64,000 nucleotides of DNA from Sulfurovum lithotrophicum (GTDB lineage: Bacteria; Campylobacterota; Campylobacteria; Campylobacterales; Sulfurovaceae), in assembly GCF_000987835.1 (NCBI RefSeq), contig NZ_CP011308.1, forward strand, positions 1,240,001-1,304,000, given 5' to 3'. How positions within the stretch are numbered: position 1 is the stretch's first letter; every line of letters starts with the position of its first letter. A program made the position numbers and the translations under genes. This document shows positions 1 to 64,000 of this stretch, piece after piece. The notes under the pieces are model-generated. The model was not told the DNA's origin, made no database searches, and saw only the letters and a list, made by a program, of their open reading frames with translations.

Positions 1-676
1 CTATGGCAAGTTCCAGCGCTTCTCCCTGTACCTGCATGCTGCCCTGCTCCGCTTTACGTTTGGCACTTTCGATGTCTCTTCTCATCTGTTCGATCTGCTC
101 GTCTTTGGCTTTGAGCTTGAGTTCGTTGGCCTCGAGCACTTGCTTGGTAAGCAATTCTTTCTCTTCCAGCGCTTGTTTGGCAAGTTTTTCTTTCTCAGCC
201 CTAAGCTCATCGCTCAGAGCCTTTTGTGCTTCTATCTTCGCGGCTGAGGCGAGCTCTTCTTTTTCGCGTTTGAGCTGTTCAATCATGGCTTTAGAGGCGT
301 TGAGCTCCTGTACCTGCTTGGATTTCTCTTCCAGCTCTTTTTGAAGCAGTGCCATCGACGCTCTCTGCTCTTCTACAAGTTCCCTCTTAAGCTCATCTTG
401 AAGCTTGGTACGTTCTATACGTAACTGTTCTTTCGTAGCCTTACGCAATTTCTCATCAAACTTCTCTTTTTGCTCTTGCATGGAGCGTTTTTGGGTTTTG
501 AGGTCATCAAAAGCTTTTTTATACTCTTGACGTTTGGCTTCTACCTCATCACGTAGTTTTTTCTGTTCTGCTAAATTTTTTTGCTTGTACTGCTCTTCTA
601 TTTGATGGTAAAATATTTCATCGATGTCAATATCAGTACCGCAGTTTGGGCATTTGATGGTGTTGGTTGTGGACAT
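1..676 (-). CDS. DUF2130-type coiled-coil protein, 3' end off the window
   Basis: The reading frame is open from an ATG at 676 to the left edge, so the C-terminal part is missing (225 residues seen). The start is supported by an AGGA box 7 bases upstream. The N-terminus carries a CPNC pair (residues 9-12) resembling half of a zinc ribbon, followed by about 190 residues of almost uninterrupted Glu/Lys/Gln-rich heptads, a long coiled coil. This layout, short zinc-ribbon-like head then long coil, is that of DUF2130 proteins, whose nuclease-like C-terminal domain would lie outside the window. Function is not established. No operon partner is visible upstream. Other coiled-coil proteins would look similar over this stretch. 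Confidence 0.75.
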   Translation of the reverse strand, partial: MSTTNTIKCPNCGTDIDIDEIFYHQIEEQYKQKNLAEQKKLRDEVEAKRQEYKKAFDDLKTQKRSMQEQKEKFDEKLRKATKEQLRIERTKLQDELKRELVEEQRASMALLQKELEEKSKQVQELNASKAMIEQLKREKEELASAAKIEAQKALSDELRAEKEKLAKQALEEKELLTKQVLEANELKLKAKDEQIEQMRRDIESAKRKAEQGSMQVQGEALELAI

Positions 677-757
677 GTGTATTTCCTAAATCTATAATAT
701 TAAAACTATTTTATCTAAAAAGTGGAAGATGTAGGAAAAATATGGCAATTTGACATA

Positions 758-880
758 TCAGTATCTAGACTTAATGGTATCACCTTTGTCCAAAAGCATT
801 AGAATACTTTTGATCTGGGTTTGGTTGAGGGTGGTTTTCTTAGCTAAAAGTGCTGTGATGTTTTGTGCATAATCGTCCCT
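758..880 (-). pseudogene. remnant of the N-terminus of Tex (S1 RNA-binding transcription accessory protein)
   Basis: In one minus-strand frame about 37 codons before the stop at 758 read like the first helices of Tex: the segment LLDKGDTI aligns with the family's LLDEGNTVPFIARYRKE block, but the continuation PFIARYRKE is replaced by KSRY and a stop. There is no start codon and nothing of the other 650 or so Tex residues. Its upstream end carries a 12-base sequence shared with the inverted ends of the element at 40694-40861. I infer a decayed fragment; the match is short, so chance similarity cannot be excluded. Confidence 0.35.
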
Positions 881-900
881 TGATTTAACCCGGATTATAG

Positions 901-1011
901 CTATTTTTTATCTTTATCCTCAACAGACTTTTCCAGTTTCTTGGCCACGTGGTCTATTTCCCCAAGAAAATGTTCAATCTTTTTGAACAGTTCTTCTTTT
1001 TCTTTAGGCAT
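901..1011 (-). CDS. 36-residue charged hypothetical protein
   Basis: A short frame with an AAGGA box 8 bases before the ATG at 1011. The product is one amphipathic, Glu/Lys-rich helix (begins MPKEKEELFKK) with a basic tail, no signal peptide and no cysteine. It lies between the CAP-domain gene and the tex remnant, in the same direction as both. The ribosome binding site and helix pattern favour a real small protein, but the length is too short to be certain and no family is recognised. Confidence 0.4.
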   Translation of the reverse strand: MPKEKEELFKKIEHFLGEIDHVAKKLEKSVEDKDKK

Positions 1012-1060
1012 AGAGCGTATCCTTTTTTAGGACTATTATATCACAAGGCAGGCAGATCTG

Positions 1061-2338
1061 TTACTGTACCTTCACGTGCACCGTTCGTGAAGCGCTTGTG
1101 ATATCGAAATCCTGCGTACCTTCCGGCATGGCTGAAATCTTCAGGGTATGATTGTCTACAAAAGAGATGTCCACATCGGCGGGGAAACGGATATCGCTGA
1201 TGATATCATGCGGGCCGAGGGGACGGAAATAGAGCAGATGGGCCTGCATCGGGTCAAGGCTGACCGTCTCTTCTCTTTTTGTGATGGTATGCAGTTTTTC
1301 CGTGGGTCTCTGCGTCTCGAAAGACCAGCTTAAATGCTCTCTGCCTTTGGGGGTACGGTAAATGATCTCTGCACGGTATCGTGTACCGTATTCCAGACGT
1401 TCAAGAGGGAAAAGCGCAAACTGGTGTGCTGTGAATCGATGGTGAGGATCATTGCTTTTGTCCATGAAACGTACCTTTTCAACCTCTTTCCCGTCCGGCG
1501 TAAAAAGTTTGAACGATACAAGGTCAACTTTTTTGAAGTAGTAGTCGTTAAAGACCACAGAGACAGGAAAACCACTCACTTCATAATCAGGCAGCGGATC
1601 AGGAACTTCACTGTAGAAGGCAGGCGGCACTTCCTCCTGCCCGTCATATGGGTAGAGAATGATCTTTGGGTTGAGCTGCCTGTTGTGGTTCAGCGCACTA
1701 TTGAATCTCTTTTCGGCGATGCGATGCTCAGGCTCACGACAGACTTTGTAGACATATTTGCCGCTTCCTTTAAAAGCCGGCGTACTACAAAGCACTTCAA
1801 GTTCACTGTTCCCCATAAGGTAGACAAAAGCACTTTTTTCGCGTGCTGAAGGATCCTGGGCAGCACCTACACCGATCTGGTCTATGGCTACATCCAGAAA
1901 GCCAAAGCGATGATAGATCGCAGAGAAGAGCCCGTCAATGGAACTTTTACCGCTGTTATTCTTTGTAGAAAGATTCTCGCTGACATAGGAAACATCGTAA
2001 CCTGCTTTCAATGCCCGTTCTTTTGGGCTAACCCCGGTAAAACCTTTGTGTCCCGGGATCTCTTCATGGGCTGATTCGTCATTGGCTATCAGGTAGTCTG
2101 CATGCGCCTGTGCCGCACGGTCCAGTTTTTCATTCTCAGAGAGCATTGACATACCCATTGACTGGCGTATTTCGTTCAGGTAGGCACGTGCTTCATTTTT
2201 TTCATAAGCCATATCCATAGTATGGGCCTGTTTTTTGACAATGACATTCGAAGCAGATGCGGCAAGATCGTTCTGTATACTTTGCCAGAAAAGAAAAGAA
2301 GCAGCCAGAAGTGCCAGAAGAACCGCTACAAGACGCAT
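1061..2338 (-). CDS. CAP-domain (SCP/YkwD-like) exported protein
   Basis: 425 residues with an N-terminal hydrophobic segment (about 3-19) that serves as signal peptide or membrane anchor. Residues 50-190 match the CAP superfamily fold: a helix with RAAQAHADYL (His79), a HEE segment at 91-93, and SENL at 120-123; His and Glu are the usual CAP pocket residues. The remaining 230 residues form a beta-rich domain without a recognised name. CAP proteins are extracytoplasmic; bacterial members are of unknown activity. It lies 14 bases downstream of the rlmB-like gene on the same strand and may share its transcript. Confidence 0.75.
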   Translation of the reverse strand: MRLVAVLLALLAASFLFWQSIQNDLAASASNVIVKKQAHTMDMAYEKNEARAYLNEIRQSMGMSMLSENEKLDRAAQAHADYLIANDESAHEEIPGHKGFTGVSPKERALKAGYDVSYVSENLSTKNNSGKSSIDGLFSAIYHRFGFLDVAIDQIGVGAAQDPSAREKSAFVYLMGNSELEVLCSTPAFKGSGKYVYKVCREPEHRIAEKRFNSALNHNRQLNPKIILYPYDGQEEVPPAFYSEVPDPLPDYEVSGFPVSVVFNDYYFKKVDLVSFKLFTPDGKEVEKVRFMDKSNDPHHRFTAHQFALFPLERLEYGTRYRAEIIYRTPKGREHLSWSFETQRPTEKLHTITKREETVSLDPMQAHLLYFRPLGPHDIISDIRFPADVDISFVDNHTLKISAMPEGTQDFDITSASRTVHVKVQ

Positions 2339-2352
2339 TGGTTTTCCCTGCC

Positions 2353-4506
<2,154 letters not shown>

Positions 4507-4565
4507 GGGTACATTTATGATGATTGGATATAATTAGCCCAATACCATATAGGAGGAAAACAGAT

Positions 4566-4961
4566 ATGAAATTAAGACTATTGGCAGCAGGTATCGCTGC
4601 ATTGGCCTTTTCCGGCTGTACGAACAACACAATGATTCCTTCATTCTCACCTTCTGCACCGGTAGAAACACCCAAGGCACCTGTAGTGGAACACACGGAT
4701 TATGAACATGCTTCTCCTGAAAAACAAAATCTTTTTTATGAAGACATGGTCGCTGTGGCGACGAGCACAAAGAGTGATCCGAACTACCATAGAATGGCAC
4801 TCGATACACCTGAAAGAAAAGCATGGTTTAAAAACCTTATGTACCGTCTTTGGGACGGGCAGATCACCAAACAGGAGTTCATAGCCGAAGGTGTCAGTAA
4901 ATATCCCGATCACCGATATGAGTTTGAATTTGTTGCCAACGGATATGAACAAAGAAGATAA
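4566..4961 (+). CDS. small lipoprotein, hypothetical
   Basis: 131 residues. The ATG at 4566 has a strong AGGAGG box 8 bases upstream, which rules out the in-frame ATG 42 bases earlier. The N-terminus is a classical lipoprotein signal: a Lys/Arg start, a hydrophobic run, and a FSGC lipobox (cleavage before Cys18). The mature part is proline-rich at first and then a helical domain containing DTPERKAWFKNLMYRLWDGQ. No family name is recognised. It sits 59 bases after the asparaginase gene. Confidence 0.75.
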   Translation: MKLRLLAAGIAALAFSGCTNNTMIPSFSPSAPVETPKAPVVEHTDYEHASPEKQNLFYEDMVAVATSTKSDPNYHRMALDTPERKAWFKNLMYRLWDGQITKQEFIAEGVSKYPDHRYEFEFVANGYEQRR

Positions 4962-4968
4962 TTTTTTT

Positions 4969-5142
4969 CTACTTTTTATCGTCTTTTTTAGGAAGAAATT
5001 TTCCACACCCTTTTTGGGGTGTTCCTCCAAAACTTTTGACTTCTCTTGCCGTACCATTTTTATAGATCACCGTTCTTTGACAGTTCGGGGACTCCACACA
5101 CTCTTCATTTTTGCATCCTACATCTTCAGGAACCTGTGCCAT
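4969..5142 (-). CDS. 57-residue cysteine-containing small protein
   Basis: The frame begins at an ATG (5142) with AAGGA about 6 bases upstream and ends at 4969, converging on the lipoprotein gene with 7 bases between the stops. The product starts MAQVPEDVGCKNEEC, has four cysteines in all (10, 15, 21, 46) and a lysine-rich tail ending KFLPKKDDKK. The cysteine pattern suggests metal or Fe-S binding, or a zinc-ribbon-like fold, but no family is recognised. A TATAAT-like promoter lies in the upstream intergenic region. Confidence 0.6.
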   Translation of the reverse strand: MAQVPEDVGCKNEECVESPNCQRTVIYKNGTAREVKSFGGTPQKGCGKFLPKKDDKK

Positions 5143-5281
5143 TTTTTATCCTTATAATTAAATTTTGAACGCATTATACATCTTAAACATAAATATTGTG
5201 TTAGAGAATCCATATAATAATTATGTAAAATCAGTATAATTGAATATCTGTAAATTATACTTGATGTAGAAGGATCGAATT

Positions 5282-5311
5282 ATGCTCACTATAGGCGTAC
5301 CACTCTCATGA
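5282..5311 (+). other. 9-codon leader frame overlapping the next gene
   Basis: An ATG at 5282 with AAGGA about 8 bases upstream opens the frame MLTIGVPLS, whose stop overlaps the ATG at 5308 (ATGA). The gene at 5308 has no ribosome binding site of its own within 15 bases, so either translation is coupled to this leader or the true start is 5282 with a frame change. Both readings are inference. Confidence 0.4.
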
Positions 5312-6057
5312 TACGATTTTTACCCTCCGTTCTGCATCATAAAGGCTGTGGGAAACAGTGTAATCCCTATTTCCCGGAAACCTTTACACTGCTCTGCTGG
5401 AATATACATAAGAAGAACCAGACAGACCCTTCTTTTAGAGCCTTTCTGCAAAAGATGCTCTCACAAAAAGAGCTCTACCTCTGTATGCTGCAGGAAGCTG
5501 AATTCAAAGGAGATACCTTTACTTTTGATGACTGTGCCTACGATGCGGCGGCGAACCTGCAGGTCAAAGACACCTTCTATGGTGTACTTACTGCATGCCG
5601 AACAGAATCAAAGTCGGCAAAAGCCTATCTCTCGGACTCTCAGGAGAGTCTTGTCGGGCCGCATAAAAGCCTGCTTTTAAGTACCTATCCCCTTACAGGA
5701 AACAAAACCCTGCTGGTGCTCAATATACATGCCATCAATTTCAGGGAAAACAGCAGTTATGAACGGGAACTTGAAATATTTGCCGAAAAAGTAAGGGCTC
5801 ACGAGGGACCGATGATCGTTGCGGGGGACTTCAATGCCTGGAACAAGAAGCGCAGAGAAGCACTGCATAAGCTACAAAAAGATCTTTCACTTGAGCTTGT
5901 GATATTCACGGAAGAGGACAATGTAAAATCGTTTATGGGGTATCCCCTCGATTTCGTACTCTACCGGGACCTGGAATGTACAGCCAAAGAAGTGATCTTG
6001 GATCATGATATTTCCGATCACCATCCGCTGCTTGTCACTTTCCGTACTCTCAAGTGA
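5308..6057 (+). CDS. endonuclease/exonuclease/phosphatase family protein
   Basis: 249 residues with the signature blocks of the DNase I/exonuclease III/inositol-phosphatase fold: LLCWNIHKKNQ near residue 28-38, LQEAEF (metal-binding Glu) near 70, AGDFNAW near 171-177 and SDHHPLLV at the C-terminus. The Asn, Asp and His residues of these blocks form the Mg-dependent phosphodiesterase site. No signal peptide is visible. The start is uncertain because only the upstream 9-codon leader has a ribosome binding site. Substrate (DNA, RNA or phospholipid) cannot be told from sequence. A hairpin terminator follows at 6070. Confidence 0.8.
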   Translation: MIRFLPSVLHHKGCGKQCNPYFPETFTLLCWNIHKKNQTDPSFRAFLQKMLSQKELYLCMLQEAEFKGDTFTFDDCAYDAAANLQVKDTFYGVLTACRTESKSAKAYLSDSQESLVGPHKSLLLSTYPLTGNKTLLVLNIHAINFRENSSYERELEIFAEKVRAHEGPMIVAGDFNAWNKKRREALHKLQKDLSLELVIFTEEDNVKSFMGYPLDFVLYRDLECTAKEVILDHDISDHHPLLVTFRTLK

Positions 6058-6069
6058 TCAAATTTGATC

Positions 6070-6096
6070 GGTGCGTGGTTACGCACCCTATTTTTT
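6070..6096 (+). terminator. hairpin with T-run; also REP-like
   Basis: A 7-base-pair stem (6070-6076 with 6081-6087) and 4-base loop are followed by a T-rich run. It lies 12 bases after the stop of the phosphatase-family gene and overlaps the 3' end of the convergent helicase gene. The stem, read on the minus strand as TAGGGTGCGTAACCACGCACC, resembles the REP-like hairpins at 22062-22150, so it may be a domesticated repeat. Confidence 0.65.
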
Positions 6097-7431
6097 GCCT
6101 CTACCGCGCTTTTTGTTCTGCGTTTTTGTCTCTTTGGTCTTTTTGGCCGCATCAAAGGCTTTGAAACCGTCACGTTTGGTCGTTTTGCGTTTCTTTCCTT
6201 TTTTGACGCCGGGCCGTGAAACCGCTTCCCGCTTGACGGAAGCACTCTTTTTTCTGCGTTGGGGACCATGCAGCAAAAAGCCCCGTGATTTTACCTCTTT
6301 GGGTGCATACTCGGGAAGTATCACCTCTTTGATTTTCCCACCAAGTACTTTCTGCAGATCATGCAGCTGTTCGATCTCATCTGGGCTGACAAGCGTAATG
6401 GCAATGCCTTCTCTGCCCGCCCTTCCCGTACGTCCCACGCGGTGAATGAAATCATGTTTGACATGGGGAATGTCATAATTGATCACCACATCGAGATCGC
6501 TGATGTCCAGCCCTCGTGCTGCGATATCCGTTGCCACCAGTATCCGGTAGCGCCCTTCCCTGAAAGCATTGAGCGACTTCTTGCGCTCCTGATGGGTACG
6601 CTCCCCGTGCAGAATACCCACCTTGTAGTCCCATGAACGCAGACTCTCTGCCACACCGTCAGCCAACTCTTTTTTTCTCACGAAGAGCAGGACTTTCTCA
6701 TAATTTCCCGATGAGATGAGCCAGGCTAGCAGAGCTTCCTTTTTGCTGCGAAGCACAGGATAAAGCATCTGCGTGATCGTATCGGCAATCTTTCCCGGAG
6801 GGTCAAGTTCAATACGTTTGAGCGGCTTGATGTATGTTTTGGCAAGCTTGATCACCCTTGGCGTGATGGTCGCGGAAACAATGATCTTCTGGGAGCGTTC
6901 CGTCATCATGGTGAAGATCTTTTCCAGATAGCCGACAAAACCCATATCGAACATCATATCGGCTTCATCGACCACCAGGTGGCGTATCGCTTTGATGTCG
7001 ATGTGCTGTGCCTCTATGTGCTCCAGAGCCCGCTGCGGTGTAGCGATGATGACATCCACCCCTTTTTTCAGGCGCTCGGTCTCCACCGTTCTTCTTCCTC
7101 CGCCCTGAAGCAGGACCACATTCAGATTCAATGCATTGACGAAAGGTCTGGAAACCTCATAGATCTGCTGTGCCAGCTCTTTGGTAGGCGAAAGGATGAA
7201 GAGTCGTGGATAGTGATGCGTGACCTTTTCAGCCTCAGGGTTGATCTGCTGGAGTGCAGGCAGCAGGTAGGCAAGTGTCTTTCCACTTCCTGTCTGTGCG
7301 GAAGCAATGGCATTCTGCCCGTCAAGCAGTACCGGGATCAGTCTTTTCTGAATAGGCGTGGGACGTACGTAGCCCTCTTTTTCAAGAAGGTCTGTCAGTG
7401 CAGGTGAGAGTTTTAGAGAAGCAAAAAACAT
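6088..7431 (-). CDS. DEAD-box ATP-dependent RNA helicase (RhlE-like)
   Basis: 447 residues with all helicase motifs in order: Q motif PTPIQ (24-28), Walker A AQTGSGKT (45-52), PTKELAQQ (82-89), DEAD (155-158), SAT, ATDIAARGLD, and HRVGRTGRAG. The C-terminal 60 residues or so are a Lys/Arg-rich tail, common in RhlE-type helicases and likely to bind RNA. It unwinds short RNA duplexes using ATP, acting in ribosome assembly or mRNA turnover in the cytoplasm. The ATG shares one base with the stop of the upstream CNNM-type gene (TGATG), so the two are co-translated. Confidence 0.92.
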   Translation of the reverse strand: MFFASLKLSPALTDLLEKEGYVRPTPIQKRLIPVLLDGQNAIASAQTGSGKTLAYLLPALQQINPEAEKVTHHYPRLFILSPTKELAQQIYEVSRPFVNALNLNVVLLQGGGRRTVETERLKKGVDVIIATPQRALEHIEAQHIDIKAIRHLVVDEADMMFDMGFVGYLEKIFTMMTERSQKIIVSATITPRVIKLAKTYIKPLKRIELDPPGKIADTITQMLYPVLRSKKEALLAWLISSGNYEKVLLFVRKKELADGVAESLRSWDYKVGILHGERTHQERKKSLNAFREGRYRILVATDIAARGLDISDLDVVINYDIPHVKHDFIHRVGRTGRAGREGIAITLVSPDEIEQLHDLQKVLGGKIKEVILPEYAPKEVKSRGFLLHGPQRRKKSASVKREAVSRPGVKKGKKRKTTKRDGFKAFDAAKKTKETKTQNKKRGRGKK

Positions 7432-8483
7432 CAGTCTAAATTCAGGTCTTTGTTCTGACGTCTTCTCTGCAGACGCATTTTGAGCTTGGCAAGTTCACGC
7501 ATGTCGACATGCGCATCACTCTCATCCACGATCTCAACCCCCAGAATGGTCTCGACACAGTCTTCAAGCGTCACGATACCCTCTACCTGATCATACTTGT
7601 CCAGTACAAGGAACATATGCGCTTTCTTCTCTATAAACAGGTCCAGCGCCCAGGAAACAGGTACCTGCTCGTTGATACGGTAGATGTCCTGTTGTATATC
7701 TTTCAGCAGAACACTGTCATCGTTCAGAGCTTGAGAAAAAAGCTGCTTGATCAGTACCAGTCCGGTGACATTCTCTATGCTCTCATCATAAATAGGAATA
7801 CGTGAATATTTGAAGATATCCGGTTCATTCTTGATGATATCCTTGATCATTCTGTTCCCGTCCAAAGCAAAGACAACGCTTCTTGGTGTCAGAATATCAT
7901 GCACCTTGATGTCATCCAGCTTCAGGATATTCTCTATAATATCGGATTCCTGCTCATCCAGTACACCTTCGTCTTCACTCAGCAGTGCACTTTCAAGAAG
8001 CTCTTCCTTGGACAGACTGTGCCCCTCATCACCTTTTTTGATACGGTTGGTCACGAAAAGTGTCATCAGTATGACAGGATAGGTGATCCATATGAAGAAA
8101 CGTATGACATAGGCCGCAACTGGTGCAAGCGCCTTCCAGTAAGTTGCCCCGATGGTCTTTGGAATGATCTCTGCAAAGAAAAGGATGGCAAATGTCAGTA
8201 CAATGGAAACATAGAACACCGCACCCGATCCGAACACACGCTCCGCCTGTACCCCTACGGCAGCCGCTCCCAAGGTGTTGGCGACGGTATTCAAGATCAG
8301 TATGGAGGCGATCGATTTGTTGATGTTGATCTTGTGCGATTTAAGCAGTTCGCCGACTTTGGGGCGTTCTTTTTCCAGGACCGAGATATACGGCATATTG
8401 ACCGAAAGCAGTACCGATTCGAGTACCGAACAGATGAACGAGACGATCACTGCCGCTAAAAAGTATAAAACGAGTAAGTCCAT
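7431..8483 (-). CDS. CNNM/DUF21-CBS transporter-like membrane protein
   Basis: 350 residues: a DUF21 transmembrane domain (about 1-180, four hydrophobic segments), then a pair of CBS domains (about 195-320, containing the ILTPRSVVFALD and VEGIVTLEDCVETILG stretches). The usual C-terminal CorC/HlyC domain is absent; the protein ends in a short basic helix. Related CNNM/CorB proteins export or sense magnesium. Being 27 bases downstream of mgtE supports a role in Mg or cobalt balance. Direction of transport is not known. Confidence 0.82.
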   Translation of the reverse strand: MDLLVLYFLAAVIVSFICSVLESVLLSVNMPYISVLEKERPKVGELLKSHKININKSIASILILNTVANTLGAAAVGVQAERVFGSGAVFYVSIVLTFAILFFAEIIPKTIGATYWKALAPVAAYVIRFFIWITYPVILMTLFVTNRIKKGDEGHSLSKEELLESALLSEDEGVLDEQESDIIENILKLDDIKVHDILTPRSVVFALDGNRMIKDIIKNEPDIFKYSRIPIYDESIENVTGLVLIKQLFSQALNDDSVLLKDIQQDIYRINEQVPVSWALDLFIEKKAHMFLVLDKYDQVEGIVTLEDCVETILGVEIVDESDAHVDMRELAKLKMRLQRRRQNKDLNLD

Positions 8484-8510
8484 TGAGGTAAAATTATCCT
8501 TTATTTTGTA

Positions 8511-9839
8511 TTATAGTAAAATGAGGCTTGCCAGCCCCAGGAAACTGAAAAAGCCTACCACATCCGTAATGGTCGTGAGTATGACCGTACTGCCGATGGC
8601 CGGGTCGATATTGAGCTTTTTAAGCATCAATGGGATCATCGAGCCGAAAAACCCTGCACTGAGAAGGTTGATGATCATCGAAAGTGCGATCACTACACCC
8701 AGCATACCCTTATCGAACCATATGGCAGCAATAACACCTATGATTATAGCGAAAAGCAGACCATTGGCAAGAGAGAGTATCACTTCTTTCTTGATGGTAC
8801 GGTAGGCATCGTTCTTTGCAATGTCTCCCAGAGCCAGCTGACGGACAACGACTGTAAGACTCTGTGTCCCCGCATTTCCTCCCATAGAAGCCACTATCGG
8901 CATCAAAACGGCCAATGCCACATAGGACTGAATCGTTCCCTCGAACATACCGATCACAAGAGAGGCGGCAATGGCTGTGATCAGGTTGATACCCAGCCAG
9001 ACCGCCCTTGCCTTTCCAGCCTTGATCAAGTCATCATCCTCTTCTGCATCGTCATTGACCCCGGCAAGGTTATACATCTGGTCAGTCGCATGTTCAGAGA
9101 TAAGATCGTAAATATCATCCGAAGTGATCCTGCCCAGAAGATAGCCGTGTTCATCCACGATCGGCATGGAGTTCAGGTCGTACTCCTGGAATTTTTTGAC
9201 GATCTCTTTGATATCGTCATGGTCATGCCCTATGACCGGTTTGTACTTTTCGGGATTCTCACCGATATTCTCTCTGAGCGTCTTTTTGAAATCAAAGACC
9301 AGAAGATCATCGAGCCCTACACCGTAGCGCAGATGATTGTCTTCATCGGTAACAAAGAGATAGTTGACAGTCTCAAGTTCGCCCTTACGTTTCAGCTCGG
9401 CGAACTCTTTGATGATATCTTCTACTTTATGGTCAAGTCTGGCGGCATAGACCTCCACCTGCATGTAGGCACCGGCTTCGTCATCATCATACTGCTTGAG
9501 CTGAAGAATGTCCGCCTGGTCATCTTTATGCAGCTTCTTGAATACTTCCTTGGCCTTGCTGTCATCGATTTCTTCAAGCTCCTGGATGAAGTCCGTCTGG
9601 TCATCGGATTCAAGTTCGGCAACCGACTGTGCCAGTTCTTCTGAAGTGAACGAGTCAACGACATCGTCAAAATACCTGTCAGGCAGTTCAAGTGCCACAT
9701 CGGCAATAAGTTCTTTGGGGATATGCTTGACTGCTTCGTCAAAATTCTTCTCATTCAGATCTTTGAGAAGCGAGGCGATTTCAGAAGGGTGCAGTTTATC
9801 TGCAGGATGTGTCTTAAGATACTGTGTCAATTTATCCAT
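8511..9839 (-). CDS. mgtE: magnesium transporter MgtE (first copy)
   Basis: 442 residues with the MgtE plan: an acidic N-terminal superhelical domain (about 1-125), two CBS domains (about 130-245) and five membrane helices (about 275-442). The pore-helix signature GGNAGTQSLTVVVRQLALG is present, as is the C-terminal TTITDVVGF segment lining the pore. It is a Mg-gated channel in the inner membrane; the N and CBS domains close it when cytosolic Mg is high. The start has an AAGGGG box 7 bases upstream. It leads an operon with the CNNM-type gene and the helicase. A second copy lies at 39307-40650. Confidence 0.93.
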   Translation of the reverse strand: MDKLTQYLKTHPADKLHPSEIASLLKDLNEKNFDEAVKHIPKELIADVALELPDRYFDDVVDSFTSEELAQSVAELESDDQTDFIQELEEIDDSKAKEVFKKLHKDDQADILQLKQYDDDEAGAYMQVEVYAARLDHKVEDIIKEFAELKRKGELETVNYLFVTDEDNHLRYGVGLDDLLVFDFKKTLRENIGENPEKYKPVIGHDHDDIKEIVKKFQEYDLNSMPIVDEHGYLLGRITSDDIYDLISEHATDQMYNLAGVNDDAEEDDDLIKAGKARAVWLGINLITAIAASLVIGMFEGTIQSYVALAVLMPIVASMGGNAGTQSLTVVVRQLALGDIAKNDAYRTIKKEVILSLANGLLFAIIIGVIAAIWFDKGMLGVVIALSMIINLLSAGFFGSMIPLMLKKLNIDPAIGSTVILTTITDVVGFFSFLGLASLILL

Positions 9840-9922
9840 ACGATACCCCTTGGCATTTTTATTGCTGAAATTATACTTTATTTAACGACAAAACGGTTGA
9901 AAAAAAAGGAGAACAAAGAAAG

Positions 9923-9938
9923 GGAGGCCCATGCCTCC
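9923..9938 (-). terminator. hairpin after the DUF2892-like gene
   Basis: A 6-base-pair GC-rich stem (9923-9928 with 9933-9938) with a 4-base loop lies 23 bases past the stop at 9962 on the minus strand, and a T-rich stretch follows in that direction. It fits a Rho-independent terminator for the small gene. Confidence 0.55.
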
Positions 9939-9961
9939 GCTTTTATAGCAGTGTACACAGT

Positions 9962-10141
9962 TTATACATCACACTTTTTGGTAATGATACAGAGAGGACA
10001 GAAGTTTGACAATCCCGCGATCAAAGGGATCACACCAAGATAGAACCACTTATTCCCTGTATAAACACCTATACCTATCAGTATAAGCCCAAGTACTATT
10101 CTGATCGGTCTGCATATTTTTCTGATCTTATTTACATCCAT
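9962..10141 (-). CDS. 59-residue DUF2892-like membrane protein
   Basis: Begins MDVNKIRKICRPIR, followed by two hydrophobic segments (about 15-28 and 36-50) and a cysteine motif CPLCIITKKC at the end. This is the YgaP-tail/DUF2892 layout (N-terminal basic helix, GVYTGNKW turn, two membrane helices). Members are inner-membrane proteins of unknown role, often next to rhodanese or thiol genes; here the neighbours are mgtE and mqo, so context adds nothing. The start at 10141 is the only ATG of the frame. Confidence 0.7.
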   Translation of the reverse strand: MDVNKIRKICRPIRIVLGLILIGIGVYTGNKWFYLGVIPLIAGLSNFCPLCIITKKCDV

Positions 10142-10231
10142 GGTAGATTCCTTGAATTTTTTTGTAACTATACTATAGATACCTTAGATTCAAATAAGAG
10201 TAAAAAACTCCTAATGATGAACGATATATTG

Positions 10232-11584
10232 TTACTTGTTGATATAACAATATTCTTTCTCGTCACACAACTCTTCTTTTATCTTGTTTCTTTGCAGATC
10301 GGCTCCCAGAAAACTACAAATGATCTTTGCATCTTCAAAAGCGTTTCCCAGACAACTTGAAGCACCTGGAGACGGGGTCATGTTGAAAATGATCCCTTCA
10401 CCTGTATCTATCTTCGCTTCACCCAGTAAAAGCGTCTTCTTCTTTTTGTCAATGATCTGTGGCCGCATTCCACCGTAGCCCTCTGCATACTTAATATCAT
10501 CCGCATTAAGTGCAGGAATGATCTTCTGTACCTCTTTGATGAAGAATTCATTACCGATACCCGGCAGTTCATGTGCAAAATTACGTATGATGTAATGACG
10601 GATGTCATCATCACTCATAAGATCATAATAAACACCCAGTACAGAAGGGTCAAGGTCCAACATTTCAAAAAGTTCTGAAACATCCATCATATGGTAGCGT
10701 TCCAGTTTTGGCATGGCAAAGGCCGTAGGGCCAAAACGTGTTTTCCACTCCGCTGTCAGATCAGGATCTCCGTGTATGGCAGCAAAGGGAAGTTTGGGGT
10801 TTTGCATGGTATAGACTTTGGCATTGAGAAGCTCCTTTTCAGAAAAATAGAAACTTCCCCCTATCGGCAGCATCGCATAGTCATCGCCATAACCCATTTC
10901 ATGGGCGATCATCAAAGAGTGCGCTCCGGCATTCACCACTATGGAGCGGGCCATGAATTCACCCTGCTCTGTGTGCAGTACGAACTTGTCCCATTTTTTG
11001 CTGATATGTGTCACTTCGGTATTGAAATGCAAAGAGATGGATGTCTCTTCTTTCTCTGACAACGCTATGAAGGTCCGGCTCAATGCGCCAAAATCCACCG
11101 TAGTTATCCTATCTTTGACCCCCAGTGCGACTATAGGTTCTTTCCGCCCCTCAAGAAGATTTGGTTCGATCTCTTTGAGTTTCTTTTCATCCCAAAGTTC
11201 AAGGTAGGGGAAGAGTGTTTTAAATGTTTCATGACGCTCTTTTAACTGCACGATCTCCTCTTCTCCTACTGCCAGTACCATTTTTGTTTTTCGAAAACCA
11301 AGTTCATCTTCATAATTGAAATGGTGAATGAAGTTCGCTACCATTGAGGAAGAGGCTTTTACCTTCGTGGCTTTTGCCAGGTCGTAATTGGTCTCTATAT
11401 CCCCTATATGAAGTGTCTGGGAATTGGCTTTAGCTGAAGAGTTCAGCGTTGCGGCAGTATCATATTTTTCAAAAACTGCGATTGATTCCACATTGCTGTA
11501 GCGTGAAAGCATAAAAAGCAGTGATGCGCCTGAAATACCTGCTCCTATGACGGCAACTTCTGTATAATAAGCATTATCCTTCAT
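10232..11584 (-). CDS. mqo: malate:quinone oxidoreductase (FAD-dependent)
   Basis: 450 residues from an ATG with GGAG 7 bases upstream. The N-terminus has the FAD-binding loop VIGAGISGASLLF (12-24), followed by ANSQTLHIGDIETNYD and a C-terminal GMRPQIID / GEGIIFNMTPSPGASSCLG region, typical of the epsilonproteobacterial Mqo branch. It oxidises malate to oxaloacetate at the inner membrane and passes electrons to menaquinone, replacing NAD-dependent malate dehydrogenase in the TCA cycle. A related 2-hydroxyglutarate or L-lactate oxidase activity cannot be excluded. It is divergent from the alpha/beta hydrolase gene. Confidence 0.85.
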   Translation of the reverse strand: MKDNAYYTEVAVIGAGISGASLLFMLSRYSNVESIAVFEKYDTAATLNSSAKANSQTLHIGDIETNYDLAKATKVKASSSMVANFIHHFNYEDELGFRKTKMVLAVGEEEIVQLKERHETFKTLFPYLELWDEKKLKEIEPNLLEGRKEPIVALGVKDRITTVDFGALSRTFIALSEKEETSISLHFNTEVTHISKKWDKFVLHTEQGEFMARSIVVNAGAHSLMIAHEMGYGDDYAMLPIGGSFYFSEKELLNAKVYTMQNPKLPFAAIHGDPDLTAEWKTRFGPTAFAMPKLERYHMMDVSELFEMLDLDPSVLGVYYDLMSDDDIRHYIIRNFAHELPGIGNEFFIKEVQKIIPALNADDIKYAEGYGGMRPQIIDKKKKTLLLGEAKIDTGEGIIFNMTPSPGASSCLGNAFEDAKIICSFLGADLQRNKIKEELCDEKEYCYINK

Positions 11585-11706
11585 CGTTATCTCCTTTTTA
11601 ACCCGGGTTTGAATATCCAAGTATAGTTTTTCGGTGTAGAATAGCTGTGTACTGCACTGTTACCCCACCAACAATATGCTAAAATGGAGGTGTAAAAGGA
11701 CAAACA

Positions 11707-12564
11707 ATGCATCATCCGTTGAAAGTAAAGCTGATCCGTGCCTATTTTGCCATAGTAAGCTATTTGTTTCCTGCGCTTGCAGTGCTCTCCGCATACAGGC
11801 TTTTTCACCACCCTGTCAATACCAAACGAAAAAATGCCAAAGAGAAAAAAGTACCGGCTCCCCAACGGTTCATCATCAAAGTCGATGAAAAGATACAGTT
11901 GCAGGCATACAGATGGGGAGAAGCGGACCATCCTCCTGTCCTGCTGGTACATGGCTGGTCCACTACCTCGCGCAGTATGAGCAACTTCCTGGACTTGCTC
12001 CTCAGAAACGACTTTCAGGTCATCTCCTATGATGCCGTGCAGCACGGCGAGAGCGAAGGCAAAGCCTCTGACCTTGCCGGATGGGCGGACAGTGTACGGG
12101 CCGTCATGAGGGAAACAGGACCTGTGAAGTGCATCATTGCTCACTCATTTGGCGCTGCCGCGGTCACGGTCGCTTCAAAACTGGGACTGGATACCAGAAA
12201 ACTTGTCCTGGTTGCCCCCATACATGACATCATAGAGGTGGCTGACCGCTTTGCCGAACGCCTGGGTATCCCTAAGAAGATCGTTGAAGAAATGCGTGAC
12301 TATACCTGGGCACAGAATAAAACGAATTTCCATAAGTACGGAAAGGATTGGAAAGATATCCTCCACTCAAACTTTCATGTCCCTACCCTCATCTTTCATG
12401 ATGTCGGCGACAGGGAGATAGGCATAGAACATTCACGACAGCTGTGTCAGCTCTGGCCCTGGGCAGTCCTCAGAAAGACAAAAGGTCTGGGACACAGGAA
12501 GATCCTGGATGACGGGGACGTCGCAAAAGAGATAGTGGCGTTCATCAAGAATGGCTCTGAATAA
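11707..12564 (+). CDS. alpha/beta-hydrolase
   Basis: 285 residues with a short hydrophobic N-terminal segment (about 10-31), then an alpha/beta-hydrolase core: oxyanion-hole HGWSTTSRS (82-90), nucleophile elbow AHSFGAAA (Ser147), a late Asp in HDVGDREIG, and a catalytic His in GLGHRKIL. Likely an esterase, lipase or thioesterase anchored at the membrane. Its 3' end overlaps the convergent acyltransferase-hydrolase gene by 20 bases. Being next to that gene and fadE suggests lipid turnover, but the substrate is unknown. The ATG has AAAAGGA 6 bases upstream. Confidence 0.82.
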   Translation: MHHPLKVKLIRAYFAIVSYLFPALAVLSAYRLFHHPVNTKRKNAKEKKVPAPQRFIIKVDEKIQLQAYRWGEADHPPVLLVHGWSTTSRSMSNFLDLLLRNDFQVISYDAVQHGESEGKASDLAGWADSVRAVMRETGPVKCIIAHSFGAAAVTVASKLGLDTRKLVLVAPIHDIIEVADRFAERLGIPKKIVEEMRDYTWAQNKTNFHKYGKDWKDILHSNFHVPTLIFHDVGDREIGIEHSRQLCQLWPWAVLRKTKGLGHRKILDDGDVAKEIVAFIKNGSE

Positions 12565-14662
12565 AACGGTATATCGCTTCAAAGACCTCCTGATGTCCTT
12601 TGTCGGAAAGTATGCCGTGTTGCTTTCGGGGAAGCAGGAGAAGCTTTTTATCCTTTGAACCGACCCTGTCGTAGATGAGTCTGGCACTTTCCCTTTTGAC
12701 CACCGGGTCATTGTCCCCCTGGATGATCAGGATGGGATCCCGGATCTGCTTCAATGCCTTTCGTGTCTTGCTCATGACCTTTTCCATCTGGGCTACGGAA
12801 GAGAGAGGATGTTTCGTATAATTGACCTCAGGCTGCTCCGTATTTGAATTGTCTATCCACTCTTTGATCCCTTTGGCATTGAGATAGGAAATCATTTCGT
12901 TAAAAAAATGCAGGGTCGGTACGACATAGGAGACACGGAGATCATGCAGCTTCATGGCAGAGTTCACAGCGATGACCCCGTCCACCCTGTACTGCGCCGC
13001 ATGCAGAAGCGCCAGCAGTCCGCCTGTGGAAAAACCGCCGATGAACACTTTGGAACAGACCTGCCTCATCGCAGTAAAGGCACGCTCAAAATCTGTCTCC
13101 CAGTCCTGGGCACTGACATGCTTCAATGCTTCGGGAGCCGTACCGTGGCCGCGCAGCCTGAGCACATAAACATTGATGCCTCTTTCAAAGAGGTACTCGG
13201 CAAGGCTCCGCATCTCTTTCGGGGCTGCCATATAGCCATGGGACAGAACCACTCCCACCTCGTTTTTTGAGTCATAGAATATAATGGGAGCACCCTTGTC
13301 GTCAGGTGCAGGCTCTTTCCCCAGATAGCTCTGATACTCCTCTTTGAAATAAGCCCATTCCCTCTCTCTCAAGTGCCGGAAGTTATCCTCTCTGAGTTCC
13401 TGTTCTGTAAATTTGCTGTTCTCTTTTGCCATCTCTACGATATTCTCCTGCCATTTGATCTCATTCAGTATGACCTGAAGTGTATTTTTCACTCTTACCT
13501 TATGGAAAGGATACTCTTTTTCCAGTAAAGAACGGTCAAAGAGATACTCTCCATCACTGTCCAGATAGAGTATATGCTGTGTCAGCGCGAGATCAACAGC
13601 CGACCTGAACGGCTCGTAACTTTCATCGAGTATCAGCCTGAAGAGCTCCTTTTGCAGTTCGCTGTGCAGATTGTAGCCTTCCATATTGCGAAGGGAGCGG
13701 GCATTTTTATAGATAAGCGTTTTGAGATATGACGGGCAGACCTTCACCGTGGGCATCGTGACAAGACTCAGTATGAACATATGGTCAAAATGTATCTGCA
13801 TCTTGGAATAGACCCTGCGCATCACATCGCCTGTAAGTACTTTGCGCTGCGTGTCGATGGCTGCATCAAGTTTTTCTTTGTCATAAAGCACTTTTTCATC
13901 TTCCATGAATTCACCGAGGTAACTGTCCAGTGTGACAGCTTTGCCAAAACGCAGGTCCATATGTGCATCCATCAGCAGATTGATCTCTATCTCCAGTTCT
14001 TCAAAAAACCGTGTATTCCTCAAATGAAATATTCTGTCTATCAGCAGAAGAAGACGGTTCTCTCCGGGACGTATGGGATAATAGGTGATCGAAACAGGTA
14101 TGATCTTGAGTTCCAGACTCTTGTCGATATCATCTGCATTCACACCCATGGAAGAACAAAAGTGTTTATGTCTGTCCGTTCTGCCGTATCTGGCCCTGTA
14201 CTGTGCCAGCCTGGCTTTGAGTGCCAAGACTGCCGCACCGGTATGCACCGGCCCCTCATATTCGGGCGAATGGACACAGAACTCGCCGTTCTCAAAGGTG
14301 ATCCGCTTGTTCTTCACCATATACCCTTCAGGGTAGATCACCCAGTCAGCAGAGCCTTTGAGCAGGTCTTCTATGATGATGCAGTCACGGTTCCTGTTCC
14401 TGTTGGACAGTGTACCCATGGAACGCATGAATTTTCCAAGCAGTCCGGCCAGTACTTTGTCATCGGCCAGAGACCGGCTTATCCTGCCGTACTTCTCGTA
14501 GAGCATATGCGGTACGACAAAGGTCTCAAAGCGGGTAAAATGGTTGGCAACGAAGAGGACGGGAGAGTCGGGGATCTCCTCCCCCGACACGGTGATGTTA
14601 GCCCCGGAGAGCTTGCGTATGATACCGATGGCAAAAGAGGAGAACCATACTGTCACTTTCAT
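12545..14662 (-). CDS. fusion of PlsC-type acyltransferase and alpha/beta-hydrolase
   Basis: 705 residues in two enzymes joined by a helical linker. Residues 1 to about 230 are a glycerolipid acyltransferase: NHFTRFE (about 36-42, an H-x4-E variant of the catalytic H-x4-D) and IYPEGYMVKNK (about 114-124, acceptor-binding). Residues about 450-705 are a serine hydrolase: SHGYMAA, nucleophile GFSTGG, Asp in QGDNDPVV and His in KQHGI. The linker (about 240-440) is helical and unassigned. The start overlaps the fadE stop (ATGA), so both are made together. The pairing suggests hydrolysis and re-esterification of acyl groups linked to beta-oxidation; that is inference. Confidence 0.8.
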   Translation of the reverse strand: MKVTVWFSSFAIGIIRKLSGANITVSGEEIPDSPVLFVANHFTRFETFVVPHMLYEKYGRISRSLADDKVLAGLLGKFMRSMGTLSNRNRNRDCIIIEDLLKGSADWVIYPEGYMVKNKRITFENGEFCVHSPEYEGPVHTGAAVLALKARLAQYRARYGRTDRHKHFCSSMGVNADDIDKSLELKIIPVSITYYPIRPGENRLLLLIDRIFHLRNTRFFEELEIEINLLMDAHMDLRFGKAVTLDSYLGEFMEDEKVLYDKEKLDAAIDTQRKVLTGDVMRRVYSKMQIHFDHMFILSLVTMPTVKVCPSYLKTLIYKNARSLRNMEGYNLHSELQKELFRLILDESYEPFRSAVDLALTQHILYLDSDGEYLFDRSLLEKEYPFHKVRVKNTLQVILNEIKWQENIVEMAKENSKFTEQELREDNFRHLREREWAYFKEEYQSYLGKEPAPDDKGAPIIFYDSKNEVGVVLSHGYMAAPKEMRSLAEYLFERGINVYVLRLRGHGTAPEALKHVSAQDWETDFERAFTAMRQVCSKVFIGGFSTGGLLALLHAAQYRVDGVIAVNSAMKLHDLRVSYVVPTLHFFNEMISYLNAKGIKEWIDNSNTEQPEVNYTKHPLSSVAQMEKVMSKTRKALKQIRDPILIIQGDNDPVVKRESARLIYDRVGSKDKKLLLLPRKQHGILSDKGHQEVFEAIYRFIQSHS

Positions 14663-16989
14663 ACCCGGCCTTTGCCGCCTGTTCTTCTCATATACGCTTC
14701 ATGCGTGAAGGAATCCACTGTGATGATCTCATGCTGAAGCGCTCTTGCCGCTGCAAGGTGTATCACCTCCTCTTCCGTAAGAAGCTCGTCTCTTTTCTCT
14801 TTTTCCAGTGCTGTTTTGGCCGACTGTATCCTGTGAGCAGCTTCGAGAAGCTGTGTCGGACGATGCCCCATGTAAATATTGGCACAGATCCTCTGGCGCA
14901 CACTGTCATCTTCACTTAAAGATTTGGCAATACGGTGCAGATCGTCATCTTTTATGGTCCGGCCCATAGGATTCAGCCTGCTGCAGAAAGACCATAATCT
15001 GAACGGTATGCCCGGGAATCCCGGTAGCAGATTTTCAAGTATACCCCTGAAAGCGGTATCTATGTTCCCGAACGCTTCTTCAACTGCAACTTTCAGAAAG
15101 AGTGCATCCTCCTTCTGCCTGCCCTCGACTTCAAAACGTTTCAGTGCCGCCGCAATAAAATACATTTGCGCCAGGATATCCCCGAAGCGGCCGGAAACGG
15201 ACTCTCTTCTTTTCAGTGAGGCACCCATGAGTCCCAGAGCCACATCGCTTAGAAAGGCGAATTTCGCCGAAGCCCAGGCCAGCTTCTGTTCATAGCGTTT
15301 TGTTTCACCACTGCCTATGGCGGGATGCAGATAACCGCGTGTAAGGCCAAGCACAAAAGCCCTGACTTTGTTCCTGCCGACATATCCTATATGCGAGAAA
15401 AGCAGGCCGTCAAAGGCTTTGACATCCCCTTTTTCCAAAGCTTCTATCTGCGCATAGGCGTAGGGGTGGCAGCGTATCATCCCCTGCCCGAACAGGATCA
15501 GTGTACGGGTCATGATGTTCGCACCTTCAACCGTAATAGCGACCGGTGCACCGAAGTACGCATGTGCCAAAAGATTGCGCGGGCCTCTTGAAATCGCCGC
15601 CCCTCCCTGAATGTCCATTGCATCCATCATATTCTTTCTGAACATTTCGGTACTCTGGTACTTCATGATGGCATTGGCCACGGCCGGTCTGGCACCTTTG
15701 TCTATGGCGCCCAGCGTAAAGGTCTTTGCCGCATCGAGCATATAGGTACTCACTCCCAGTCTTCCCAGTACTTCGGCGATCCCCTCGAACTTCCCGATAC
15801 TTAGACCGAACTGGTAGCGCACCACAGCATAGGTGGAAGCCACGAAGGTCGCCAGTTTGGAACCGCCCGTACTGGTGGAAGGCAGGGAAATGCCACGTCC
15901 GACGGCCAGTGATTCCATCAGCATCTGCCATCCTTTGCCCAGCCCTGCCCTGCCGCCTATGACATCGTCCATGCCGATGACAACATCTTTACCGACAAGC
16001 GGCGCATTGACAAAGGGGACACCCAGCGGGTCATGCCGACGTGTCTGGTCTATCCCCTCCTTTTTGGCATCGACCAGTGCACAGGTAATACCCCGCTCTT
16101 TCTCTCTGCCCAGAATCTCCTCGGGGTCTTTGAGCACAAAAGCCAAGCCGATGACCGTGGCGATGGCTGAAAGTGTGATGTAGCGCTTCTCGAAGTTGAG
16201 TCGTATCCTGATCTCATCGTCCACATCTCTGAAGAGCACACCTTCGGACTGTATCGACCCGGCATCGGAACCCGCTTCGGGTTCTGTCAGCGCAAAACAG
16301 GGAATATCTCGACCGTCGGCGAGCCGCGGGAGGTAGTGTTTTTTCTGTTCTAGCAGTCCGTAGTGCAGCAGCAACTCAGCAGGCCCCAGCGAATTGGGCA
16401 CCATCACGGTAATGGCAAGTACCTGGGAGTGGGAAGCAAGCTTTTCAATGACGCAGCTGTGTCCATAGGCGGAAAACCCAAGCCCGCCGTACTCTTTGGG
16501 AATAATCATCCCGAAGAACCTTTTCTCCTTCAGGTAGCGCCATACCGCTTCGGGAAGCTCCCTGCTCTCAAAGACTTCCCAGTCAGAAGTCATGGAACAG
16601 ACCTCGTTGACCTCATTGTCTATGAAATCCTGCTCTTCCCTGCTCAGTTTCGGATAGGGATTGTCAAAGATCTTTTTAAAATCGGGCTTCCCCGAAAAAA
16701 GCTCACCTTCGACCCAGACATCCCCTGCCCTGAGCGCTATTTTTTCCGTCTCGGAGATCTTCGGAAGCAGTCCTTTTGACTGAAGCATATTGAACAGCGG
16801 CTGTGTTATGAGCCTGACACGTACCCCTTTGACAAGAAATACCACCCCGAACACGATGGCAACTATCCACCACCCCGGGGGTGCACTGACGAGAAACAAC
16901 AAAAGTGCAAGCCCGGCGAACCACAGCCACAACGGCGCAGCAAAGTAAGCCAGCACCACCATCCCGACGATCACAAGAAGCACTGTCAT
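14659..16989 (-). CDS. fadE: FadE-like acyl-CoA dehydrogenase
   Basis: 776 residues, the long FadE type (E. coli FadE has 814) rather than the 380-residue soluble type. The N-terminus has two or three hydrophobic segments (about 2-50), then the acyl-CoA dehydrogenase core (FGMIIPKEYGGLGFSA, FALTEPEAGSDAGS, GRGISLPS, MDIQGGAAI), then a C-terminal DUF1974-like region. It introduces the first double bond into acyl-CoA, passing electrons to FAD at the membrane. The start at 16989 is chosen for the GGAGG box 6 bases upstream; an earlier in-frame ATG at 17025 lacks one. Coupled to the acyltransferase-hydrolase gene by an ATGA overlap. Confidence 0.88.
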   Translation of the reverse strand: MTVLLVIVGMVVLAYFAAPLWLWFAGLALLLFLVSAPPGWWIVAIVFGVVFLVKGVRVRLITQPLFNMLQSKGLLPKISETEKIALRAGDVWVEGELFSGKPDFKKIFDNPYPKLSREEQDFIDNEVNEVCSMTSDWEVFESRELPEAVWRYLKEKRFFGMIIPKEYGGLGFSAYGHSCVIEKLASHSQVLAITVMVPNSLGPAELLLHYGLLEQKKHYLPRLADGRDIPCFALTEPEAGSDAGSIQSEGVLFRDVDDEIRIRLNFEKRYITLSAIATVIGLAFVLKDPEEILGREKERGITCALVDAKKEGIDQTRRHDPLGVPFVNAPLVGKDVVIGMDDVIGGRAGLGKGWQMLMESLAVGRGISLPSTSTGGSKLATFVASTYAVVRYQFGLSIGKFEGIAEVLGRLGVSTYMLDAAKTFTLGAIDKGARPAVANAIMKYQSTEMFRKNMMDAMDIQGGAAISRGPRNLLAHAYFGAPVAITVEGANIMTRTLILFGQGMIRCHPYAYAQIEALEKGDVKAFDGLLFSHIGYVGRNKVRAFVLGLTRGYLHPAIGSGETKRYEQKLAWASAKFAFLSDVALGLMGASLKRRESVSGRFGDILAQMYFIAAALKRFEVEGRQKEDALFLKVAVEEAFGNIDTAFRGILENLLPGFPGIPFRLWSFCSRLNPMGRTIKDDDLHRIAKSLSEDDSVRQRICANIYMGHRPTQLLEAAHRIQSAKTALEKEKRDELLTEEEVIHLAAARALQHEIITVDSFTHEAYMRRTGGKGRV

Positions 16990-17231
16990 ATCACACCTCC
17001 AATCTTTCAACGATGATACCATCAAAAGTGTGGATTGGGTGTGGAGCGGAAGCTATGATTATGTTTCTTCAGGCTTTACAAACCCAATGGTCTTACTTTT
17101 CACTTCTTCGGCACCGGAGCTCAGAAATTGTGACTTCCAATTTTCAAATTTAATTTTCATAATCAGCATATCTCTCTCTTATTAAAATCATTTTTGGCTA
17201 TACTTTACGACATATATGACAGGAGAAACAT

Positions 17232-17612
17232 ATGAATACAGAAAAGGTAATATCGGGGTTTTTCTTTATCCTCGCCATGACGATAAACTTCGGATTCTTT
17301 TATGGAGATCCGTCCAATATCGAATATCACAGTGCCTATGAACTTTTCGCTGCTATCATCATTAACCTGATCGCCACAGTACTGAAACTGGGAGATAAAA
17401 CCCAGCTGGGCTCGGTTTTGCTTGCCACCAGTCTTGTCGCCGACATCCAGCTTGTCGCTTCTGCCAGTGTCTGGGCACTTGCCCTTTATGTCGGACACGG
17501 ACTGAACAACGAAAGTACCCTGGCAGTCGTCTCTCTTTCCGGCGGGGCACTGCTTGCCAACATCGTATCTGTACTCCTCTTCATCGGAGATACCCTCAAG
17601 TCCAAACGGTAG
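17232..17612 (+). CDS. DUF6394-type small membrane protein
   Basis: 126 residues with three or four hydrophobic segments (about 5-22, 35-55, 62-85, 95-118) and little outside the membrane; begins MNTEKVISGFFFILAMTINF. The pattern fits the DUF6394 family of epsilonproteobacteria, which has no assigned function. It is 3 bases upstream of the potassium-channel gene and so is almost surely co-translated; it may be an accessory subunit of that channel. A promoter-like GGCTATACT lies about 30 bases upstream. Confidence 0.7.
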   Translation: MNTEKVISGFFFILAMTINFGFFYGDPSNIEYHSAYELFAAIIINLIATVLKLGDKTQLGSVLLATSLVADIQLVASASVWALALYVGHGLNNESTLAVVSLSGGALLANIVSVLLFIGDTLKSKR

Positions 17613-17615
17613 CCT

Positions 17616-19298
17616 ATGGAAGGGAATAACACCATCTGGATCATTATCCGCCGAATGCGGATGCCTTTTTTGGTGATCATTGTTACGTTTGCCGTCTCCA
17701 TTCTCGGACTGACCTTGATCCCGGGAATAGATGATCAGGGAAAACCGTACCATATGGGCTTTTTTGATGCATTTTATTTTGTCAGCTATATGGCTTCGAC
17801 CATCGGTTTTGGAGAAGCACCCTACTCTTTTACCTACCCTCAGCGCCTCTGGGTCTCTTTTTGTATTTATCTCACAGTAATCGGGTGGTTTTACGGTATC
17901 GGCACCATTATTGCGCTTATACAGGACCAAAAACTGGCACGCGAACTTTCCATTGCACGCTTTCGAAACAAGATCTCCAAGATCAGTGAGCCCTTCATCA
18001 TCATTCTGGGATACAACAATGTCACGCACAAGATCATAGACTGGCTCAACCGGGCCGCCATCCGGGTGGTGGTGATCGACAAAAATAATGAAAAGATCAA
18101 CACACTGGAACTTGAAAACTTTATTCCCGAAGTACCCGCGCTCACGGCAGATGTGACACAGCCGGAGGTACTCAAACTGGCCGGTATCCATAAAAAGAAC
18201 TGCGAAGGTGTCATTTCCCTCTTCGACAATGACCTTAAAAATACCAAGATCGCCCTGATGTGCCGCCTGCTGAACAAACATCTCAAGCTTGTCATCAAAT
18301 CAACGACCCCCAGCCAGACGGAACACCTGCATAATCTCGGCATCCGCTATATAGAGGATCCTTTTCGTTTTATTTCAAACCGTTTCCATCTTGCTCTGAC
18401 CTCTACGGATCTTTGGCTTCTGGAAATGTGGATCTTCGGGCATATTCTTAAAATACGGGACCGTGAAATACTGCCAAAGGGCAATTATATACTTTGCGGT
18501 TACGGCCGGATGGGTCAGGCACTTGGTGAATCATTGGAAAAGGCAGATATTCCCTATACCTACATCGACCTCAAATCCTCTGACTATAAAAGTAAAAAAC
18601 AAAGTGCTATATTCGGGGATGCGGAAGATCATGACATCCTGCTCCAGGCAGGCGTAAAGAAAGCATCGGTCATCATCGCCGCTACCAAAGACGATCTGAT
18701 CAACCTGACCATTCTCTCCACCGCAAAAAAATTCAATAAACATATCTATACCATTGCGAGAGAAAATACACTGGACGATCTCAGTATTTTTAAATCAGCA
18801 CGCATCAACCGTATCTATATTCTGGAACAAATCCTTTCAGAATTTACCTATCTTTTCATCGCCCGTCCTCTTGCCTATAAATTTGTACGGCTGATCCACA
18901 GTCAAAATAACATGTGGGGAAAAACACTGATAGAAAGAATGCAGAAAAAGATCGGAGACAATCCGAAACATTTCGAGATCACTGTCAGCGAAGAACAGAC
19001 CTATGCACTCTATCAGGAGTTAAAAAAGGGGACAATGATCACACTGGAGACATTGAAACGTTCGAGAGAAAATTACCAAAAACCGTTGAAACTGATCTTT
19101 CTTCTTGCCATCGATGGTGCTTCTGTCAACTTGCTCCCGGAAGACAATCTCGTGCTCAAGCCAGGAATGCAGTTTCTCATTGCATCTACTTCCGAAGCTA
19201 AAACTGACTTTGAATATATCACTAACAATTATTACGAACTTTATTATGCGATGACAGGTAAAGAAAAAGAATTTGTGTTATCCCGGATGATGCAATAG
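17616..19298 (+). CDS. potassium channel with two TrkA-N (RCK) domains
   Basis: 560 residues. An N-terminal two-helix pore module (about 17-110) holds the filter TIGFGE (62-67), a variant of TVGYGD. Two cytoplasmic RCK/TrkA-N Rossmann domains follow: one starting IILGYNNVTHKIIDW (about 128) and one starting ILCGYGRMGQALGES (about 290). TrkA-C-like folds end the protein, the last containing LLPEDNLVLKPGMQFL. It resembles Kch/MthK-type ligand-gated potassium channels of the inner membrane, with the unusual second RCK pair in the same chain. Co-transcribed with the DUF6394-type gene. Ion selectivity is inferred from the filter only. Confidence 0.85.
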   Translation: MEGNNTIWIIIRRMRMPFLVIIVTFAVSILGLTLIPGIDDQGKPYHMGFFDAFYFVSYMASTIGFGEAPYSFTYPQRLWVSFCIYLTVIGWFYGIGTIIALIQDQKLARELSIARFRNKISKISEPFIIILGYNNVTHKIIDWLNRAAIRVVVIDKNNEKINTLELENFIPEVPALTADVTQPEVLKLAGIHKKNCEGVISLFDNDLKNTKIALMCRLLNKHLKLVIKSTTPSQTEHLHNLGIRYIEDPFRFISNRFHLALTSTDLWLLEMWIFGHILKIRDREILPKGNYILCGYGRMGQALGESLEKADIPYTYIDLKSSDYKSKKQSAIFGDAEDHDILLQAGVKKASVIIAATKDDLINLTILSTAKKFNKHIYTIARENTLDDLSIFKSARINRIYILEQILSEFTYLFIARPLAYKFVRLIHSQNNMWGKTLIERMQKKIGDNPKHFEITVSEEQTYALYQELKKGTMITLETLKRSRENYQKPLKLIFLLAIDGASVNLLPEDNLVLKPGMQFLIASTSEAKTDFEYITNNYYELYYAMTGKEKEFVLSRMMQ

Positions 19299-19399
19299 TA
19301 CCCCGTTTCTTTCCAACGATATTTTACATATACATTCCACATTTTTGTTATAATATAGAGAACGAATAGACACTATCTATCTTATTTTTGGAGAGCAGG

Positions 19400-20152
19400 A
19401 TGCAGAAGATCAAAGGATTGATTTTTGATATCGGTGGGGTATTGTATGTGGGTGACAACGCAATTACGGGTGCGGTAGAGACTGTAACTACTTTGCAAAA
19501 ACGCTACCCTGTTCGATGTGTGACCAATACCACAAGACGACTGCCCGCCACAATGCTTCAAAAACTCAATGGCTTTGGCTTTGACGTAAAAGAAAAGGAG
19601 CTTTTTACTGCGCTCAATGCCACCAGGGATTTTCTCTACGCTCAGCAGGCAACAGCGCTGACCGTGTTGACAAATGAGGCGGAGTTATACTTTGCGGAGC
19701 TTCAGTCCGCCCAGCCGGATTACGTGGTGGTAGGTGATGCCCACACGAACTTTGACTACCCGCATCTCAATCGTGCTTTTCGTGCCTTGATGGATGGAGC
19801 CGAACTTATTGCCGCGGCAAAGAACAAATACTTCAAAGATGATGACGGCGTACTCTCAATGGATGCGGGAGGGTTCATTGCAGCATTGGAGTTCGCCACA
19901 GGGAAAAAAGCAGAGATCATAGGCAAACCAAGCAAGACCTTCTTTCATCTTGCTATCTCTTCAATGGGACTGAAGCCACATGAAGTACTGATGATAGGCG
20001 ATGATATCGAAGCGGACATTAAAGGGGCGCAGGATGCAGGACTAAAGGCCGCTTTGGTAAAAACCGGGAAATTCCAGGAAGAAGACCTGCACAGAGAGAT
20101 CAAACCCGACATTATTCTTGACTCCGTCAATGGCCTGCTTGAGGTACTGTAG
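19400..20152 (+). CDS. HAD-superfamily phosphatase (TIGR01458/HDHD2-like)
   Basis: 250 residues from the ATG at 19400, which has GGAGAGCAGG just upstream; a TTG 12 bases earlier is less likely. HAD motif I is FDIGGVLYVGD (Asp in place of the usual DxD start, with Gly at +2), motif II TNTTRR, and motif IV MIGDDIEADIKGAQDAG (about 203-219). The cap inserted between motifs II and III is the C2 type of NagD/HDHD2 proteins. Expected to dephosphorylate small phosphorylated metabolites in the cytosol; substrate unknown. A TATAAT box lies at about 19350. Confidence 0.82.
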   Translation: MQKIKGLIFDIGGVLYVGDNAITGAVETVTTLQKRYPVRCVTNTTRRLPATMLQKLNGFGFDVKEKELFTALNATRDFLYAQQATALTVLTNEAELYFAELQSAQPDYVVVGDAHTNFDYPHLNRAFRALMDGAELIAAAKNKYFKDDDGVLSMDAGGFIAALEFATGKKAEIIGKPSKTFFHLAISSMGLKPHEVLMIGDDIEADIKGAQDAGLKAALVKTGKFQEEDLHREIKPDIILDSVNGLLEVL

Positions 20153-20358
20153 CACAATACATGTTTTTTTCTAAAGTTTTATAACATATTGTCCTATCGG
20201 TTATCTCCTCTGACACACGCACAACCTCAACTTCATCAATTTGGATTTTAGGTACAATTATTTATAAAATTAGTTTTGAAATAATTGCTTTTTCTTTTAC
20301 TGATTTTAATGATAGACCCCTTTGTTTTTTTAAACTATAAAACTGAAAGAGAAAAATA

Positions 20359-21274
20359 ATGACATCAAGAGCAGCAGTTCGGCGGTATGTCGATGAATTT
20401 TTAGCAACAGGCGAGGAAGCAAATACGATCCGGACCATCTGGTACCAGATCAAGCATCAGATGCAGTCATGGCAGAAGCCTGGCCAGACCGAAGCTGACT
20501 TCAGCGAAGCGGTGACCGAAACGATCGGAGCTTACCTGTGGACCCTGTTCATCGAAGGCGATGTCGACATCTACGAGCGTCTCGATATCACATCGAGGGC
20601 ACTCGAACGACGTGACCTGCCGATCATCCTGTTCTGCGAAAAGCAGTTGCCGGACTTTGGACTTCATCGCCGACGAGATCGAAGGAAGCGTGTACCTCAG
20701 CAGCGGGCAGATCCCGAACTTTGAGATCGCACAGATGGCTCGCGCCCTTCAGTCTGAGCCGGATGTGTACCTGGTCACGATGACCGACTATGATCCGGCA
20801 GGCCGGGAGATCAGTAGCAATTTCGCAAAAAAACTGCAGATGGCACTCGATGCTTTCAGCCACGGAGAGAGTGTGGTGCATCACGGCTCAGTTACCTTCG
20901 AAGACCCGCTTGAGCGCTACAACACTTACGAGCTCTCTGCCAGACAGCAGAAGAAGTGGGAAGAAGGCACTCACGGTGTGGAGCTCGATACCATCCCAAA
21001 AACAGACCGCATCGAAACCATACGGGCGACGCTTGAAAAGTTGTTGCCGCTTGAAATGTTCGAAGAGTTGAGCCTGGAGCGTGCACGCAAAGAGGAGTAC
21101 ACTGTACGGCTGGACAGCTCCGAGGAATATTCGCATTTGAAACAGGCTGTCAAAATGTTTAAAGAAGACATGTGGGCCAAAGTGCTTGAGCTTGACTACA
21201 CATTCGATACAGACCGCTTTGAGGTCTACCGCGATCATGAAGTGGTGAAGATGACGAAAATTACAGCTTTGTGA
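20359..21274 (+). pseudogene. TopoVI-A/Spo11-like DNA-cleaving protein, frameshifted
   Basis: The first frame (20359 to about 20658) holds an N-terminal winged-helix with TIRTIWYQI, matching the R-x-x-Y-Y catalytic tyrosine motif of TopoVI-A/Spo11 (Tyr29, Arg25). The second frame (about 20659-21274) holds a TOPRIM domain: a glutamate in ADEIEGSVYLSSGQ and the Asp pair in TDYDPAGREI. Removing one copy of a 7-base tandem duplication (20652-20658 and 20659-20665) joins the two exactly (QLPDFIADE), giving 302 residues. No TopoVI-B partner is visible nearby. Resembles the stand-alone A-subunit homologues of mobile elements. A sequencing error could mimic the break. Confidence 0.65.
20652..20665 (+). 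repeat. 7-bp tandem duplication causing the frameshift
   Basis: GGACTTT (20652-20658) is followed directly by GGACTTC (20659-20665). Deleting either copy restores one continuous frame. This is a typical replication-slippage duplication and looks recent because the rest of the gene is intact. Confidence 0.8.
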
Positions 21275-21341
21275 TTCACGGTATCATCATTAATTTTCAG
21301 ACAATAGCATTGGAAGAAAGTCAAAGGGTCATGCGATGCTT

Positions 21342-21884
21342 TCAATCCAGGTGCAAAAACGCATAGCGCTCCAGATCTTCGCGCATCCAAATCGATATCC
21401 CGGCGCGGTTGGAGACAGTCTCTATATCGATGATGGCGTCGGGATCTTTGAATGAAATGGAGCCGGGAGTCCCGGCCTCCTTGAGTGCATCCAAAAGCAG
21501 GCCGCCGAGCACACTCTCCTCATCCTGCGCATGGATCTTGCCTTTGAATCCCCGGCGGTGCATGCGGATATGAAACGACTTGCCGGCCAGCTTTTCTAGC
21601 CATCCTAGTATGATCTCTTTGGCCCGGGACTCGAACTCATCGGCAGACTGGAATGTAAAGGTGCGCTGAAGCGGTACGATACGCGCAATGTCATATTTGA
21701 GGATACCTGGATCCTTACTGAACATTTCGGTCAATCTGTTGACAAACTGCTCCACATCATGGATCTTCATCACCATAATATTCATATAATCCGTACGTCT
21801 GAGCGGCCCCATCCGGCCCAGTATCTCGCATGTGCGGTCAAATCCTTCATCGCGCGCAGTGACAACTATATTCCAATCTTTCAT
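21342..21884 (-). CDS. THUMP-domain protein (Tan1-like)
   Basis: 180 residues beginning MKDWNIVVTARDEGFD. The central part (about 50-160) fits a THUMP RNA-binding domain: a hydrophobic strand, the basic stretch KSFHIRMHRRGFKGKI, and a DPDAIIDIETVSNRAGISIW segment near the end. Single THUMP proteins of this size, similar to yeast Tan1, assist tRNA modification, but the partner enzyme is not encoded next to it. Start at 21884 with AGGAG 5 bases upstream. It lies in a region of gene remnants and yet looks intact. Confidence 0.75.
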   Translation of the reverse strand: MKDWNIVVTARDEGFDRTCEILGRMGPLRRTDYMNIMVMKIHDVEQFVNRLTEMFSKDPGILKYDIARIVPLQRTFTFQSADEFESRAKEIILGWLEKLAGKSFHIRMHRRGFKGKIHAQDEESVLGGLLLDALKEAGTPGSISFKDPDAIIDIETVSNRAGISIWMREDLERYAFLHLD

Positions 21885-22061
21885 CTATGCTCCTTACTAT
21901 ATAATAATCAAAAACAGTAGGTAGGCAAGTATAGCGCATTGGCTGTGAATTTGTCCAATCTGCCTTTCTGCTTCAAAGAATAAACGTGGAATATTACTGG
22001 TTCATCTGTTTTTTGTTGGGATTTTATCGGTACATTGTTTCATCATACATATTCGGTACGC

Positions 22062-22150
22062 GTAGGGTGTGCAACAGCACACCTTCCACACGTTATTTCA
22101 CATTTATTTGGTAATTTTTATTTTAATCTGTGTGCAATTGCACACCCTAC
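22062..22150. repeat. REP-like inverted repeat pair
   Basis: GTAGGGTGTGCAA (22062-22074) is repeated inverted as TTGCACACCCTAC (22138-22150). Each side can also fold locally (GGTGTGC-AACA-GCACACC; GTGTGCAATTGCACAC). The shape, a 5' GTAG-like tag plus a GC hairpin, is like REP elements mobilised by Y1 (RAYT) transposases. A related hairpin is at 6070-6090. Confidence 0.55.
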
Positions 22151-22284
22151 AATTCTCCCTAAAAGCCCTGTCCAAAAGAGAAGCCTTCAACGCTTTCAAG
22201 CTCTCCATCTTCTCTTTTTGGACTGATTTTACTTTTTCTGTTTTTTCTGAGATTTGGTCTAGGTATTTGACTATTTTTCTTTTG
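22147..22284 (-). pseudogene. C-terminal remnant of hsdS (type I restriction specificity subunit)
   Basis: One frame reads KRKIVKYLDQISEKTEKV... and ...MESLKALKASLLDRAFR, the conserved coiled-coil end of HsdS. The expected ending GEL-stop is present but one base out of frame (AGGGA instead of AGGGGA), and nothing of the DNA-recognition domains remains. It is cut on both sides by repeats. No hsdM or hsdR is in the window. This shows that a type I restriction locus once stood here or was moved here as a scrap. Confidence 0.65.
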
Positions 22285-22307
22285 ACTAAAAAAAGGAAGA
22301 TAGTGAC

Positions 22308-22370
22308 TTGTTATTGTTACCAGACCCCTAAGCTCAAGATGTATTAAGTTGTTATTGTCACCTGACCCCT
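22308..22370. repeat. pair of 22-bp direct repeats ending GACCCCT
   Basis: 22308-22329 and 22349-22370 share TTGTTATTGT-ACC-GACCCCT with two differences and a 41-base period. The GACCCC end resembles the gene-flanking GGGTC tags seen at 23590, 24806, 24899 and 25091, which is a usual companion of Y1 transposase genes. Confidence 0.55.
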
Positions 22371-22380
22371 ATACCCCCTA

Positions 22381-22539
22381 TACCCCGAAGTGCTCAAGGT
22401 GATCCTGAACAGTGTTAATTATGAAGGAAGAGATGCAAACATCGATTATACTGTGGATCCCGAAGTCGTCATATCTGGTGCCAGAGAGATAGAGATCATG
22501 GATGCACAGAGAACAAGCAGCGGGAAATTCATAGGGTAA
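22381..22539 (+). pseudogene. 3' remnant of an unidentified gene
   Basis: An open frame of 52 codons without start reads as normal protein (contains DANIDYTVDPEVVISGAREI) and ends in a stop at 22537. It follows a duplicated CTATACCCC just after a repeat copy, so its 5' end was probably lost at that junction. No family is recognised. Confidence 0.4.
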
Positions 22540-22552
22540 TTCTCTCTCTTTC

Positions 22553-22984
22553 TCACTCTTTCTGACTCCTCTGGGGTTTGCGTACACTCCGTACGCACCT
22601 GATATGCAGCATACGGTCCTGCCTTGTAGGCTCGGCCTCACCGTAGCGCATCGAAATTTTCCATGCCTCTTTCTTTGGGTCTCCCACAAACGGTGTAGCA
22701 GTCCAGAACCACTCATCCACACGCATGGAAAACCCGTTTTTGAGGGCTGGACGTTCTCGTCTCAGATCGACGATCGTGTAGAGCTCTTTTATCGACGGGA
22801 GTCTCCAGTCCTCAAAACCGTCAACACTAAGTTGCTTACAATAGTTACTGGCTTCCACATATGACTTCTCCACCGTAGCCACACTCTTGTTATCCTGCCA
22901 GATCAACCCGGTCTTCTCATCCAGTTTAGAAGACGCCCCGAACAACAGTGTACCCGTTACGATCAATAATAATGCGGTCTTCAT
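22553..22984 (-). CDS. exported DUF1566 (Lcl-like) domain protein, first copy
   Basis: 143 residues with an N-terminal signal peptide (MKTALLLIVTGTLLFGAS) and one DUF1566 domain: KTGLIWQDNK (about 25-34), EDWRLPSIKELYTIVD (about 58-73), WFWTATPF and a final MLHIRCVRS. The domain is found in exported proteins thought to bind ligands or matrix; function unknown. Its start overlaps the stop of the second copy by 4 bases (ATGA), so they are made as a pair. Confidence 0.82.
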   Translation of the reverse strand: MKTALLLIVTGTLLFGASSKLDEKTGLIWQDNKSVATVEKSYVEASNYCKQLSVDGFEDWRLPSIKELYTIVDLRRERPALKNGFSMRVDEWFWTATPFVGDPKKEAWKISMRYGEAEPTRQDRMLHIRCVRSVRKPQRSQKE

Positions 22985-23433
22985 TTGCTCTCCTTCTGGA
23001 ATATCGCCGGAACATCTTTCACACAGCGGACCGCATGGTTGGTGCTTTTGTAACTGTAGTAGGTCTTTCCTGTACGAAAATCGATCGTCCAGGCACGCGA
23101 CACATTGGGTGCGAAAGTCGTGGAGGTCCAGTACGTCCCCTCTTCCACGAACTCAAAAGCGGCATTTACCGCCGGGTCCATACGTCTGTAGTCCACGATA
23201 GAAAGCAGTTCCCTAAATGACGGCAGCCGCCAGTGTGCCATACCGTCAAGCACCAGTTTGTCACAATACGCCATAGCATCATCCCAGTCTTCCGAACTCT
23301 GCTGTGAGTCAACATTATCCTGCCAGTAGATACCGTTCTTCTTGTCCAGCACCACATCCGCCATACCCTGCGCATGAACAAAACCGCCTACACCCACCAG
23401 CATAGCGATAAAAAGAGTTTTCATTTTCTGCAT
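22981..23433 (-). CDS. exported DUF1566 (Lcl-like) domain protein, second copy
   Basis: About 150 residues with a signal peptide ending VHA, then a DUF1566 domain: KNGIYWQDNVD, AHWRLPSFRELLSIVDYR, TYWTSTTFAP, HAVRCVKD. I chose ATG 23433 because GGAAG lies 5 bases upstream; 23445 and 23424 are alternatives. It shares the layout of its downstream neighbour and is probably an old tandem duplicate; sequences have diverged well outside the motifs. Confidence 0.8.
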   Translation of the reverse strand: MQKMKTLFIAMLVGVGGFVHAQGMADVVLDKKNGIYWQDNVDSQQSSEDWDDAMAYCDKLVLDGMAHWRLPSFRELLSIVDYRRMDPAVNAAFEFVEEGTYWTSTTFAPNVSRAWTIDFRTGKTYYSYKSTNHAVRCVKDVPAIFQKESK

Positions 23434-23589
23434 ATGATCTTCCATAGGTAAATTTTATCTATTATAGCAGGATTTGTTTTGATGATGCATTTGCATTACA
23501 ACAGCCCAAATCACATACTTTTCTAATTTACTGCATAGGGAAAAAATATGACAAATCAACATGTTTTTCAACCTTTACCATACTACTAA

Positions 23590-23606
23590 GGGTCAGTCGC
23601 CACCTA
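23590..23606 (+). repeat. GGGTCAGTCGCCACCT repeat, copy 1
   Basis: The 16-base string GGGTCAGTCGCCACCT occurs here and again at 24806-24821, bracketing the gene at 23695-24522. It belongs to the GGGTCAG-tagged repeats of this zone and probably marks past activity of a Y1 transposase. The surrounding 260 bases (23434-23694) show no other feature. Confidence 0.6.
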
Positions 23607-23694
23607 TTTTCGACCTCTATTTTGGATTTAAATTCGAGATATTAAAGCAGATATCATAAAAGGGGTAGGTTTCGGTTACAGTTGCATATCACCT

Positions 23695-24522
23695 TTATGC
23701 ACTGCACACTGCAGCGACTATTCGAGAATTTTGTATCCTTTTCTCCTTCTCTTTGAGTCGATAACGTTTGGAGAGTTTTATATCAATACCGTGAGGAATA
23801 AAATCGATCTCACGCTTCATCTTCTCCACCATTGGGTCACACTTCGGATCCAAACCATACGATTCATAAAAATCGTCTATAAAATCCTTAATAGCCTCCG
23901 GTGACTCTGTCGTAAGCTTTCCATGCAGCTTATACCCTAACAGTGCTGCATCATACTTATAGGTGATCTTCGGGCTGATAAATGAAAGCAGTGAGTTTTT
24001 GAACATCGGGTAATGGAAATTGATGGGGATGTAGGACGCACCATTACGTTCCATAATAATGATTCTCTGTGTCGGAGGCAGGGTAATATATCTTGGATCA
24101 GCATGCTCTGGAAGATCGACAAGACTCAGTACCGCACGCAGTTCCTCCTTCTCTTTTGCCGCTTCCTTCTTCATTTCAATGAGCACCTGCTTTTGAATGT
24201 TCGAAGCCGAAAACCCGCGGCATCCGTCACGCATTCCCATATAGGAGATCAGACCGGTACGGCTTCTCCTGTAGTAAACACCGACGAAAAAGGCTACGGG
24301 AAATACCATACCGTCTTCCCGTATCTGTTTAGAGACACTGATAAGCACACGTTCATTCGCTGTCTCATCTTCCAGTCCCCGCTTTGCCATCCTTTTCATC
24401 GTCTTCCAGTTAAGATGGTCTTCCGGGTCTGGGAAACAGGAAACAAGTATCTCTTCGTAAACCTGCTTCAACAGTGTATAATTATATGTTTCGTGTATAT
24501 TCTCTATAATCAATTTCTGCAT
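23695..24522 (-). CDS. uncharacterised protein, weak GNAT-like pattern
   Basis: 275 residues, start at 24522 with AAGGA 6 bases upstream. No family is recognised with confidence. The middle (about 70-165) shows a strand GLISYMGMR followed by CRGFSASNIQKQVLIEMKKEA, which resembles an acetyltransferase loop and helix, and later ERNGASYIPINFHYPMF, like the GNAT C-terminal strand. A lysine/arginine-rich helix ends the protein. No signal peptide. It is isolated between two copies of one repeat, so it may be cargo of a mobile event. AT-richer than its neighbours. Confidence 0.5.
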   Translation of the reverse strand: MQKLIIENIHETYNYTLLKQVYEEILVSCFPDPEDHLNWKTMKRMAKRGLEDETANERVLISVSKQIREDGMVFPVAFFVGVYYRRSRTGLISYMGMRDGCRGFSASNIQKQVLIEMKKEAAKEKEELRAVLSLVDLPEHADPRYITLPPTQRIIIMERNGASYIPINFHYPMFKNSLLSFISPKITYKYDAALLGYKLHGKLTTESPEAIKDFIDDFYESYGLDPKCDPMVEKMKREIDFIPHGIDIKLSKRYRLKEKEKRIQNSRIVAAVCSA

Positions 24523-24805
24523 CAATATCCTTAATTAATTATAAATCAATAAACATAATTTATAGTGATTTTAAAAAATAAGAAGTAGTATATGAAAAAT
24601 AATCTTTAATTGTTTTTAAATCTATGGATATTGTCGGTCTTAGGTAGGAAAGCTAAAAGTGCTATTTCAAAATTTACAAAAAACATCTCCGAATCTTCTC
24701 AATCAGACTTTCCCCATATTCTTCACATTGTTTATCCCATGCACTTTTGCATAGCTTTTGTATTATTATATTCAATCAGCGCGTAAAAAAGTGTCTATGG
24801 TTTTG

Positions 24806-24821
24806 GGGTCAGTCGCCACCT
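24806..24821 (+). repeat. GGGTCAGTCGCCACCT repeat, copy 2
   Basis: Identical to 23590-23605 over 16 bases and in the same orientation, 1216 bases away. The preceding stretch 24523-24805 is AT-rich; I see only a short minus-strand frame of about 30 codons there that ends near 24680 and lacks a start, and call nothing in it. Confidence 0.6.
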
Positions 24822-24896
24822 GTAAATCTCACTAAAGGGAAATATGATATCGATCATGTGCTGTCCTATTCCATCTGGTTCAACTATACTTATACT
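24822..24896 (+). pseudogene. short HNH-nuclease-like remnant
   Basis: The 25 codons between two repeat tags read VNLTKGKYDIDHVLSYSIW and on to NYTYTK without a stop. KYDIDHVLSYS resembles the HNH core x-x-I-D-H-I-x-P-Y-S of Cas9-type and other HNH nucleases. There is no start, no continuation and no cas gene in the window. Very short, so only a hint. Confidence 0.25.
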
Positions 24897-25080
24897 AAGG
24901 GTCAGGCGTTGAATATACACTTTTGACGATCTTTGAAACAAGTGAACGGGATACACTCAAATGCTTTGCGATCTGGGCTTGTGTGTATCCGTCATCACAG
25001 GCATTGATAATACTAGTATTTCTCTCATTCCTGGTTTTACTGTCTCCGAAATGTTCCTTCAGTGTTTTCAAATAAGCAGG
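24895..25080 (-). pseudogene. C-terminal remnant of a Y1 (RAYT-like) transposase
   Basis: 61 codons ending at 24895 read as the C-terminal helix-turn-helix of REP-associated Y1 transposases, with NACDDGYTQAQIAKHLSVS (DNA-binding helices) and a tail ending STPDP that is encoded by the GGGTCAGGCGTTGAA tag itself. A stop lies immediately upstream at 25081 and the catalytic HUH half is gone. The two GGGTCAGGCGTTGAA copies flank the scrap. Confidence 0.6.
24899..24922 (+). repeat. GGGTCAGGCGTTGAA repeat, copy 1
   Basis: GGGTCAGGCGTTGAA-ATACACTTTT occurs here and at 25091-25116 in the same orientation with one internal difference, flanking the transposase remnant at a distance of 192 bases. Confidence 0.65.
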
Positions 25081-25090
25081 CTAACGCAAA

Positions 25091-25116
25091 GGGTCAGGCG
25101 TTGAAAATACACTTTT
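25091..25116 (+). repeat. GGGTCAGGCGTTGAA repeat, copy 2
   Basis: Second copy of the tag at 24899. The 80 bases from here to the DUF72 gene hold nothing else that I can support. Confidence 0.65.
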
Positions 25117-25198
25117 TATTAAACCACCTATAACTACACTCTCTGAGAAATACGTGGTGATACTAATACTATACCAAGAAGAAAAAAGTCAAAGTTAT

Positions 25199-25927
25199 TC
25201 AGGATGCCAAAAAAACTTTTAACCTTTTGGCATCTGCCACGGCGTAACCCTGCATATCGTTATTGAAATAAATATAAGTCTCTTTACCGTTCTTTGTAAA
25301 GCCTTTTATAGTTTCTGCCCACTCCTGCAGAGCTTCGTCGCTGTAACTTCCCTGGTAATGGCCTGAAGGGCCATGCAGCCTGATATATACAAAATCACCG
25401 GTTGCAACCAAAAGAGGCTTTTTCTGCCCAAAATCATGCAGGCACAATGCCACTCTGTAGCGACGAAGCATCTCAATGATCTCGTCATCGTACCAGCTGT
25501 CGTGGCGAAACTCTATCACAAATCTATATCCTGACGGCAAAAGCTGAAGAAAGCTCTCCAGCAGCGCAGTATCTTTGTGTAAAGAAGGCGGCAATTGAAA
25601 AAGAATAGCAGCCGTCTTTTGACGGATCGGCTTGATCAGGTGCAAAAAGAGGTAAAGATCGTCTTTTATATTTTTTAACTTTTTATAATGGGTAATGACC
25701 CGCCAGGCCTTGAAAGAAAAAAGAAAATCATCCGGTGATCTTTGCGCCCAATGTTCTATGGTTTTGGCTTTTGGAAGATGGTAAAAGGTACTGTTCATCT
25801 CCACAGTTTCAAAATGCTGCACAAAATATTCAAGCCAGTGGGTTTTTGCCAAACCTTCCGGATAGAATGCACCGATCCAGTGGGGATAGTAAAAACCTGA
25901 AGTGCCGATATATGCCTTAGCGGGCAT
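25199..25927 (-). CDS. DUF72 family protein
   Basis: 242 residues with the family start YIGTSGFYYPHWIGAFYP (6-23) and the blocks ETVEMNSTFYHLP, FLFSFKAWRVITHYKKL, FVIEFRHDSWY and YIYFNNDMQGYAVADA. DUF72 adopts a TIM-barrel fold related to endonuclease IV; its reaction is unknown. Full family length. Starts inside the last 11 bases of the PEBP gene, so the two are coupled. Confidence 0.88.
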   Translation of the reverse strand: MPAKAYIGTSGFYYPHWIGAFYPEGLAKTHWLEYFVQHFETVEMNSTFYHLPKAKTIEHWAQRSPDDFLFSFKAWRVITHYKKLKNIKDDLYLFLHLIKPIRQKTAAILFQLPPSLHKDTALLESFLQLLPSGYRFVIEFRHDSWYDDEIIEMLRRYRVALCLHDFGQKKPLLVATGDFVYIRLHGPSGHYQGSYSDEALQEWAETIKGFTKNGKETYIYFNNDMQGYAVADAKRLKVFLAS

Positions 25928-26369
25928 AGATCCCCATCAGTTCAGCCTCTTCTATCACATGTCCTCTCATGACCCCAAGCAGCTGCTCTTTGCTGAGACC
26001 CGGATCTAATTCAAGAGGAATATCCAGCGCATAAAGTTTGATGAAATATCTGTGAGGCCTGTCAGGAGGGCACGGGCCGCCATATCCTGTTTTTCCAAAA
26101 TCGTTGATACCCTGTCTGATGCCATCAGCCAGCACCGGTGCACCGGGAATATTTTCCGGCAATCCATGCAGGTCAGAAGGTATATTGTAAGCTACCCAAT
26201 GCACAAAGATACCTGCCGGAGCATCCGGATCATCCATGATCAAAGCCAGAGAACGCGTACCCTCCGGCACATTTTCAAAAACCAGAGGAATCGAAATATC
26301 ACTCCCGTGACATCCATATTCAAAAGGTATCTGATCGCCGTTTTCAAAAGCAGGACTTCGTACAAACAT
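25917..26369 (-). CDS. YbhB/YbcL-type phosphatidylethanolamine-binding protein
   Basis: 150 residues with the PEBP signature: LALIMDDPDAPAGIFVHWV (about 41-59, anion pocket Asp and His) and GYGGPCPPDRPHRY (about 95-108). Bacterial members of about 150-180 residues are cytosolic or periplasmic; no signal peptide is seen here. Function is unproven; the name 'Raf kinase inhibitor-like' is by homology only. Upstream partner of the DUF72 gene. Confidence 0.9.
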   Translation of the reverse strand: MFVRSPAFENGDQIPFEYGCHGSDISIPLVFENVPEGTRSLALIMDDPDAPAGIFVHWVAYNIPSDLHGLPENIPGAPVLADGIRQGINDFGKTGYGGPCPPDRPHRYFIKLYALDIPLELDPGLSKEQLLGVMRGHVIEEAELMGIYAR

Positions 26370-26493
26370 TTTAGATCCTTTCGCATCCAGGATTTAACCC
26401 TGAAGTGCACTTTGCTTATTAAAAATCATATCAAAATTATCCTAAGCTGCTAATGGATTTTTATCGATTGTTAATTGATGCGGTATATAATAA

Positions 26494-26516
26494 GGGCATC
26501 TCTAATAACCCTAAAT
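26494..26516 (+). repeat. solo IS-type terminal sequence
   Basis: GGGCATCTCTAATAACCC followed by TAAAT matches the ends of the element at 53754-54019 (GGGCACCTCTAATA, then ACTCTAAATA on one arm). It stands alone just upstream of the DUF434 gene. It looks like one end left by an IS5-type element. Confidence 0.5.
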
Positions 26517-26531
26517 AAAAAAGGAATGTAC

Positions 26532-27245
26532 ATGCCCTTGCGCCATCGCGGTGTCCATCCCAAAGATACCGAATATTTTGCCAAAGACCAGCTGCCTAAA
26601 CTTGCAACCGCTGTCAAAGAACTGTCATGGTTGCTTGGCCGGGGTTACAGCATGAAAGCCGCCTTGACACTCGTTGGTGACCATCACCAGCTTGCTACAC
26701 GACAGAGGCTTGCCGTCGGCCGCATAGCCTGTACCGACGGAAAGATCGCTGCACGGCAGGCAAAATGCATCAGCCTGGAGGCGCTGAAGGAGCGTGAGGT
26801 CCTCATTGACGGATTTAACCTCATCATCACCATCGAAACCGCTCTTGGTGGCGGTGCTGTCTTCGACTGTTTGGACGGCTGCTACCGCGACCTCTCGTCC
26901 GTTTACGGCAGCTACAGACCCGTCGAAGAGACACTCCCTGCCATTGAGCTCATCGGCGATCTGCTGGCCGGCTATCATCCCGAACAGGTCCACTGGCTTT
27001 TTGACAGACCCGTCTCCAACAGCGGCAGACTTGCCGGAATGGTCCAGCATCTGGGTGATGCACACAACTGGCCCTTCACCACCGAAACGACAGACCGCAC
27101 CGATGCACTGTTGACAGCGAGCAGGCACATTGTCGTTAGCTGTGACTCCGCCATACTCGACCGCACGGCACACTGGTGCAACCTGGCACGTGAAGTCATT
27201 ATGCGTTCAGTTCCGGATGCATGGGTCATCGACCTGAAGGGTTGA
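26532..27245 (+). CDS. DUF434 family protein
   Basis: 237 residues starting MPLRHRGVHPKD, with AAGGA 6 bases before the ATG at 26532; two earlier in-frame ATGs lack a proper box. Conserved blocks: LSWLLGRGYSMKAALTLVGD (about 31-50), KEREVLIDGFNLIITIE (about 88-104), and a PIN-like ending with RTDALLTASRHIVVSCDSAI. DUF434 has no assigned function, though the acidic residues in DGFN and CDSAI hint at a nuclease-type fold. Locally GC-rich compared with the flanks, as are its possible transfer neighbours. Confidence 0.8.
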   Translation: MPLRHRGVHPKDTEYFAKDQLPKLATAVKELSWLLGRGYSMKAALTLVGDHHQLATRQRLAVGRIACTDGKIAARQAKCISLEALKEREVLIDGFNLIITIETALGGGAVFDCLDGCYRDLSSVYGSYRPVEETLPAIELIGDLLAGYHPEQVHWLFDRPVSNSGRLAGMVQHLGDAHNWPFTTETTDRTDALLTASRHIVVSCDSAILDRTAHWCNLAREVIMRSVPDAWVIDLKG

Positions 27246-27291
27246 AAATACTTACACCTTATGAGGCATGATACTCTTTACTTTGACCCCC

Positions 27292-28098
27292 TCATAAAGT
27301 ATTTTTCTTACACAGCGCTTCATATTGACTTTCTTTTTTATGTAGTGAAGCATACATACATCTTGCAAATGCTTCAATACTGTGCTCTTTGACAGAAAGT
27401 CCTCCCAGGAAATTATAACGATATGTTTGATGTTTTATTTTTTTAAGGGTACTAAATAGTTTTCGCACAAATGTGAGAATTTCACCTGCTTCATAAATGA
27501 TGGTGATAAGGTTTTCATATTGATCATAGTTTCTGTTTGCAAATACCCGGGGAGAAGGATGAAACACAACAGCATCTACATCTTTGTTTAAAAGTGAAAT
27601 ATGCATAGCAAGACCGCCTCCTAAAGAGTGTCCTGTGGTCATAATGGTTTTTCCAGGATACTCAGATAAAACATATTTGAAAAGTTCATCTGCATCTCCA
27701 TATTGACCATCTAAATCAATATCTGTATTTCCATATTTCCAATCATTTTTATCATCTGTTCCCCGAAAAGCAATCACAACTCTTTTTTCATCATCCGAAA
27801 CATATATATCTGCACTGAAACCATGTTGGTTTATCATTCTTTTGGTGCGTTTCCAACCCGGAATATCTATTTGCACTTTTCTATTGTAGGCATTGGATGA
27901 CATGATGGCATATACGTAGGATTCTTGAGATACTGTATTTAATATATTGATATCTTCTTTAAAAATACCAAAGCGTGTATTGTAGGAACATTTACACTTT
28001 TCCAAAGATTTTTTATCTGACAGTAAAGTGGAAATATTCTGTGTTTCAGGTATTTTTACTTCTTTGAATATTCCATTTTTTTCGTTTTTTGATGACAT
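27292..28098 (-). CDS. class 3 lipase-like alpha/beta-hydrolase
   Basis: 268 residues. The nucleophile elbow TTGHSLGGGLAMH is centred near residue 153 and FRGTDDKNDW (about 114-123) provides the oxyanion/lid segment typical of fungal-type (class 3) lipases. An Asp in DAVVFHPSP follows at the expected place. No signal peptide, so cytosolic or released otherwise. AT-rich codon use and isolation beside remnants suggest acquisition. Substrate unknown. Ends 46 bases from the convergent DUF434 gene. Confidence 0.75.
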   Translation of the reverse strand: MSSKNEKNGIFKEVKIPETQNISTLLSDKKSLEKCKCSYNTRFGIFKEDINILNTVSQESYVYAIMSSNAYNRKVQIDIPGWKRTKRMINQHGFSADIYVSDDEKRVVIAFRGTDDKNDWKYGNTDIDLDGQYGDADELFKYVLSEYPGKTIMTTGHSLGGGLAMHISLLNKDVDAVVFHPSPRVFANRNYDQYENLITIIYEAGEILTFVRKLFSTLKKIKHQTYRYNFLGGLSVKEHSIEAFARCMYASLHKKESQYEALCKKNTL

Positions 28099-28327
28099 AA
28101 CGATTTTTCTCCTTTTATTTTAGATTCTATGCCCTTTTTAAACACATAGACATGTTTTAATTATACATCAATTTTGTTGGTGTATAGAAACATAGTGATG
28201 CTAATACTATTTATTTTTTATCATCAATTTCTACCAGGGACTTGGATCACCGGAGATGCCCTAAAACGTTTTATAGAGGATGGCGCCTTTAAAGGTTGAA
28301 TTGGACAAATCGTTGTTGTTGAATACG

Positions 28328-29527
28328 TCAGATCTCACAATGGTCCATCTTCCTGAAGCCCTGACGGGCCCGCCACCAGAGCGGCCATTTGTAGAGGCGT
28401 TCTATGAGTTTTTTGACCAGGTAGGCGGCATATCCGTTGATGCGTATCCACCCCAGGTCTATTGTGGCGTAGCTGCCGCCAAGGGCAATGGCGATACCGT
28501 CGATCCTCAGGTCGGCCTTTTTGGGTTTTTCATCCTGTACAGTGCGCATAATGTTCAACGCTGCGGTATCGCCGCTCTGTATGGCTGTCTGCGCGGTGGG
28601 AGGAAGAGCCTTTCCCTTTCTGTCATGCAGTGCTGCCACATCGCCTGCAAAATAGACGGATGCATCTGAGGGAGAGCGCAGGTATGCATCGACAAGGAAG
28701 CGGCCTTTTTCGTTCCTGGGCAGGGAAAGAGAGGAGAGCACGGGTGCAACGACCGTACCTCCCGCGAAGATCATAAAGTCGAACCCGATCTTTGCACCGT
28801 CGCTCAGACAGACTTCGTGCTCGTGTATTGCAGTGATGCGGCATTGGGTGTGGAGATTGACACGCAGTCTCTTCAGCCGATTGGTCGCCGTAGCAATGAC
28901 AGCGGGATGCATACCGAAAAGCACCGTCTCCCTGCTGACGATAAGATGAATATGCAGGCAGGCGCAGCAGAGCGTATTGCTCCGGTAGTAGCGGTTGAAA
29001 AAGTGCTGCATGTCTGCCGCGATCTCCACGCCGGAAAGCCCTGCCCCACCGATGACGATATTGAAATTCTCTTTGGCTTTTTTATCCGACTCCAGCCGCT
29101 TGTACAGCTCATTTTCAAAGAACTGTTTCAGGCGCAAGGCACCTCTGAGGCTTTTAGGGCCGCTTGCATAATTCTCTATATCGGCGTCACTTTCAAACTT
29201 TCTGCTGACACTGCCAAGTCCGACCACGAGAGAATCGTAAGTGATTTCACTTTCTTCAAGGAGGATCCGCTTCGCTTCATTTTCGACTGCCCGTACTTCA
29301 CTCTGAACAAAAGTCACATTGTCATAATAGGCACACAAGGCATGCAGACTGACGATCGTCTCTTCAAAAGGGATGCTTCCGCTGATGAGATCGTACCCTT
29401 CGGTCTGCAGGAAATGGTACGGGTGCCTGTCGACAAGTGTGACACCAATACCCGGTTTATCCGCGAGCCTCCGCATAGCTGAAAGCCCTGCGTAACTAGC
29501 CCCCACAATGACCACATGATGCTTCAT
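28328..29527 (-). CDS. NDH-2/FAD-dependent NADH:quinone oxidoreductase-like
   Basis: 399 residues with two dinucleotide loops: VIVGASYAGLSAMRRL (5-20, FAD) and VIGGAGLSGVEIAADM (about 158-173, NADH), and the FAD-closing YFAGDVAAL (about 312). The C-terminus has a positively charged amphipathic helix that could sit on the membrane, as in type 2 NADH dehydrogenases. Its ATG shares a base with the fadJ stop (TAATG), so it belongs to the beta-oxidation operon and may re-oxidise the NADH made by fadJ. Related enzymes (sulfide:quinone reductase) lack cysteines here. Confidence 0.75.
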   Translation of the reverse strand: MKHHVVIVGASYAGLSAMRRLADKPGIGVTLVDRHPYHFLQTEGYDLISGSIPFEETIVSLHALCAYYDNVTFVQSEVRAVENEAKRILLEESEITYDSLVVGLGSVSRKFESDADIENYASGPKSLRGALRLKQFFENELYKRLESDKKAKENFNIVIGGAGLSGVEIAADMQHFFNRYYRSNTLCCACLHIHLIVSRETVLFGMHPAVIATATNRLKRLRVNLHTQCRITAIHEHEVCLSDGAKIGFDFMIFAGGTVVAPVLSSLSLPRNEKGRFLVDAYLRSPSDASVYFAGDVAALHDRKGKALPPTAQTAIQSGDTAALNIMRTVQDEKPKKADLRIDGIAIALGGSYATIDLGWIRINGYAAYLVKKLIERLYKWPLWWRARQGFRKMDHCEI

Positions 29528-31644
29528 TACCCTGCCTCACTGTAGAATGTTTGCTGCTTTTGAGCCATCTTCACAAGCAGTGCCGCGGGTTCAAAACGGC
29601 TTCCAAAGGTCTGGCTCAGGACATGAAGTCTCTCGACGATCTCTTCAATACCCTCTGCATCCGCATAACGTAAAAGACCGCCCCTGAATGCAGGGAAACC
29701 GGTTCCCAGTACCATAGCCATATCGAGATAGCGTGCAGTGGAAACCACGTTCTCTTCCAGGCATCGTGCCGCTTCGTTCACCATAATAAGGATGGCTCTG
29801 TCCAAAATGACATGATCTTCAAGCGTTATGCTTTGTGACTGAAGTCTTTTAATTTCGTCATTGACTGAATGTCTTTTACCTTTATGCACGTAGAAACCCG
29901 TACCCGTTTTCTTTCCCAGCCACTTCATCTCTGTCATTTTGGCAAGGATGCCGGAGGGTTGCATTCTCTCTCCGTAGGCATCATAGAGAATGGCTGAGAC
30001 CTTTTCGCCGATATCTATGCCCACTTCATCCGCAAGCGTGAACGGCCCCATCGGCATACCGAAGTCACTCAGTACACTGTCTATGCGTGCCACACTCTCA
30101 CCCTCTTCGAACATTTTCGCCGATTCATTGAGGTAGGGAAGCAGGATCCTGTTGACCAGGAAGCCGGCACTCTCTTTGACCTTGATGGGTGTCTTACCAA
30201 GTTTTTTTGCCAAAGCGACCACAGTAGCGATCGTCTTTGGTTTTGTTTTCTTCCCGGCAATTACTTCCACCAGCGGCATTTTTGCCACAGGGTTGAAAAA
30301 ATGCATACCTACAAAACGCCCGGGGTGTTCCGTCTCTTCTACCAGACCGCTAATAGCCAGGGAAGAGGTATTGGTAGCGATGATACACTCCTCACTTACC
30401 CTCTGTTCAAGTGCCCGGTAGATACCCTTTTTTACCCCGGCGTCTTCACTGACCGCTTCAATAATGATGTCGACCTTAGCGAACCCTTCCATCGTTGTCG
30501 TGTAGGTGACCCTGTCCATTTTCAGGCCAATCTCACGCTCGGTGAGACGCCCTCTTTTTTTAATACTTTCAAAGTTCGCTCTCATTTTGGAGAGTGCTTC
30601 CGCGATACTCTGCATTTTCCGAGCCCCAAGCCTGACAGGAATGTTATGGCTGGCAAGGGCCCACGCTATGCCTGATCCCATGGTACCCACACCCATGACA
30701 GCCGCACTCTCAATGCTGCGAGGCTTGGCCTTTGAGAAGCTCTCTTTTTTAAGTGCTTCGGAGGTGAAAAAGAGCTCTATGAGGTTTTTGGATATCTGGC
30801 CGGTCGCCAGAGGCTCGAAGGCTTCAAGCTCCACTTTCAGACCTTCCTGAAGCGGCATGGTCAGTGTCTTCTCCATGACATTGATCGTTTCGATCGGTGC
30901 GGGGTAATGCCCCTGTGTTTTTTTCAGCACTTCACTTTTTGCCATAGAGGCAATAAGTATTTTGACAGGTGTGATCGTCTCATACCATTTTATTCCCTGC
31001 CGTGTCAGGGCCACCTTCGCTTCAAGTTTGCCTGCAAGAATATCTCTGATGAACTCCTCTTTTTTGAACCCGAGATACCCGCTGGGTACGGAGGCATCGA
31101 CCAGCCCGAGTTTCAGGGCCTTGTCCCCTTTGAGTCTTTTGGAAGCGGTGATGAGTTCGATCGCTTTGGCAAAACCGACAAGTTCAGGAAGTCTCTGTGT
31201 TCCGCCAAGCCCGGGAATGATACCAAGGCCCACTTCCACCAGCCCGATACGTGTATGCGCTGCATTGGTCGCTACACGGTAAGCACAGGCCAGGGCAAGT
31301 TCCAGACCCCCGCCTAGACAGGCACCGTCTATCATGGCGACCGTAGGGAACGGCAGGTTTTCCAGACGGTTGAAAATCTCCTGCCCCTGACGCAGTTTCT
31401 CCGCAGTCTCACCCGGATCTTTGAATGCCTTGATCTCTTTGATATCCGCACCGGCGATGAAAATATCCTCTTTGGCACTCTCTACGAAGAGGGCTTTGAT
31501 ACTCCGGTCATCCTGCATCCGGACAAGATGCTGTTCCAGTTCATACAGGGCATCGAAACAGAGTACATTGAGAGAGGAATCAGGGGTGTCGAATGTAAGT
31601 GTAGCTATGCCTCTCTCATCTATGTTTAAATTAAAATATTTCAT
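29527..31644 (-). CDS. fadJ: FadJ-like enoyl-CoA hydratase / 3-hydroxyacyl-CoA dehydrogenase
   Basis: 705 residues. The N-terminal crotonase half has AGADIKEIKAF (oxyanion hole), DGACLGGGLELALAC and GLVEVGLGIIPGLGGTQRLP with the two catalytic glutamates. The dehydrogenase half has the NAD loop GVGTMGSGIAWALA (about 317-330) and the catalytic GMHFFNPV, ending in a second 3HCDH domain. It performs hydration and oxidation, the second and third steps of beta-oxidation. The start at 31644 overlaps the thiolase stop as TAATG; an upstream extension to 31692 is rejected. Length matches FadJ/FadB. Confidence 0.93.
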   Translation of the reverse strand: MKYFNLNIDERGIATLTFDTPDSSLNVLCFDALYELEQHLVRMQDDRSIKALFVESAKEDIFIAGADIKEIKAFKDPGETAEKLRQGQEIFNRLENLPFPTVAMIDGACLGGGLELALACAYRVATNAAHTRIGLVEVGLGIIPGLGGTQRLPELVGFAKAIELITASKRLKGDKALKLGLVDASVPSGYLGFKKEEFIRDILAGKLEAKVALTRQGIKWYETITPVKILIASMAKSEVLKKTQGHYPAPIETINVMEKTLTMPLQEGLKVELEAFEPLATGQISKNLIELFFTSEALKKESFSKAKPRSIESAAVMGVGTMGSGIAWALASHNIPVRLGARKMQSIAEALSKMRANFESIKKRGRLTEREIGLKMDRVTYTTTMEGFAKVDIIIEAVSEDAGVKKGIYRALEQRVSEECIIATNTSSLAISGLVEETEHPGRFVGMHFFNPVAKMPLVEVIAGKKTKPKTIATVVALAKKLGKTPIKVKESAGFLVNRILLPYLNESAKMFEEGESVARIDSVLSDFGMPMGPFTLADEVGIDIGEKVSAILYDAYGERMQPSGILAKMTEMKWLGKKTGTGFYVHKGKRHSVNDEIKRLQSQSITLEDHVILDRAILIMVNEAARCLEENVVSTARYLDMAMVLGTGFPAFRGGLLRYADAEGIEEIVERLHVLSQTFGSRFEPAALLVKMAQKQQTFYSEAG

Positions 31645-32957
31645 TATTCCACCTCCAGTAAGAGTGAAGCACCCTGCCCGCCGCCGATACACAAAGTCGC
31701 CAGCCCGCGCTGCAGGCCACGCTGTCTGAGCTCATGCAGCACAGTGATCACCAACCTTGTTCCGGTCATTCCGACTGGATGCCCCAGTGCTACGGCACCT
31801 CCGTTGACATTCAGGATATCGGGGTCAATGGCACCGACCGCTTTTCTGTCGCCAAAATGCGCTTTGGCGAACGCTTTGGAGGCAAAAGCCCTTTCACAGG
31901 CAATGACTTGAGCAGCAAAGGCTTCATTGATCTCCATGATTTCGATATCTTTCATACCTAGACCTGTCTGGGCAAAAAGTTTGTGTGTCGAAAAGACAGG
32001 GCCCAGCCCCATGCGTTTGGGTTCAAGTCCGGAGTAGGCATGGTCGCGCAGGTAGCCCAGAGGTTCAAAACCTCTTTTTTTGGCTTCACTCTCGCCCATC
32101 AGTACCACGCCCGCAGCTGCATCCGTGATCTGCGAAGAGTTACCCGCCGTCACCGTTCCGTTCTTTCGGTCGAAGAAAGGCTTCAGTCGTGCCAGTTTTT
32201 CCAATGTCTGTCCTTCGCGTATACCGTCGTCATAGTCCAGATACTTTCCGGCATACTCATCATAGACGACCGGCATACTCTCCAGCGCAAAACGGCCGTT
32301 CTCTTTGGCCTTTGCCGCTTTTTGATGGCTCAGCAGAGAAAAGAGGTCCTGTTCCTCCCTGCTGATACCGAAATCCTGCGCCAGGACTTCTGCCGTAGAA
32401 CCCATCAACAGTCCACTGACCGGATCGGTCAGCCCGGACATCAGGCCAACGATCGGCTTGAGGTAAGCCGGCCTAAAACCCATCAGGGTACGCAGTTTGT
32501 CAAAGAGAGTTTTGGATGCTGCCAGTTTGGTGAACAGTGATGTCATCTTCTTGTTATAGACCAGTGGAATATTGGACATAGACTCCACGCCGCCGCAGAC
32601 ATATACCCTGCCCTCTCCCGCATGGATCCGGGAAGCCGCCGTGGTGATGGACTCCATACCCGAGGCACAGTTTCGGTGTACGGTCAAAGCGGGGGTCGCT
32701 TCGGGAAAACCCGCACGCAGTGCGATGACCCTTGCAATATTCGCTGCATGGATGGGCTGTGCGACATTACCTATGATGACCTCATCCACCTCGTTCACAT
32801 CAACGGGAGAACGCATCATCAGTTCACGGAACAGTACCGCACCCAGCCGGTCTGCCTGCATCTTCGCAAACCGTCCGCCCGCTCTTGCCATGGGGGTACG
32901 CAGTCCTGTTATGATCGCGATACGTTCCGTTTGTGCTTTCGTTTTTTTAGTACTCAT
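31644..32957 (-). CDS. fadI: 3-ketoacyl-CoA thiolase (FadI-like)
   Basis: 437 residues with the thiolase signature: nucleophile Cys97 in VHRNCASGMESI, the GGAVALGHPVGMTG block with its His, and CIGGGQGASLLLE (catalytic Cys near the end). The length and family layout match FadI (436 in E. coli). It cleaves 3-ketoacyl-CoA to acetyl-CoA and shortened acyl-CoA. The start lies 4 bases inside the fadD stop (ATGA); the fadJ ATG shares the stop's first base. Confidence 0.93.
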   Translation of the reverse strand: MSTKKTKAQTERIAIITGLRTPMARAGGRFAKMQADRLGAVLFRELMMRSPVDVNEVDEVIIGNVAQPIHAANIARVIALRAGFPEATPALTVHRNCASGMESITTAASRIHAGEGRVYVCGGVESMSNIPLVYNKKMTSLFTKLAASKTLFDKLRTLMGFRPAYLKPIVGLMSGLTDPVSGLLMGSTAEVLAQDFGISREEQDLFSLLSHQKAAKAKENGRFALESMPVVYDEYAGKYLDYDDGIREGQTLEKLARLKPFFDRKNGTVTAGNSSQITDAAAGVVLMGESEAKKRGFEPLGYLRDHAYSGLEPKRMGLGPVFSTHKLFAQTGLGMKDIEIMEINEAFAAQVIACERAFASKAFAKAHFGDRKAVGAIDPDILNVNGGAVALGHPVGMTGTRLVITVLHELRQRGLQRGLATLCIGGGQGASLLLEVE

Positions 32958-34699
32958 AGATGATCCTTGTACATTTCGTTTATCTCATCCCGGTAACACT
33001 TCATCAGTTTTTTCTTTCCCAGTTTCATCGAAGGGGTCAAATGTCCTTCTTCTATGCTGAGAACATCGGAGATCACCCTGTATTCACGTATCTTTTCCCA
33101 GTGGTTGAGCTTTTTGTTGAGTTTGGCTATGAATCTGTCCGTCATCTTTTTGAACTTTTCGGATTCGAGCGCTTTGCGCGGTGTCTTGTTCATCTCTTTT
33201 GCCAGACGGCCCAGAAACTCATGTTCTATGAACAGCAGCGCCGCCGTATAAGGCTTCTCTTCCCCAATGACAAGCGCGTATTCGAACCATCCTTTTCCGG
33301 TGAGAGCCTGCTCTATAAAGACCGAAGAGACGAATTCTCCTGTGGAGGTTTTGAAGCGTTCGCCTTTTCTTCCGGTGATACTCACGTACCCCTCTTCGTC
33401 TATACATGCAAGGTCACCTGTATACAGCCAACCGTCCGCATCTATCGCTTTGGCGGTAGTTTCAGGGTCATTATGGTAGCCCCTCATAATACTGGGACCC
33501 CGTGCCAGCAGTTCCCCTTCGTCACTGACTTTCACTTCGACGCCAGGAAAGGCTTTGCCGCAGGTACCGACCTTGTTGTTGCCAGGATAGTTCGCACAGA
33601 TGACCGGGCTGGATTCTGTCAATCCGTATCCCTGATAGATCGGAATACCTATATTGAGATAAAATCGGTACATTGCATCTGACAGAGCAGTGCCTCCGCT
33701 TATCATCATGCGCATCCGTAATCCCATTGCCCGGCGCAGTTTTTTATAGACCAGGGTATCAAAAACCCTGTCCATCAGGGTTACTTTTGCAAATAGATCT
33801 CTATTCGTTGCACGGTGAAAGGAAAGAAACACAATACATTGTTTCAGAAAGTTTCCTTCCATGGCCTTGCGTTTCATCTTGAAAAAAACTTTCTCAAGCA
33901 GTCTCGGTACCACCGTCATGACCGTAGGGTTGACCTCTTTAAGCAGGCCACCCACATTTTTGACATCATCCACAAAATAGATACTCAGTTCACGGTAAAG
34001 GTAGAAATGCATTACCATACGCTCGAAGATGTGCGCAAGCGGCAGCAGTGACAGAGCAACATCCACCTCTCTGTTAAAATAGTAATTCTGCGCTGTAGCA
34101 TGGATCTGGCAGATGAGATTCCTGTGCGTCAGTTCTACCCCTTTGGGTGTACCGGAAGTCCCTGAGGTATAGACTATCGTTGCCAGATCATAAGGATGCA
34201 GCTGACAGATCAGTGTATTGAAAAGAGATGGCTTTTCCTTCTCTGTTTTTTTGCCATTTTCTACAAACTGGTCAAGGGTATGGTATCCGGAGACATCCGA
34301 AAGATAAATAACCTCTACACCCCCGGCTACACGGTTGATGATCTCTTCCTGTGCACTGTTTTCAATGAAAACAGTTTCTATATCGGCATCGAGTATCTGA
34401 TAATAGAGGTTTTTTGAAGAAATATTGGTAAAAAGAGGCACACCGACCGCACCACTGAGCATTAAAGCATAGTCTATCATAAGCCAGTAGGATGAAGGAG
34501 ACACCGCGATACCTATCTGTTTGCCTTGCCATCCGCTCCGATGAAAAGCCAGAGCGAGATAACGTACCGTGAGAAGGAAGTCTTTCTTGGAAATATTCCG
34601 ATAGGCATCATCGACACGGTCATGCAGAAAATTTTCCTTGGGAGGCTGCTGTTCCAGATAACGGTAAAGTTCACCAAAATGGGTAATTCGGTTCATCAT
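32954..34699 (-). CDS. fadD: long-chain-fatty-acid--CoA ligase
   Basis: 581 residues of the AMP-forming ligase family: the phosphate loop YTSGTSGTPKGVELTH (about 173-188), YQGYGLTESSPVI, and YTGDLACIDEEGYVSITGRKGERFKTSTGEF split across blocks at 430-460. This is the FAA/long-chain type. It activates free fatty acids to acyl-CoA with ATP, feeding fadE. The start has GGAG 5 bases upstream. It is the first gene of the operon fadD-fadI-fadJ-NDH2-like, and is divergent from the metallochaperone gene. Confidence 0.92.
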   Translation of the reverse strand: MMNRITHFGELYRYLEQQPPKENFLHDRVDDAYRNISKKDFLLTVRYLALAFHRSGWQGKQIGIAVSPSSYWLMIDYALMLSGAVGVPLFTNISSKNLYYQILDADIETVFIENSAQEEIINRVAGGVEVIYLSDVSGYHTLDQFVENGKKTEKEKPSLFNTLICQLHPYDLATIVYTSGTSGTPKGVELTHRNLICQIHATAQNYYFNREVDVALSLLPLAHIFERMVMHFYLYRELSIYFVDDVKNVGGLLKEVNPTVMTVVPRLLEKVFFKMKRKAMEGNFLKQCIVFLSFHRATNRDLFAKVTLMDRVFDTLVYKKLRRAMGLRMRMMISGGTALSDAMYRFYLNIGIPIYQGYGLTESSPVICANYPGNNKVGTCGKAFPGVEVKVSDEGELLARGPSIMRGYHNDPETTAKAIDADGWLYTGDLACIDEEGYVSITGRKGERFKTSTGEFVSSVFIEQALTGKGWFEYALVIGEEKPYTAALLFIEHEFLGRLAKEMNKTPRKALESEKFKKMTDRFIAKLNKKLNHWEKIREYRVISDVLSIEEGHLTPSMKLGKKKLMKCYRDEINEMYKDHL

Positions 34700-34830
34700 A
34701 GCATCTCCTTTTCAAGAAGCTCACTGTGCCAGTATAGAAAAGATGTGTGCATTTAATGTGTATCGGAACCCTACACAAATATTTCACACAAAACCATGTA
34801 TAATCGGTAAAATTCAAAAAAGGATCTCAG

Positions 34831-35361
34831 ATGTTCACTTTTAAACCGGCAAAAGAGAAAAAACCAGAGAGTTGCTGCAGTACCCGGAAGGAAGAATCCT
34901 GTGATACGGAAGCCCATAACTGTTGTACACCTCAGCCTAAAGGCAAGGTGGCCTGTCCATCCTGCGGAGAAAAAGCAAAAGGGGTTCTCGGCAAAACCCT
35001 GGAACATCTCCTTTCCAACGAAGCCAAGGCAGGCCTGAGCTGTCTGGATGGTTTTTACTACTGCAAGACACCCACCTGCAAAGTGATCTACTTCAGGGGA
35101 GAAGAGATACTGACACAGCATGACGTCTCTGTGACCGTAGGCCTCAAGGAAGGTGCCTCACCTGCCACGGTATGCTACTGCTTCGGCTGGACAAAAGAGA
35201 AGATAGAAAAAGAGCTTGAAGAGACGGGGAAAACGGATGCCCTTGCGGATATCAAAGCCAGGATGGAAGATCCCGGATGCTCCTGTGAGATACTCAACCC
35301 AAGCGGCGGGTGCTGCCTGGGGGATGTGGGCAACGCGATCAAGGAGATCGAAACCCGTTAG
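34831..35361 (+). CDS. CopZ-like iron-sulfur/metal-binding chaperone
   Basis: 176 residues with many cysteines: CCSTRKEESC, CCTPQ, CPSCG (zinc-ribbon-like), KTPTCKVIY, VCYCFGW, and a late CSCEILNPSGGCC. The middle resembles the [2Fe-2S] plus zinc-binding N-terminal domain of CopZ. Such proteins occur next to ars genes as 'putative iron-sulfur cluster-binding metallochaperones'; here it converges on arsC with a 4-base overlap of stops, supporting a role in arsenic or copper handling. Start has AAAGGA 7 bases upstream and a TATAAT box at about 34798. Confidence 0.8.
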   Translation: MFTFKPAKEKKPESCCSTRKEESCDTEAHNCCTPQPKGKVACPSCGEKAKGVLGKTLEHLLSNEAKAGLSCLDGFYYCKTPTCKVIYFRGEEILTQHDVSVTVGLKEGASPATVCYCFGWTKEKIEKELEETGKTDALADIKARMEDPGCSCEILNPSGGCCLGDVGNAIKEIETR

Positions 35362-35771
35362 CTGCAAAGTTCTTTTTTAATGATGGGAAGAAGCTCTTTT
35401 TCTATGAGGTCGTAGGTCTTGGCATACTCCTCATCAGCTTTGCCGCTTGGGTCTTCAAAACCAACATGGATCGTTTTGACCGCTTTGGGGAACATCGGGC
35501 AGGTCTCTTTGGCTGCGTCGCATACCGTCACCACAAGATCGAACGGTGTATCAAGTACCGTTTCTATGACCTTGGAGTGATACTCGTTCCTCCATTCTCC
35601 TTTGGATTCCAGAAGCGCTTTGGCATGAGGATTCACCTTCCCGCTGGCTTTGACACCCGAACTCTGTGCCTCAACGCAGTCTCCGAGTTTTGCGTTGATC
35701 ATCGCTTCAGCCATAATGGAACGGCAGCTGTTTCCTGTACAAAGTATAAGTACCTTTTTTTTATTGTTCAT
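35358..35771 (-). CDS. arsC: arsenate reductase, thioredoxin-coupled
   Basis: 137 residues of the low-molecular-weight phosphatase fold. The P-loop CTGNSCRS (Cys11, Arg17) and the redox cysteines Cys84 and Cys91 (VCDAAKETC) match the Bacillus-type, thioredoxin-linked ArsC rather than the glutaredoxin type. It reduces arsenate to arsenite in the cytosol for export by ArsB. Its ATG overlaps the arsR stop (ATGA), so expression follows arsR. Confidence 0.93.
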   Translation of the reverse strand: MNNKKKVLILCTGNSCRSIMAEAMINAKLGDCVEAQSSGVKASGKVNPHAKALLESKGEWRNEYHSKVIETVLDTPFDLVVTVCDAAKETCPMFPKAVKTIHVGFEDPSGKADEEYAKTYDLIEKELLPIIKKELCS

Positions 35772-36097
35772 ATTTTACATTCTCCTGTTTGTGATAGTTT
35801 TTGAAGCGGCGGCAGTTCGATGTCGAGATGACGGATCTCCTCGATCGCTTCGGACCTGAACCTGTCAAGCGGTGAACGGATGGAATAATACGCCCACGTC
35901 CCCTTGCGATCCACACGTAAAAAGCCTGCCTCTTTTAAGATTTTAAGATGTCGTGAGAGGCGTGACTGTATCATGTCAAGCGAGGCTTGAAGGTCACAGA
36001 CACATAATTCTCCATAGGTATCAAAAAAACGCAACAGAAGCACACGTGTTTCATCATTTAGAGCTGAAACCGTCTTTAAAAAATCTTCCATATCCAT
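35768..36097 (-). CDS. arsR: ArsR-family arsenite-responsive repressor
   Basis: 109 residues, winged helix-turn-helix. The metal site is ELCVCDL (Cys32 and Cys34), followed by the recognition helix SRLSRHLKILKEAG. Such repressors leave DNA when arsenite binds. It leads the arsR-arsC transcript and is divergent from arsB, with a palindromic operator between them. Only two of the three family cysteines are certain. Confidence 0.92.
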   Translation of the reverse strand: MDMEDFLKTVSALNDETRVLLLRFFDTYGELCVCDLQASLDMIQSRLSRHLKILKEAGFLRVDRKGTWAYYSIRSPLDRFRSEAIEEIRHLDIELPPLQKLSQTGECKI

Positions 36098-36145
36098 ACT
36101 GCCTTATTTATTTTATTCAACAGTGTAGCATAATATTTCTAATAT

Positions 36146-36161
36146 ATCAAGATATCTTGAT
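36146..36161. promoter_or_regulatory. palindromic ArsR-type operator
   Basis: ATCAAGATATCTTGAT is a perfect 16-base palindrome in the 127-base space between arsR and arsB. It fits the ArsR/SmtB operator form (ATCAA-n6-TTGAT) and is placed to repress both divergent promoters. Confidence 0.7.
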
Positions 36162-36224
36162 TTAACGTAATAATTCTGTTATACTTCACCAAAAATAATA
36201 CTTATTCAAAATAAAAGGATATTC

Positions 36225-37487
36225 ATGGCTCTTGCATTAGGCCTCTTTTTGGTCACACTACTCTTCATTATCTGGCAACCCAAAGGACTTCAGATAGGAA
36301 CAACGGCAGTGATCGGTGCTGTCGTGGCACTGCTGCTGGGTGTCGTCAGTTTCGATGACGTCATTATCGTAACCGACATCGTCTGGGATGCCACGCTTGC
36401 GTTCATCGGTATTATCCTGCTCTCCATGGTACTCGATGAGATCGGATTTTTTGAATGGGCAGCCATCAAGATGGCGAAACTCAGCGGAGGAAGCGGGAAC
36501 AAGATGTTCGTTTATATCCTTTTGCTCGGTGCCATCGTTGCAGCATTCTTCGCCAACGACGGTGCAGCGCTCATTCTCACCCCTATTCTCCTTGCAAAAA
36601 TGAAATACCTAAAAATGAAACCCCTTCCCATCTTCGCCTTTTTGATGGCGGGCGGGTTCATCGGTGACAGTGCATCCAACCCTCTGGTCATCTCCAACCT
36701 GACCAACATCGTCACCGCCGGCTACTTCGATATCGGTTTCGTGGAATATGCAAAGAATATGTTCCTGCCGAATCTCCTGAGCATCGTTGCCTCTATTGCC
36801 GTGCTATGGTTCTATTTCAGAAAAGATATTCCTTTGACCGTCGATGTCGATCAGCTTCCTGAAGCCTCTTCGGTCATCAAAAACCGGACCATGTTCAAAC
36901 TCAGCTGGTTCTTCCTTGCCTTTCTGATGGTCGGGTATTTCATCGGCGACCACTATCATCTCCCTGTCTCCGTCTTCGCCCTGGGCGGTGCACTTGTCTT
37001 TCTTGCCATTGCAAACCACCACAAGGCGACCAAGCCCATTATGACCATCAAAGCGGCACCCTGGCAGGTAGTCTGGTTCAGTATCGGGCTCTATATCGTC
37101 GTGTATGGACTCAAAAATGCTGGCCTGACAGATGAAGTGGCTGCCTGGATAGAGATGCTCAAGCACCAGGGCGAGACCACTGCGGTCATCGGTACCGGTT
37201 TTCTCTCCGCAGTCATCTCTTCGATCATGAACAATATGCCGACCATCATGATCATGGACATCGCCATTGACAAGGTGGGATATGTGGGTAACGAAGCACT
37301 GGTCTATGCCAATATCCTCGGCTCCAACCTCGGACCGAAAATGACGCCTATCGGATCGCTCGCCACCCTGCTTTGGCTGCATGTACTGGCACAAAAAGGT
37401 GTCAAAATCGGCTGGGGTGAATATATGAAAGTAGGACTGGTCATCACCCCGCCTGTTTTGCTTGTCGCACTTTTGGGATTGCTATAA
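36225..37487 (+). CDS. arsB: arsenite efflux permease (ArsB/SLC13-type)
   Basis: 420 residues with about eleven membrane helices and the ArsB-type repeats FANDGAALILTPI and GDSASNPLVISNLTN in the first half and MNNMPTIMIMDIAIDK and GSNLGPKMTPIGSLATLLW in the second. It exports arsenite using the proton gradient. Divergent from arsRC and probably controlled from the same operator. Related ion transporters (SLC13) share this fold, but the gene neighbours support arsenite. Confidence 0.9.
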   Translation: MALALGLFLVTLLFIIWQPKGLQIGTTAVIGAVVALLLGVVSFDDVIIVTDIVWDATLAFIGIILLSMVLDEIGFFEWAAIKMAKLSGGSGNKMFVYILLLGAIVAAFFANDGAALILTPILLAKMKYLKMKPLPIFAFLMAGGFIGDSASNPLVISNLTNIVTAGYFDIGFVEYAKNMFLPNLLSIVASIAVLWFYFRKDIPLTVDVDQLPEASSVIKNRTMFKLSWFFLAFLMVGYFIGDHYHLPVSVFALGGALVFLAIANHHKATKPIMTIKAAPWQVVWFSIGLYIVVYGLKNAGLTDEVAAWIEMLKHQGETTAVIGTGFLSAVISSIMNNMPTIMIMDIAIDKVGYVGNEALVYANILGSNLGPKMTPIGSLATLLWLHVLAQKGVKIGWGEYMKVGLVITPPVLLVALLGLL

Positions 37488-37577
37488 GTGTTTATATTTA
37501 TACAAATTTTAATTTAATAAGAAAAAATTTATTAAATTTATTATATCATTCTATTATAATTTTATTAAGGAAAACTA

Positions 37578-38036
37578 ATGTTTAAAAAACTGGTCACAGG
37601 AATTTCAGTTGTAGGTATTTTAGCAACACATAGTATGGCTTTTTCTATTGTAGATGATAATACATGTACTGACAGCACCATCAATGTAGCAGAGATCATT
37701 GCATCAAGCAGTTCATTGGACAATTCTACTGCCATGAGTGCCTCTTTACTGGAAACATCAAAAAATTTACTCAAACTGTCAGAATCATTATTGAATGCAG
37801 GTGACAATGCCAATAAAGATTATGTGAATGCAATGTTACAGCTCTCTCAAGATATTGGAACTATGGCAGACAGAATTGGAGAAATGGCTGATCGTATATT
37901 AATTATGGCTGATAATATTGATGCCATGGCAGATAAAATTCTTGAAACCCAAAGAATTCAAAACAACAATGTTTCTTTGACTCAAGAGAATATATTAGCT
38001 GCCCAAGTCAACTTCAATACACTTTTAAACCTTTAA
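37578..38036 (+). CDS. exported heptad-repeat protein
   Basis: 152 residues with a signal peptide (about 1-21, ending SMA). The mature part is helical and contains heptads of the type MADRIGE-MADRILI-MADNIDA-MADKILE (about 96-123), a regular amphipathic coiled coil. One cysteine at the start. No family name is recognised. The 3' stop is followed by an imperfect hairpin near 38064-38090. AT-rich with a clear TATAAT about 25 bases before the start. May be cell-surface or periplasmic; unproven. Confidence 0.65.
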   Translation: MFKKLVTGISVVGILATHSMAFSIVDDNTCTDSTINVAEIIASSSSLDNSTAMSASLLETSKNLLKLSESLLNAGDNANKDYVNAMLQLSQDIGTMADRIGEMADRILIMADNIDAMADKILETQRIQNNNVSLTQENILAAQVNFNTLLNL

Positions 38037-38242
38037 CACCTATAATTTACCTTATGTTTTTCAGCAGGACTTTTACAGAGAGTCTTGCATAGACAGAATA
38101 GATCATTCAGGCTTTTAGAATAAATAGCCCTGTCTTCTCTATGAGACTACAGAATCTCATTTAAATATATATTCTATTTACTTTTCTAATCAATATATGT
38201 TATTATCTACCATTAAATATCTTTATATAACAAGGATAATGC

Positions 38243-39244
38243 GTGAATGAGAATAAACCTACATATGAAATGCTGGTACAAAAGATCAAATCTCTTGAAG
38301 AGGAGATTGAACTCAATAGATCTTTTCTTGAAATGCTGTTTGACGCCATTCCCAATCCTATTTTTTATAAAGACAATAACGGTGTTTATAGGCACGGTAA
38401 TGAAGCTTTTTCAAAGACAATTCTGGGGCTCCACAAAGATGAAATCACAGGTAAGTCACTGTACGATTTTCCTGACCGCATTCCAAAGGAACTTGCCAAT
38501 ATCTATTATGCAAAAGACCGTGAACTTTTGGAGACCCCCGGTACGCAGAACTATGAGGCTGAGGTAAAGTGTGCAGACAACACGGTACGTCATTACAATT
38601 TTTACAAAGCCACATTTATTTCGCAAAGCAATGAGGTTCTTGGTATTGTCGGAGTGATGCTTGACATCAGCGAACATAAAAAGGCAATAAAAGAGTTGGA
38701 CGAGAAGAATACGGTTTTGAATAACCTCAGTATCACTGACCCGCTGACCCTCCTTTATAACCGGAGACATTTTCAGGAGATCTTCGAAAGAAAGACCAGT
38801 ATGCTGATACATCATCACCAACCCTTTGCCCTGCTGCTCATAGACATAGACTTTTTTAAAGACTACAATGATTCCTTTGGCCACAAAAAAGGAGATGATG
38901 TTCTACAAAATATTTCAAACGTTTTGCGAAGATCATTTTCAAGGCCCATTGATTTCGTTTTTCGATTGGGCGGAGAAGAGTTCGGTGTACTGTTCAATTA
39001 TACCGAGGTAGAACAGGCAGTGTACTCTGCAAAAAAATTATTGAACGAGATAGAAGACCTGGACATTCCAGCCGCAAACACAGCCGTTTCACACTCGATT
39101 ACCGTTTCAGCCGGCTTGGGTCTTATCAACTGCATCAATGATGTAAAATCCTCTCTGAACTACCATTATGACGAGATCGACAAACTTCTGTACCATGCCA
39201 AAAAGAATGGAAGGAACCAGTTTTCTTATAAGATCTATGATTGA
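38243..39244 (+). CDS. PAS-GGDEF diguanylate cyclase
   Basis: 333 residues starting at GTG with AAGGA upstream. A short coiled coil (1-30) and a PAS domain (about 30-140) precede a GGDEF domain with GGEEF at 243-247. The inhibitory RxxD site is present (RPID, 234-237). It should make cyclic di-GMP, sensing an unknown signal through PAS; there is no membrane segment, so it is cytosolic. It stands as a single gene. Confidence 0.9.
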   Translation: MNENKPTYEMLVQKIKSLEEEIELNRSFLEMLFDAIPNPIFYKDNNGVYRHGNEAFSKTILGLHKDEITGKSLYDFPDRIPKELANIYYAKDRELLETPGTQNYEAEVKCADNTVRHYNFYKATFISQSNEVLGIVGVMLDISEHKKAIKELDEKNTVLNNLSITDPLTLLYNRRHFQEIFERKTSMLIHHHQPFALLLIDIDFFKDYNDSFGHKKGDDVLQNISNVLRRSFSRPIDFVFRLGGEEFGVLFNYTEVEQAVYSAKKLLNEIEDLDIPAANTAVSHSITVSAGLGLINCINDVKSSLNYHYDEIDKLLYHAKKNGRNQFSYKIYD

Positions 39245-39306
39245 TATTGATATACAGAACGATGGGCAATAAGAGTATTTATAAGGTATCTACTGTTTAA
39301 CAGTAC

Positions 39307-40650
39307 CTAGAACAACATTATTTTTGCAAGCCCCAAAAAGACAAAAAAACCGATCGCATCAGTTGCCGTTGTCAACAGCAGGGGCGAAGCAATGGCAGGA
39401 TCAATATCAAAATGTTTAAAAGTAAGCGGTAAAAGGGAACCAAGCAATCCTGCGATCGAAAGGTTGATAATGATTGCAAGTCCTATGACGACTCCCAGCA
39501 TGGGGATCTGAAACCAGAAATAAGCTACTGTCCCCACTATCAGACCGATAATAACACCGTTGATCACCCCAATGTAAATCTCTTTGGAAAGAATCTCTTT
39601 GGCATATTGCCATGATGTCTCTCCCAATGCCAGACGGCGTACGGTAACCGTAACAGCCTGGTTACCCACATTTCCCCCCAGCGCTGCAATGACCGGCATC
39701 AGTACGGCAAGTGCGACAAGCTGTTCGATGGTCTCCCTGAAAAAATTAACAACTGAAGCAGCGATCAGAATGGCCCCCAGATTGATGAATATCCACTTCA
39801 GTCTATGCCTTTGTGCACTCAAAAGACTCTCTTCCTCGGCTTCCTGCTTTGTACCGCTCATTTTAAACGCCTGCGCCTCTTCTTCTGCAAATATCAGATC
39901 GTAAATATCGTCAAAAACGATACATCCCTGTAATCTGTTTTCGCTATCGACCACTGCGACCATAGCCAGATCGAATTCCCGAAACAGCTTTGTTACTTCC
40001 GTAATGAGAGTATGATCCCGAACAGATAGAGACTTGTGAGAAGGAAGTGCATCTATGACTTCTGCCAGAGTCTTCTCATCTTCAAAAAGCAGCAGATCAC
40101 TGAAGTGGACGGTAGCAACCAAATGTCCTTCTTTGTCGGTAACAAAGAGTTTGATGAGAGGCATTTCCGCTTTATGTTTTTTGAAAACTTTGAGTTTCTC
40201 TTTGATCTCAGCAATATGTTCACCTGTGGTAGCCCACAGCAGTTCAGTCTGCATGTAAGCACCTGCTTCATCCGAACGATATTGTGAAAGACGGCTTATC
40301 TGTTCCTGTTGCTTTGGGTGCAAAAGAGGATAGATCGCCTCTCTTACCTGCGGTTCGACCCTCTCCAGTCTCTGGATAAAATCTGTCGCTTTATCACTTT
40401 CCAAATAGGAGATCACATCGGCCAGCTTTTTGTGCGGAAGCATACTGACTGCTTCTTTGAAAAGCGAGAGAGGAAGTGCCAGGATCACTTCTGCAAGGAG
40501 ATCTTTTGGCACTTTGGATAGGTTGGTAAAGAAGAGACCATAATCCTGATAGGCAAGCTCCTGAAGCATTCTGGCAAGGCTGTCCGGTGCAACATGATTA
40601 CCTTGTAAAAGTGTTTCAAATTGTTGAACTGCGGGTATATTTTCCGACAT
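39307..40650 (-). CDS. mgtE: magnesium transporter MgtE (second copy)
   Basis: 447 residues with the same plan as the copy at 8511: N domain, CBS pair, and membrane domain with GGNVGNQAVTVTVRRLALGE and TTATDAIGF. I chose ATG 40650, with AAGGG 7 bases upstream, over 40695. The two paralogues are clearly diverged, so they are not a recent duplicate. It is alone on its strand with the inverted-repeat element upstream. Confidence 0.92.
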   Translation of the reverse strand: MSENIPAVQQFETLLQGNHVAPDSLARMLQELAYQDYGLFFTNLSKVPKDLLAEVILALPLSLFKEAVSMLPHKKLADVISYLESDKATDFIQRLERVEPQVREAIYPLLHPKQQEQISRLSQYRSDEAGAYMQTELLWATTGEHIAEIKEKLKVFKKHKAEMPLIKLFVTDKEGHLVATVHFSDLLLFEDEKTLAEVIDALPSHKSLSVRDHTLITEVTKLFREFDLAMVAVVDSENRLQGCIVFDDIYDLIFAEEEAQAFKMSGTKQEAEEESLLSAQRHRLKWIFINLGAILIAASVVNFFRETIEQLVALAVLMPVIAALGGNVGNQAVTVTVRRLALGETSWQYAKEILSKEIYIGVINGVIIGLIVGTVAYFWFQIPMLGVVIGLAIIINLSIAGLLGSLLPLTFKHFDIDPAIASPLLLTTATDAIGFFVFLGLAKIMLF

Positions 40651-40693
40651 GAATGATCCCTTTACCTTAATGGGATAGTATACCCTATTTTTC

Positions 40694-40861
40694 AACCCGG
40701 ATTATGCATTAGAATTGCTTGAAATCTGCCAAACGCTTGTGCTGTGGGTATTTGCGGAAAACTTGAGGTGCACCCGTAGGTGCATCGATGGTTTCTCCGT
40801 AAGTGCCCACGGTGCAATGGTTTGTGTAGTGTTCTGTAATCTCTAATGCATAATCCGGGTT
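40694..40861. mobile_element. 168-bp MITE-like element with 20-bp inverted ends
   Basis: 40694-40713 (AACCCGGATTATGCATTAGA) and 40842-40861 are exact inverted copies. Inside, GTGGGTATTTGCGGAAAAC pairs imperfectly with GTTTCTCCGTAAGTGCCCAC and a hairpin TGCACC-CGTA-GGTGCA sits at the centre, so most of the element can fold. It contains no gene. The 12 bases AACCCGGATTAT also occur at 887-898. It lies between feoB and mgtE in the 3'/5' gap. Confidence 0.6.
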
Positions 40862-40884
40862 CAATCATATATCTGACATTCTGG

Positions 40885-43002
40885 CTATAAAAACCTCAAT
40901 CCGAGCTGATAGACCAACACACTCATTCCATAGGCTACAAGCGGCAGAAGGGCTGTTTCGAAAAGCATCCATCGCATCCCGAGCTCTGTTCTGATCGCTG
41001 CCATCGTAGAGACGCAGGGGATATAGAGTAAAATGAAGACCAAATAGCTGAATGCAGCCAGTGGAGAGGCAAACTGCTTCCGGAGTTTCTGCTGCAGTGT
41101 ACTGGGTTGTACATTGTTTAAACTTTCGATGTGAATATTGAACATGTGTAAAAAAGCATTTACAAAGGCTTCTTTCAAAGCTTTGAGCTGCATGATCGTA
41201 TCTTCTTTGAACGTACTTCTGGTCATCTCATTTTTTATTTCCACTCCGTAGATCGTCCCTAAGGAACTTATTACTACCTCTTTGGCAAGTGTCCCGGGGA
41301 TCATGGCAGCTACAGGTTCCCAATGTTCTCCGAACCCTGCCGGCTTGAATACCGGTGTAACTAATTTAGCCGTTTGTGCCAGATATGAGTTATGAGGATC
41401 GGTCCCTACAGGAAGTTTGATGATACCCCACAAAATGATCGAAGCCATGACGATCACCGTCCCTGCCCGCACTATGAAATCTTTGAGTTTTGGCCACATC
41501 AAAACCCAGACTGCTTTCATATTTGGCATATGATAAGTTGGCAGTTCCAGAAAAAAAGGTTTGCCCTCTTCCGAAGGCAGAATAAGATTGGAGATCCAGC
41601 CCAAAAAGAATGCAACGATGATCCCGAGAAGATAGAGTGACATGATCACCAGAACCTGATGCTCTTGAAAGAATATAGCGGTGAACAGTGCATAGATCGG
41701 AAGTCTGGCACTGCAGCTCATCAGGGGGATCATCAGTATCGTGATAATGCGTTCCCGTTTCGTCGTGAGTGCACGTGTTGCATAAACGGCAGGGACATTG
41801 CACCCGAAACCGATGATCATGGAAATAAAGGCATTCCCCTTGATGCGCAAAGTCCTTCCTGCACAGTCGAGCAGGAAGCTCACCCGTGCCATATAGCCGC
41901 TCTCTTCCAGCATCGCCATAAAAAAATAGAGCAGGAACAGAAGCGGCAAAAAAGAGAGCACCAGTCCCATACCGCTCAAAATACCGTCCGTGAACAGTGA
42001 AATAAGCCAAGGAGGAGCTACATCCTGAAGACCCAGTGAGATATATTTGTCCAGAAAATCCTGAAAAAAGTTCGACACCCACGTCACCAGAGATCCACTG
42101 CCGTCGAAGGTCAGTTTGAACATCAGCATCATAATGAGAAAGAAGAAAGGGATCCCCAACCATTTGTGTAAAAGAACGGCATCGATTTTTTCACTTAGCA
42201 GCACTTTGTCCAGGATCGGTTTTTTCAGAACAACCTCCAGCAAACGGTCGATGACCTCATATCTGGCACGCGTAATGATCGTTTTAATGGGAAGCTTCAT
42301 GTGTGCTTCCAGCCTGCCTCTTGCCTTTGCCGCTTTTTCTATGAGATCATTTTCTTTTAACGTCTCAGCCAAAGCATGGGCATAAGGATCGTCCGCGATC
42401 AGCTGTATCGCGAAAAACCGGGGTGACAGACCGGTCTGAGGCATTGCATGTATCAAAAAAGCGATCTCTTTTTCAATATGCTCCTGATAAGGCTGAATGA
42501 GGGGGATAGTCTGTTCCTTCACTGCAGCGATGGCAGCATCGATCAGTTTTTGCGTACCCAGTTTTCTGGATGCTATTGTGGGTATGGCCGGTACTCCAAA
42601 AATCTCCTGTAACTTATCAATATCGAGTTCATACCCGCGCTTGGTAAAATCATCGAACATATTGAGCGCTAATACCATGGGTCTCTGCATATCGATCAGT
42701 TCCAGAGTAAGATAGAGATTTCGGCGTAGGTTAGTCGTATCGATGACATCGATGATACCATCAAACTTTTCTTCTGCCAGCATGTTTCTGGTGATCTTCT
42801 CTTCAAGCGAATAGGGGCTGAGCGTATAGGCTCCTGGGAGATCGACCAGGACAACATCTTCTCCCGCATAGGTAAATCTTGCTTCCTTCTTCTCTACCGT
42901 CACCCCTGGCCAGTTACCCACTTCCAGGTCACTTTTTGCGATCGCATTGATCAGTGCCGTTTTACCTGTATTGGGATTGCCTACGAATGGGATGTGTATC
43001 AT
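40885..43002 (-). CDS. feoB: ferrous iron transporter FeoB
   Basis: 705 residues: an N-terminal G domain (G1 GNPNTGKTALI at 8-18, then DLPGAYTLSPYS at the G3 position), a helical guanine-dissociation-inhibitor-like segment, and a membrane domain of two Gate modules with about ten helices. GTP-dependent uptake of Fe(II) across the inner membrane. Starts 4 bases inside feoA (ATGA). The operon is headed by two permease halves. Confidence 0.95.
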   Translation of the reverse strand: MIHIPFVGNPNTGKTALINAIAKSDLEVGNWPGVTVEKKEARFTYAGEDVVLVDLPGAYTLSPYSLEEKITRNMLAEEKFDGIIDVIDTTNLRRNLYLTLELIDMQRPMVLALNMFDDFTKRGYELDIDKLQEIFGVPAIPTIASRKLGTQKLIDAAIAAVKEQTIPLIQPYQEHIEKEIAFLIHAMPQTGLSPRFFAIQLIADDPYAHALAETLKENDLIEKAAKARGRLEAHMKLPIKTIITRARYEVIDRLLEVVLKKPILDKVLLSEKIDAVLLHKWLGIPFFFLIMMLMFKLTFDGSGSLVTWVSNFFQDFLDKYISLGLQDVAPPWLISLFTDGILSGMGLVLSFLPLLFLLYFFMAMLEESGYMARVSFLLDCAGRTLRIKGNAFISMIIGFGCNVPAVYATRALTTKRERIITILMIPLMSCSARLPIYALFTAIFFQEHQVLVIMSLYLLGIIVAFFLGWISNLILPSEEGKPFFLELPTYHMPNMKAVWVLMWPKLKDFIVRAGTVIVMASIILWGIIKLPVGTDPHNSYLAQTAKLVTPVFKPAGFGEHWEPVAAMIPGTLAKEVVISSLGTIYGVEIKNEMTRSTFKEDTIMQLKALKEAFVNAFLHMFNIHIESLNNVQPSTLQQKLRKQFASPLAAFSYLVFILLYIPCVSTMAAIRTELGMRWMLFETALLPLVAYGMSVLVYQLGLRFL

Positions 43003-43259
43003 GAAAGCCCTTTCCTTTCACGATGTCTCAGTTGGGAAATGGCTTCAACTTCTATCTTTTGGGCATCCTCATTGCGCAGTGCCAGATGCTCATCTCCTAT
43101 ACGTATCTCGATAGGGTCCCCAAAAGGTGCAATGCGTACAACCTGAATGGGCTCACCACACAACACACCAAGTTCCATCAAGCGGTCCTTAAGTTCTCCT
43201 ATATCACCAATCGATTTGATGATCGCCTTTTGTTTTGGATGAAGTTCGCTGAGTTTCAT
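42999..43259 (-). CDS. feoA: FeoA SH3-like regulator of iron transport
   Basis: 86 residues beginning MKLSELHPKQKAIIKSIGD, a small SH3-fold protein that partners FeoB on the cytoplasmic side. Blocks LKDRLMELGVLCGEPIQVVR and GDPIEIRIGDEHLALR match the family. Its start overlaps the preceding permease and its stop overlaps feoB, both as ATGA. Confidence 0.93.
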   Translation of the reverse strand: MKLSELHPKQKAIIKSIGDIGELKDRLMELGVLCGEPIQVVRIAPFGDPIEIRIGDEHLALRNEDAQKIEVEAISQLRHRERKGLS

Positions 43260-43759
43260 TGTTCTCTCTCTTTATCATCCAGCCTCTCCACTATCACTCC
43301 CTGCAAGTAGGCACCCAAAACCACGTAAAAGGTGTAGACCAGTGTAAAAGCCCACCCAAAATAGCTTATCATCAGCGGCAGCCAGGGTATTTTGATGGCT
43401 CTTGCATAGATAAAGGCGATAACAAGACCATCTTTTGCGCCCTGCTCTCTGAGGTTTTGAAGCAAGGGGTACCACACATAACCCGGCCCATGGCTCAAGA
43501 TGCCACCGACTAGTGCCAAAAGCCACCCTTTACCACCACTCTCCTCACCCAAATGTTTTGAAATGGCTTTTTCATCGATAAAAGTACCCAGCAGTGCCAT
43601 GATAAAAAAGACGATCAGCAAAATGGGGATGATCATCTTCAGTACTTTCAAACTCGCACCCAGTGCATCAAGCGTTACATCCGGTTTCATAACATAAAGT
43701 ATGCCATAGAGCACTACAACAATGCCCAGCATGATCAGCCCGCTTCTGCTTTTTTTCAT
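43256..43759 (-). CDS. permease half, ArsP/DUF318-like (second half)
   Basis: 167 residues with four or so hydrophobic helices. GGILSHGPGYVWYPLLQNLREQ split over residues 95-116 and IAFIYARAIKIPWLPLM are typical of the predicted permease family ArsP/YraQ. I chose ATG 43759 with GGGGG 7 bases upstream. It overlaps the first half and feoA by 4 bases. The two halves together have the size of one ordinary permease, so a split gene is likely. Substrate unknown; context is iron. Confidence 0.65.
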   Translation of the reverse strand: MKKSRSGLIMLGIVVVLYGILYVMKPDVTLDALGASLKVLKMIIPILLIVFFIMALLGTFIDEKAISKHLGEESGGKGWLLALVGGILSHGPGYVWYPLLQNLREQGAKDGLVIAFIYARAIKIPWLPLMISYFGWAFTLVYTFYVVLGAYLQGVIVERLDDKEREQ

Positions 43760-44181
43760 GACAACACCCCCAGGGTGAATGCTATGGCCCATGAGAGGAT
43801 AAAAGCAAAAACAAGGCTCAAGAGATTTCTAAGCAGTGCAAAACGAAAACCGAAAATGGAGAACTCCATAGGAAGCTGCACAACCCCCAGTGTCACAAAA
43901 GCCAGAATGAACGCCGTAACACCGTAAAAAGAGGCCCCCTCATCCAGAAGTTCACCGCCGATGATATAGCTCAGGAACGGCTGCCCCACAGACACACCAC
44001 CCAATCCCACACCCACAAGCATATCGTGCATCCCTGAACCGTTGAAAAGTGTATGCAGCATTTCGGGGGTGATGAATGTTTTAAACAGACCTATCAGCCC
44101 GATGATCGCAAGAAGCATAGGGGAGATCATCAACAGAGTTTTGAGCGTCTGCTTCAGTGCAGTTTTGAGTTTTATCCGCAT
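43756..44181 (-). CDS. permease half, ArsP/DUF318-like (first half)
   Basis: 141 residues with about four membrane helices and the loop GGVSVGQPFLSYIIGGELLDE. Start is ATG 44181 with AAGG 6 bases upstream (a GTG at 44184 is also in frame). It leads the operon permease-permease-feoA-feoB with all joints overlapping by 4 bases. Its promoter region and first codons are repeated at 45811-45913. Confidence 0.65.
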   Translation of the reverse strand: MRIKLKTALKQTLKTLLMISPMLLAIIGLIGLFKTFITPEMLHTLFNGSGMHDMLVGVGLGGVSVGQPFLSYIIGGELLDEGASFYGVTAFILAFVTLGVVQLPMEFSIFGFRFALLRNLLSLVFAFILSWAIAFTLGVLS

Positions 44182-44266
44182 CACACACCTTCGAAAGTAG
44201 ATATGCTATTATTTCCCTATCTTGCTGATAGTCGGTTGAAGCAATTGATATTTGGTTGATATTAAA
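44181..44266. repeat. approx. 86-bp repeat, copy 1 (upstream of permease-feoAB)
   Basis: Nearly identical to 45826-45913, with about 3 differences and one indel. It holds the permease ribosome binding site and, at its far end, two TTGATATT boxes (44245-44252 and 44256-44263) spaced by 3 bases, that is one helix turn of 11 bases. The similarity weakly continues into the first permease codons (to about 44162). Confidence 0.8.
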
Positions 44267-44328
44267 GTCAAGGGCAAAAAAGTAATTACTGGTCCCCGAT
44301 AAAATCCAATTACTTTTTCTCTTTCTTC

Positions 44329-45567
44329 TTATTTCTTTATCTTGTCTCGCGGCACAAATTCCAAAACAGTAGCATTAATGCAAAAACGCTGTCTGCCATC
44401 AGGTGCATCGTTAAAGACGTGCCCCAAATGTGCACCTGATTTTTTGGCGATGATCTCTACTCTATGCATACCCCAAGCATTGTCCTCTTTTTGTATGGTA
44501 GCGCCATCGACTGCTTTGTAAAAACTTAACCATCCTGAACCGGAATTAAATCTGTCTCGGGTGTCAAAAAGGATCTCTCCCGAGATCTTGTCTCTAAAAA
44601 CACCATCCCCTGTATGTTTGAACTCATCGTATTTTTTACAAAATCTATTGTCGGTACTTTTGTGAAAAGCCACGTCAAACGCTTTGCTGTCTTTGCCTAG
44701 CTTGAATTTTCCCACCATTTTATAGAATTGCTTTTCATTCATGTATCCTACACGTGAGAGTATCTCTTCTCCATCTATGATGAAGAGAACCGTAGGTGTA
44801 CCTTCTATTTTGGTATGGAGTTTAAAGCCTTTTAACTGGTCTTGATGTACGGTTCTAAGAGGTATCGTTCCTTTGTAATGGTCTGTAACATTCTTTTTGA
44901 ACTTCTCACAGAAACGACAGTGCTCTGCATCTATCACGACTATCTCTTTGCCACCCAGTGGAGAGATGCTGTCTGTCATGATTTTTTCATTGCTAAACTT
45001 CACCTCTGTGGCATGGTTGGGGCAGTAACCGTTTGGATTTTTTTCCAGGTAGTTCTGGTGATATTCTTCTGCTTTGTAAAACTTCTCTAACGGCTTGATC
45101 TCTGTGGTGATAGCACCATACCCCGCTTTGTTAAGCAGCTTCTGATACACCTCTTTTGTTGCCAATGCTATCTTCTTTTGTGCATCATTGGTGTAGTAGA
45201 GTGCGGAACGATAGTTGTTTCCCTTGTCGTTGCCTTGTCCGTCAGGCTGTGTAGGGTTATGCAGTTCCCAAAAAGACTTGATGAGACGCTCTGTACTGAT
45301 TTTGCTGTCATCATAGACAACTTCAACAGACTCCGCATGGTTTATAATGCCTCTTTTTGGGTTTCTTCTCTTGAGAACTTCTCTGTATGTGGGGTTTTCA
45401 TAGTTCCCGCCGGCATACCCTGAAGTTGCCTTTATCACACCATCAAGATGTTCAAAGTGTTTCTCGACACCCCAGAAACATCCTGCGGCAAATACAATGG
45501 TTTGTGTCTTGGCTAAAACAGCAACACTAAGAGCTAAAAATAGAATTATTTTTCTAAGATTCGGCAT
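44329..45567 (-). CDS. msrA: MsrA-thioredoxin-MsrB fusion, exported
   Basis: 412 residues with an N-terminal hydrophobic signal (about 5-20). MsrA domain (about 21-190) with catalytic Cys30 in GCFWG; a thioredoxin-like middle domain (about 205-305) with CRFC (217-220) and a cis-proline EGTPTV; MsrB domain (about 310-412) with SGSGWLSF and Cys396 in RFCINAT. It repairs both stereoisomers of oxidised methionine in the periplasm. The domain order MsrA-Trx-MsrB differs from the Trx-MsrA-MsrB order of PilB-type proteins. MsrB has no zinc cysteines. Stands alone. Confidence 0.88.
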   Translation of the reverse strand: MPNLRKIILFLALSVAVLAKTQTIVFAAGCFWGVEKHFEHLDGVIKATSGYAGGNYENPTYREVLKRRNPKRGIINHAESVEVVYDDSKISTERLIKSFWELHNPTQPDGQGNDKGNNYRSALYYTNDAQKKIALATKEVYQKLLNKAGYGAITTEIKPLEKFYKAEEYHQNYLEKNPNGYCPNHATEVKFSNEKIMTDSISPLGGKEIVVIDAEHCRFCEKFKKNVTDHYKGTIPLRTVHQDQLKGFKLHTKIEGTPTVLFIIDGEEILSRVGYMNEKQFYKMVGKFKLGKDSKAFDVAFHKSTDNRFCKKYDEFKHTGDGVFRDKISGEILFDTRDRFNSGSGWLSFYKAVDGATIQKEDNAWGMHRVEIIAKKSGAHLGHVFNDAPDGRQRFCINATVLEFVPRDKIKK

Positions 45568-45829
45568 TTAGTACCTCACTGTACTGAATTTTAATTCTTG
45601 TCATAAAACTATCCTTTTTCTATAAAGTAATATGCAAGTCTATCCAAACATCTGTGTAGCAGTGTGTACTATCTTGAGGAGGGCATATGCCTCTTACGAT
45701 TTCGACAATAAAATTGCTTCATTGCGCATTGTTGTATAGACATCTCTCCATCGGCATAAGAAGAAAGCCTAAATGATATTTGAGTTTTGCTTTGAGGTTG
45801 AGTGCCATTTTGAGTTTGACTTGTATCAC
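45568..45829 (-). pseudogene. intergenic region with a decayed copy of the permease start
   Basis: Within this gap, the frame ending at 45719 reads 36 codons (V-I-Q-V-K-L-K-M-A-L then NLKAKLKYHL) that resemble the permease start MRIKLKTALK. The permease ATG has become ATA, although its Shine-Dalgarno bases are kept. The later part (ending YNNAQ) no longer matches. A GAGGGCATATGCCTC near-palindrome lies at about 45677-45691. I see no other gene here. Confidence 0.45.
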
Positions 45830-45913
45830 ACACCTTCAAAAAGTAGATATGCTATTATTTCCCTAACTTGCTGATAGTCGGTTGAAGCAATTGATATTTG
45901 GTTGATATTAAAA
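45826..45913. repeat. approx. 86-bp repeat, copy 2 (upstream of the two-component operon)
   Basis: See copy 1 at 44181-44266. The repeat ends 34 bases before the response-regulator start. The duplicated stretch includes the phased TTGATATT boxes and the old permease leader. Confidence 0.8.
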
Positions 45914-45922
45914 AGATATAAT
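45891..45922 (+). promoter_or_regulatory. phased direct repeats and -10 box of the two-component operon
   Basis: Two TTGATATT boxes (45891-45898 and 45902-45909, 11-base period) lie just where a -35 region would be, 7 bases before a perfect TATAAT (45917-45922). OmpR-family regulators bind tandem repeats with this phase and activate such promoters. Auto-activation by the regulator at 45948 is the simplest reading. Confidence 0.6.
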
Positions 45923-45947
45923 GCAGCAATACAGAAAAAGGTAGGCG

Positions 45948-46616
45948 ATGCAAAGGAAAATACTGCTGCTTGAAGATGATCTTCAGCTGAACGATACAGT
46001 CAAACAGTTCCTTGAGCACCACCAGTATACTGTTCTGCCCGCTTATAACGGACATCAGGCCAAAGAGATACTTTACGAAACCGAAGTTGACCTGATGCTG
46101 CTGGACATTAAAGTGCCGCATCAAAGCGGATTTAACCTCCTCTCGGAAGTACGACAGGAAGGGAACGATACTCCTGCCATTTTCATTACTTCTCTTCACA
46201 GTGTCGACGATGTCAGCAAAGGTTTCGATGTCGGATGTGACGACTACATCAGGAAACCTTTTGCCCTGAAGGAACTTCTTGTCCGCATTGAAGCCCAACT
46301 CAGAAAACGCTATGGCAGCAGAGACAACCATGTCGATCTGGGTAACGGTCTCAATTATTATCCCAAAGAGTTCAGACTGACATTGGACGGCAATACCATT
46401 CCTTTAAAGCAAAAAGAAGCCAAACTGCTTGCGCTCCTGCTCGAACATCCCGATCAGCTTGTCACCTATGACAAGATCCATGCCGCACTCTGGGAGTTCG
46501 ATGAAGAACCAAGTGCCGGTTCACTGCGCACCTACATCAAAACACTGCGTTCCCATCTGGGAAAAGATCGTATCGAAACGGTCAAAAATATAGGATACCG
46601 CTTTGTATCGAAGTGA
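45948..46616 (+). CDS. OmpR-family response regulator
   Basis: 222 residues: a receiver domain with phospho-acceptor Asp53 (LMLLDIKVPHQSG), the switch Lys103 (YIRKPF), and a winged-helix DNA-binding domain (about 128-222) with the closing block GSLRTYIKTLRSHLGKDRIETV. It is co-translated with the histidine kinase (13-base overlap). AAGG lies 7 bases before the ATG. Target genes are unknown; the shared repeat points to the permease-feoAB operon. Confidence 0.93.
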   Translation: MQRKILLLEDDLQLNDTVKQFLEHHQYTVLPAYNGHQAKEILYETEVDLMLLDIKVPHQSGFNLLSEVRQEGNDTPAIFITSLHSVDDVSKGFDVGCDDYIRKPFALKELLVRIEAQLRKRYGSRDNHVDLGNGLNYYPKEFRLTLDGNTIPLKQKEAKLLALLLEHPDQLVTYDKIHAALWEFDEEPSAGSLRTYIKTLRSHLGKDRIETVKNIGYRFVSK

Positions 46617-47766
46617 AAGAAGAAGCCTTTTTCGTTTTCTGGCAATCTATCTGCTCTCAACACTGATACTCTTTACGATCGGAAGTGCCATTTTCTACAC
46701 CCTCGAAAAACACCACCTCCTAGATAGGCAGCGAGAAGCGATGAAGCATGAAGGAGAGAAAATACAGCATCAGCTTATCCGTCTTCACAAAAGCTTTGAA
46801 GCAAAACTTCCCATCCGCGTAAAAGAGCCCTATAAGATCGCACTGCTCGACAAAGATCATACCATTATTTTTTCCAATTTTACGCCTCCAAAGAATATTG
46901 ATCTCAGGCAGGAGTACCACCTGGTCGACAGGCATATACTCTACATCAAACCCGTTGACCCCTATTATCTTGGTACCGCCTACCTTCTGCTCTGGACACC
47001 GGTTGACGGAACAGCCATATCCCATCTGCAAAACATGATACTTCTTTTCATGCTGGGAGCAGGAGCATTTTTTCTGCTGCTGGGCTACTTTCTGGGACGG
47101 CTCTTCATAGCGCCCATGCGTGAATCCATCGAAACCATGAACCGCTTCATCCAGGATACAACCCACGAGCTCAATACTCCCGTCAGCACCATCCTGACCA
47201 ACCTTGAGCTCATCCAGACCCTGCATAAATGTGATGCAAAAGAGGAGATGCAGCGCATTGAGATCGCATCAAAGACATTGAGCCGCATCTACGATGACCT
47301 GACCTACCTGAAACTCAACCACCAGTACCATCGCGATATCAAGACAGTTGACCTTTCCAGACTTCTTCAGGAACGACTGGAATACTTTTCCACAGCGATC
47401 GAAGCAAAAAAGCTCACTCTCACGATAGACATAAAACCCGGTGTTGTTCTGCATATCGATCATGACGATGCCATTCGCCTGCTGGACAACCTCATTTCCA
47501 ATGCCATCAAGTATAACCAAAATGAAGGCCGTTTGGACGTTCTTCTGGATGAGAAAAACTTCAGCATAAAGGACAGCGGTATCGGCATCGATCAGGCAGA
47601 ACTCACTACGATCCACAAACGCTTCAAACGTGCCAACAGCAGCGAAGGCGGCTTCGGCATAGGACTCGATATCGTCTATCAGGTGGTAAAGGCTTATAGC
47701 TTTAACATAACAATAGATTCACAAAAAAACAGAGGAACGGAGGTTACTGTCAGATGGGAAAAATAG
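46603..47766 (+). CDS. sensor histidine kinase
   Basis: 387 residues starting at TTG. Two membrane helices (about 11-33 and 143-167) enclose a periplasmic sensor of about 110 residues. The phospho-accepting His188 is in DTTHELNTPVS; the ATPase has DNLISNAIKYN (N box), DSGIGID (G1) and GGFGIGLDIV (G2). No HAMP is clear. Its 3' end overlaps a cytochrome c gene by 13 bases, suggesting the heme protein is part of the sensing unit. Confidence 0.9.
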   Translation: MYRSERRSLFRFLAIYLLSTLILFTIGSAIFYTLEKHHLLDRQREAMKHEGEKIQHQLIRLHKSFEAKLPIRVKEPYKIALLDKDHTIIFSNFTPPKNIDLRQEYHLVDRHILYIKPVDPYYLGTAYLLLWTPVDGTAISHLQNMILLFMLGAGAFFLLLGYFLGRLFIAPMRESIETMNRFIQDTTHELNTPVSTILTNLELIQTLHKCDAKEEMQRIEIASKTLSRIYDDLTYLKLNHQYHRDIKTVDLSRLLQERLEYFSTAIEAKKLTLTIDIKPGVVLHIDHDDAIRLLDNLISNAIKYNQNEGRLDVLLDEKNFSIKDSGIGIDQAELTTIHKRFKRANSSEGGFGIGLDIVYQVVKAYSFNITIDSQKNRGTEVTVRWEK

Positions 47767-48122
47767 TATTGATTTTTTTAACTGTACTGATTTCACTGGG
47801 TGCCGGTGAGAACACAACGGACAAAGCACTGCAAAAAGAATGTCTACATTGCCATACAGAGCAGCAGATCCCTTCCGGGATAATCTACCGTCGATATCTG
47901 CTCAAATACTCTTCCAAAACATTGATCAGAGAAAAAATATTTGCATATCTAAAAGTACCTTCTCCCAAAACATCAATCATGCCGGCTCCATTTTTTAACA
48001 AGTTTCTTATCAAAGAAGTATCAAAACTTGACGATGAAACATTGCATCGCATGATCGACAGTTACATCAAACATTTTGATATTGACCAAAAGATCTATAT
48101 TGTTCCGGAAGAAACCATATAA
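47754..48122 (+). CDS. small periplasmic cytochrome c-like protein
   Basis: 122 residues with a signal peptide (about 1-17) and one heme motif CLHCH (30-34). The remaining part has a Met in SIMPAPFF that could be the sixth ligand. It begins within the kinase gene, so it is translated with the two-component system. Possible redox or nitric-oxide-type sensor partner of the kinase, or an electron carrier; both are inference. Confidence 0.8.
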   Translation: MGKIVLIFLTVLISLGAGENTTDKALQKECLHCHTEQQIPSGIIYRRYLLKYSSKTLIREKIFAYLKVPSPKTSIMPAPFFNKFLIKEVSKLDDETLHRMIDSYIKHFDIDQKIYIVPEETI

Positions 48123-48188
48123 TTGACATTGGGTGTACATTGCACCTCTATGATCCGGTATCCGTTTTCGCTTCAGAAGATATCTCTA

Positions 48189-49442
48189 TCAGAGCACTGA
48201 AAATCCTGCCAGGTACAAGAGTGCTTCTGCACCGATCCCGATCAGAAAAATCCACAGGATATTCAGCTGAAAATACCGCACGGCTATCAGCGCGCCCACT
48301 GCCCAGATATACGCTGCCGACGATACCAGGCTGATCGTGCCGAGACTCAGTACCACGAAGAAAAGCATCCCGGTAAATGCGGCCAGAATACCCCTGAGTG
48401 CTTTCTGGATCAGCACATTCTTTTTGATCTTTTCATACAGTTCCGACATAACGATAGTGTAGAAAAAAGAAGGGTAGAACATACCGACCGTCGCCAGCAG
48501 GCTTCCTGTCAGTCCACTTACCTTGTAACCGATGAACGTTGCGGTGATCAGAAACGGTCCGGGTGTGATCTGCCCGAAGGCAATGCCGTCAGTAAACTGC
48601 TTCATGGTAAGCCAGTGGTGGGATATGACCGCTTCCTGCTGAAGCAGCGGCATAATGGTCATACCATTGCCGAAGGCTACCGCACCCACTTTGAACATGG
48701 AGAGAAGCAAAATGCCCGATTCGTTTTTCCACAACAGGCCCAGCACCATCAGCGCGATAAAAACCGAACCGCTTAGGATAATAGCTGCCAGACGCCACTG
48801 CCATTTTCCCGGTATCGGTGCTGTCTCTGTTTCTACATTATTTTTACTGTTAGTGCCTATTTTATCCCGCCAGAAAAGAGCGACTCCCAGCACCATAGCC
48901 AGCAGGATAAGCCAGAAAGCATTGATTTTATACAGCATCAGGATAAAGGCAATGCCTGCAAGAAATGCCGTTTTTCCGTCCTGCACATACCGTTTCGAAA
49001 AATCGAGGGCAATGTGGACGATGATACCCACCACCATCGCCTCCAACGCAATGAAAAGCGGATGCACCCATCCGACATTTCCATAGTTTAGATAGAGCCA
49101 GGAGAGCAGCAGCATCAGAAGATACGAGGGCAGCACAAACAAAAATGTCGCGATCAGCGCACCACCAAATCCTTTGATACGATAAGCGGCATAGGTCGCC
49201 AGATTGAACATGATGGGCCCGGGATAGAGCTGCACCATGGCCAGCCCTTCATCCATCTCCTTTTGCGAAAGCCATTTTTTGCCGACAACAAGTGCTTTGA
49301 GCTGCTGAAGCATTGCCACACTATACGCAGTCAGACCGATGATCAAAAAGGCCCAGGCCAACTGCAGTACGGAGGGAACAACAGCTGGGGATCTGTTTTT
49401 ATCTTGCCCTGTATCTGTGTTTGTCCGGTTTTGATCTTTCAT
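48189..49442 (-). CDS. chrA: chromate/anion transporter ChrA (long form)
   Basis: About 417 residues (start uncertain; 49442 or 49451). Two homologous halves, each a CHR domain: the first with QKEMDEGLAMVQLYPGPIMFN, the second with FTDGIAFGQITPGPFLITATF, giving the paired PGP signature of two-domain ChrA. Around ten membrane helices. Exports chromate or sulfate-like anions, or another metabolite, across the inner membrane. Lies 22 bases after the ABC ATPase gene and may be the last gene of that operon. Confidence 0.9.
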   Translation of the reverse strand: MKDQNRTNTDTGQDKNRSPAVVPSVLQLAWAFLIIGLTAYSVAMLQQLKALVVGKKWLSQKEMDEGLAMVQLYPGPIMFNLATYAAYRIKGFGGALIATFLFVLPSYLLMLLLSWLYLNYGNVGWVHPLFIALEAMVVGIIVHIALDFSKRYVQDGKTAFLAGIAFILMLYKINAFWLILLAMVLGVALFWRDKIGTNSKNNVETETAPIPGKWQWRLAAIILSGSVFIALMVLGLLWKNESGILLLSMFKVGAVAFGNGMTIMPLLQQEAVISHHWLTMKQFTDGIAFGQITPGPFLITATFIGYKVSGLTGSLLATVGMFYPSFFYTIVMSELYEKIKKNVLIQKALRGILAAFTGMLFFVVLSLGTISLVSSAAYIWAVGALIAVRYFQLNILWIFLIGIGAEALLYLAGFSVL

Positions 49443-49464
49443 TATATCCATACCTGTGTATGAT

Positions 49465-50178
49465 TCACAATATCTTCTCTTGCGATGAAGTCTCCTGTGA
49501 GACAACAACCCTGTTCTCAATTTTCAGCACACGGTCACAGTACGGCAGTAGACGCCCGTCGTGGGTGACCATGATGATGGCAACGTTCTGCTCCTGTGCG
49601 ATCTTTTTAAGCATTTTGACAACACTTACAGAACGCTCTATATCCAAAGCTGCCGTCGGCTCATCTGCAAGAATGATCTGTGGTTTGTTCGCCAGGGCAC
49701 GGGCAATGGCCACACGTTGGTTCTGCCCACCTGAAAGTTCCGAAGACATCGCATGGGCTTTGTCAGCGATCTCGAAGTACTCCAGCAGTTCCATCGCTGT
49801 TTTGTTGGCTTCTTTTTCAGAAACACCGTTGGTCTGGGGTATCAGTGTCACATTCTCGATCACATTCAGAAAAGGGATGAGATAGTGCGCCTGAAAAATG
49901 AAACCGATCTTCTCACGGCGTATTTTTCTGGTCTCTTTGGTCAGCCACTGGTTATCGTAAACTTTTTCATCACCCAGCCAGACAGTACCGCTCGTAGGTT
50001 CTTCCACACAGCCTATCATCATAAGAAGCGTAGTCTTCCCTGCACCACTCGGTGCGACCAGCGCAACCAGCTCACCTTTGTCCACCTGAAAAGAGGCTCC
50101 CTCTATGACCCTTACCAGACTCTCGTCTTTTCCAAAATGTTTAACAATATTCTCTACTTTAATAGCCTGTTTTTCCAT
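49465..50178 (-). CDS. ABC transporter ATP-binding protein (LolD/MacB-type)
   Basis: 237 residues with Walker A APSGAGKTTL, signature LSGGQNQRVAIARA, and Walker B IILADEPTAALD. The closest layout is the LolD/MacB/DevA group that powers FtsX-type permeases. 4 bases after the permease gene. It energises export by the membrane-fusion and TolC components upstream. Confidence 0.92.
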   Translation of the reverse strand: MEKQAIKVENIVKHFGKDESLVRVIEGASFQVDKGELVALVAPSGAGKTTLLMMIGCVEEPTSGTVWLGDEKVYDNQWLTKETRKIRREKIGFIFQAHYLIPFLNVIENVTLIPQTNGVSEKEANKTAMELLEYFEIADKAHAMSSELSGGQNQRVAIARALANKPQIILADEPTAALDIERSVSVVKMLKKIAQEQNVAIIMVTHDGRLLPYCDRVLKIENRVVVSQETSSQEKIL

Positions 50179-50182
50179 ACCC

Positions 50183-51328
50183 TTAACCCCCTATCGCAGC
50201 TGCAGGGTCAGCCTTGATCACTTTTCGTATCCCCACCAGGGAAGCCAGGATCGAAGCAATAATAACGATGATAAACAGTGTCCATGCATCAGGTATCTCC
50301 AGCACAACCCGCTTGGGGAATTTACTGTAGATCAGATGTGAAAATATATTACCGAAGATGAAGGCCAGGAAACCAAGCAGCAGTGTCTCCTGCGCGATCA
50401 TTTTGATGACCAGGCTGTTGGGAATACCAATCAGCTTCATGATCGATATCTCCTTCATCTTCTCCAGGGTCATCGTATAGATGATCAGTGCGATGATGAT
50501 CGTTGAAACGACAACCAGTATGGCCGTGAACATCCCGATCTGCTTGGAGGCCCTTTCTACCAGGTTCTTGGTCAGTATGGTCTTTTGTTCTGCTGCGGTG
50601 TAAACGCTGTTATGCTTGAACCGTCTGATCTCCCTGGCCACTGTATTGACGTCGTAACCCGGCTTCACCCTTCCTACAATCGTGTTGACCATGAAAGCAT
50701 CTCTGTTTTTGTACCCTCTCGCCCTGTCGCTTCTGATCCGGTTGTTTGTATAGGAAAACTGCAGATCCTGTGCATCTTTCAGTGAGACATAGACCAGAGG
50801 ATCTCCTCCGGAAGATACGGTACCATGCGTCACACCCACTACAGTGTAGTCGTTACGGACCAAGTGAATCCTGTCACCCAGTTTGAAGCCGGTCTTGTCT
50901 GTAACCACGATCTCGTAGTGGTCTTTCCCAAGGGGGTGTCCCTCTATGATCCGCTCAGGATTGATAGGGTTAATCGTTCCGAAAGGGTCATACCCCACCG
51001 CTACTGCACGTACCGGTTTTGGCTTTTTGGGAAGCTGAAGGTTCTGAAAGGTCAACGCTTCGGCAGTCTCCATGCCATCAATGACACGCAGAGTATCTCT
51101 GAGGTCTTCGTGAATACGCGATGCTTCGGCAAAGGGTCCCAGCGTTCCTTCCTGCACGACCCACAGGTCAGCCTTGATATCGCCGAGCAGCACTTCAGCA
51201 TCGACCATCATCCCCCTGTAGACACCGATCATAATAAGGACAATCCCCAGAAGCATCCCTACTCCCATAGCCGTTACAAGGAACTTGCCAAGGGTATGCT
51301 GGACGTCTTTTTGAGCCAGATTTATCAT
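50183..51328 (-). CDS. FtsX-like/DevC-type ABC permease
   Basis: 381 residues with an N-terminal helix, a large periplasmic domain (about 40-255) and three C-terminal helices. It contains FQNLQLPKKPKPVRAVAVGYD in the periplasmic part and ends EIPDAWTLFIIVIIASILASLVGIRK. Matches the MacB/DevC permease plan. Coupled to the adaptor gene (ATGA overlap). Confidence 0.85.
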   Translation of the reverse strand: MINLAQKDVQHTLGKFLVTAMGVGMLLGIVLIMIGVYRGMMVDAEVLLGDIKADLWVVQEGTLGPFAEASRIHEDLRDTLRVIDGMETAEALTFQNLQLPKKPKPVRAVAVGYDPFGTINPINPERIIEGHPLGKDHYEIVVTDKTGFKLGDRIHLVRNDYTVVGVTHGTVSSGGDPLVYVSLKDAQDLQFSYTNNRIRSDRARGYKNRDAFMVNTIVGRVKPGYDVNTVAREIRRFKHNSVYTAAEQKTILTKNLVERASKQIGMFTAILVVVSTIIIALIIYTMTLEKMKEISIMKLIGIPNSLVIKMIAQETLLLGFLAFIFGNIFSHLIYSKFPKRVVLEIPDAWTLFIIVIIASILASLVGIRKVIKADPAAAIGG

Positions 51329-52467
51329 AAGTGTACCGACATCCCTTCTTTCAGCGCTTTTTTCTTCGGATCAGCCATCAGTATCACCGTTCTGGCATCG
51401 ATCCCGGAGACAGCAACAGATTTATTGTCACGTGCCAGAACTTTTACCGTCATGAAATGTGCTTTGCCATCGTGGCTGGTCCATACACCCGGCGTCAACT
51501 TTTGATATACAATGGCATTTGCAGGCACTTTCAGCACCTGTTTCAGTTGGCTTGTCACAATGTTCACTTCAGCCTGCTCATTGATATAAAAAGGCTTTGG
51601 CAGCGTTTTGAATGCCACATCAACCTCTTTTTCAAGCGTCACGGCATCCGTCTGAGGCTCGATACGCTTCACAACCCCTTCATAATTCCTGTATGCCTGT
51701 GAGCGCAGAATGATCGTTGCTTTCTGTCCGACCTTGACCGTTCCGCTGAGTCTCTCGTCTATATAGGTCTTTACCCAGACACTTTTGGGATCGACGATCT
51801 TGAGAATGGGCTGTGTAGGAGCGACACTCTGTGCCACTTCTGCCTCCCTGTCGATCACATAACCATCCACCGGAGCATAAATGGTGAAACGTGCAAACTT
51901 CTCTTCCAGGGCTTCCACATTTTTTCCGGCACGGTCTATCTCAATCTTCGCCGCATCTATGCGTGCATTTGTTGCCTTGATCTGCGCATCTATGACATCG
52001 AGATCTGCTTTGGTCTTGTCGTATTCTGCTTTAGAAGCGAACGCCTGTTTCTCCAGTCTTTCATAGCGCCTGAACGTGACCAATGCCAATGCTTTTTGCG
52101 CCTTCAGACTCTGCAATTCTTCTTTGGATGCCTCAAGCTCCAGGGTAGCCTTGTTCACGGAGATCTTCGCCTCTTCAAGCTGTTTCGGCAGGTCAACCGG
52201 GTCGATGCTTACCAGCAGCTCGCCTTTTTTGACCCAATGCCCTTTGTCTGTTAGTATCTGCACTATTTTTCCGCCGGTCTGTGCCGTGATAGCGTAGATA
52301 TTGTTCGCCCCGATATTACCTACACCGAACACTTCAGTATACATGTCTCCAACTTTTGGCGTAACCGTTTCATAGGTCGTTTTGGGGATATAGACCTTCT
52401 TGTAAAAAAGTGCGGATCCCGCCGCTATTACAAGTACGATCAAACCATATTTTACAGATCTAGTCAT
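51325..52467 (-). CDS. HlyD-family periplasmic adaptor
   Basis: 380 residues with an N-terminal membrane anchor (about 8-25), then a lipoyl half (GGKIVQILTDKGHWVKKGELL), a long alpha-helical hairpin (about 100-190), the second lipoyl half (FTIYAPVDGYVIDREAEVAQSV), and a beta-barrel. It links the inner-membrane ABC complex to the TolC-like channel. Its start and the TolC-like stop share a base (TAATG). Confidence 0.92.
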   Translation of the reverse strand: MTRSVKYGLIVLVIAAGSALFYKKVYIPKTTYETVTPKVGDMYTEVFGVGNIGANNIYAITAQTGGKIVQILTDKGHWVKKGELLVSIDPVDLPKQLEEAKISVNKATLELEASKEELQSLKAQKALALVTFRRYERLEKQAFASKAEYDKTKADLDVIDAQIKATNARIDAAKIEIDRAGKNVEALEEKFARFTIYAPVDGYVIDREAEVAQSVAPTQPILKIVDPKSVWVKTYIDERLSGTVKVGQKATIILRSQAYRNYEGVVKRIEPQTDAVTLEKEVDVAFKTLPKPFYINEQAEVNIVTSQLKQVLKVPANAIVYQKLTPGVWTSHDGKAHFMTVKVLARDNKSVAVSGIDARTVILMADPKKKALKEGMSVHL

Positions 52468-53729
52468 TATATTTTTCCTTTAAGGTATTCAATTCTATCT
52501 ATGGCAAGACTTCTCGAATAGTATGCTTCAAGCAGTCCGAGTTTCGCGTTCAGTACCAGTGTGGTACTGTCGAGGAGTTCGATGTAGGTCGACAACCCTT
52601 CTTTGTAACGCGCTTCAAGCACCTGTCTCGTTTTTTGTGCCGATACAAGCTGTTCTTTTTTCGCCTTGATCGTCTTGTCGTAACGCCTGATATCGATGAT
52701 CAGTCCGCTCAACTCTTCTTTAAGTGCCAGTGCCGTAGACGCACGCTGCTCCTGCGCGATCTGATAGCCAATCTTCGCCTGCTGCTCCTGTGCCGTCAGC
52801 CTGCCGCCGTGATAGAGCGGTATATTATAGCTCACGCCTACGTAGTCCGAATTGTACGAATTGAGCGTGTCGAATCTCGTATATGAAGCCACAAGGTCCA
52901 CAGAACCGAAGTGTGCCGCTTCGCTTGCACGGTGAAGTGCTTTATTCTTGTCGACCGTCCGTCTGTCCATCTGCATTCTGTAGTTGTTCGCCATAACTTC
53001 ACGCTCTATGGTTTTGACGGAAGCCATATGTTTTTTCAATGTACCCGACTGGAGTTTAAGATCGTTTTGCAGCGGTGTACCCATATAGAGGGAAAGAGAA
53101 ACTTTTGCTTTCTCGAAAGAGGCTTTGGCAATGGCAAGATTGTTTTCAGCCACATAAACGGAAGAGAGGAATCTGCTGGCATCTGCATGTGTCTTCAGGC
53201 CCTGCTTTACCAACGCTTTGGACTGCGCGTAAAAAGCACGTTTGCTTTCAAGGTCTTTCTGTCTGACTGCGATAGCCTCTTTCTGTACCACCAGCAATTC
53301 ATACAGCGACTTCACCTTGTAGGCAAGCAGTGCCCTGACCTCTTCAAGGGAGAGCTTTGAGATATCTTCATCGATCTTCGATGCCTCTACCAGGGAGCTT
53401 GTCTTTGCAAAATCCCAAACCTTCTGGTGCAGCATCACACCCACATTCCAGGCTTCTTTATCGACTGCATGAAAGACACCGTTGGCCGGAAGAGTAAATG
53501 TTTGTGTGGGCGCGTAGGTAGCCGAAAGATCGATCTGCGGAAGATAGTCGGCATAGGCGGCATTGTAACCCTGTTCCGCCTGCTGAATACGCAGCATGAA
53601 TGTTTTCACATCCGGATGGTGCGCCAGTGTTCTGTCTATAGCTATTTTAAGTGTCAGCATCTGCGCCGAGAGGCTTGTGGCAGCCAATAAGGTGACTATC
53701 CATACCGACTGTTTCAACATATGTTTCAC
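52467..53729 (-). CDS. TolC-family outer-membrane efflux protein
   Basis: About 420 residues with a signal peptide ending SAQM and two outer-membrane efflux repeats rich in coiled coils; the blocks AYADYLPQIDLSA and VGVSYNIPLYHGGRLT are the family's. I place the start at GTG 53729, preceded by AAGG; an in-frame ATG follows at 53720. It opens the operon TolC-HlyD-permease-ATPase(-chrA). The promoter region is interrupted by the element at 53754. Cargo of the exporter is unknown. Confidence 0.88.
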   Translation of the reverse strand: MKHMLKQSVWIVTLLAATSLSAQMLTLKIAIDRTLAHHPDVKTFMLRIQQAEQGYNAAYADYLPQIDLSATYAPTQTFTLPANGVFHAVDKEAWNVGVMLHQKVWDFAKTSSLVEASKIDEDISKLSLEEVRALLAYKVKSLYELLVVQKEAIAVRQKDLESKRAFYAQSKALVKQGLKTHADASRFLSSVYVAENNLAIAKASFEKAKVSLSLYMGTPLQNDLKLQSGTLKKHMASVKTIEREVMANNYRMQMDRRTVDKNKALHRASEAAHFGSVDLVASYTRFDTLNSYNSDYVGVSYNIPLYHGGRLTAQEQQAKIGYQIAQEQRASTALALKEELSGLIIDIRRYDKTIKAKKEQLVSAQKTRQVLEARYKEGLSTYIELLDSTTLVLNAKLGLLEAYYSRSLAIDRIEYLKGKI

Positions 53730-53753
53730 ACACATCCTTTTTTTAAATATTAT

Positions 53754-54019
53754 GGGCACCTCTAATACCCCTAGATGCTCATAACATCTCTAGCTTTTGT
53801 CTAGGCTAGGCACTCTTTTAAAGGCCTAGCCGTAGCTAAGTCAAAAAAGAGTAACAACGCATAGGCCAAAGCTAGTGATGCCCACAGGGTGGGCTTTGCA
53901 AACGCGATCTTTCACAAGATGCTTACTTCATCTTAGCTTTGGCTAGGACTTGAAAGCCTCTTACAAAATCTCACATTTGCAAAACCCATTATGAATATTT
54001 AGAGTTATTAGAGGTGCCC
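53754..54019. mobile_element. 266-bp MITE-like element with IS-type ends
   Basis: Perfect 14-base inverted ends (GGGCACCTCTAATA at 53754-53767 and its inverse at 54006-54019), with weaker pairing continuing about 20 bases inward. The interior has further inverted pairs (for example GGCCAAAGCTA near 53871 with TAGCTTTGGCT near 53939) and no gene. A solo end of the same kind is at 26494-26516. The left end lies 24 bases before the TolC gene start, so it may have altered that promoter. No clear target duplication was seen. Between it and 54102 I see only a short hairpin. Confidence 0.6.
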
Positions 54020-54101
54020 TTAAACAAAAGCCTCCGGCTCCATACTGTTTTCACAACATACTACCATAGTCATATGAATCATACGTGAATTGCCTATTTT
54101 T

Positions 54102-54119
54102 CTTTAGAGGTTCCCTTTA
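54102..54119. repeat. 18-bp inverted repeat, left copy
   Basis: CTTTAGAGGTTCCCTTTA is the exact inverse of 61949-61966. It also supplies the stop codon of the channel gene at 54104. The core GGGAACCTCTAAA resembles the ends of the 53754 element (GGGCACCTCTAAT), so both may derive from IS5-type ends. Confidence 0.7.
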
Positions 54120-54685
54120 TTCTGATGTGCATAGATCACGATGGCGACAAAGACACCACCCTGCACCACACCGAGGATGACCTCGGAAATGACCGCGACC
54201 ATGGCAGGAAGCGTCTGCGGTATCCAGTCGCCCGATCCCAGTGTCGTAAAAGTGACGGTCGAAATGTACATGGAGGTGACAAAACTATGTTCCTGTATCA
54301 TCTTCAGGTTCTCTGGAGGAAACTGTGAGTTGAGATGAAAAAGTGAAAAAACATCGAACATATTGAAAAGTACCGCATAAAAGACAATGGTGATAATCGT
54401 CACTTCAAGATAGAGCAGCACGATCTGTATCAGAGCCAGATGCACATGGTTCTTCGAACGGCTGAAGATGTAAACTGCCGCATCGAGTACAGCAAAGCGT
54501 GCCAAAACGATATAGAGGATATTGGAGATGAGGATCTCATCTTTATACATATCGAACCACAGGGTATATCTGCCGTGCAGAAACACTTCGAACATCAGCG
54601 GTATCAGTACGATCGGAAGTACGAGAAAAGCGACTCTCTCGCTCTTGATGAAGCGCTTCTCCCTTTGCAGAAATTTTGCCAGCAT
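54104..54685 (-). CDS. two-pore-helix ion channel protein
   Basis: 193 residues with helices at about 17-35, 50-72, 84-112 and 160-185, and a pore loop carrying the filter TTLGSGDW (147-154), a variant of the potassium TTVGYGD. I chose ATG 54685 with AAGG 6 bases upstream, which overlaps the preceding gene's stop; the longer frame is a shadow. Expected to be a cation channel of the inner membrane; selectivity is open. Last gene of the BI-1 operon; its stop is within the 18-bp repeat. Confidence 0.75.
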   Translation of the reverse strand: MLAKFLQREKRFIKSERVAFLVLPIVLIPLMFEVFLHGRYTLWFDMYKDEILISNILYIVLARFAVLDAAVYIFSRSKNHVHLALIQIVLLYLEVTIITIVFYAVLFNMFDVFSLFHLNSQFPPENLKMIQEHSFVTSMYISTVTFTTLGSGDWIPQTLPAMVAVISEVILGVVQGGVFVAIVIYAHQNKGNL

Positions 54686-54686
54686 A

Positions 54687-55001
54687 CTACACCTTCTCTT
54701 TGAGCTGTTTTTCAAAGGCTTGCGTGATCTCCTCTGCCTGCACCAGTCCTTCGAGGAATATCTCTCCGTCAAGTACCAGTGTAGGGTCTTTGGTGACACC
54801 TTTTTCCACTGCTTTGCGCGTATCGTGCTCGTAGGTGAACTCCACACGCAGCGGCAGGTGTTTGATCGCACAGCTGAGGCGCTTGGAGAATTTTGCCGTG
54901 CTTATTTTATCTCCGTACAGTACAGCATGAAACAGAGGATATTCCGTTTTATCCGCATTCAGTACTTCACCATGGTCCATGGTATGACAGGCTTCATTCA
55001 T
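54687..55001 (-). CDS. thioredoxin-fold protein without a CxxC
   Basis: 104 residues. The C-terminal part (about 40-104) reads like the back half of a thioredoxin fold, with GVTKDPTLVLDGEIFLEG (cis-Pro followed by a strand pair) as in redox-active disulfide proteins, but the active CxxC is absent: only Cys5 and Cys44 remain. So it is probably not an oxidoreductase of the usual type. Lies between the thioredoxin and the ion channel, overlapping the channel start by the TAG. Confidence 0.6.
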   Translation of the reverse strand: MNEACHTMDHGEVLNADKTEYPLFHAVLYGDKISTAKFSKRLSCAIKHLPLRVEFTYEHDTRKAVEKGVTKDPTLVLDGEIFLEGLVQAEEITQAFEKQLKEKV

Positions 55002-55023
55002 AATTATCCTTTGTTACGGTCTT

Positions 55024-55407
55024 TCAGTTTGCGATATACTGCTTAAGCAGCGCATCAAGCTCATCCATCTTCAGCACACCCACGTGTCTGTAGACCTCTT
55101 TACCGTTTCCATCGAGTATGATCTGTGTGGGGATCATCTGAATTTTGAGTTTGTAGGCCGCTTCTCTCTCTTTTTTGACATTGACGAAAAATATCGGATA
55201 CTCCGGGTGCTCCAGTTTGACCATATGGAGCCGTCTTCCCATGACCTGACAGCTACGGCAGCTGTCTGAACCCACTTCAAGCATCACGTTCTTTCCTTTG
55301 CCTATCTGCTTTGAGACCTGAGCAAATGGCGTCTCCTGAAGCATTGGGACTTCCGCCCAAAGATATGTCGTCATTAACACTGTCAGCAATACCATTGTTT
55401 TTTTCAT
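55024..55407 (-). CDS. periplasmic thioredoxin-like protein
   Basis: 127 residues with a signal peptide (about 1-18) and the active site GSDSCRSCQVMG (Cys50, Cys53), followed by the cis-Pro loop IQMIPTQIIL. It reduces or carries disulfides in the periplasm, similar to SoxW or DsbD-type partner proteins. Its ATG overlaps the upstream gene's stop (ATGA). Confidence 0.85.
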   Translation of the reverse strand: MKKTMVLLTVLMTTYLWAEVPMLQETPFAQVSKQIGKGKNVMLEVGSDSCRSCQVMGRRLHMVKLEHPEYPIFFVNVKKEREAAYKLKIQMIPTQIILDGNGKEVYRHVGVLKMDELDALLKQYIAN

Positions 55408-55739
55408 CATTTTTCTCCTCCTATTTTATTGGCAATTTTATACAGATAATCATGCATATCAAAATACCCTATCATCGCTTCGAACATCATCCGCCAGCAC
55501 AATTCCATACAAAGGAATATGGTTATGAACATCATCCAGAATACGATCTTTCGTTTGGAAGAGAAAGAACTGTAAAACATATATAATTTGTCATATATCG
55601 TTTTTACAAAAGAGATATTTTCGATCAGATAGTCCTTAAAAAAGTACAGAACCACCGGCATGAGCACTGCACCGACATAATAAAAAAACACTAAAATGTC
55701 TTGCGTTATGAAAGTGTTAAATGTAAGAATATCCTTCAT
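55407..55739 (-). CDS. membrane protein of unknown family
   Basis: 110 residues with two membrane helices (about 14-34 and 65-85) and an aromatic-rich loop between them. No family is recognised. It starts on the stop of the CDF gene (TAATG) and ends on the start of the thioredoxin gene (ATGA), so it is surely part of the operon. Confidence 0.6.
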   Translation of the reverse strand: MKDILTFNTFITQDILVFFYYVGAVLMPVVLYFFKDYLIENISFVKTIYDKLYMFYSSFSSKRKIVFWMMFITIFLCMELCWRMMFEAMIGYFDMHDYLYKIANKIGGEK

Positions 55740-56632
55740 TATACAATGACCTCTTTACTGTCATCTCTTCCGTATTCGCACTGGAAAGTCATGTGCTCTA
55801 TGTCAAAACTGTCATGCAGCTTTTTTTCCAGTCTTTCTATGACCCGGTTGGAGACAGAAAGAACTACGTCTTCCTTGAAATCCAAATGCGCTTCAAGATG
55901 GATATGATTGTCATCGAGTTGCCAGACATGGATATGATGTACATCTTCAACTTCCGGCTCTTCCTCTATAGCATGGACGACGGCATCGACATCGAGTCCT
56001 TTGGGGGTGAACTGCATCAGTATGCCACTACTCTCTCTGACCAACCCGGCAGAGGCCCAGATAAGATAAACCGCGATCAGTGCCGAGATAAGTGGGTCTA
56101 TCCAGAAGATGCCGAAATAGTACATCAGTACTCCGCCGCCCACGACAGCGACACTCGTCATCACATCGGTGAGAAGATGCAGATAGGCCGCCTTGACGTT
56201 CATGTTGTCATGGGAATCATCTTTGATCAGCAGTACGGAGGCCGTATTGAGCACGATACTGAGTGCACCCAGTCCGATGACCCATACCGAATTGATCACT
56301 TCGGGATGATAGAGCTTATGAAACGCCTCTATGATCAGAAATATCGCGATACCGATGAGCACGGAAGCGTTGAACAGTGCCGCAAGGATCTCCGCGCGTT
56401 TGTAGCCGAAAGTCTTCGTAATGTCGTTGGGACGTGCGGCCAGACGGTTCGCGGCATAGGCGATGAACAGTGCCAGTACATCACTGAAGTTGTGCATGGC
56501 ATCACTCAGCAGTGCCAGAGAACCTGACATGATCCCGCCCACGATCTGTGAGAGTGTGATGATGATATTGAGGACGATAGTTAGAAAGAGGTTCTTCCCG
56601 CTTACGTTATGATGGTGATGATGTTCACTCAT
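55739..56632 (-). CDS. cation diffusion facilitator (CzcD/ZitB-type)
   Basis: 297 residues with a histidine head (HHHHH, 4-8), six membrane helices and the zinc-site residues of the family: SLLSDAMHNFSDVLAL-type segment on helix 2 (SLALLSDAMHNFSDV) and LHLLTDVMTSVAVV on helix 5. A C-terminal cytoplasmic domain has His/Asp for metal sensing (VHHIHVW). Exports Zn, Co, Cd or Fe using protons. Preceded by the BI-1 gene at 19 bases. Confidence 0.93.
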   Translation of the reverse strand: MSEHHHHHNVSGKNLFLTIVLNIIITLSQIVGGIMSGSLALLSDAMHNFSDVLALFIAYAANRLAARPNDITKTFGYKRAEILAALFNASVLIGIAIFLIIEAFHKLYHPEVINSVWVIGLGALSIVLNTASVLLIKDDSHDNMNVKAAYLHLLTDVMTSVAVVGGGVLMYYFGIFWIDPLISALIAVYLIWASAGLVRESSGILMQFTPKGLDVDAVVHAIEEEPEVEDVHHIHVWQLDDNHIHLEAHLDFKEDVVLSVSNRVIERLEKKLHDSFDIEHMTFQCEYGRDDSKEVIV

Positions 56633-56651
56633 GATCCGCTCCTATAGACTT

Positions 56652-57353
56652 CTAATTTCGTTCGTTCCCGAAAAACTCCAGCATCATAACAAAAAGGTTT
56701 ATGAAATCGAGATAGAGTGCCAATGCACCAACGATCGCGACACGGCTTAAACTTTGTGCGTCATCACCGGCCATCGCTTCACCCATGGCTTTTATCTTCT
56801 GCGTATCATAGGCAGTCAGTCCGACGAAGATGATTACTCCGATCACCGAGATCCACCATTCGAACATGGGGCTTTGAAGAAAAAAGTTCACTACCAAAGC
56901 AATGATGATCCCGATGAGACCGGCAAAAAGAAGGCTCCCCCATGAACTCAGATCCGTGTCCGTGAAGTAGCCGTAAAGACTCATTACACCAAAGGTCGCG
57001 GCCGCTATGAAAAAGGTGGTTACAATAGACGCTTCCGTGTATATGAGGAAAATACTTGCCAGCGTCATACCATCTATGACGGAAAAGAGGATAAACAAAA
57101 TCCTCGCCGTGGAGACATCCATCTTGTTGATACCTGCAGAGATGGCGATGACCAGACCCAGTTCTATAAGGAAAAGTACCCATATCATATACGGATTTCC
57201 GAAAAGCAGGTGCAGCAACGGTGCACTGTGTATGACCATGAATGCACTGAGCCCGGAGATCAGCAGGCCTATCATCATCCAGTGATAGACCGAATTGAGC
57301 AGGACATTGCTGTCTGACCTGCTGAGATGTGTCGTAAAAGTATTGTTCTGCAT
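56652..57353 (-). CDS. Bax inhibitor-1/YccA-family membrane protein
   Basis: 233 residues, seven membrane helices, with the family segments SAGINKMDVSTARILF and GLTAYDTQKIKAMGEAMAGDD; the acidic pair near the last helices forms the pH/calcium sensor in known members. I chose ATG 57353 (AAAGGA 6 bases upstream). Role in bacteria is a proton or calcium leak linked to stress. It is first in the operon after the palindrome at 57409. Confidence 0.9.
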   Translation of the reverse strand: MQNNTFTTHLSRSDSNVLLNSVYHWMMIGLLISGLSAFMVIHSAPLLHLLFGNPYMIWVLFLIELGLVIAISAGINKMDVSTARILFILFSVIDGMTLASIFLIYTEASIVTTFFIAAATFGVMSLYGYFTDTDLSSWGSLLFAGLIGIIIALVVNFFLQSPMFEWWISVIGVIIFVGLTAYDTQKIKAMGEAMAGDDAQSLSRVAIVGALALYLDFINLFVMMLEFFGNERN

Positions 57354-57408
57354 ATTCATTCCTTTGTAACTATATCGAAATTCAGGTTGCTTTATTAATG
57401 ATTACATA

Positions 57409-57430
57409 ATTAACCAACTAGTTAGTTAAT
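57409..57430. promoter_or_regulatory. 22-bp palindrome, TetR-operator style (site 1)
   Basis: ATTAACCAACTAGTTAGTTAAT is a near-perfect palindrome (one mismatched pair), 56 bases before the BI-1 start. It is nearly the same as 61584-61605. Such 20-24 base palindromes with central AACYRGTT are typical of TetR-family repressors. No such regulator is in the window. Confidence 0.65.
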
Positions 57431-57546
57431 TATATCCCTAATTTTTTTAATTTTTTCTGAAATATAGTCATGTTCACTTGTGATGAATCAGTTAACACTG
57501 AGTATATCCGACATAAAACCTCTTTTCCTATAATTATAGTGTTTTT

Positions 57547-58890
57547 TTACTCTTTGAAACTGTATTCCACCTGCAGAAACAGTCTCTGGGCATCATTGTC
57601 CGATACATTTTTGGTTACAAATGCACCAGCATCAAAGTAGGCATAGATCACTTGAAACTCCAGATCTTTTGCATAATCCCATTTGTACTCTATGTCATAT
57701 TCCTGGCCAAGCTCGCGTTCATGATTACCATTTTTATTGTATTTTTTATAATACGTCCATGCATCATTCGCATTTGCCAGAGAGAAATCATGCCAGGAGA
57801 GTTTCAAGTGCATTTTTTCGGCAGGATACATATGCAATTCAACAACATTTTCGACAAGGTTGCTCCATTTCATGATGTCCATACGTCCGTACAGCGAACC
57901 GTCCGTTCCGCCAAACGGTGTCCTGAATGTCTTTACTGTATTGTCACCCGGGTCATCATCACCACTGGCATATATCTGTCCTATGACGACATTTGGCATC
58001 CATGTGAGCATTTTGAATCGGTAGCCGACCTTTGCCGCATAGCCATAGGCATCATAATCTTTTATCTTGATCGTCCCATCCGCTTTTGCATAGGTAAGAT
58101 CGTAATTGAATCCAAAAAGATCCGTATCATAGGCCCGAAATCCGAATGTATAGCTTTTTTCCGTGTTTTGCCCGTTTCCGGTACCGGTGTATAAACCATT
58201 TTTATATACGATGAACGGTTCTACTGCCCCGTTTTCAGCTGTTTTGAAATGCGAATAGATTCCGGCACCTTCATACACGTGCTTTCTAAATAGCGAGAGA
58301 CGGCGTTTGTCTTTGTCTTTGGTTTCTCCATAAAACAGATCTACAAAATTTCCATCGAACCTATAGGAAACTTTGGCAAGATCCCACAGCCAGCCATAGG
58401 AGTTGCCCCAGCTTCCCGGCCCCAGGATCCTCTTGTCTCCATAACGGTTTGACTCACGGCCTATTTGGCCGGAAAGACCCTGAATTCCGGCAAGGTTTTT
58501 TACTTCCAGGTTCAACGCAACAAAATCAAGATCTTCCTGCGGATCCATCCAATATACTTCATTGCCGCTTATCATTTTGAAATCATTATAGTCAAGTGAC
58601 CAACCATAAACACTTGCATAATATCCTTCTGCAGTGAATTTTATATTGGGAGAAAGCCGATAGACAAATCCCAGTTGAATACGGCTCACAAGCAAAGTGT
58701 CGTAAGGACTTCCAATGAGGGATGCTTCAGTACCATACGCTTTTTTGTTCATCCCGTCAAGTGTTTCAAAGCGCTCTCTGATATCCCCAACAAACGTGAA
58801 GTCCCCGGCATGCACCATATGGAGTCCAGTAAGTAGTAAGGCAGCTCCAACTGCTTTTCCTAGTTCAATTTTTCCAAATACCTGAATCAC
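57547..58890 (-). CDS. outer-membrane porin, alginate-export (AlgE-like) family
   Basis: 447 residues with a signal peptide ending HAGD, then alternating strands of a large beta-barrel: FTFVGDIRERFETLDGM start, GQIGRESNRYGDKRILGPGSW (alginate-export signature), and a final strand FLQVEYSFKE with the C-terminal aromatic expected of outer-membrane proteins. Substrate unknown. Ends the sulfur-gene operon. No promoter of its own is visible upstream (18 bases to the preceding gene). Confidence 0.82.
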   Translation of the reverse strand: MIQVFGKIELGKAVGAALLLTGLHMVHAGDFTFVGDIRERFETLDGMNKKAYGTEASLIGSPYDTLLVSRIQLGFVYRLSPNIKFTAEGYYASVYGWSLDYNDFKMISGNEVYWMDPQEDLDFVALNLEVKNLAGIQGLSGQIGRESNRYGDKRILGPGSWGNSYGWLWDLAKVSYRFDGNFVDLFYGETKDKDKRRLSLFRKHVYEGAGIYSHFKTAENGAVEPFIVYKNGLYTGTGNGQNTEKSYTFGFRAYDTDLFGFNYDLTYAKADGTIKIKDYDAYGYAAKVGYRFKMLTWMPNVVIGQIYASGDDDPGDNTVKTFRTPFGGTDGSLYGRMDIMKWSNLVENVVELHMYPAEKMHLKLSWHDFSLANANDAWTYYKKYNKNGNHERELGQEYDIEYKWDYAKDLEFQVIYAYFDAGAFVTKNVSDNDAQRLFLQVEYSFKE

Positions 58891-58908
58891 TTGTAAACAT
58901 AAATCCTG

Positions 58909-59157
58909 TTAGTCATCTTGTTTTTTTTGACATTTCTTTTTTCGGATCTCTTTGATTTCTTTAACCTCATTCTCTATTCCTAAGAGCATATCATACTGCT
59001 CGGTGTCAGTTTTATGATGTTCCTGCATTTTTTTCTTTCGCTCTTCTATGGTATCTAACCATTCATCTACAACTTCATCTGAAACAGTGCAGTCCAAAGC
59101 ATCCTTTTTCTCATTTTCCAACATCTTTGTAGCTATTTTTTTCATTATATGTAACAT
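58909..59157 (-). CDS. small charged helical protein, hypothetical
   Basis: 82 residues, AGGAG 7 bases before the ATG. Mostly Lys/Glu-rich helix (ERKKKMQEHHKTD, NEVKEIKEIRKKKC) with two cysteines (23 and 77). No signal peptide and no recognised family. Its place between a TSUP transporter and a porin, with tight spacing, says it is translated with them. Confidence 0.55.
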   Translation of the reverse strand: MLHIMKKIATKMLENEKKDALDCTVSDEVVDEWLDTIEERKKKMQEHHKTDTEQYDMLLGIENEVKEIKEIRKKKCQKKQDD

Positions 59158-59159
59158 CT

Positions 59160-59900
59160 TTACGCTCCTATAAGTTTATAAATCATTTTTATCGCCAAAA
59201 GCAGTAACACAACTGCAATAAGTTTTTTCACCTGCGAAGGCGTTAAACGGTAGTGCATAATTCTGTCACCCAAGTAACCGCCAATTATTGCCGCTACTGT
59301 CACGACACCTAAAAGAGTCCAGTCCATATCTACAAAACTAAGGTACGTAGCAAATGCTCCAAGCGTTGAAAACGGTATGACAAAACTGATGGCATAGGCA
59401 GCTTTTTTTGCATCAAAGCCCAAGAGGATGAGAAGCGGCATAATGAGTGAACCGCCACCAACACCGATAGTCCCAGATATTAGCCCGACTGTTGCACCTA
59501 TGACATACAAAATCCATGCCTTATCATAGACTACTTTTTGTTCTCTGTTTGAAAATATCAGCAGCAAAGCGCTGACAACTAAAAATGCAACAAGCACCCA
59601 TTCAATAATTTCTTTTTGCACATACTGACTCATCCATGCACCTATAGGTGTTGCTATCATAATAGAGATAATAAGAGGTATGGCAAATTTAATGTCTAAA
59701 ACACCGCGGAAGAAATTCATAATCGACGCAGTAATCGTTGAAGCGGAGTTAATGAACAATCCTATGGCTTTTGCCAGATTTAAGGGCATACCCATCATCG
59801 AAAATATGGGAACAAGCCCTATGGCTGATCCTACTCCACCCATGGAGAAGAGTGTGGAAAGTGCTAATGTCAAGAAAAAGTATATGACATAATATTCCAT
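59160..59900 (-). CDS. TSUP/TauE-SafE family sulfur anion transporter
   Basis: 246 residues with eight helices and the family loop GGVGSAIGLVPIFSMMGMP in the first half and GTIGVGGGSLIMPLLILLGFD in the second. Members move sulfite, thiosulfate, sulfoacetate or similar anions. It starts 1 base after the rhodanese stop. With two rhodaneses and a TsdA-like cytochrome beside it, sulfur-compound transport is likely. Confidence 0.9.
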   Translation of the reverse strand: MEYYVIYFFLTLALSTLFSMGGVGSAIGLVPIFSMMGMPLNLAKAIGLFINSASTITASIMNFFRGVLDIKFAIPLIISIMIATPIGAWMSQYVQKEIIEWVLVAFLVVSALLLIFSNREQKVVYDKAWILYVIGATVGLISGTIGVGGGSLIMPLLILLGFDAKKAAYAISFVIPFSTLGAFATYLSFVDMDWTLLGVVTVAAIIGGYLGDRIMHYRLTPSQVKKLIAVVLLLLAIKMIYKLIGA

Positions 59901-59901
59901 C

Positions 59902-60264
59902 TTAGAGTTTTATCCCTTTTGCTTTTCCGCCTTTAAGTACATCCATCAAGCCTAAAAGACCGCCTACAAGGTATTTCACTTCAAAACCTTGGCTTGCAAG
60001 ATAGGTTCGTGCCATATTCGAGCGGTCAGCTTTTGGACAGGCTACGACAATAAGTTTGTTTTTAGGCAGTTCATCCAGGCGTTCAGGAAGTTCATTTGCC
60101 GGAATTTTCAAACCAAAGTTCACTTGCCATACAGCTGTTTCAAAAGGTACACGAACATCAACAAGTTCACATTTTCCTTCATTATATAAAGAGATAAAAT
60201 CTTCAATCTCTATACGCATATTTTTCATTTCACTCGGTACTATTTTTCTCGCTAATTCATTCAT
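59902..60264 (-). CDS. rhodanese-domain protein (second)
   Basis: 120 residues of one rhodanese domain; VACPKADRSNMA holds the active-site loop (catalytic Cys in the CPKADRS position). The sequence begins with a short helix and lacks a signal peptide, so it is cytosolic. It shares a family resemblance with the gene at 61168 (both contain NELPERLDE/NELPDRLDE). Sulfurtransferase in the operon, substrate unknown; its start overlaps the cytochrome stop (ATGA). Confidence 0.85.
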   Translation of the reverse strand: MNELARKIVPSEMKNMRIEIEDFISLYNEGKCELVDVRVPFETAVWQVNFGLKIPANELPERLDELPKNKLIVVACPKADRSNMARTYLASQGFEVKYLVGGLLGLMDVLKGGKAKGIKL

Positions 60265-61133
60265 TTGTTCTCCTTTAATTTATATCCGCGAATCTTATTT
60301 ATATCTAAGCCAAACTGCTCAAAATTATTTTTAATACTGTAAGTTCCTAGATTAGCCCTCTCTTGTGCATTGATGTATAAGGACAGATCAATAGCTTCTT
60401 TGTCACTTAGTGTATTTGCTTGATGCAGTGGCATATTGGACTGAATCCATACAGCACTGTTATCAAGTTTACTCATACTGCCATCAGCTGTATACGAGAG
60501 CCATCTTCCATCTGCATCTTTACCCCACAATGGCGGCGTCATCTTATTTCCTGCACCATTTACGCCATGACATGCTGCACATTTAGCCTTAAAGAGTTTC
60601 TCGCCTTCAAGATAATTTGCATGGGTTGCTCGTCTAATGATTGGTTTAAATCTTTTCTTTTTGTCTTCCCAGATCTTCGTTATCATAAAACTTCTAGGAC
60701 CTTTAGGATTCATTTTTACTTTTGTTCCTTCTGAGACCCATGTAATGTAACTTGTCATAGCAATACCGGCTTTAGTATTTAAAATAGATTTCTTACCGGC
60801 CATACAGCGTATAAAACAACCATCAATTCTCTCTTGAAGTGTTTGTACTCGCTTATAACGACTCGAATACGCCGGAAAAGCACCAGCTGTACCTATAAAG
60901 GTACCAATGTTTTGCGTTGTTCCTGTTCTGCCGTCTTTTCCTTTGAGGTGACAATTTCTACACTGTAATTTGCTCTGAACTAAGTCTTTTGTAAGAGGAT
61001 GCGTGTCTGTATTATTTATTATATCTTCACCGAGTTTCACAGTTTTACCTAGTACTCCCGGTGGATATTCAATTGCATAAGAAGAGACTTCAAACAATAG
61101 AACTAATAATAAAACTTTAAATATATAATGCAT
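60261..61133 (-). CDS. diheme cytochrome c, TsdA-like
   Basis: 290 residues with a signal peptide (about 1-20) and two heme motifs, CRNCH (58-62) and CAACH (185-189). Between them, ERIDGCFIRCMAGKKS and MTSYITWVSEG match the region of thiosulfate dehydrogenase TsdA (NGCxxRSMNG and YxxWLSxG). TsdA oxidises two thiosulfate to tetrathionate, or the reverse. The resemblance is good over the N-terminal half; a different diheme role (SoxA-like) remains possible. Periplasmic. Start has AGGA 7 bases upstream. Confidence 0.82.
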   Translation of the reverse strand: MHYIFKVLLLVLLFEVSSYAIEYPPGVLGKTVKLGEDIINNTDTHPLTKDLVQSKLQCRNCHLKGKDGRTGTTQNIGTFIGTAGAFPAYSSRYKRVQTLQERIDGCFIRCMAGKKSILNTKAGIAMTSYITWVSEGTKVKMNPKGPRSFMITKIWEDKKKRFKPIIRRATHANYLEGEKLFKAKCAACHGVNGAGNKMTPPLWGKDADGRWLSYTADGSMSKLDNSAVWIQSNMPLHQANTLSDKEAIDLSLYINAQERANLGTYSIKNNFEQFGLDINKIRGYKLKENK

Positions 61134-61167
61134 AAGAATTCCTATTTTTTCCTTTGAATTAATTAAT

Positions 61168-61563
61168 TTAGCCTTTTAGTTTATTCATATAATCTCGCGC
61201 TTTATCACCACGCAGACCTTCAACTATCCCAAGCATGCCATCTGTGAGATATTTTGCATCAAAGCCCTGCAGTTTTAGATAAAGTCGAGCTATTTCAGCA
61301 CGGTCATAATGAGGACACATTGTCACAATAGTTTTGCTTTTATCTATCTCATCAAGTCTATCCGGCAACTCATTAAGTGGTATGTGATCACCAAAGCCTA
61401 AACTCCAGGCTGCATACTCCTCATTAAAACGAATATCTATGATTTGCAATTCACCTTTTGCATACTGTTCAAAAAGCTCCTCACGCTTTATTTTCATATC
61501 TTGTCGTTCCTGGTAATCAAAACCTCTGAGGTATTTGTCAAACTCTTCTATTTTACTTTGCAT
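61168..61563 (-). CDS. rhodanese-domain protein (first)
   Basis: 131 residues: one rhodanese domain with DIRFNEEYAAWSLGFG (about 39-54) and VTMCPHYDRAEIA (catalytic-loop Cys). It heads the operon, starting 21 bases after the palindrome, with AAAGGA upstream. It resembles the second rhodanese gene, suggesting a duplication. Cytosolic. Confidence 0.85.
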   Translation of the reverse strand: MQSKIEEFDKYLRGFDYQERQDMKIKREELFEQYAKGELQIIDIRFNEEYAAWSLGFGDHIPLNELPDRLDEIDKSKTIVTMCPHYDRAEIARLYLKLQGFDAKYLTDGMLGIVEGLRGDKARDYMNKLKG

Positions 61564-61583
61564 TCATAATCCTTTTAATTTCC

Positions 61584-61605
61584 ATTAACTAACCGGTTAG
61601 TTAAT
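61584..61605. promoter_or_regulatory. 22-bp palindrome, TetR-operator style (site 2)
   Basis: ATTAACTAACCGGTTAGTTAAT is a perfect 22-base palindrome, 21 bases before the rhodanese start, and is followed in both cases by TTATAT. It is the twin of 57409-57430. The same regulator probably controls both operons. Confidence 0.7.
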
Positions 61606-61677
61606 TATATTCTTCTTTATCTTAAACTATTATTAAAGATATAAGAGAATATGATCTCAATTCTCTTCCAGATGTAT

Positions 61678-61872
61678 CTACCGAGATACTACCTCGATAT
61701 TCAGTGCTTCAAACAGTGTCAGTATGTCCTCATCGAGATCTGCCTCTCTCCCATCACGATCCTATCGGCGTGAATGATCACAAGGATGAATCCAACCGTA
61801 CTCCATATCTCTTCGGGTGTCTCTATACCCGATTCAAAGAAGACCGAATGGACGATCTCATAAGATATGATA
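61678..61872 (-). pseudogene. frameshifted 3' remnant of an unidentified gene
   Basis: Two frames must be joined: one reads YEIVHSVFFESGIETPEEIW then STVGFILVIIHADRIVMGER, the next EADLDEDILTLFEALNIEVV and a stop. There is no start. The protein-like sequence and the single frame change mean a broken gene end. No family is recognised. It lies just left of the 18-bp inverted repeat at 61949. Confidence 0.45.
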
Positions 61873-61948
61873 TATCATAGCACTAGAAAGTAAGTTGTGT
61901 TCCTATGATCAGAGAAGTACTATTAGCAAAGAAAATAACCATACAAAC

Positions 61949-61966
61949 TAAAGGGAACCTCTAAAG
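61949..61966. repeat. 18-bp inverted repeat, right copy
   Basis: TAAAGGGAACCTCTAAAG inverted relative to 54102-54119. It covers the stop codon of the CcdA-like gene, just as the left copy covers the stop of the channel gene. Confidence 0.7.
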
Positions 61967-62671
61967 CTGCAGATAGGCTTCATAGAAAAAGTAGATCCCG
62001 AATCCAAGCAGAAGCAGCGCGAAGCCTTTGTTGATCCAATCAGATATCTTTGCCATAGTACTGCTCGAAGCGATACTCTGTGCAAAGCCCACAGAGACAC
62101 CGGCGATCAGCAGCAGCAGAGAGTGTCCCAGCGCGAAGGTCAGAATGAGCCCGTAGGCCTGCAGATATCCGCTGCTGCCAGCCAAAGACATAATAGCAAA
62201 CAGCGGTGCAGAGGCACAGGGTGTACTGACAAGTCCGAAGATCAGACCAATGAGAAAACCGCCAAAGAGACGGTAGTGTATCAGCCGGTGTATGATGGCC
62301 GATTTGTCCACCTCTCCAAGCACACCAAACGCATAGAGCGCGATAAGGATGCTCACCATCCCTGCAACCAGGTAGGCCCACATCGGTGCAATGGAGAAGA
62401 ACCCTCCGAACTTGGCGACTATGAAGCCCAGAATGGAGAAACTCAGCGCCACACCCAGTGCAAAGAGTGCGGTAAAAAGGTAAGTGTAGACTACCTTTTT
62501 TCTGCCCTCAAGATCTTTGTTCAATGCAACTGCACTGCCCACAAGCAGCGGGACGGCCACCAGTGAACAGGGAGCTGCCGCAGTGATGCTGCCTGAAAGA
62601 AAAGCACCCGCATAGGTAAGCAGAGAGTTCGACTCCAGAAGATGGGCGATGAAGGGCTGCAGTTCACCCAT
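61961..62671 (-). CDS. ccdA: CcdA/DsbD-type thiol-disulfide membrane transporter
   Basis: 236 residues with six membrane helices and the two redox cysteines of the CcdA fold: AAAPCSLVAV (Cys35) and STPCASAP (Cys152). It moves electrons from cytosolic thioredoxin to periplasmic partners such as cytochrome c maturation or thioredoxin-like proteins. It is 2 bases after the FmdE-like gene. Its last codons fall in the inverted repeat, so the end may have been altered. Confidence 0.88.
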   Translation of the reverse strand: MGELQPFIAHLLESNSLLTYAGAFLSGSITAAAPCSLVAVPLLVGSAVALNKDLEGRKKVVYTYLFTALFALGVALSFSILGFIVAKFGGFFSIAPMWAYLVAGMVSILIALYAFGVLGEVDKSAIIHRLIHYRLFGGFLIGLIFGLVSTPCASAPLFAIMSLAGSSGYLQAYGLILTFALGHSLLLLIAGVSVGFAQSIASSSTMAKISDWINKGFALLLLGFGIYFFYEAYLQL

Positions 62672-62673
62672 GT

Positions 62674-63393
62674 TTACCTGCCGACGTTTTTATTGATGAC
62701 ATCACTTCGCGAACCGATATCATCCATCTTGAATTCGTACTGATAGTCCTTCAGTTTCGTGATCTTCAAAAGCTGTTTCGGATCAGTGTTGAGCATAGTT
62801 GTCATCGCTTCAAAAGCAAGTGCTTCCACTTCATCGATATCTTTGGGAGTGATCTTTTCACCCTTTTTCTGCTTTGTTCTGATCTCTTTTTCTTTCTTCT
62901 TGAGGGCTTTGATGAAACCCGTATCGGCAAGCTCTACCTTGTAAGTCTCACCTGTAGAGATCTTCTGCACGATGAAACTGCCTCCAAGAGAGTTGTCCAG
63001 TGAGAGTGTCCTGTGGTTGATGCGTGCACCGCTCATCAGGCTTGAAGTATCGACCAGGCAGGGACTGTTCTTGGCTACCACGCGCAGATCTGTCCTGTCT
63101 ATGACACCGTCGGCAAAGAGTTTTGGCAGAGTGTTGGAGAGTTCCACATACGCCAGTACCAGCCCGTCACAGAGGTGCCCGTGTGCACGTGCAAGTGTCT
63201 TGATGTCGAGCTTTTTTGGGTAGAGGTTGTAGCGCCCCAGTGCACTGTCAGTGTCTTTGACCAGCACCGGTTTTGCATTGGGTGCATTTTTGACAGACTT
63301 TTCGTAAAAAGCGTCATCGATGTTCAGATGCGCTACCTCTCCTGCCCAGACCGCCACGCCGGCAAAGGTCAGTAACAGTGCCCTTTTAAGCAT
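62674..63393 (-). CDS. exported FmdE-family protein
   Basis: 239 residues with a signal peptide (about 1-17). The FmdE core has HGHLCDG (71-77; the family's usual Pro is Asp here) and a later KNSPCLVDTSSLMSGA. FmdE is named for a formylmethanofuran dehydrogenase subunit, but no other subunit is present, and an exported form must do something else, perhaps bind a metal or heme. Overlaps the thioredoxin gene by 8 bases, and the CcdA gene follows, so a periplasmic thiol or metal function is likely. Confidence 0.78.
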   Translation of the reverse strand: MLKRALLLTFAGVAVWAGEVAHLNIDDAFYEKSVKNAPNAKPVLVKDTDSALGRYNLYPKKLDIKTLARAHGHLCDGLVLAYVELSNTLPKLFADGVIDRTDLRVVAKNSPCLVDTSSLMSGARINHRTLSLDNSLGGSFIVQKISTGETYKVELADTGFIKALKKKEKEIRTKQKKGEKITPKDIDEVEALAFEAMTTMLNTDPKQLLKITKLKDYQYEFKMDDIGSRSDVINKNVGR

Positions 63394-63634
63394 TCTTTTG
63401 CGCTTCTTCTATGAGCTTTACCACTTCATCGACACTCAGCAGTTTTCCCGTAGACTTCACTTCACCGTCAATGACAAGGCCGGGTGTACTGACCACATTG
63501 TACTTCATGATCTCCATGATATCATCGACCTTTTCCACCTGATGGAAACCACCCACTTTGGCAAGCGCTTCCTGAACGACTTTTTCAAGTGCCACACATT
63601 TAGCACATCCTGTTCCGAGTATTTCTATTTTCAT
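63386..63634 (-). CDS. redox-active disulfide protein (small thioredoxin)
   Basis: 82 residues beginning MKIEILGTGCAKC (Cys10, Cys13) with the cis-Pro loop VVSTPGLVIDG. This is the glutaredoxin-like fold of TM0996/MTH895. It takes electrons from a reductant to a partner, here probably CcdA or FmdE-like. Start with AAGGAGAAAC upstream at 63640. Confidence 0.9.
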   Translation of the reverse strand: MKIEILGTGCAKCVALEKVVQEALAKVGGFHQVEKVDDIMEIMKYNVVSTPGLVIDGEVKSTGKLLSVDEVVKLIEEAQKNA

Positions 63635-63643
63635 TGTTTCTCC

Positions 63644-64000
63644 TTATGCGCAGCAGGCTGCGTCTGTTTTTTCTTTGATAATGTTATCGCTTTCAAGCAG
63701 TGCTCTGATCTCTTCTGCTTTGAGTACCTTTCCTGTACTTCTGACCTTGCCGTTGATGACAAGCCCCGGTGTGTGCATTACCCTGTAGGCTGCAATTGTC
63801 TGCGGGTCTTCGACCTTTGCGATCTCAAAGTCACCCTCCAGTCCGTTTACTGCCTCTTTGGCTGCTGCTTCGAGCTCTCCGCAGCGTTTGCATCCGCTTC
63901 CGAGTACTTCTATCTTCGTCGCAGTGTCGCAGCAGCTGTCATCGTCGCTACAGCATGCTTCAGCTTTGGCAGGCTGGGCTGCGGAAAAAGACGAAACCTT
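63644..64000 (-). CDS. redox-active disulfide protein, N-terminus off the window
   Basis: 118 residues seen, open to the right edge. A Cys/Asp-rich linker (CCSDDDSCCD) precedes a domain like the neighbour's: KIEVLGSGCKRCGEL (CxxC), MHTPGLVINGKVRSTGK, and a CC end. Such linkers often join a membrane permease to a thioredoxin domain, so the missing part may be a permease. It is 10 bases upstream of the small thioredoxin gene. Confidence 0.8.
   Translation of the reverse strand, partial: KVSSFSAAQPAKAEACCSDDDSCCDTATKIEVLGSGCKRCGELEAAAKEAVNGLEGDFEIAKVEDPQTIAAYRVMHTPGLVINGKVRSTGKVLKAEEIRALLESDNIIKEKTDAACCA

Follow-up and report, generated by a model that had tools for sequence, protein, structure and literature searches.

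The window analyzed is a stretch of 64,000 nucleotides from the complete 2.2-Mb genome of Sulfurovum lithotrophicum (G000), which was compared with 77 other genomes of the genus (78 Sulfurovum genomes in total). The locus comprises the permease-feoAB operon and msrAB on the minus strand, and an operon for a response regulator, a sensor histidine kinase and a small exported protein on the plus strand (Table 1). Perm1 and Perm2 each matched the C-terminal half of ArsP_1, and their genes were adjacent in all relatives seen; they are possibly the two subunits of one permease. Domain scores (Response_reg, 5.2e-24; winged-helix Trans_reg_C, 8.1e-18) placed the response regulator in the OmpR/PhoB family. 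The histidine kinase gene overlaps the end of the regulator gene within the same operon and is kept in orthologous loci, as for a cognate kinase. The gene for the small CLHCH protein, which by this motif would be a cytochrome, is also kept in the orthologous regulator loci.

Table 1. Genes and sequence features of the locus, in window coordinates.
Feature	Position	Strand	Remarks
feoB	40885-43002	-	domain match
feoA	42999-43259	-	domain match
perm2, half-size ArsP_1-like permease	43256..43792	-	ArsP_1 domain match
perm1, half-size ArsP_1-like permease	43756..44184	-	weak ArsP_1 match, under curated cut-off
perm1 start inside repeat, intact copy	44153..44184	-
Copy 1, non-coding	44185..44266	.	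permease core and boxes, without the regulator's -10
Permease promoter core, copy 1	44205..44240	-	minus strand TTCAACCGACTATCAGCAAGATAGGGAAATAATAGC; conserved in G024, G020, G014, G016
Tandem boxes TTGATATT-TGG-TTGATATT, copy 1	44245..44263	+	without -10 at the right spacing
msrAB, MsrA-thioredoxin-like-MsrB fusion	44329..45567	-	PMSR, Thioredoxin_2, SelR domains
Dispersed 51-nt leader ORF (MTRIKIQYSEVLNAES)	45554..45604	-	overlaps msrAB start
Decayed permease start of copy 2	45798..45830	-	~19/27 coding bases remain
Copy 2, non-coding	45831..45912	.
Permease-type promoter core, copy 2	45851..45886	-	faces msrAB ~250 nt away
Tandem boxes of regulator promoter, copy 2	45891..45909	+	in place of -35; fixed spacing kept in orthologues
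-10 element TATAAT of regulator operon	45917..45922	+
OmpR-family response regulator	45948..46616	+	Response_reg and Trans_reg_C
Sensor histidine kinase	46603..47766	+	HisKA and HATPase_c
Small exported protein, third gene of regulator operon	47754..48122	+	CLHCH haem-binding motif
Probable orphan site of same geometry (TTGACATTGGGTGTACATTGCACCTCTATGAT)	48123..48154	+	score 18.0

The initial annotation had described a stretch of approximately 86 bp upstream of both the permease-feoAB operon and the regulator operon, the second instance with a decayed permease start. Both elements are real: the non-coding part of the two copies comprises 82 bases with ~96% identity (~3 differences; 44185-44266 vs. 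45831-45912), and the permease start of copy 2 is still recognizable. What had been overlooked is that msrAB sits between the copies. A repeat search recovered 44194-44266 vs. 45840-45912 (73 nt, 99%), together with a second pair that takes in the permease start (44153-44196 vs. 45798-45841; 44 nt, 80%), and gapped alignment of 44153-44266 with 45798-45912 resulted in 104 of 115 identical positions in direct orientation. All 24 repeated 25-mers of the window derived from this pair, and copy 2, used as a query against the genome, retrieved copy 1 with E = 1.9e-38. The tandem boxes are identical in both copies, and a search for TTGATATT-N3-TTGATATT elsewhere in the genome confirmed that the arrangement occurs exactly twice, both times here. 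Seven bases after the second box of copy 2 stands TATAAT, as had been claimed, whereas in copy 1 the sequence diverges straight after the boxes and the -10 element is missing (site score of 11.0 vs. 32.9). No terminator was found downstream of msrAB ahead of copy 1; the hairpin spanning 44268-44332 is no more stable than its shuffles (z -0.35).

Four relatives were informative with regard to the origin of this arrangement. G024, whose regulator is 93% identical, has perm1 and the regulator separated by a 118-bp gap, with one copy of the region and no msrAB; copy 2 together with 45913-45947 matches it at 112 of 117 positions and represents the complete ancestral divergent region. In G024 a single region is predicted to serve both permease-feoAB and the regulator. 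In G014 and G016 the permease lies far from the regulator; the former is preceded by the core GCTATTATTTCCCTATCTTGCTGATA...GGTT and no boxes, the latter by its boxes amid other surroundings. Since core and boxes are carried separately in these two genomes, the region shared by G000, G024 and G020 is a fusion of two promoters. G020 has lost the regulator operon (best match in that genome, 49%), and chrA abuts its permease; boxes and TATAAT are nonetheless kept upstream of the permease (L226 7524-7560), an observation that counts against the explanation favored below. In another relative (G009:C71; L191 5869-12779), type I restriction-modification-like genes lie between the permease operon and a SelO-regulator pair.

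Of 37 dissimilar regions upstream of regulator orthologues, 22 matched the pattern TTSAY-N6-TTSAY-N10-TAYNAT at 14 or more of its 15 positions, vs. a mean of 0.03 and a maximum of 1 in randomized sequences; the pattern was worded after some of the same regions had been seen, and the count is therefore not blind, yet the margin is large. The remaining 15 orthologues had no site directly upstream, several of them with a coding gene immediately upstream. Boxes and -10 element thus recurred at fixed spacing before orthologues with otherwise unrelated upstream sequence, as direct repeats of ~11-bp period at the -35 position, that is, in the form of a class II OmpR-type promoter. The same geometry was found before a cytochrome c-perm1-perm2 operon in G002, G009 and L054, before a cytochrome c gene in G016, and before a DUF2202 gene in G024. 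The latter site occupies the place equivalent to 48123-48154 of the window, where a site of this type is only suggestive (score of 18.0 vs. 21.4 for the best of ten randomized windows). Whether box type (TTG or TTC) co-varies with residues of the recognition helix was also considered, and the idea was discarded: the helix sequence GSLRTYIKTLRS hardly varies in either group, which is neutral with respect to binding.

Autoregulation of the regulator through the predicted boxes is well supported by these comparisons, and the most likely role of the boxes is to allow activation of this operon by its own regulator, which is an ordinary arrangement. The proposal that a promoter duplication had brought the regulator under its own control holds only in its first part: autoregulation is well supported, its origin by duplication is not, as the close orthologues with a single copy are all already boxed. 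In its mode of control, the predicted site is an ordinary one of the OmpR/PhoB type; what is unusual is the local rearrangement.

As for the leftward direction, copy 2 probably drives msrAB in addition to driving the regulator rightward, since its permease-type core is intact without a permease and msrAB follows on the same strand; for the msrAB part of this proposal, gene conversion is the main rival. The start of msrAB is itself overlapped by a dispersed 51-nt element encoding MTRIKIQYSEALNAES followed by a stop codon, which shares bases with the start codon of the gene that follows, the protein of this gene beginning with MPNLKK or similar (window 45554-45604, minus strand; L097, L125-L138, L231-L259). 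Forty-one matches to it were found in 22 of the 78 Sulfurovum genomes and none with the reversed control pattern, and each of the 30 non-redundant copies (30/30) contains the start of an ORF of 80 aa or more. The genes behind it are unrelated (msrAB, hemE-like, rimO-like, amidase-like, and others), and the element resembles a mobile gene start with translational coupling.

We consider it probable that an ancestral divergent region with two promoters came to hold msrAB, with direct copies on each side. The ancestor would have had one control region, with permease-feoAB leftward and the operon for the response regulator, the histidine kinase and the small haem protein rightward, and with two independent promoters in it: the permease core and the regulator promoter. 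In the latter, tandem TTSAY boxes 11 bp apart would stand in for the -35 element, and the phosphorylated regulator, presumably bound to them as a head-to-tail dimer, would activate its own operon in a class II, PhoB-like manner. Once msrAB had become placed within the region, copy 2 would have kept its full two-way function, transcribing the regulator rightward and, most likely, msrAB leftward by means of the former permease promoter; copy 1 would have kept the permease promoter, its boxes being a by-product. Genome comparison shows the conserved sequence and geometry of the boxes, the single-copy arrangement of G024, and the box-less core of G014 and G016.

The age of the duplication bears on the first alternative, namely that msrAB was recently inserted in the G000 lineage alone, duplicating its target region, and that the copies are alike through youth. 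This scenario is possible, if less probable than the one above, and is consistent with the absence of the paired arrangement from all 77 other genomes of the genus searched (0/77), and with the other contexts in which msrAB sits elsewhere. With respect to G024, however, third codon positions were 64% identical in perm1 and 79% in the regulator, vs. 96% for the non-coding region, and copy 2 combines a conserved promoter with an adjoining permease start that is down to ~70%, similar to the third-position divergence. Third positions and relic having decayed, the ~96% non-coding identity implies that the region is constrained or converted, and the event cannot be dated from this similarity; an age near the split between G000 and G024 is suggested instead by the decayed relic. 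Moreover, CCCTAAC is common to copy 2 and G024, with CCCTATC in copy 1, G020, G014 and G016, and this one base hints that msrAB may have been present in the common ancestor, G024 having lost it when the repeats recombined. Insertion by a mobile element or repeat was rejected as a candidate: the right flank (45618-45835) had only short matches elsewhere, in coding sequence of unrelated genes, and no mobile-element end was found. The msrAB neighborhoods fetched from relatives shared no flank with this one, except for a 41-bp stretch in G032.

It is rather doubtful that gene conversion alone keeps the copies alike, with the boxes of copy 1 and the permease core of copy 2 being functionless. Conversion can occur between direct repeats at a distance of 1.6 kb, and a consensus promoter scan gave no score above chance, the region showing no outstanding promoter consensus; yet core and boxes are each conserved in single-copy genomes, which indicates a function for one or both instances of each, although the second instances may still be converted. 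The least plausible alternative, that the duplicated boxes place permease-feoAB under the regulator and tie the two-component system to ferrous iron uptake, could draw on the intact boxes of copy 1, on their retention in G020 without the regulator and on the canonical site of the permease operon in G002, G009 and L054, but we regard it as improbable, and the earlier idea that the feo operon was handed to the regulator as unsupported, because the permeases of G014 and G016 keep the conserved core without boxes, the boxes of copy 1 point away from perm1 (minus strand), lie ~31 bp upstream of the candidate perm1 -10 (AATAAT at 44213-44208) and lack a -10 of their own, and feoAB does not directly follow the canonical-site permease operon in G002 or L054.

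Returning to the two-promoter ancestor with msrAB placed inside it, the linking event is the position of msrAB within the two-way region, rather than capture of the feo operon by the regulator. The permease can belong to the predicted regulon in another sub-lineage, as the canonical site on the cytochrome c-permease operon suggests; this is not extended to feoAB. Shared boxes should not be taken for shared regulation; two unrelated promoters came to share one intergenic region here. The locus is also a clear case in which a coding relic decays beside an intact promoter, and it reveals the bases that are retained after duplication of a control region. More tentatively, the three units (permease-feoAB, msrAB and the regulator operon) might share parts of one copied two-way region, making periplasmic methionine repair part of the regulon. 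If so, methionine repair, cytochromes, the ArsP-like permease and iron uptake would form a redox or metal-stress regulon governed by an uncharacterized Sulfurovum two-component system. In any case, a binding site and a small regulon can be predicted for this system, which is widespread in the genus.

In class II activation by the OmpR/PhoB family, boxes lie at about -38 to -20 and replace the -35 element, and such promoters (pho box type) have head-to-tail repeats of 11-bp period and are found in autoregulated two-component operons. The regulator promoter described here is similar in having an OmpR-type regulator and head-to-tail repeats of 11-bp period replacing the -35 before the -10; it differs from the pho box type in that the repeat is TTSAY and binding is predicted. 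Promoters regulated by DccR (Cj1223c) of Campylobacter jejuni carry the repeat TTCAC-N6-TTCAC, which has the same period as the boxes found here, the likeness being one of motif and description. The DccRS system provides a Campylobacterota example of an OmpR-like regulator activating a small set of genes that encode periplasmic and membrane proteins (PMC9449129). Elsewhere in G000, a paralogue with 48% identity to the regulator (G000:791185), at a locus with TTCACAATCTTTTCACAA, is divergent from an msrA gene (G000:C1:790178-794079, L190) and has TTCACAATCTTTTCACAATTCCATGGTATCAT downstream of its operon, a site conserved in G024, G014, G016 and G009. This paralogue fits the DccR motif better than the regulator of the present locus does.
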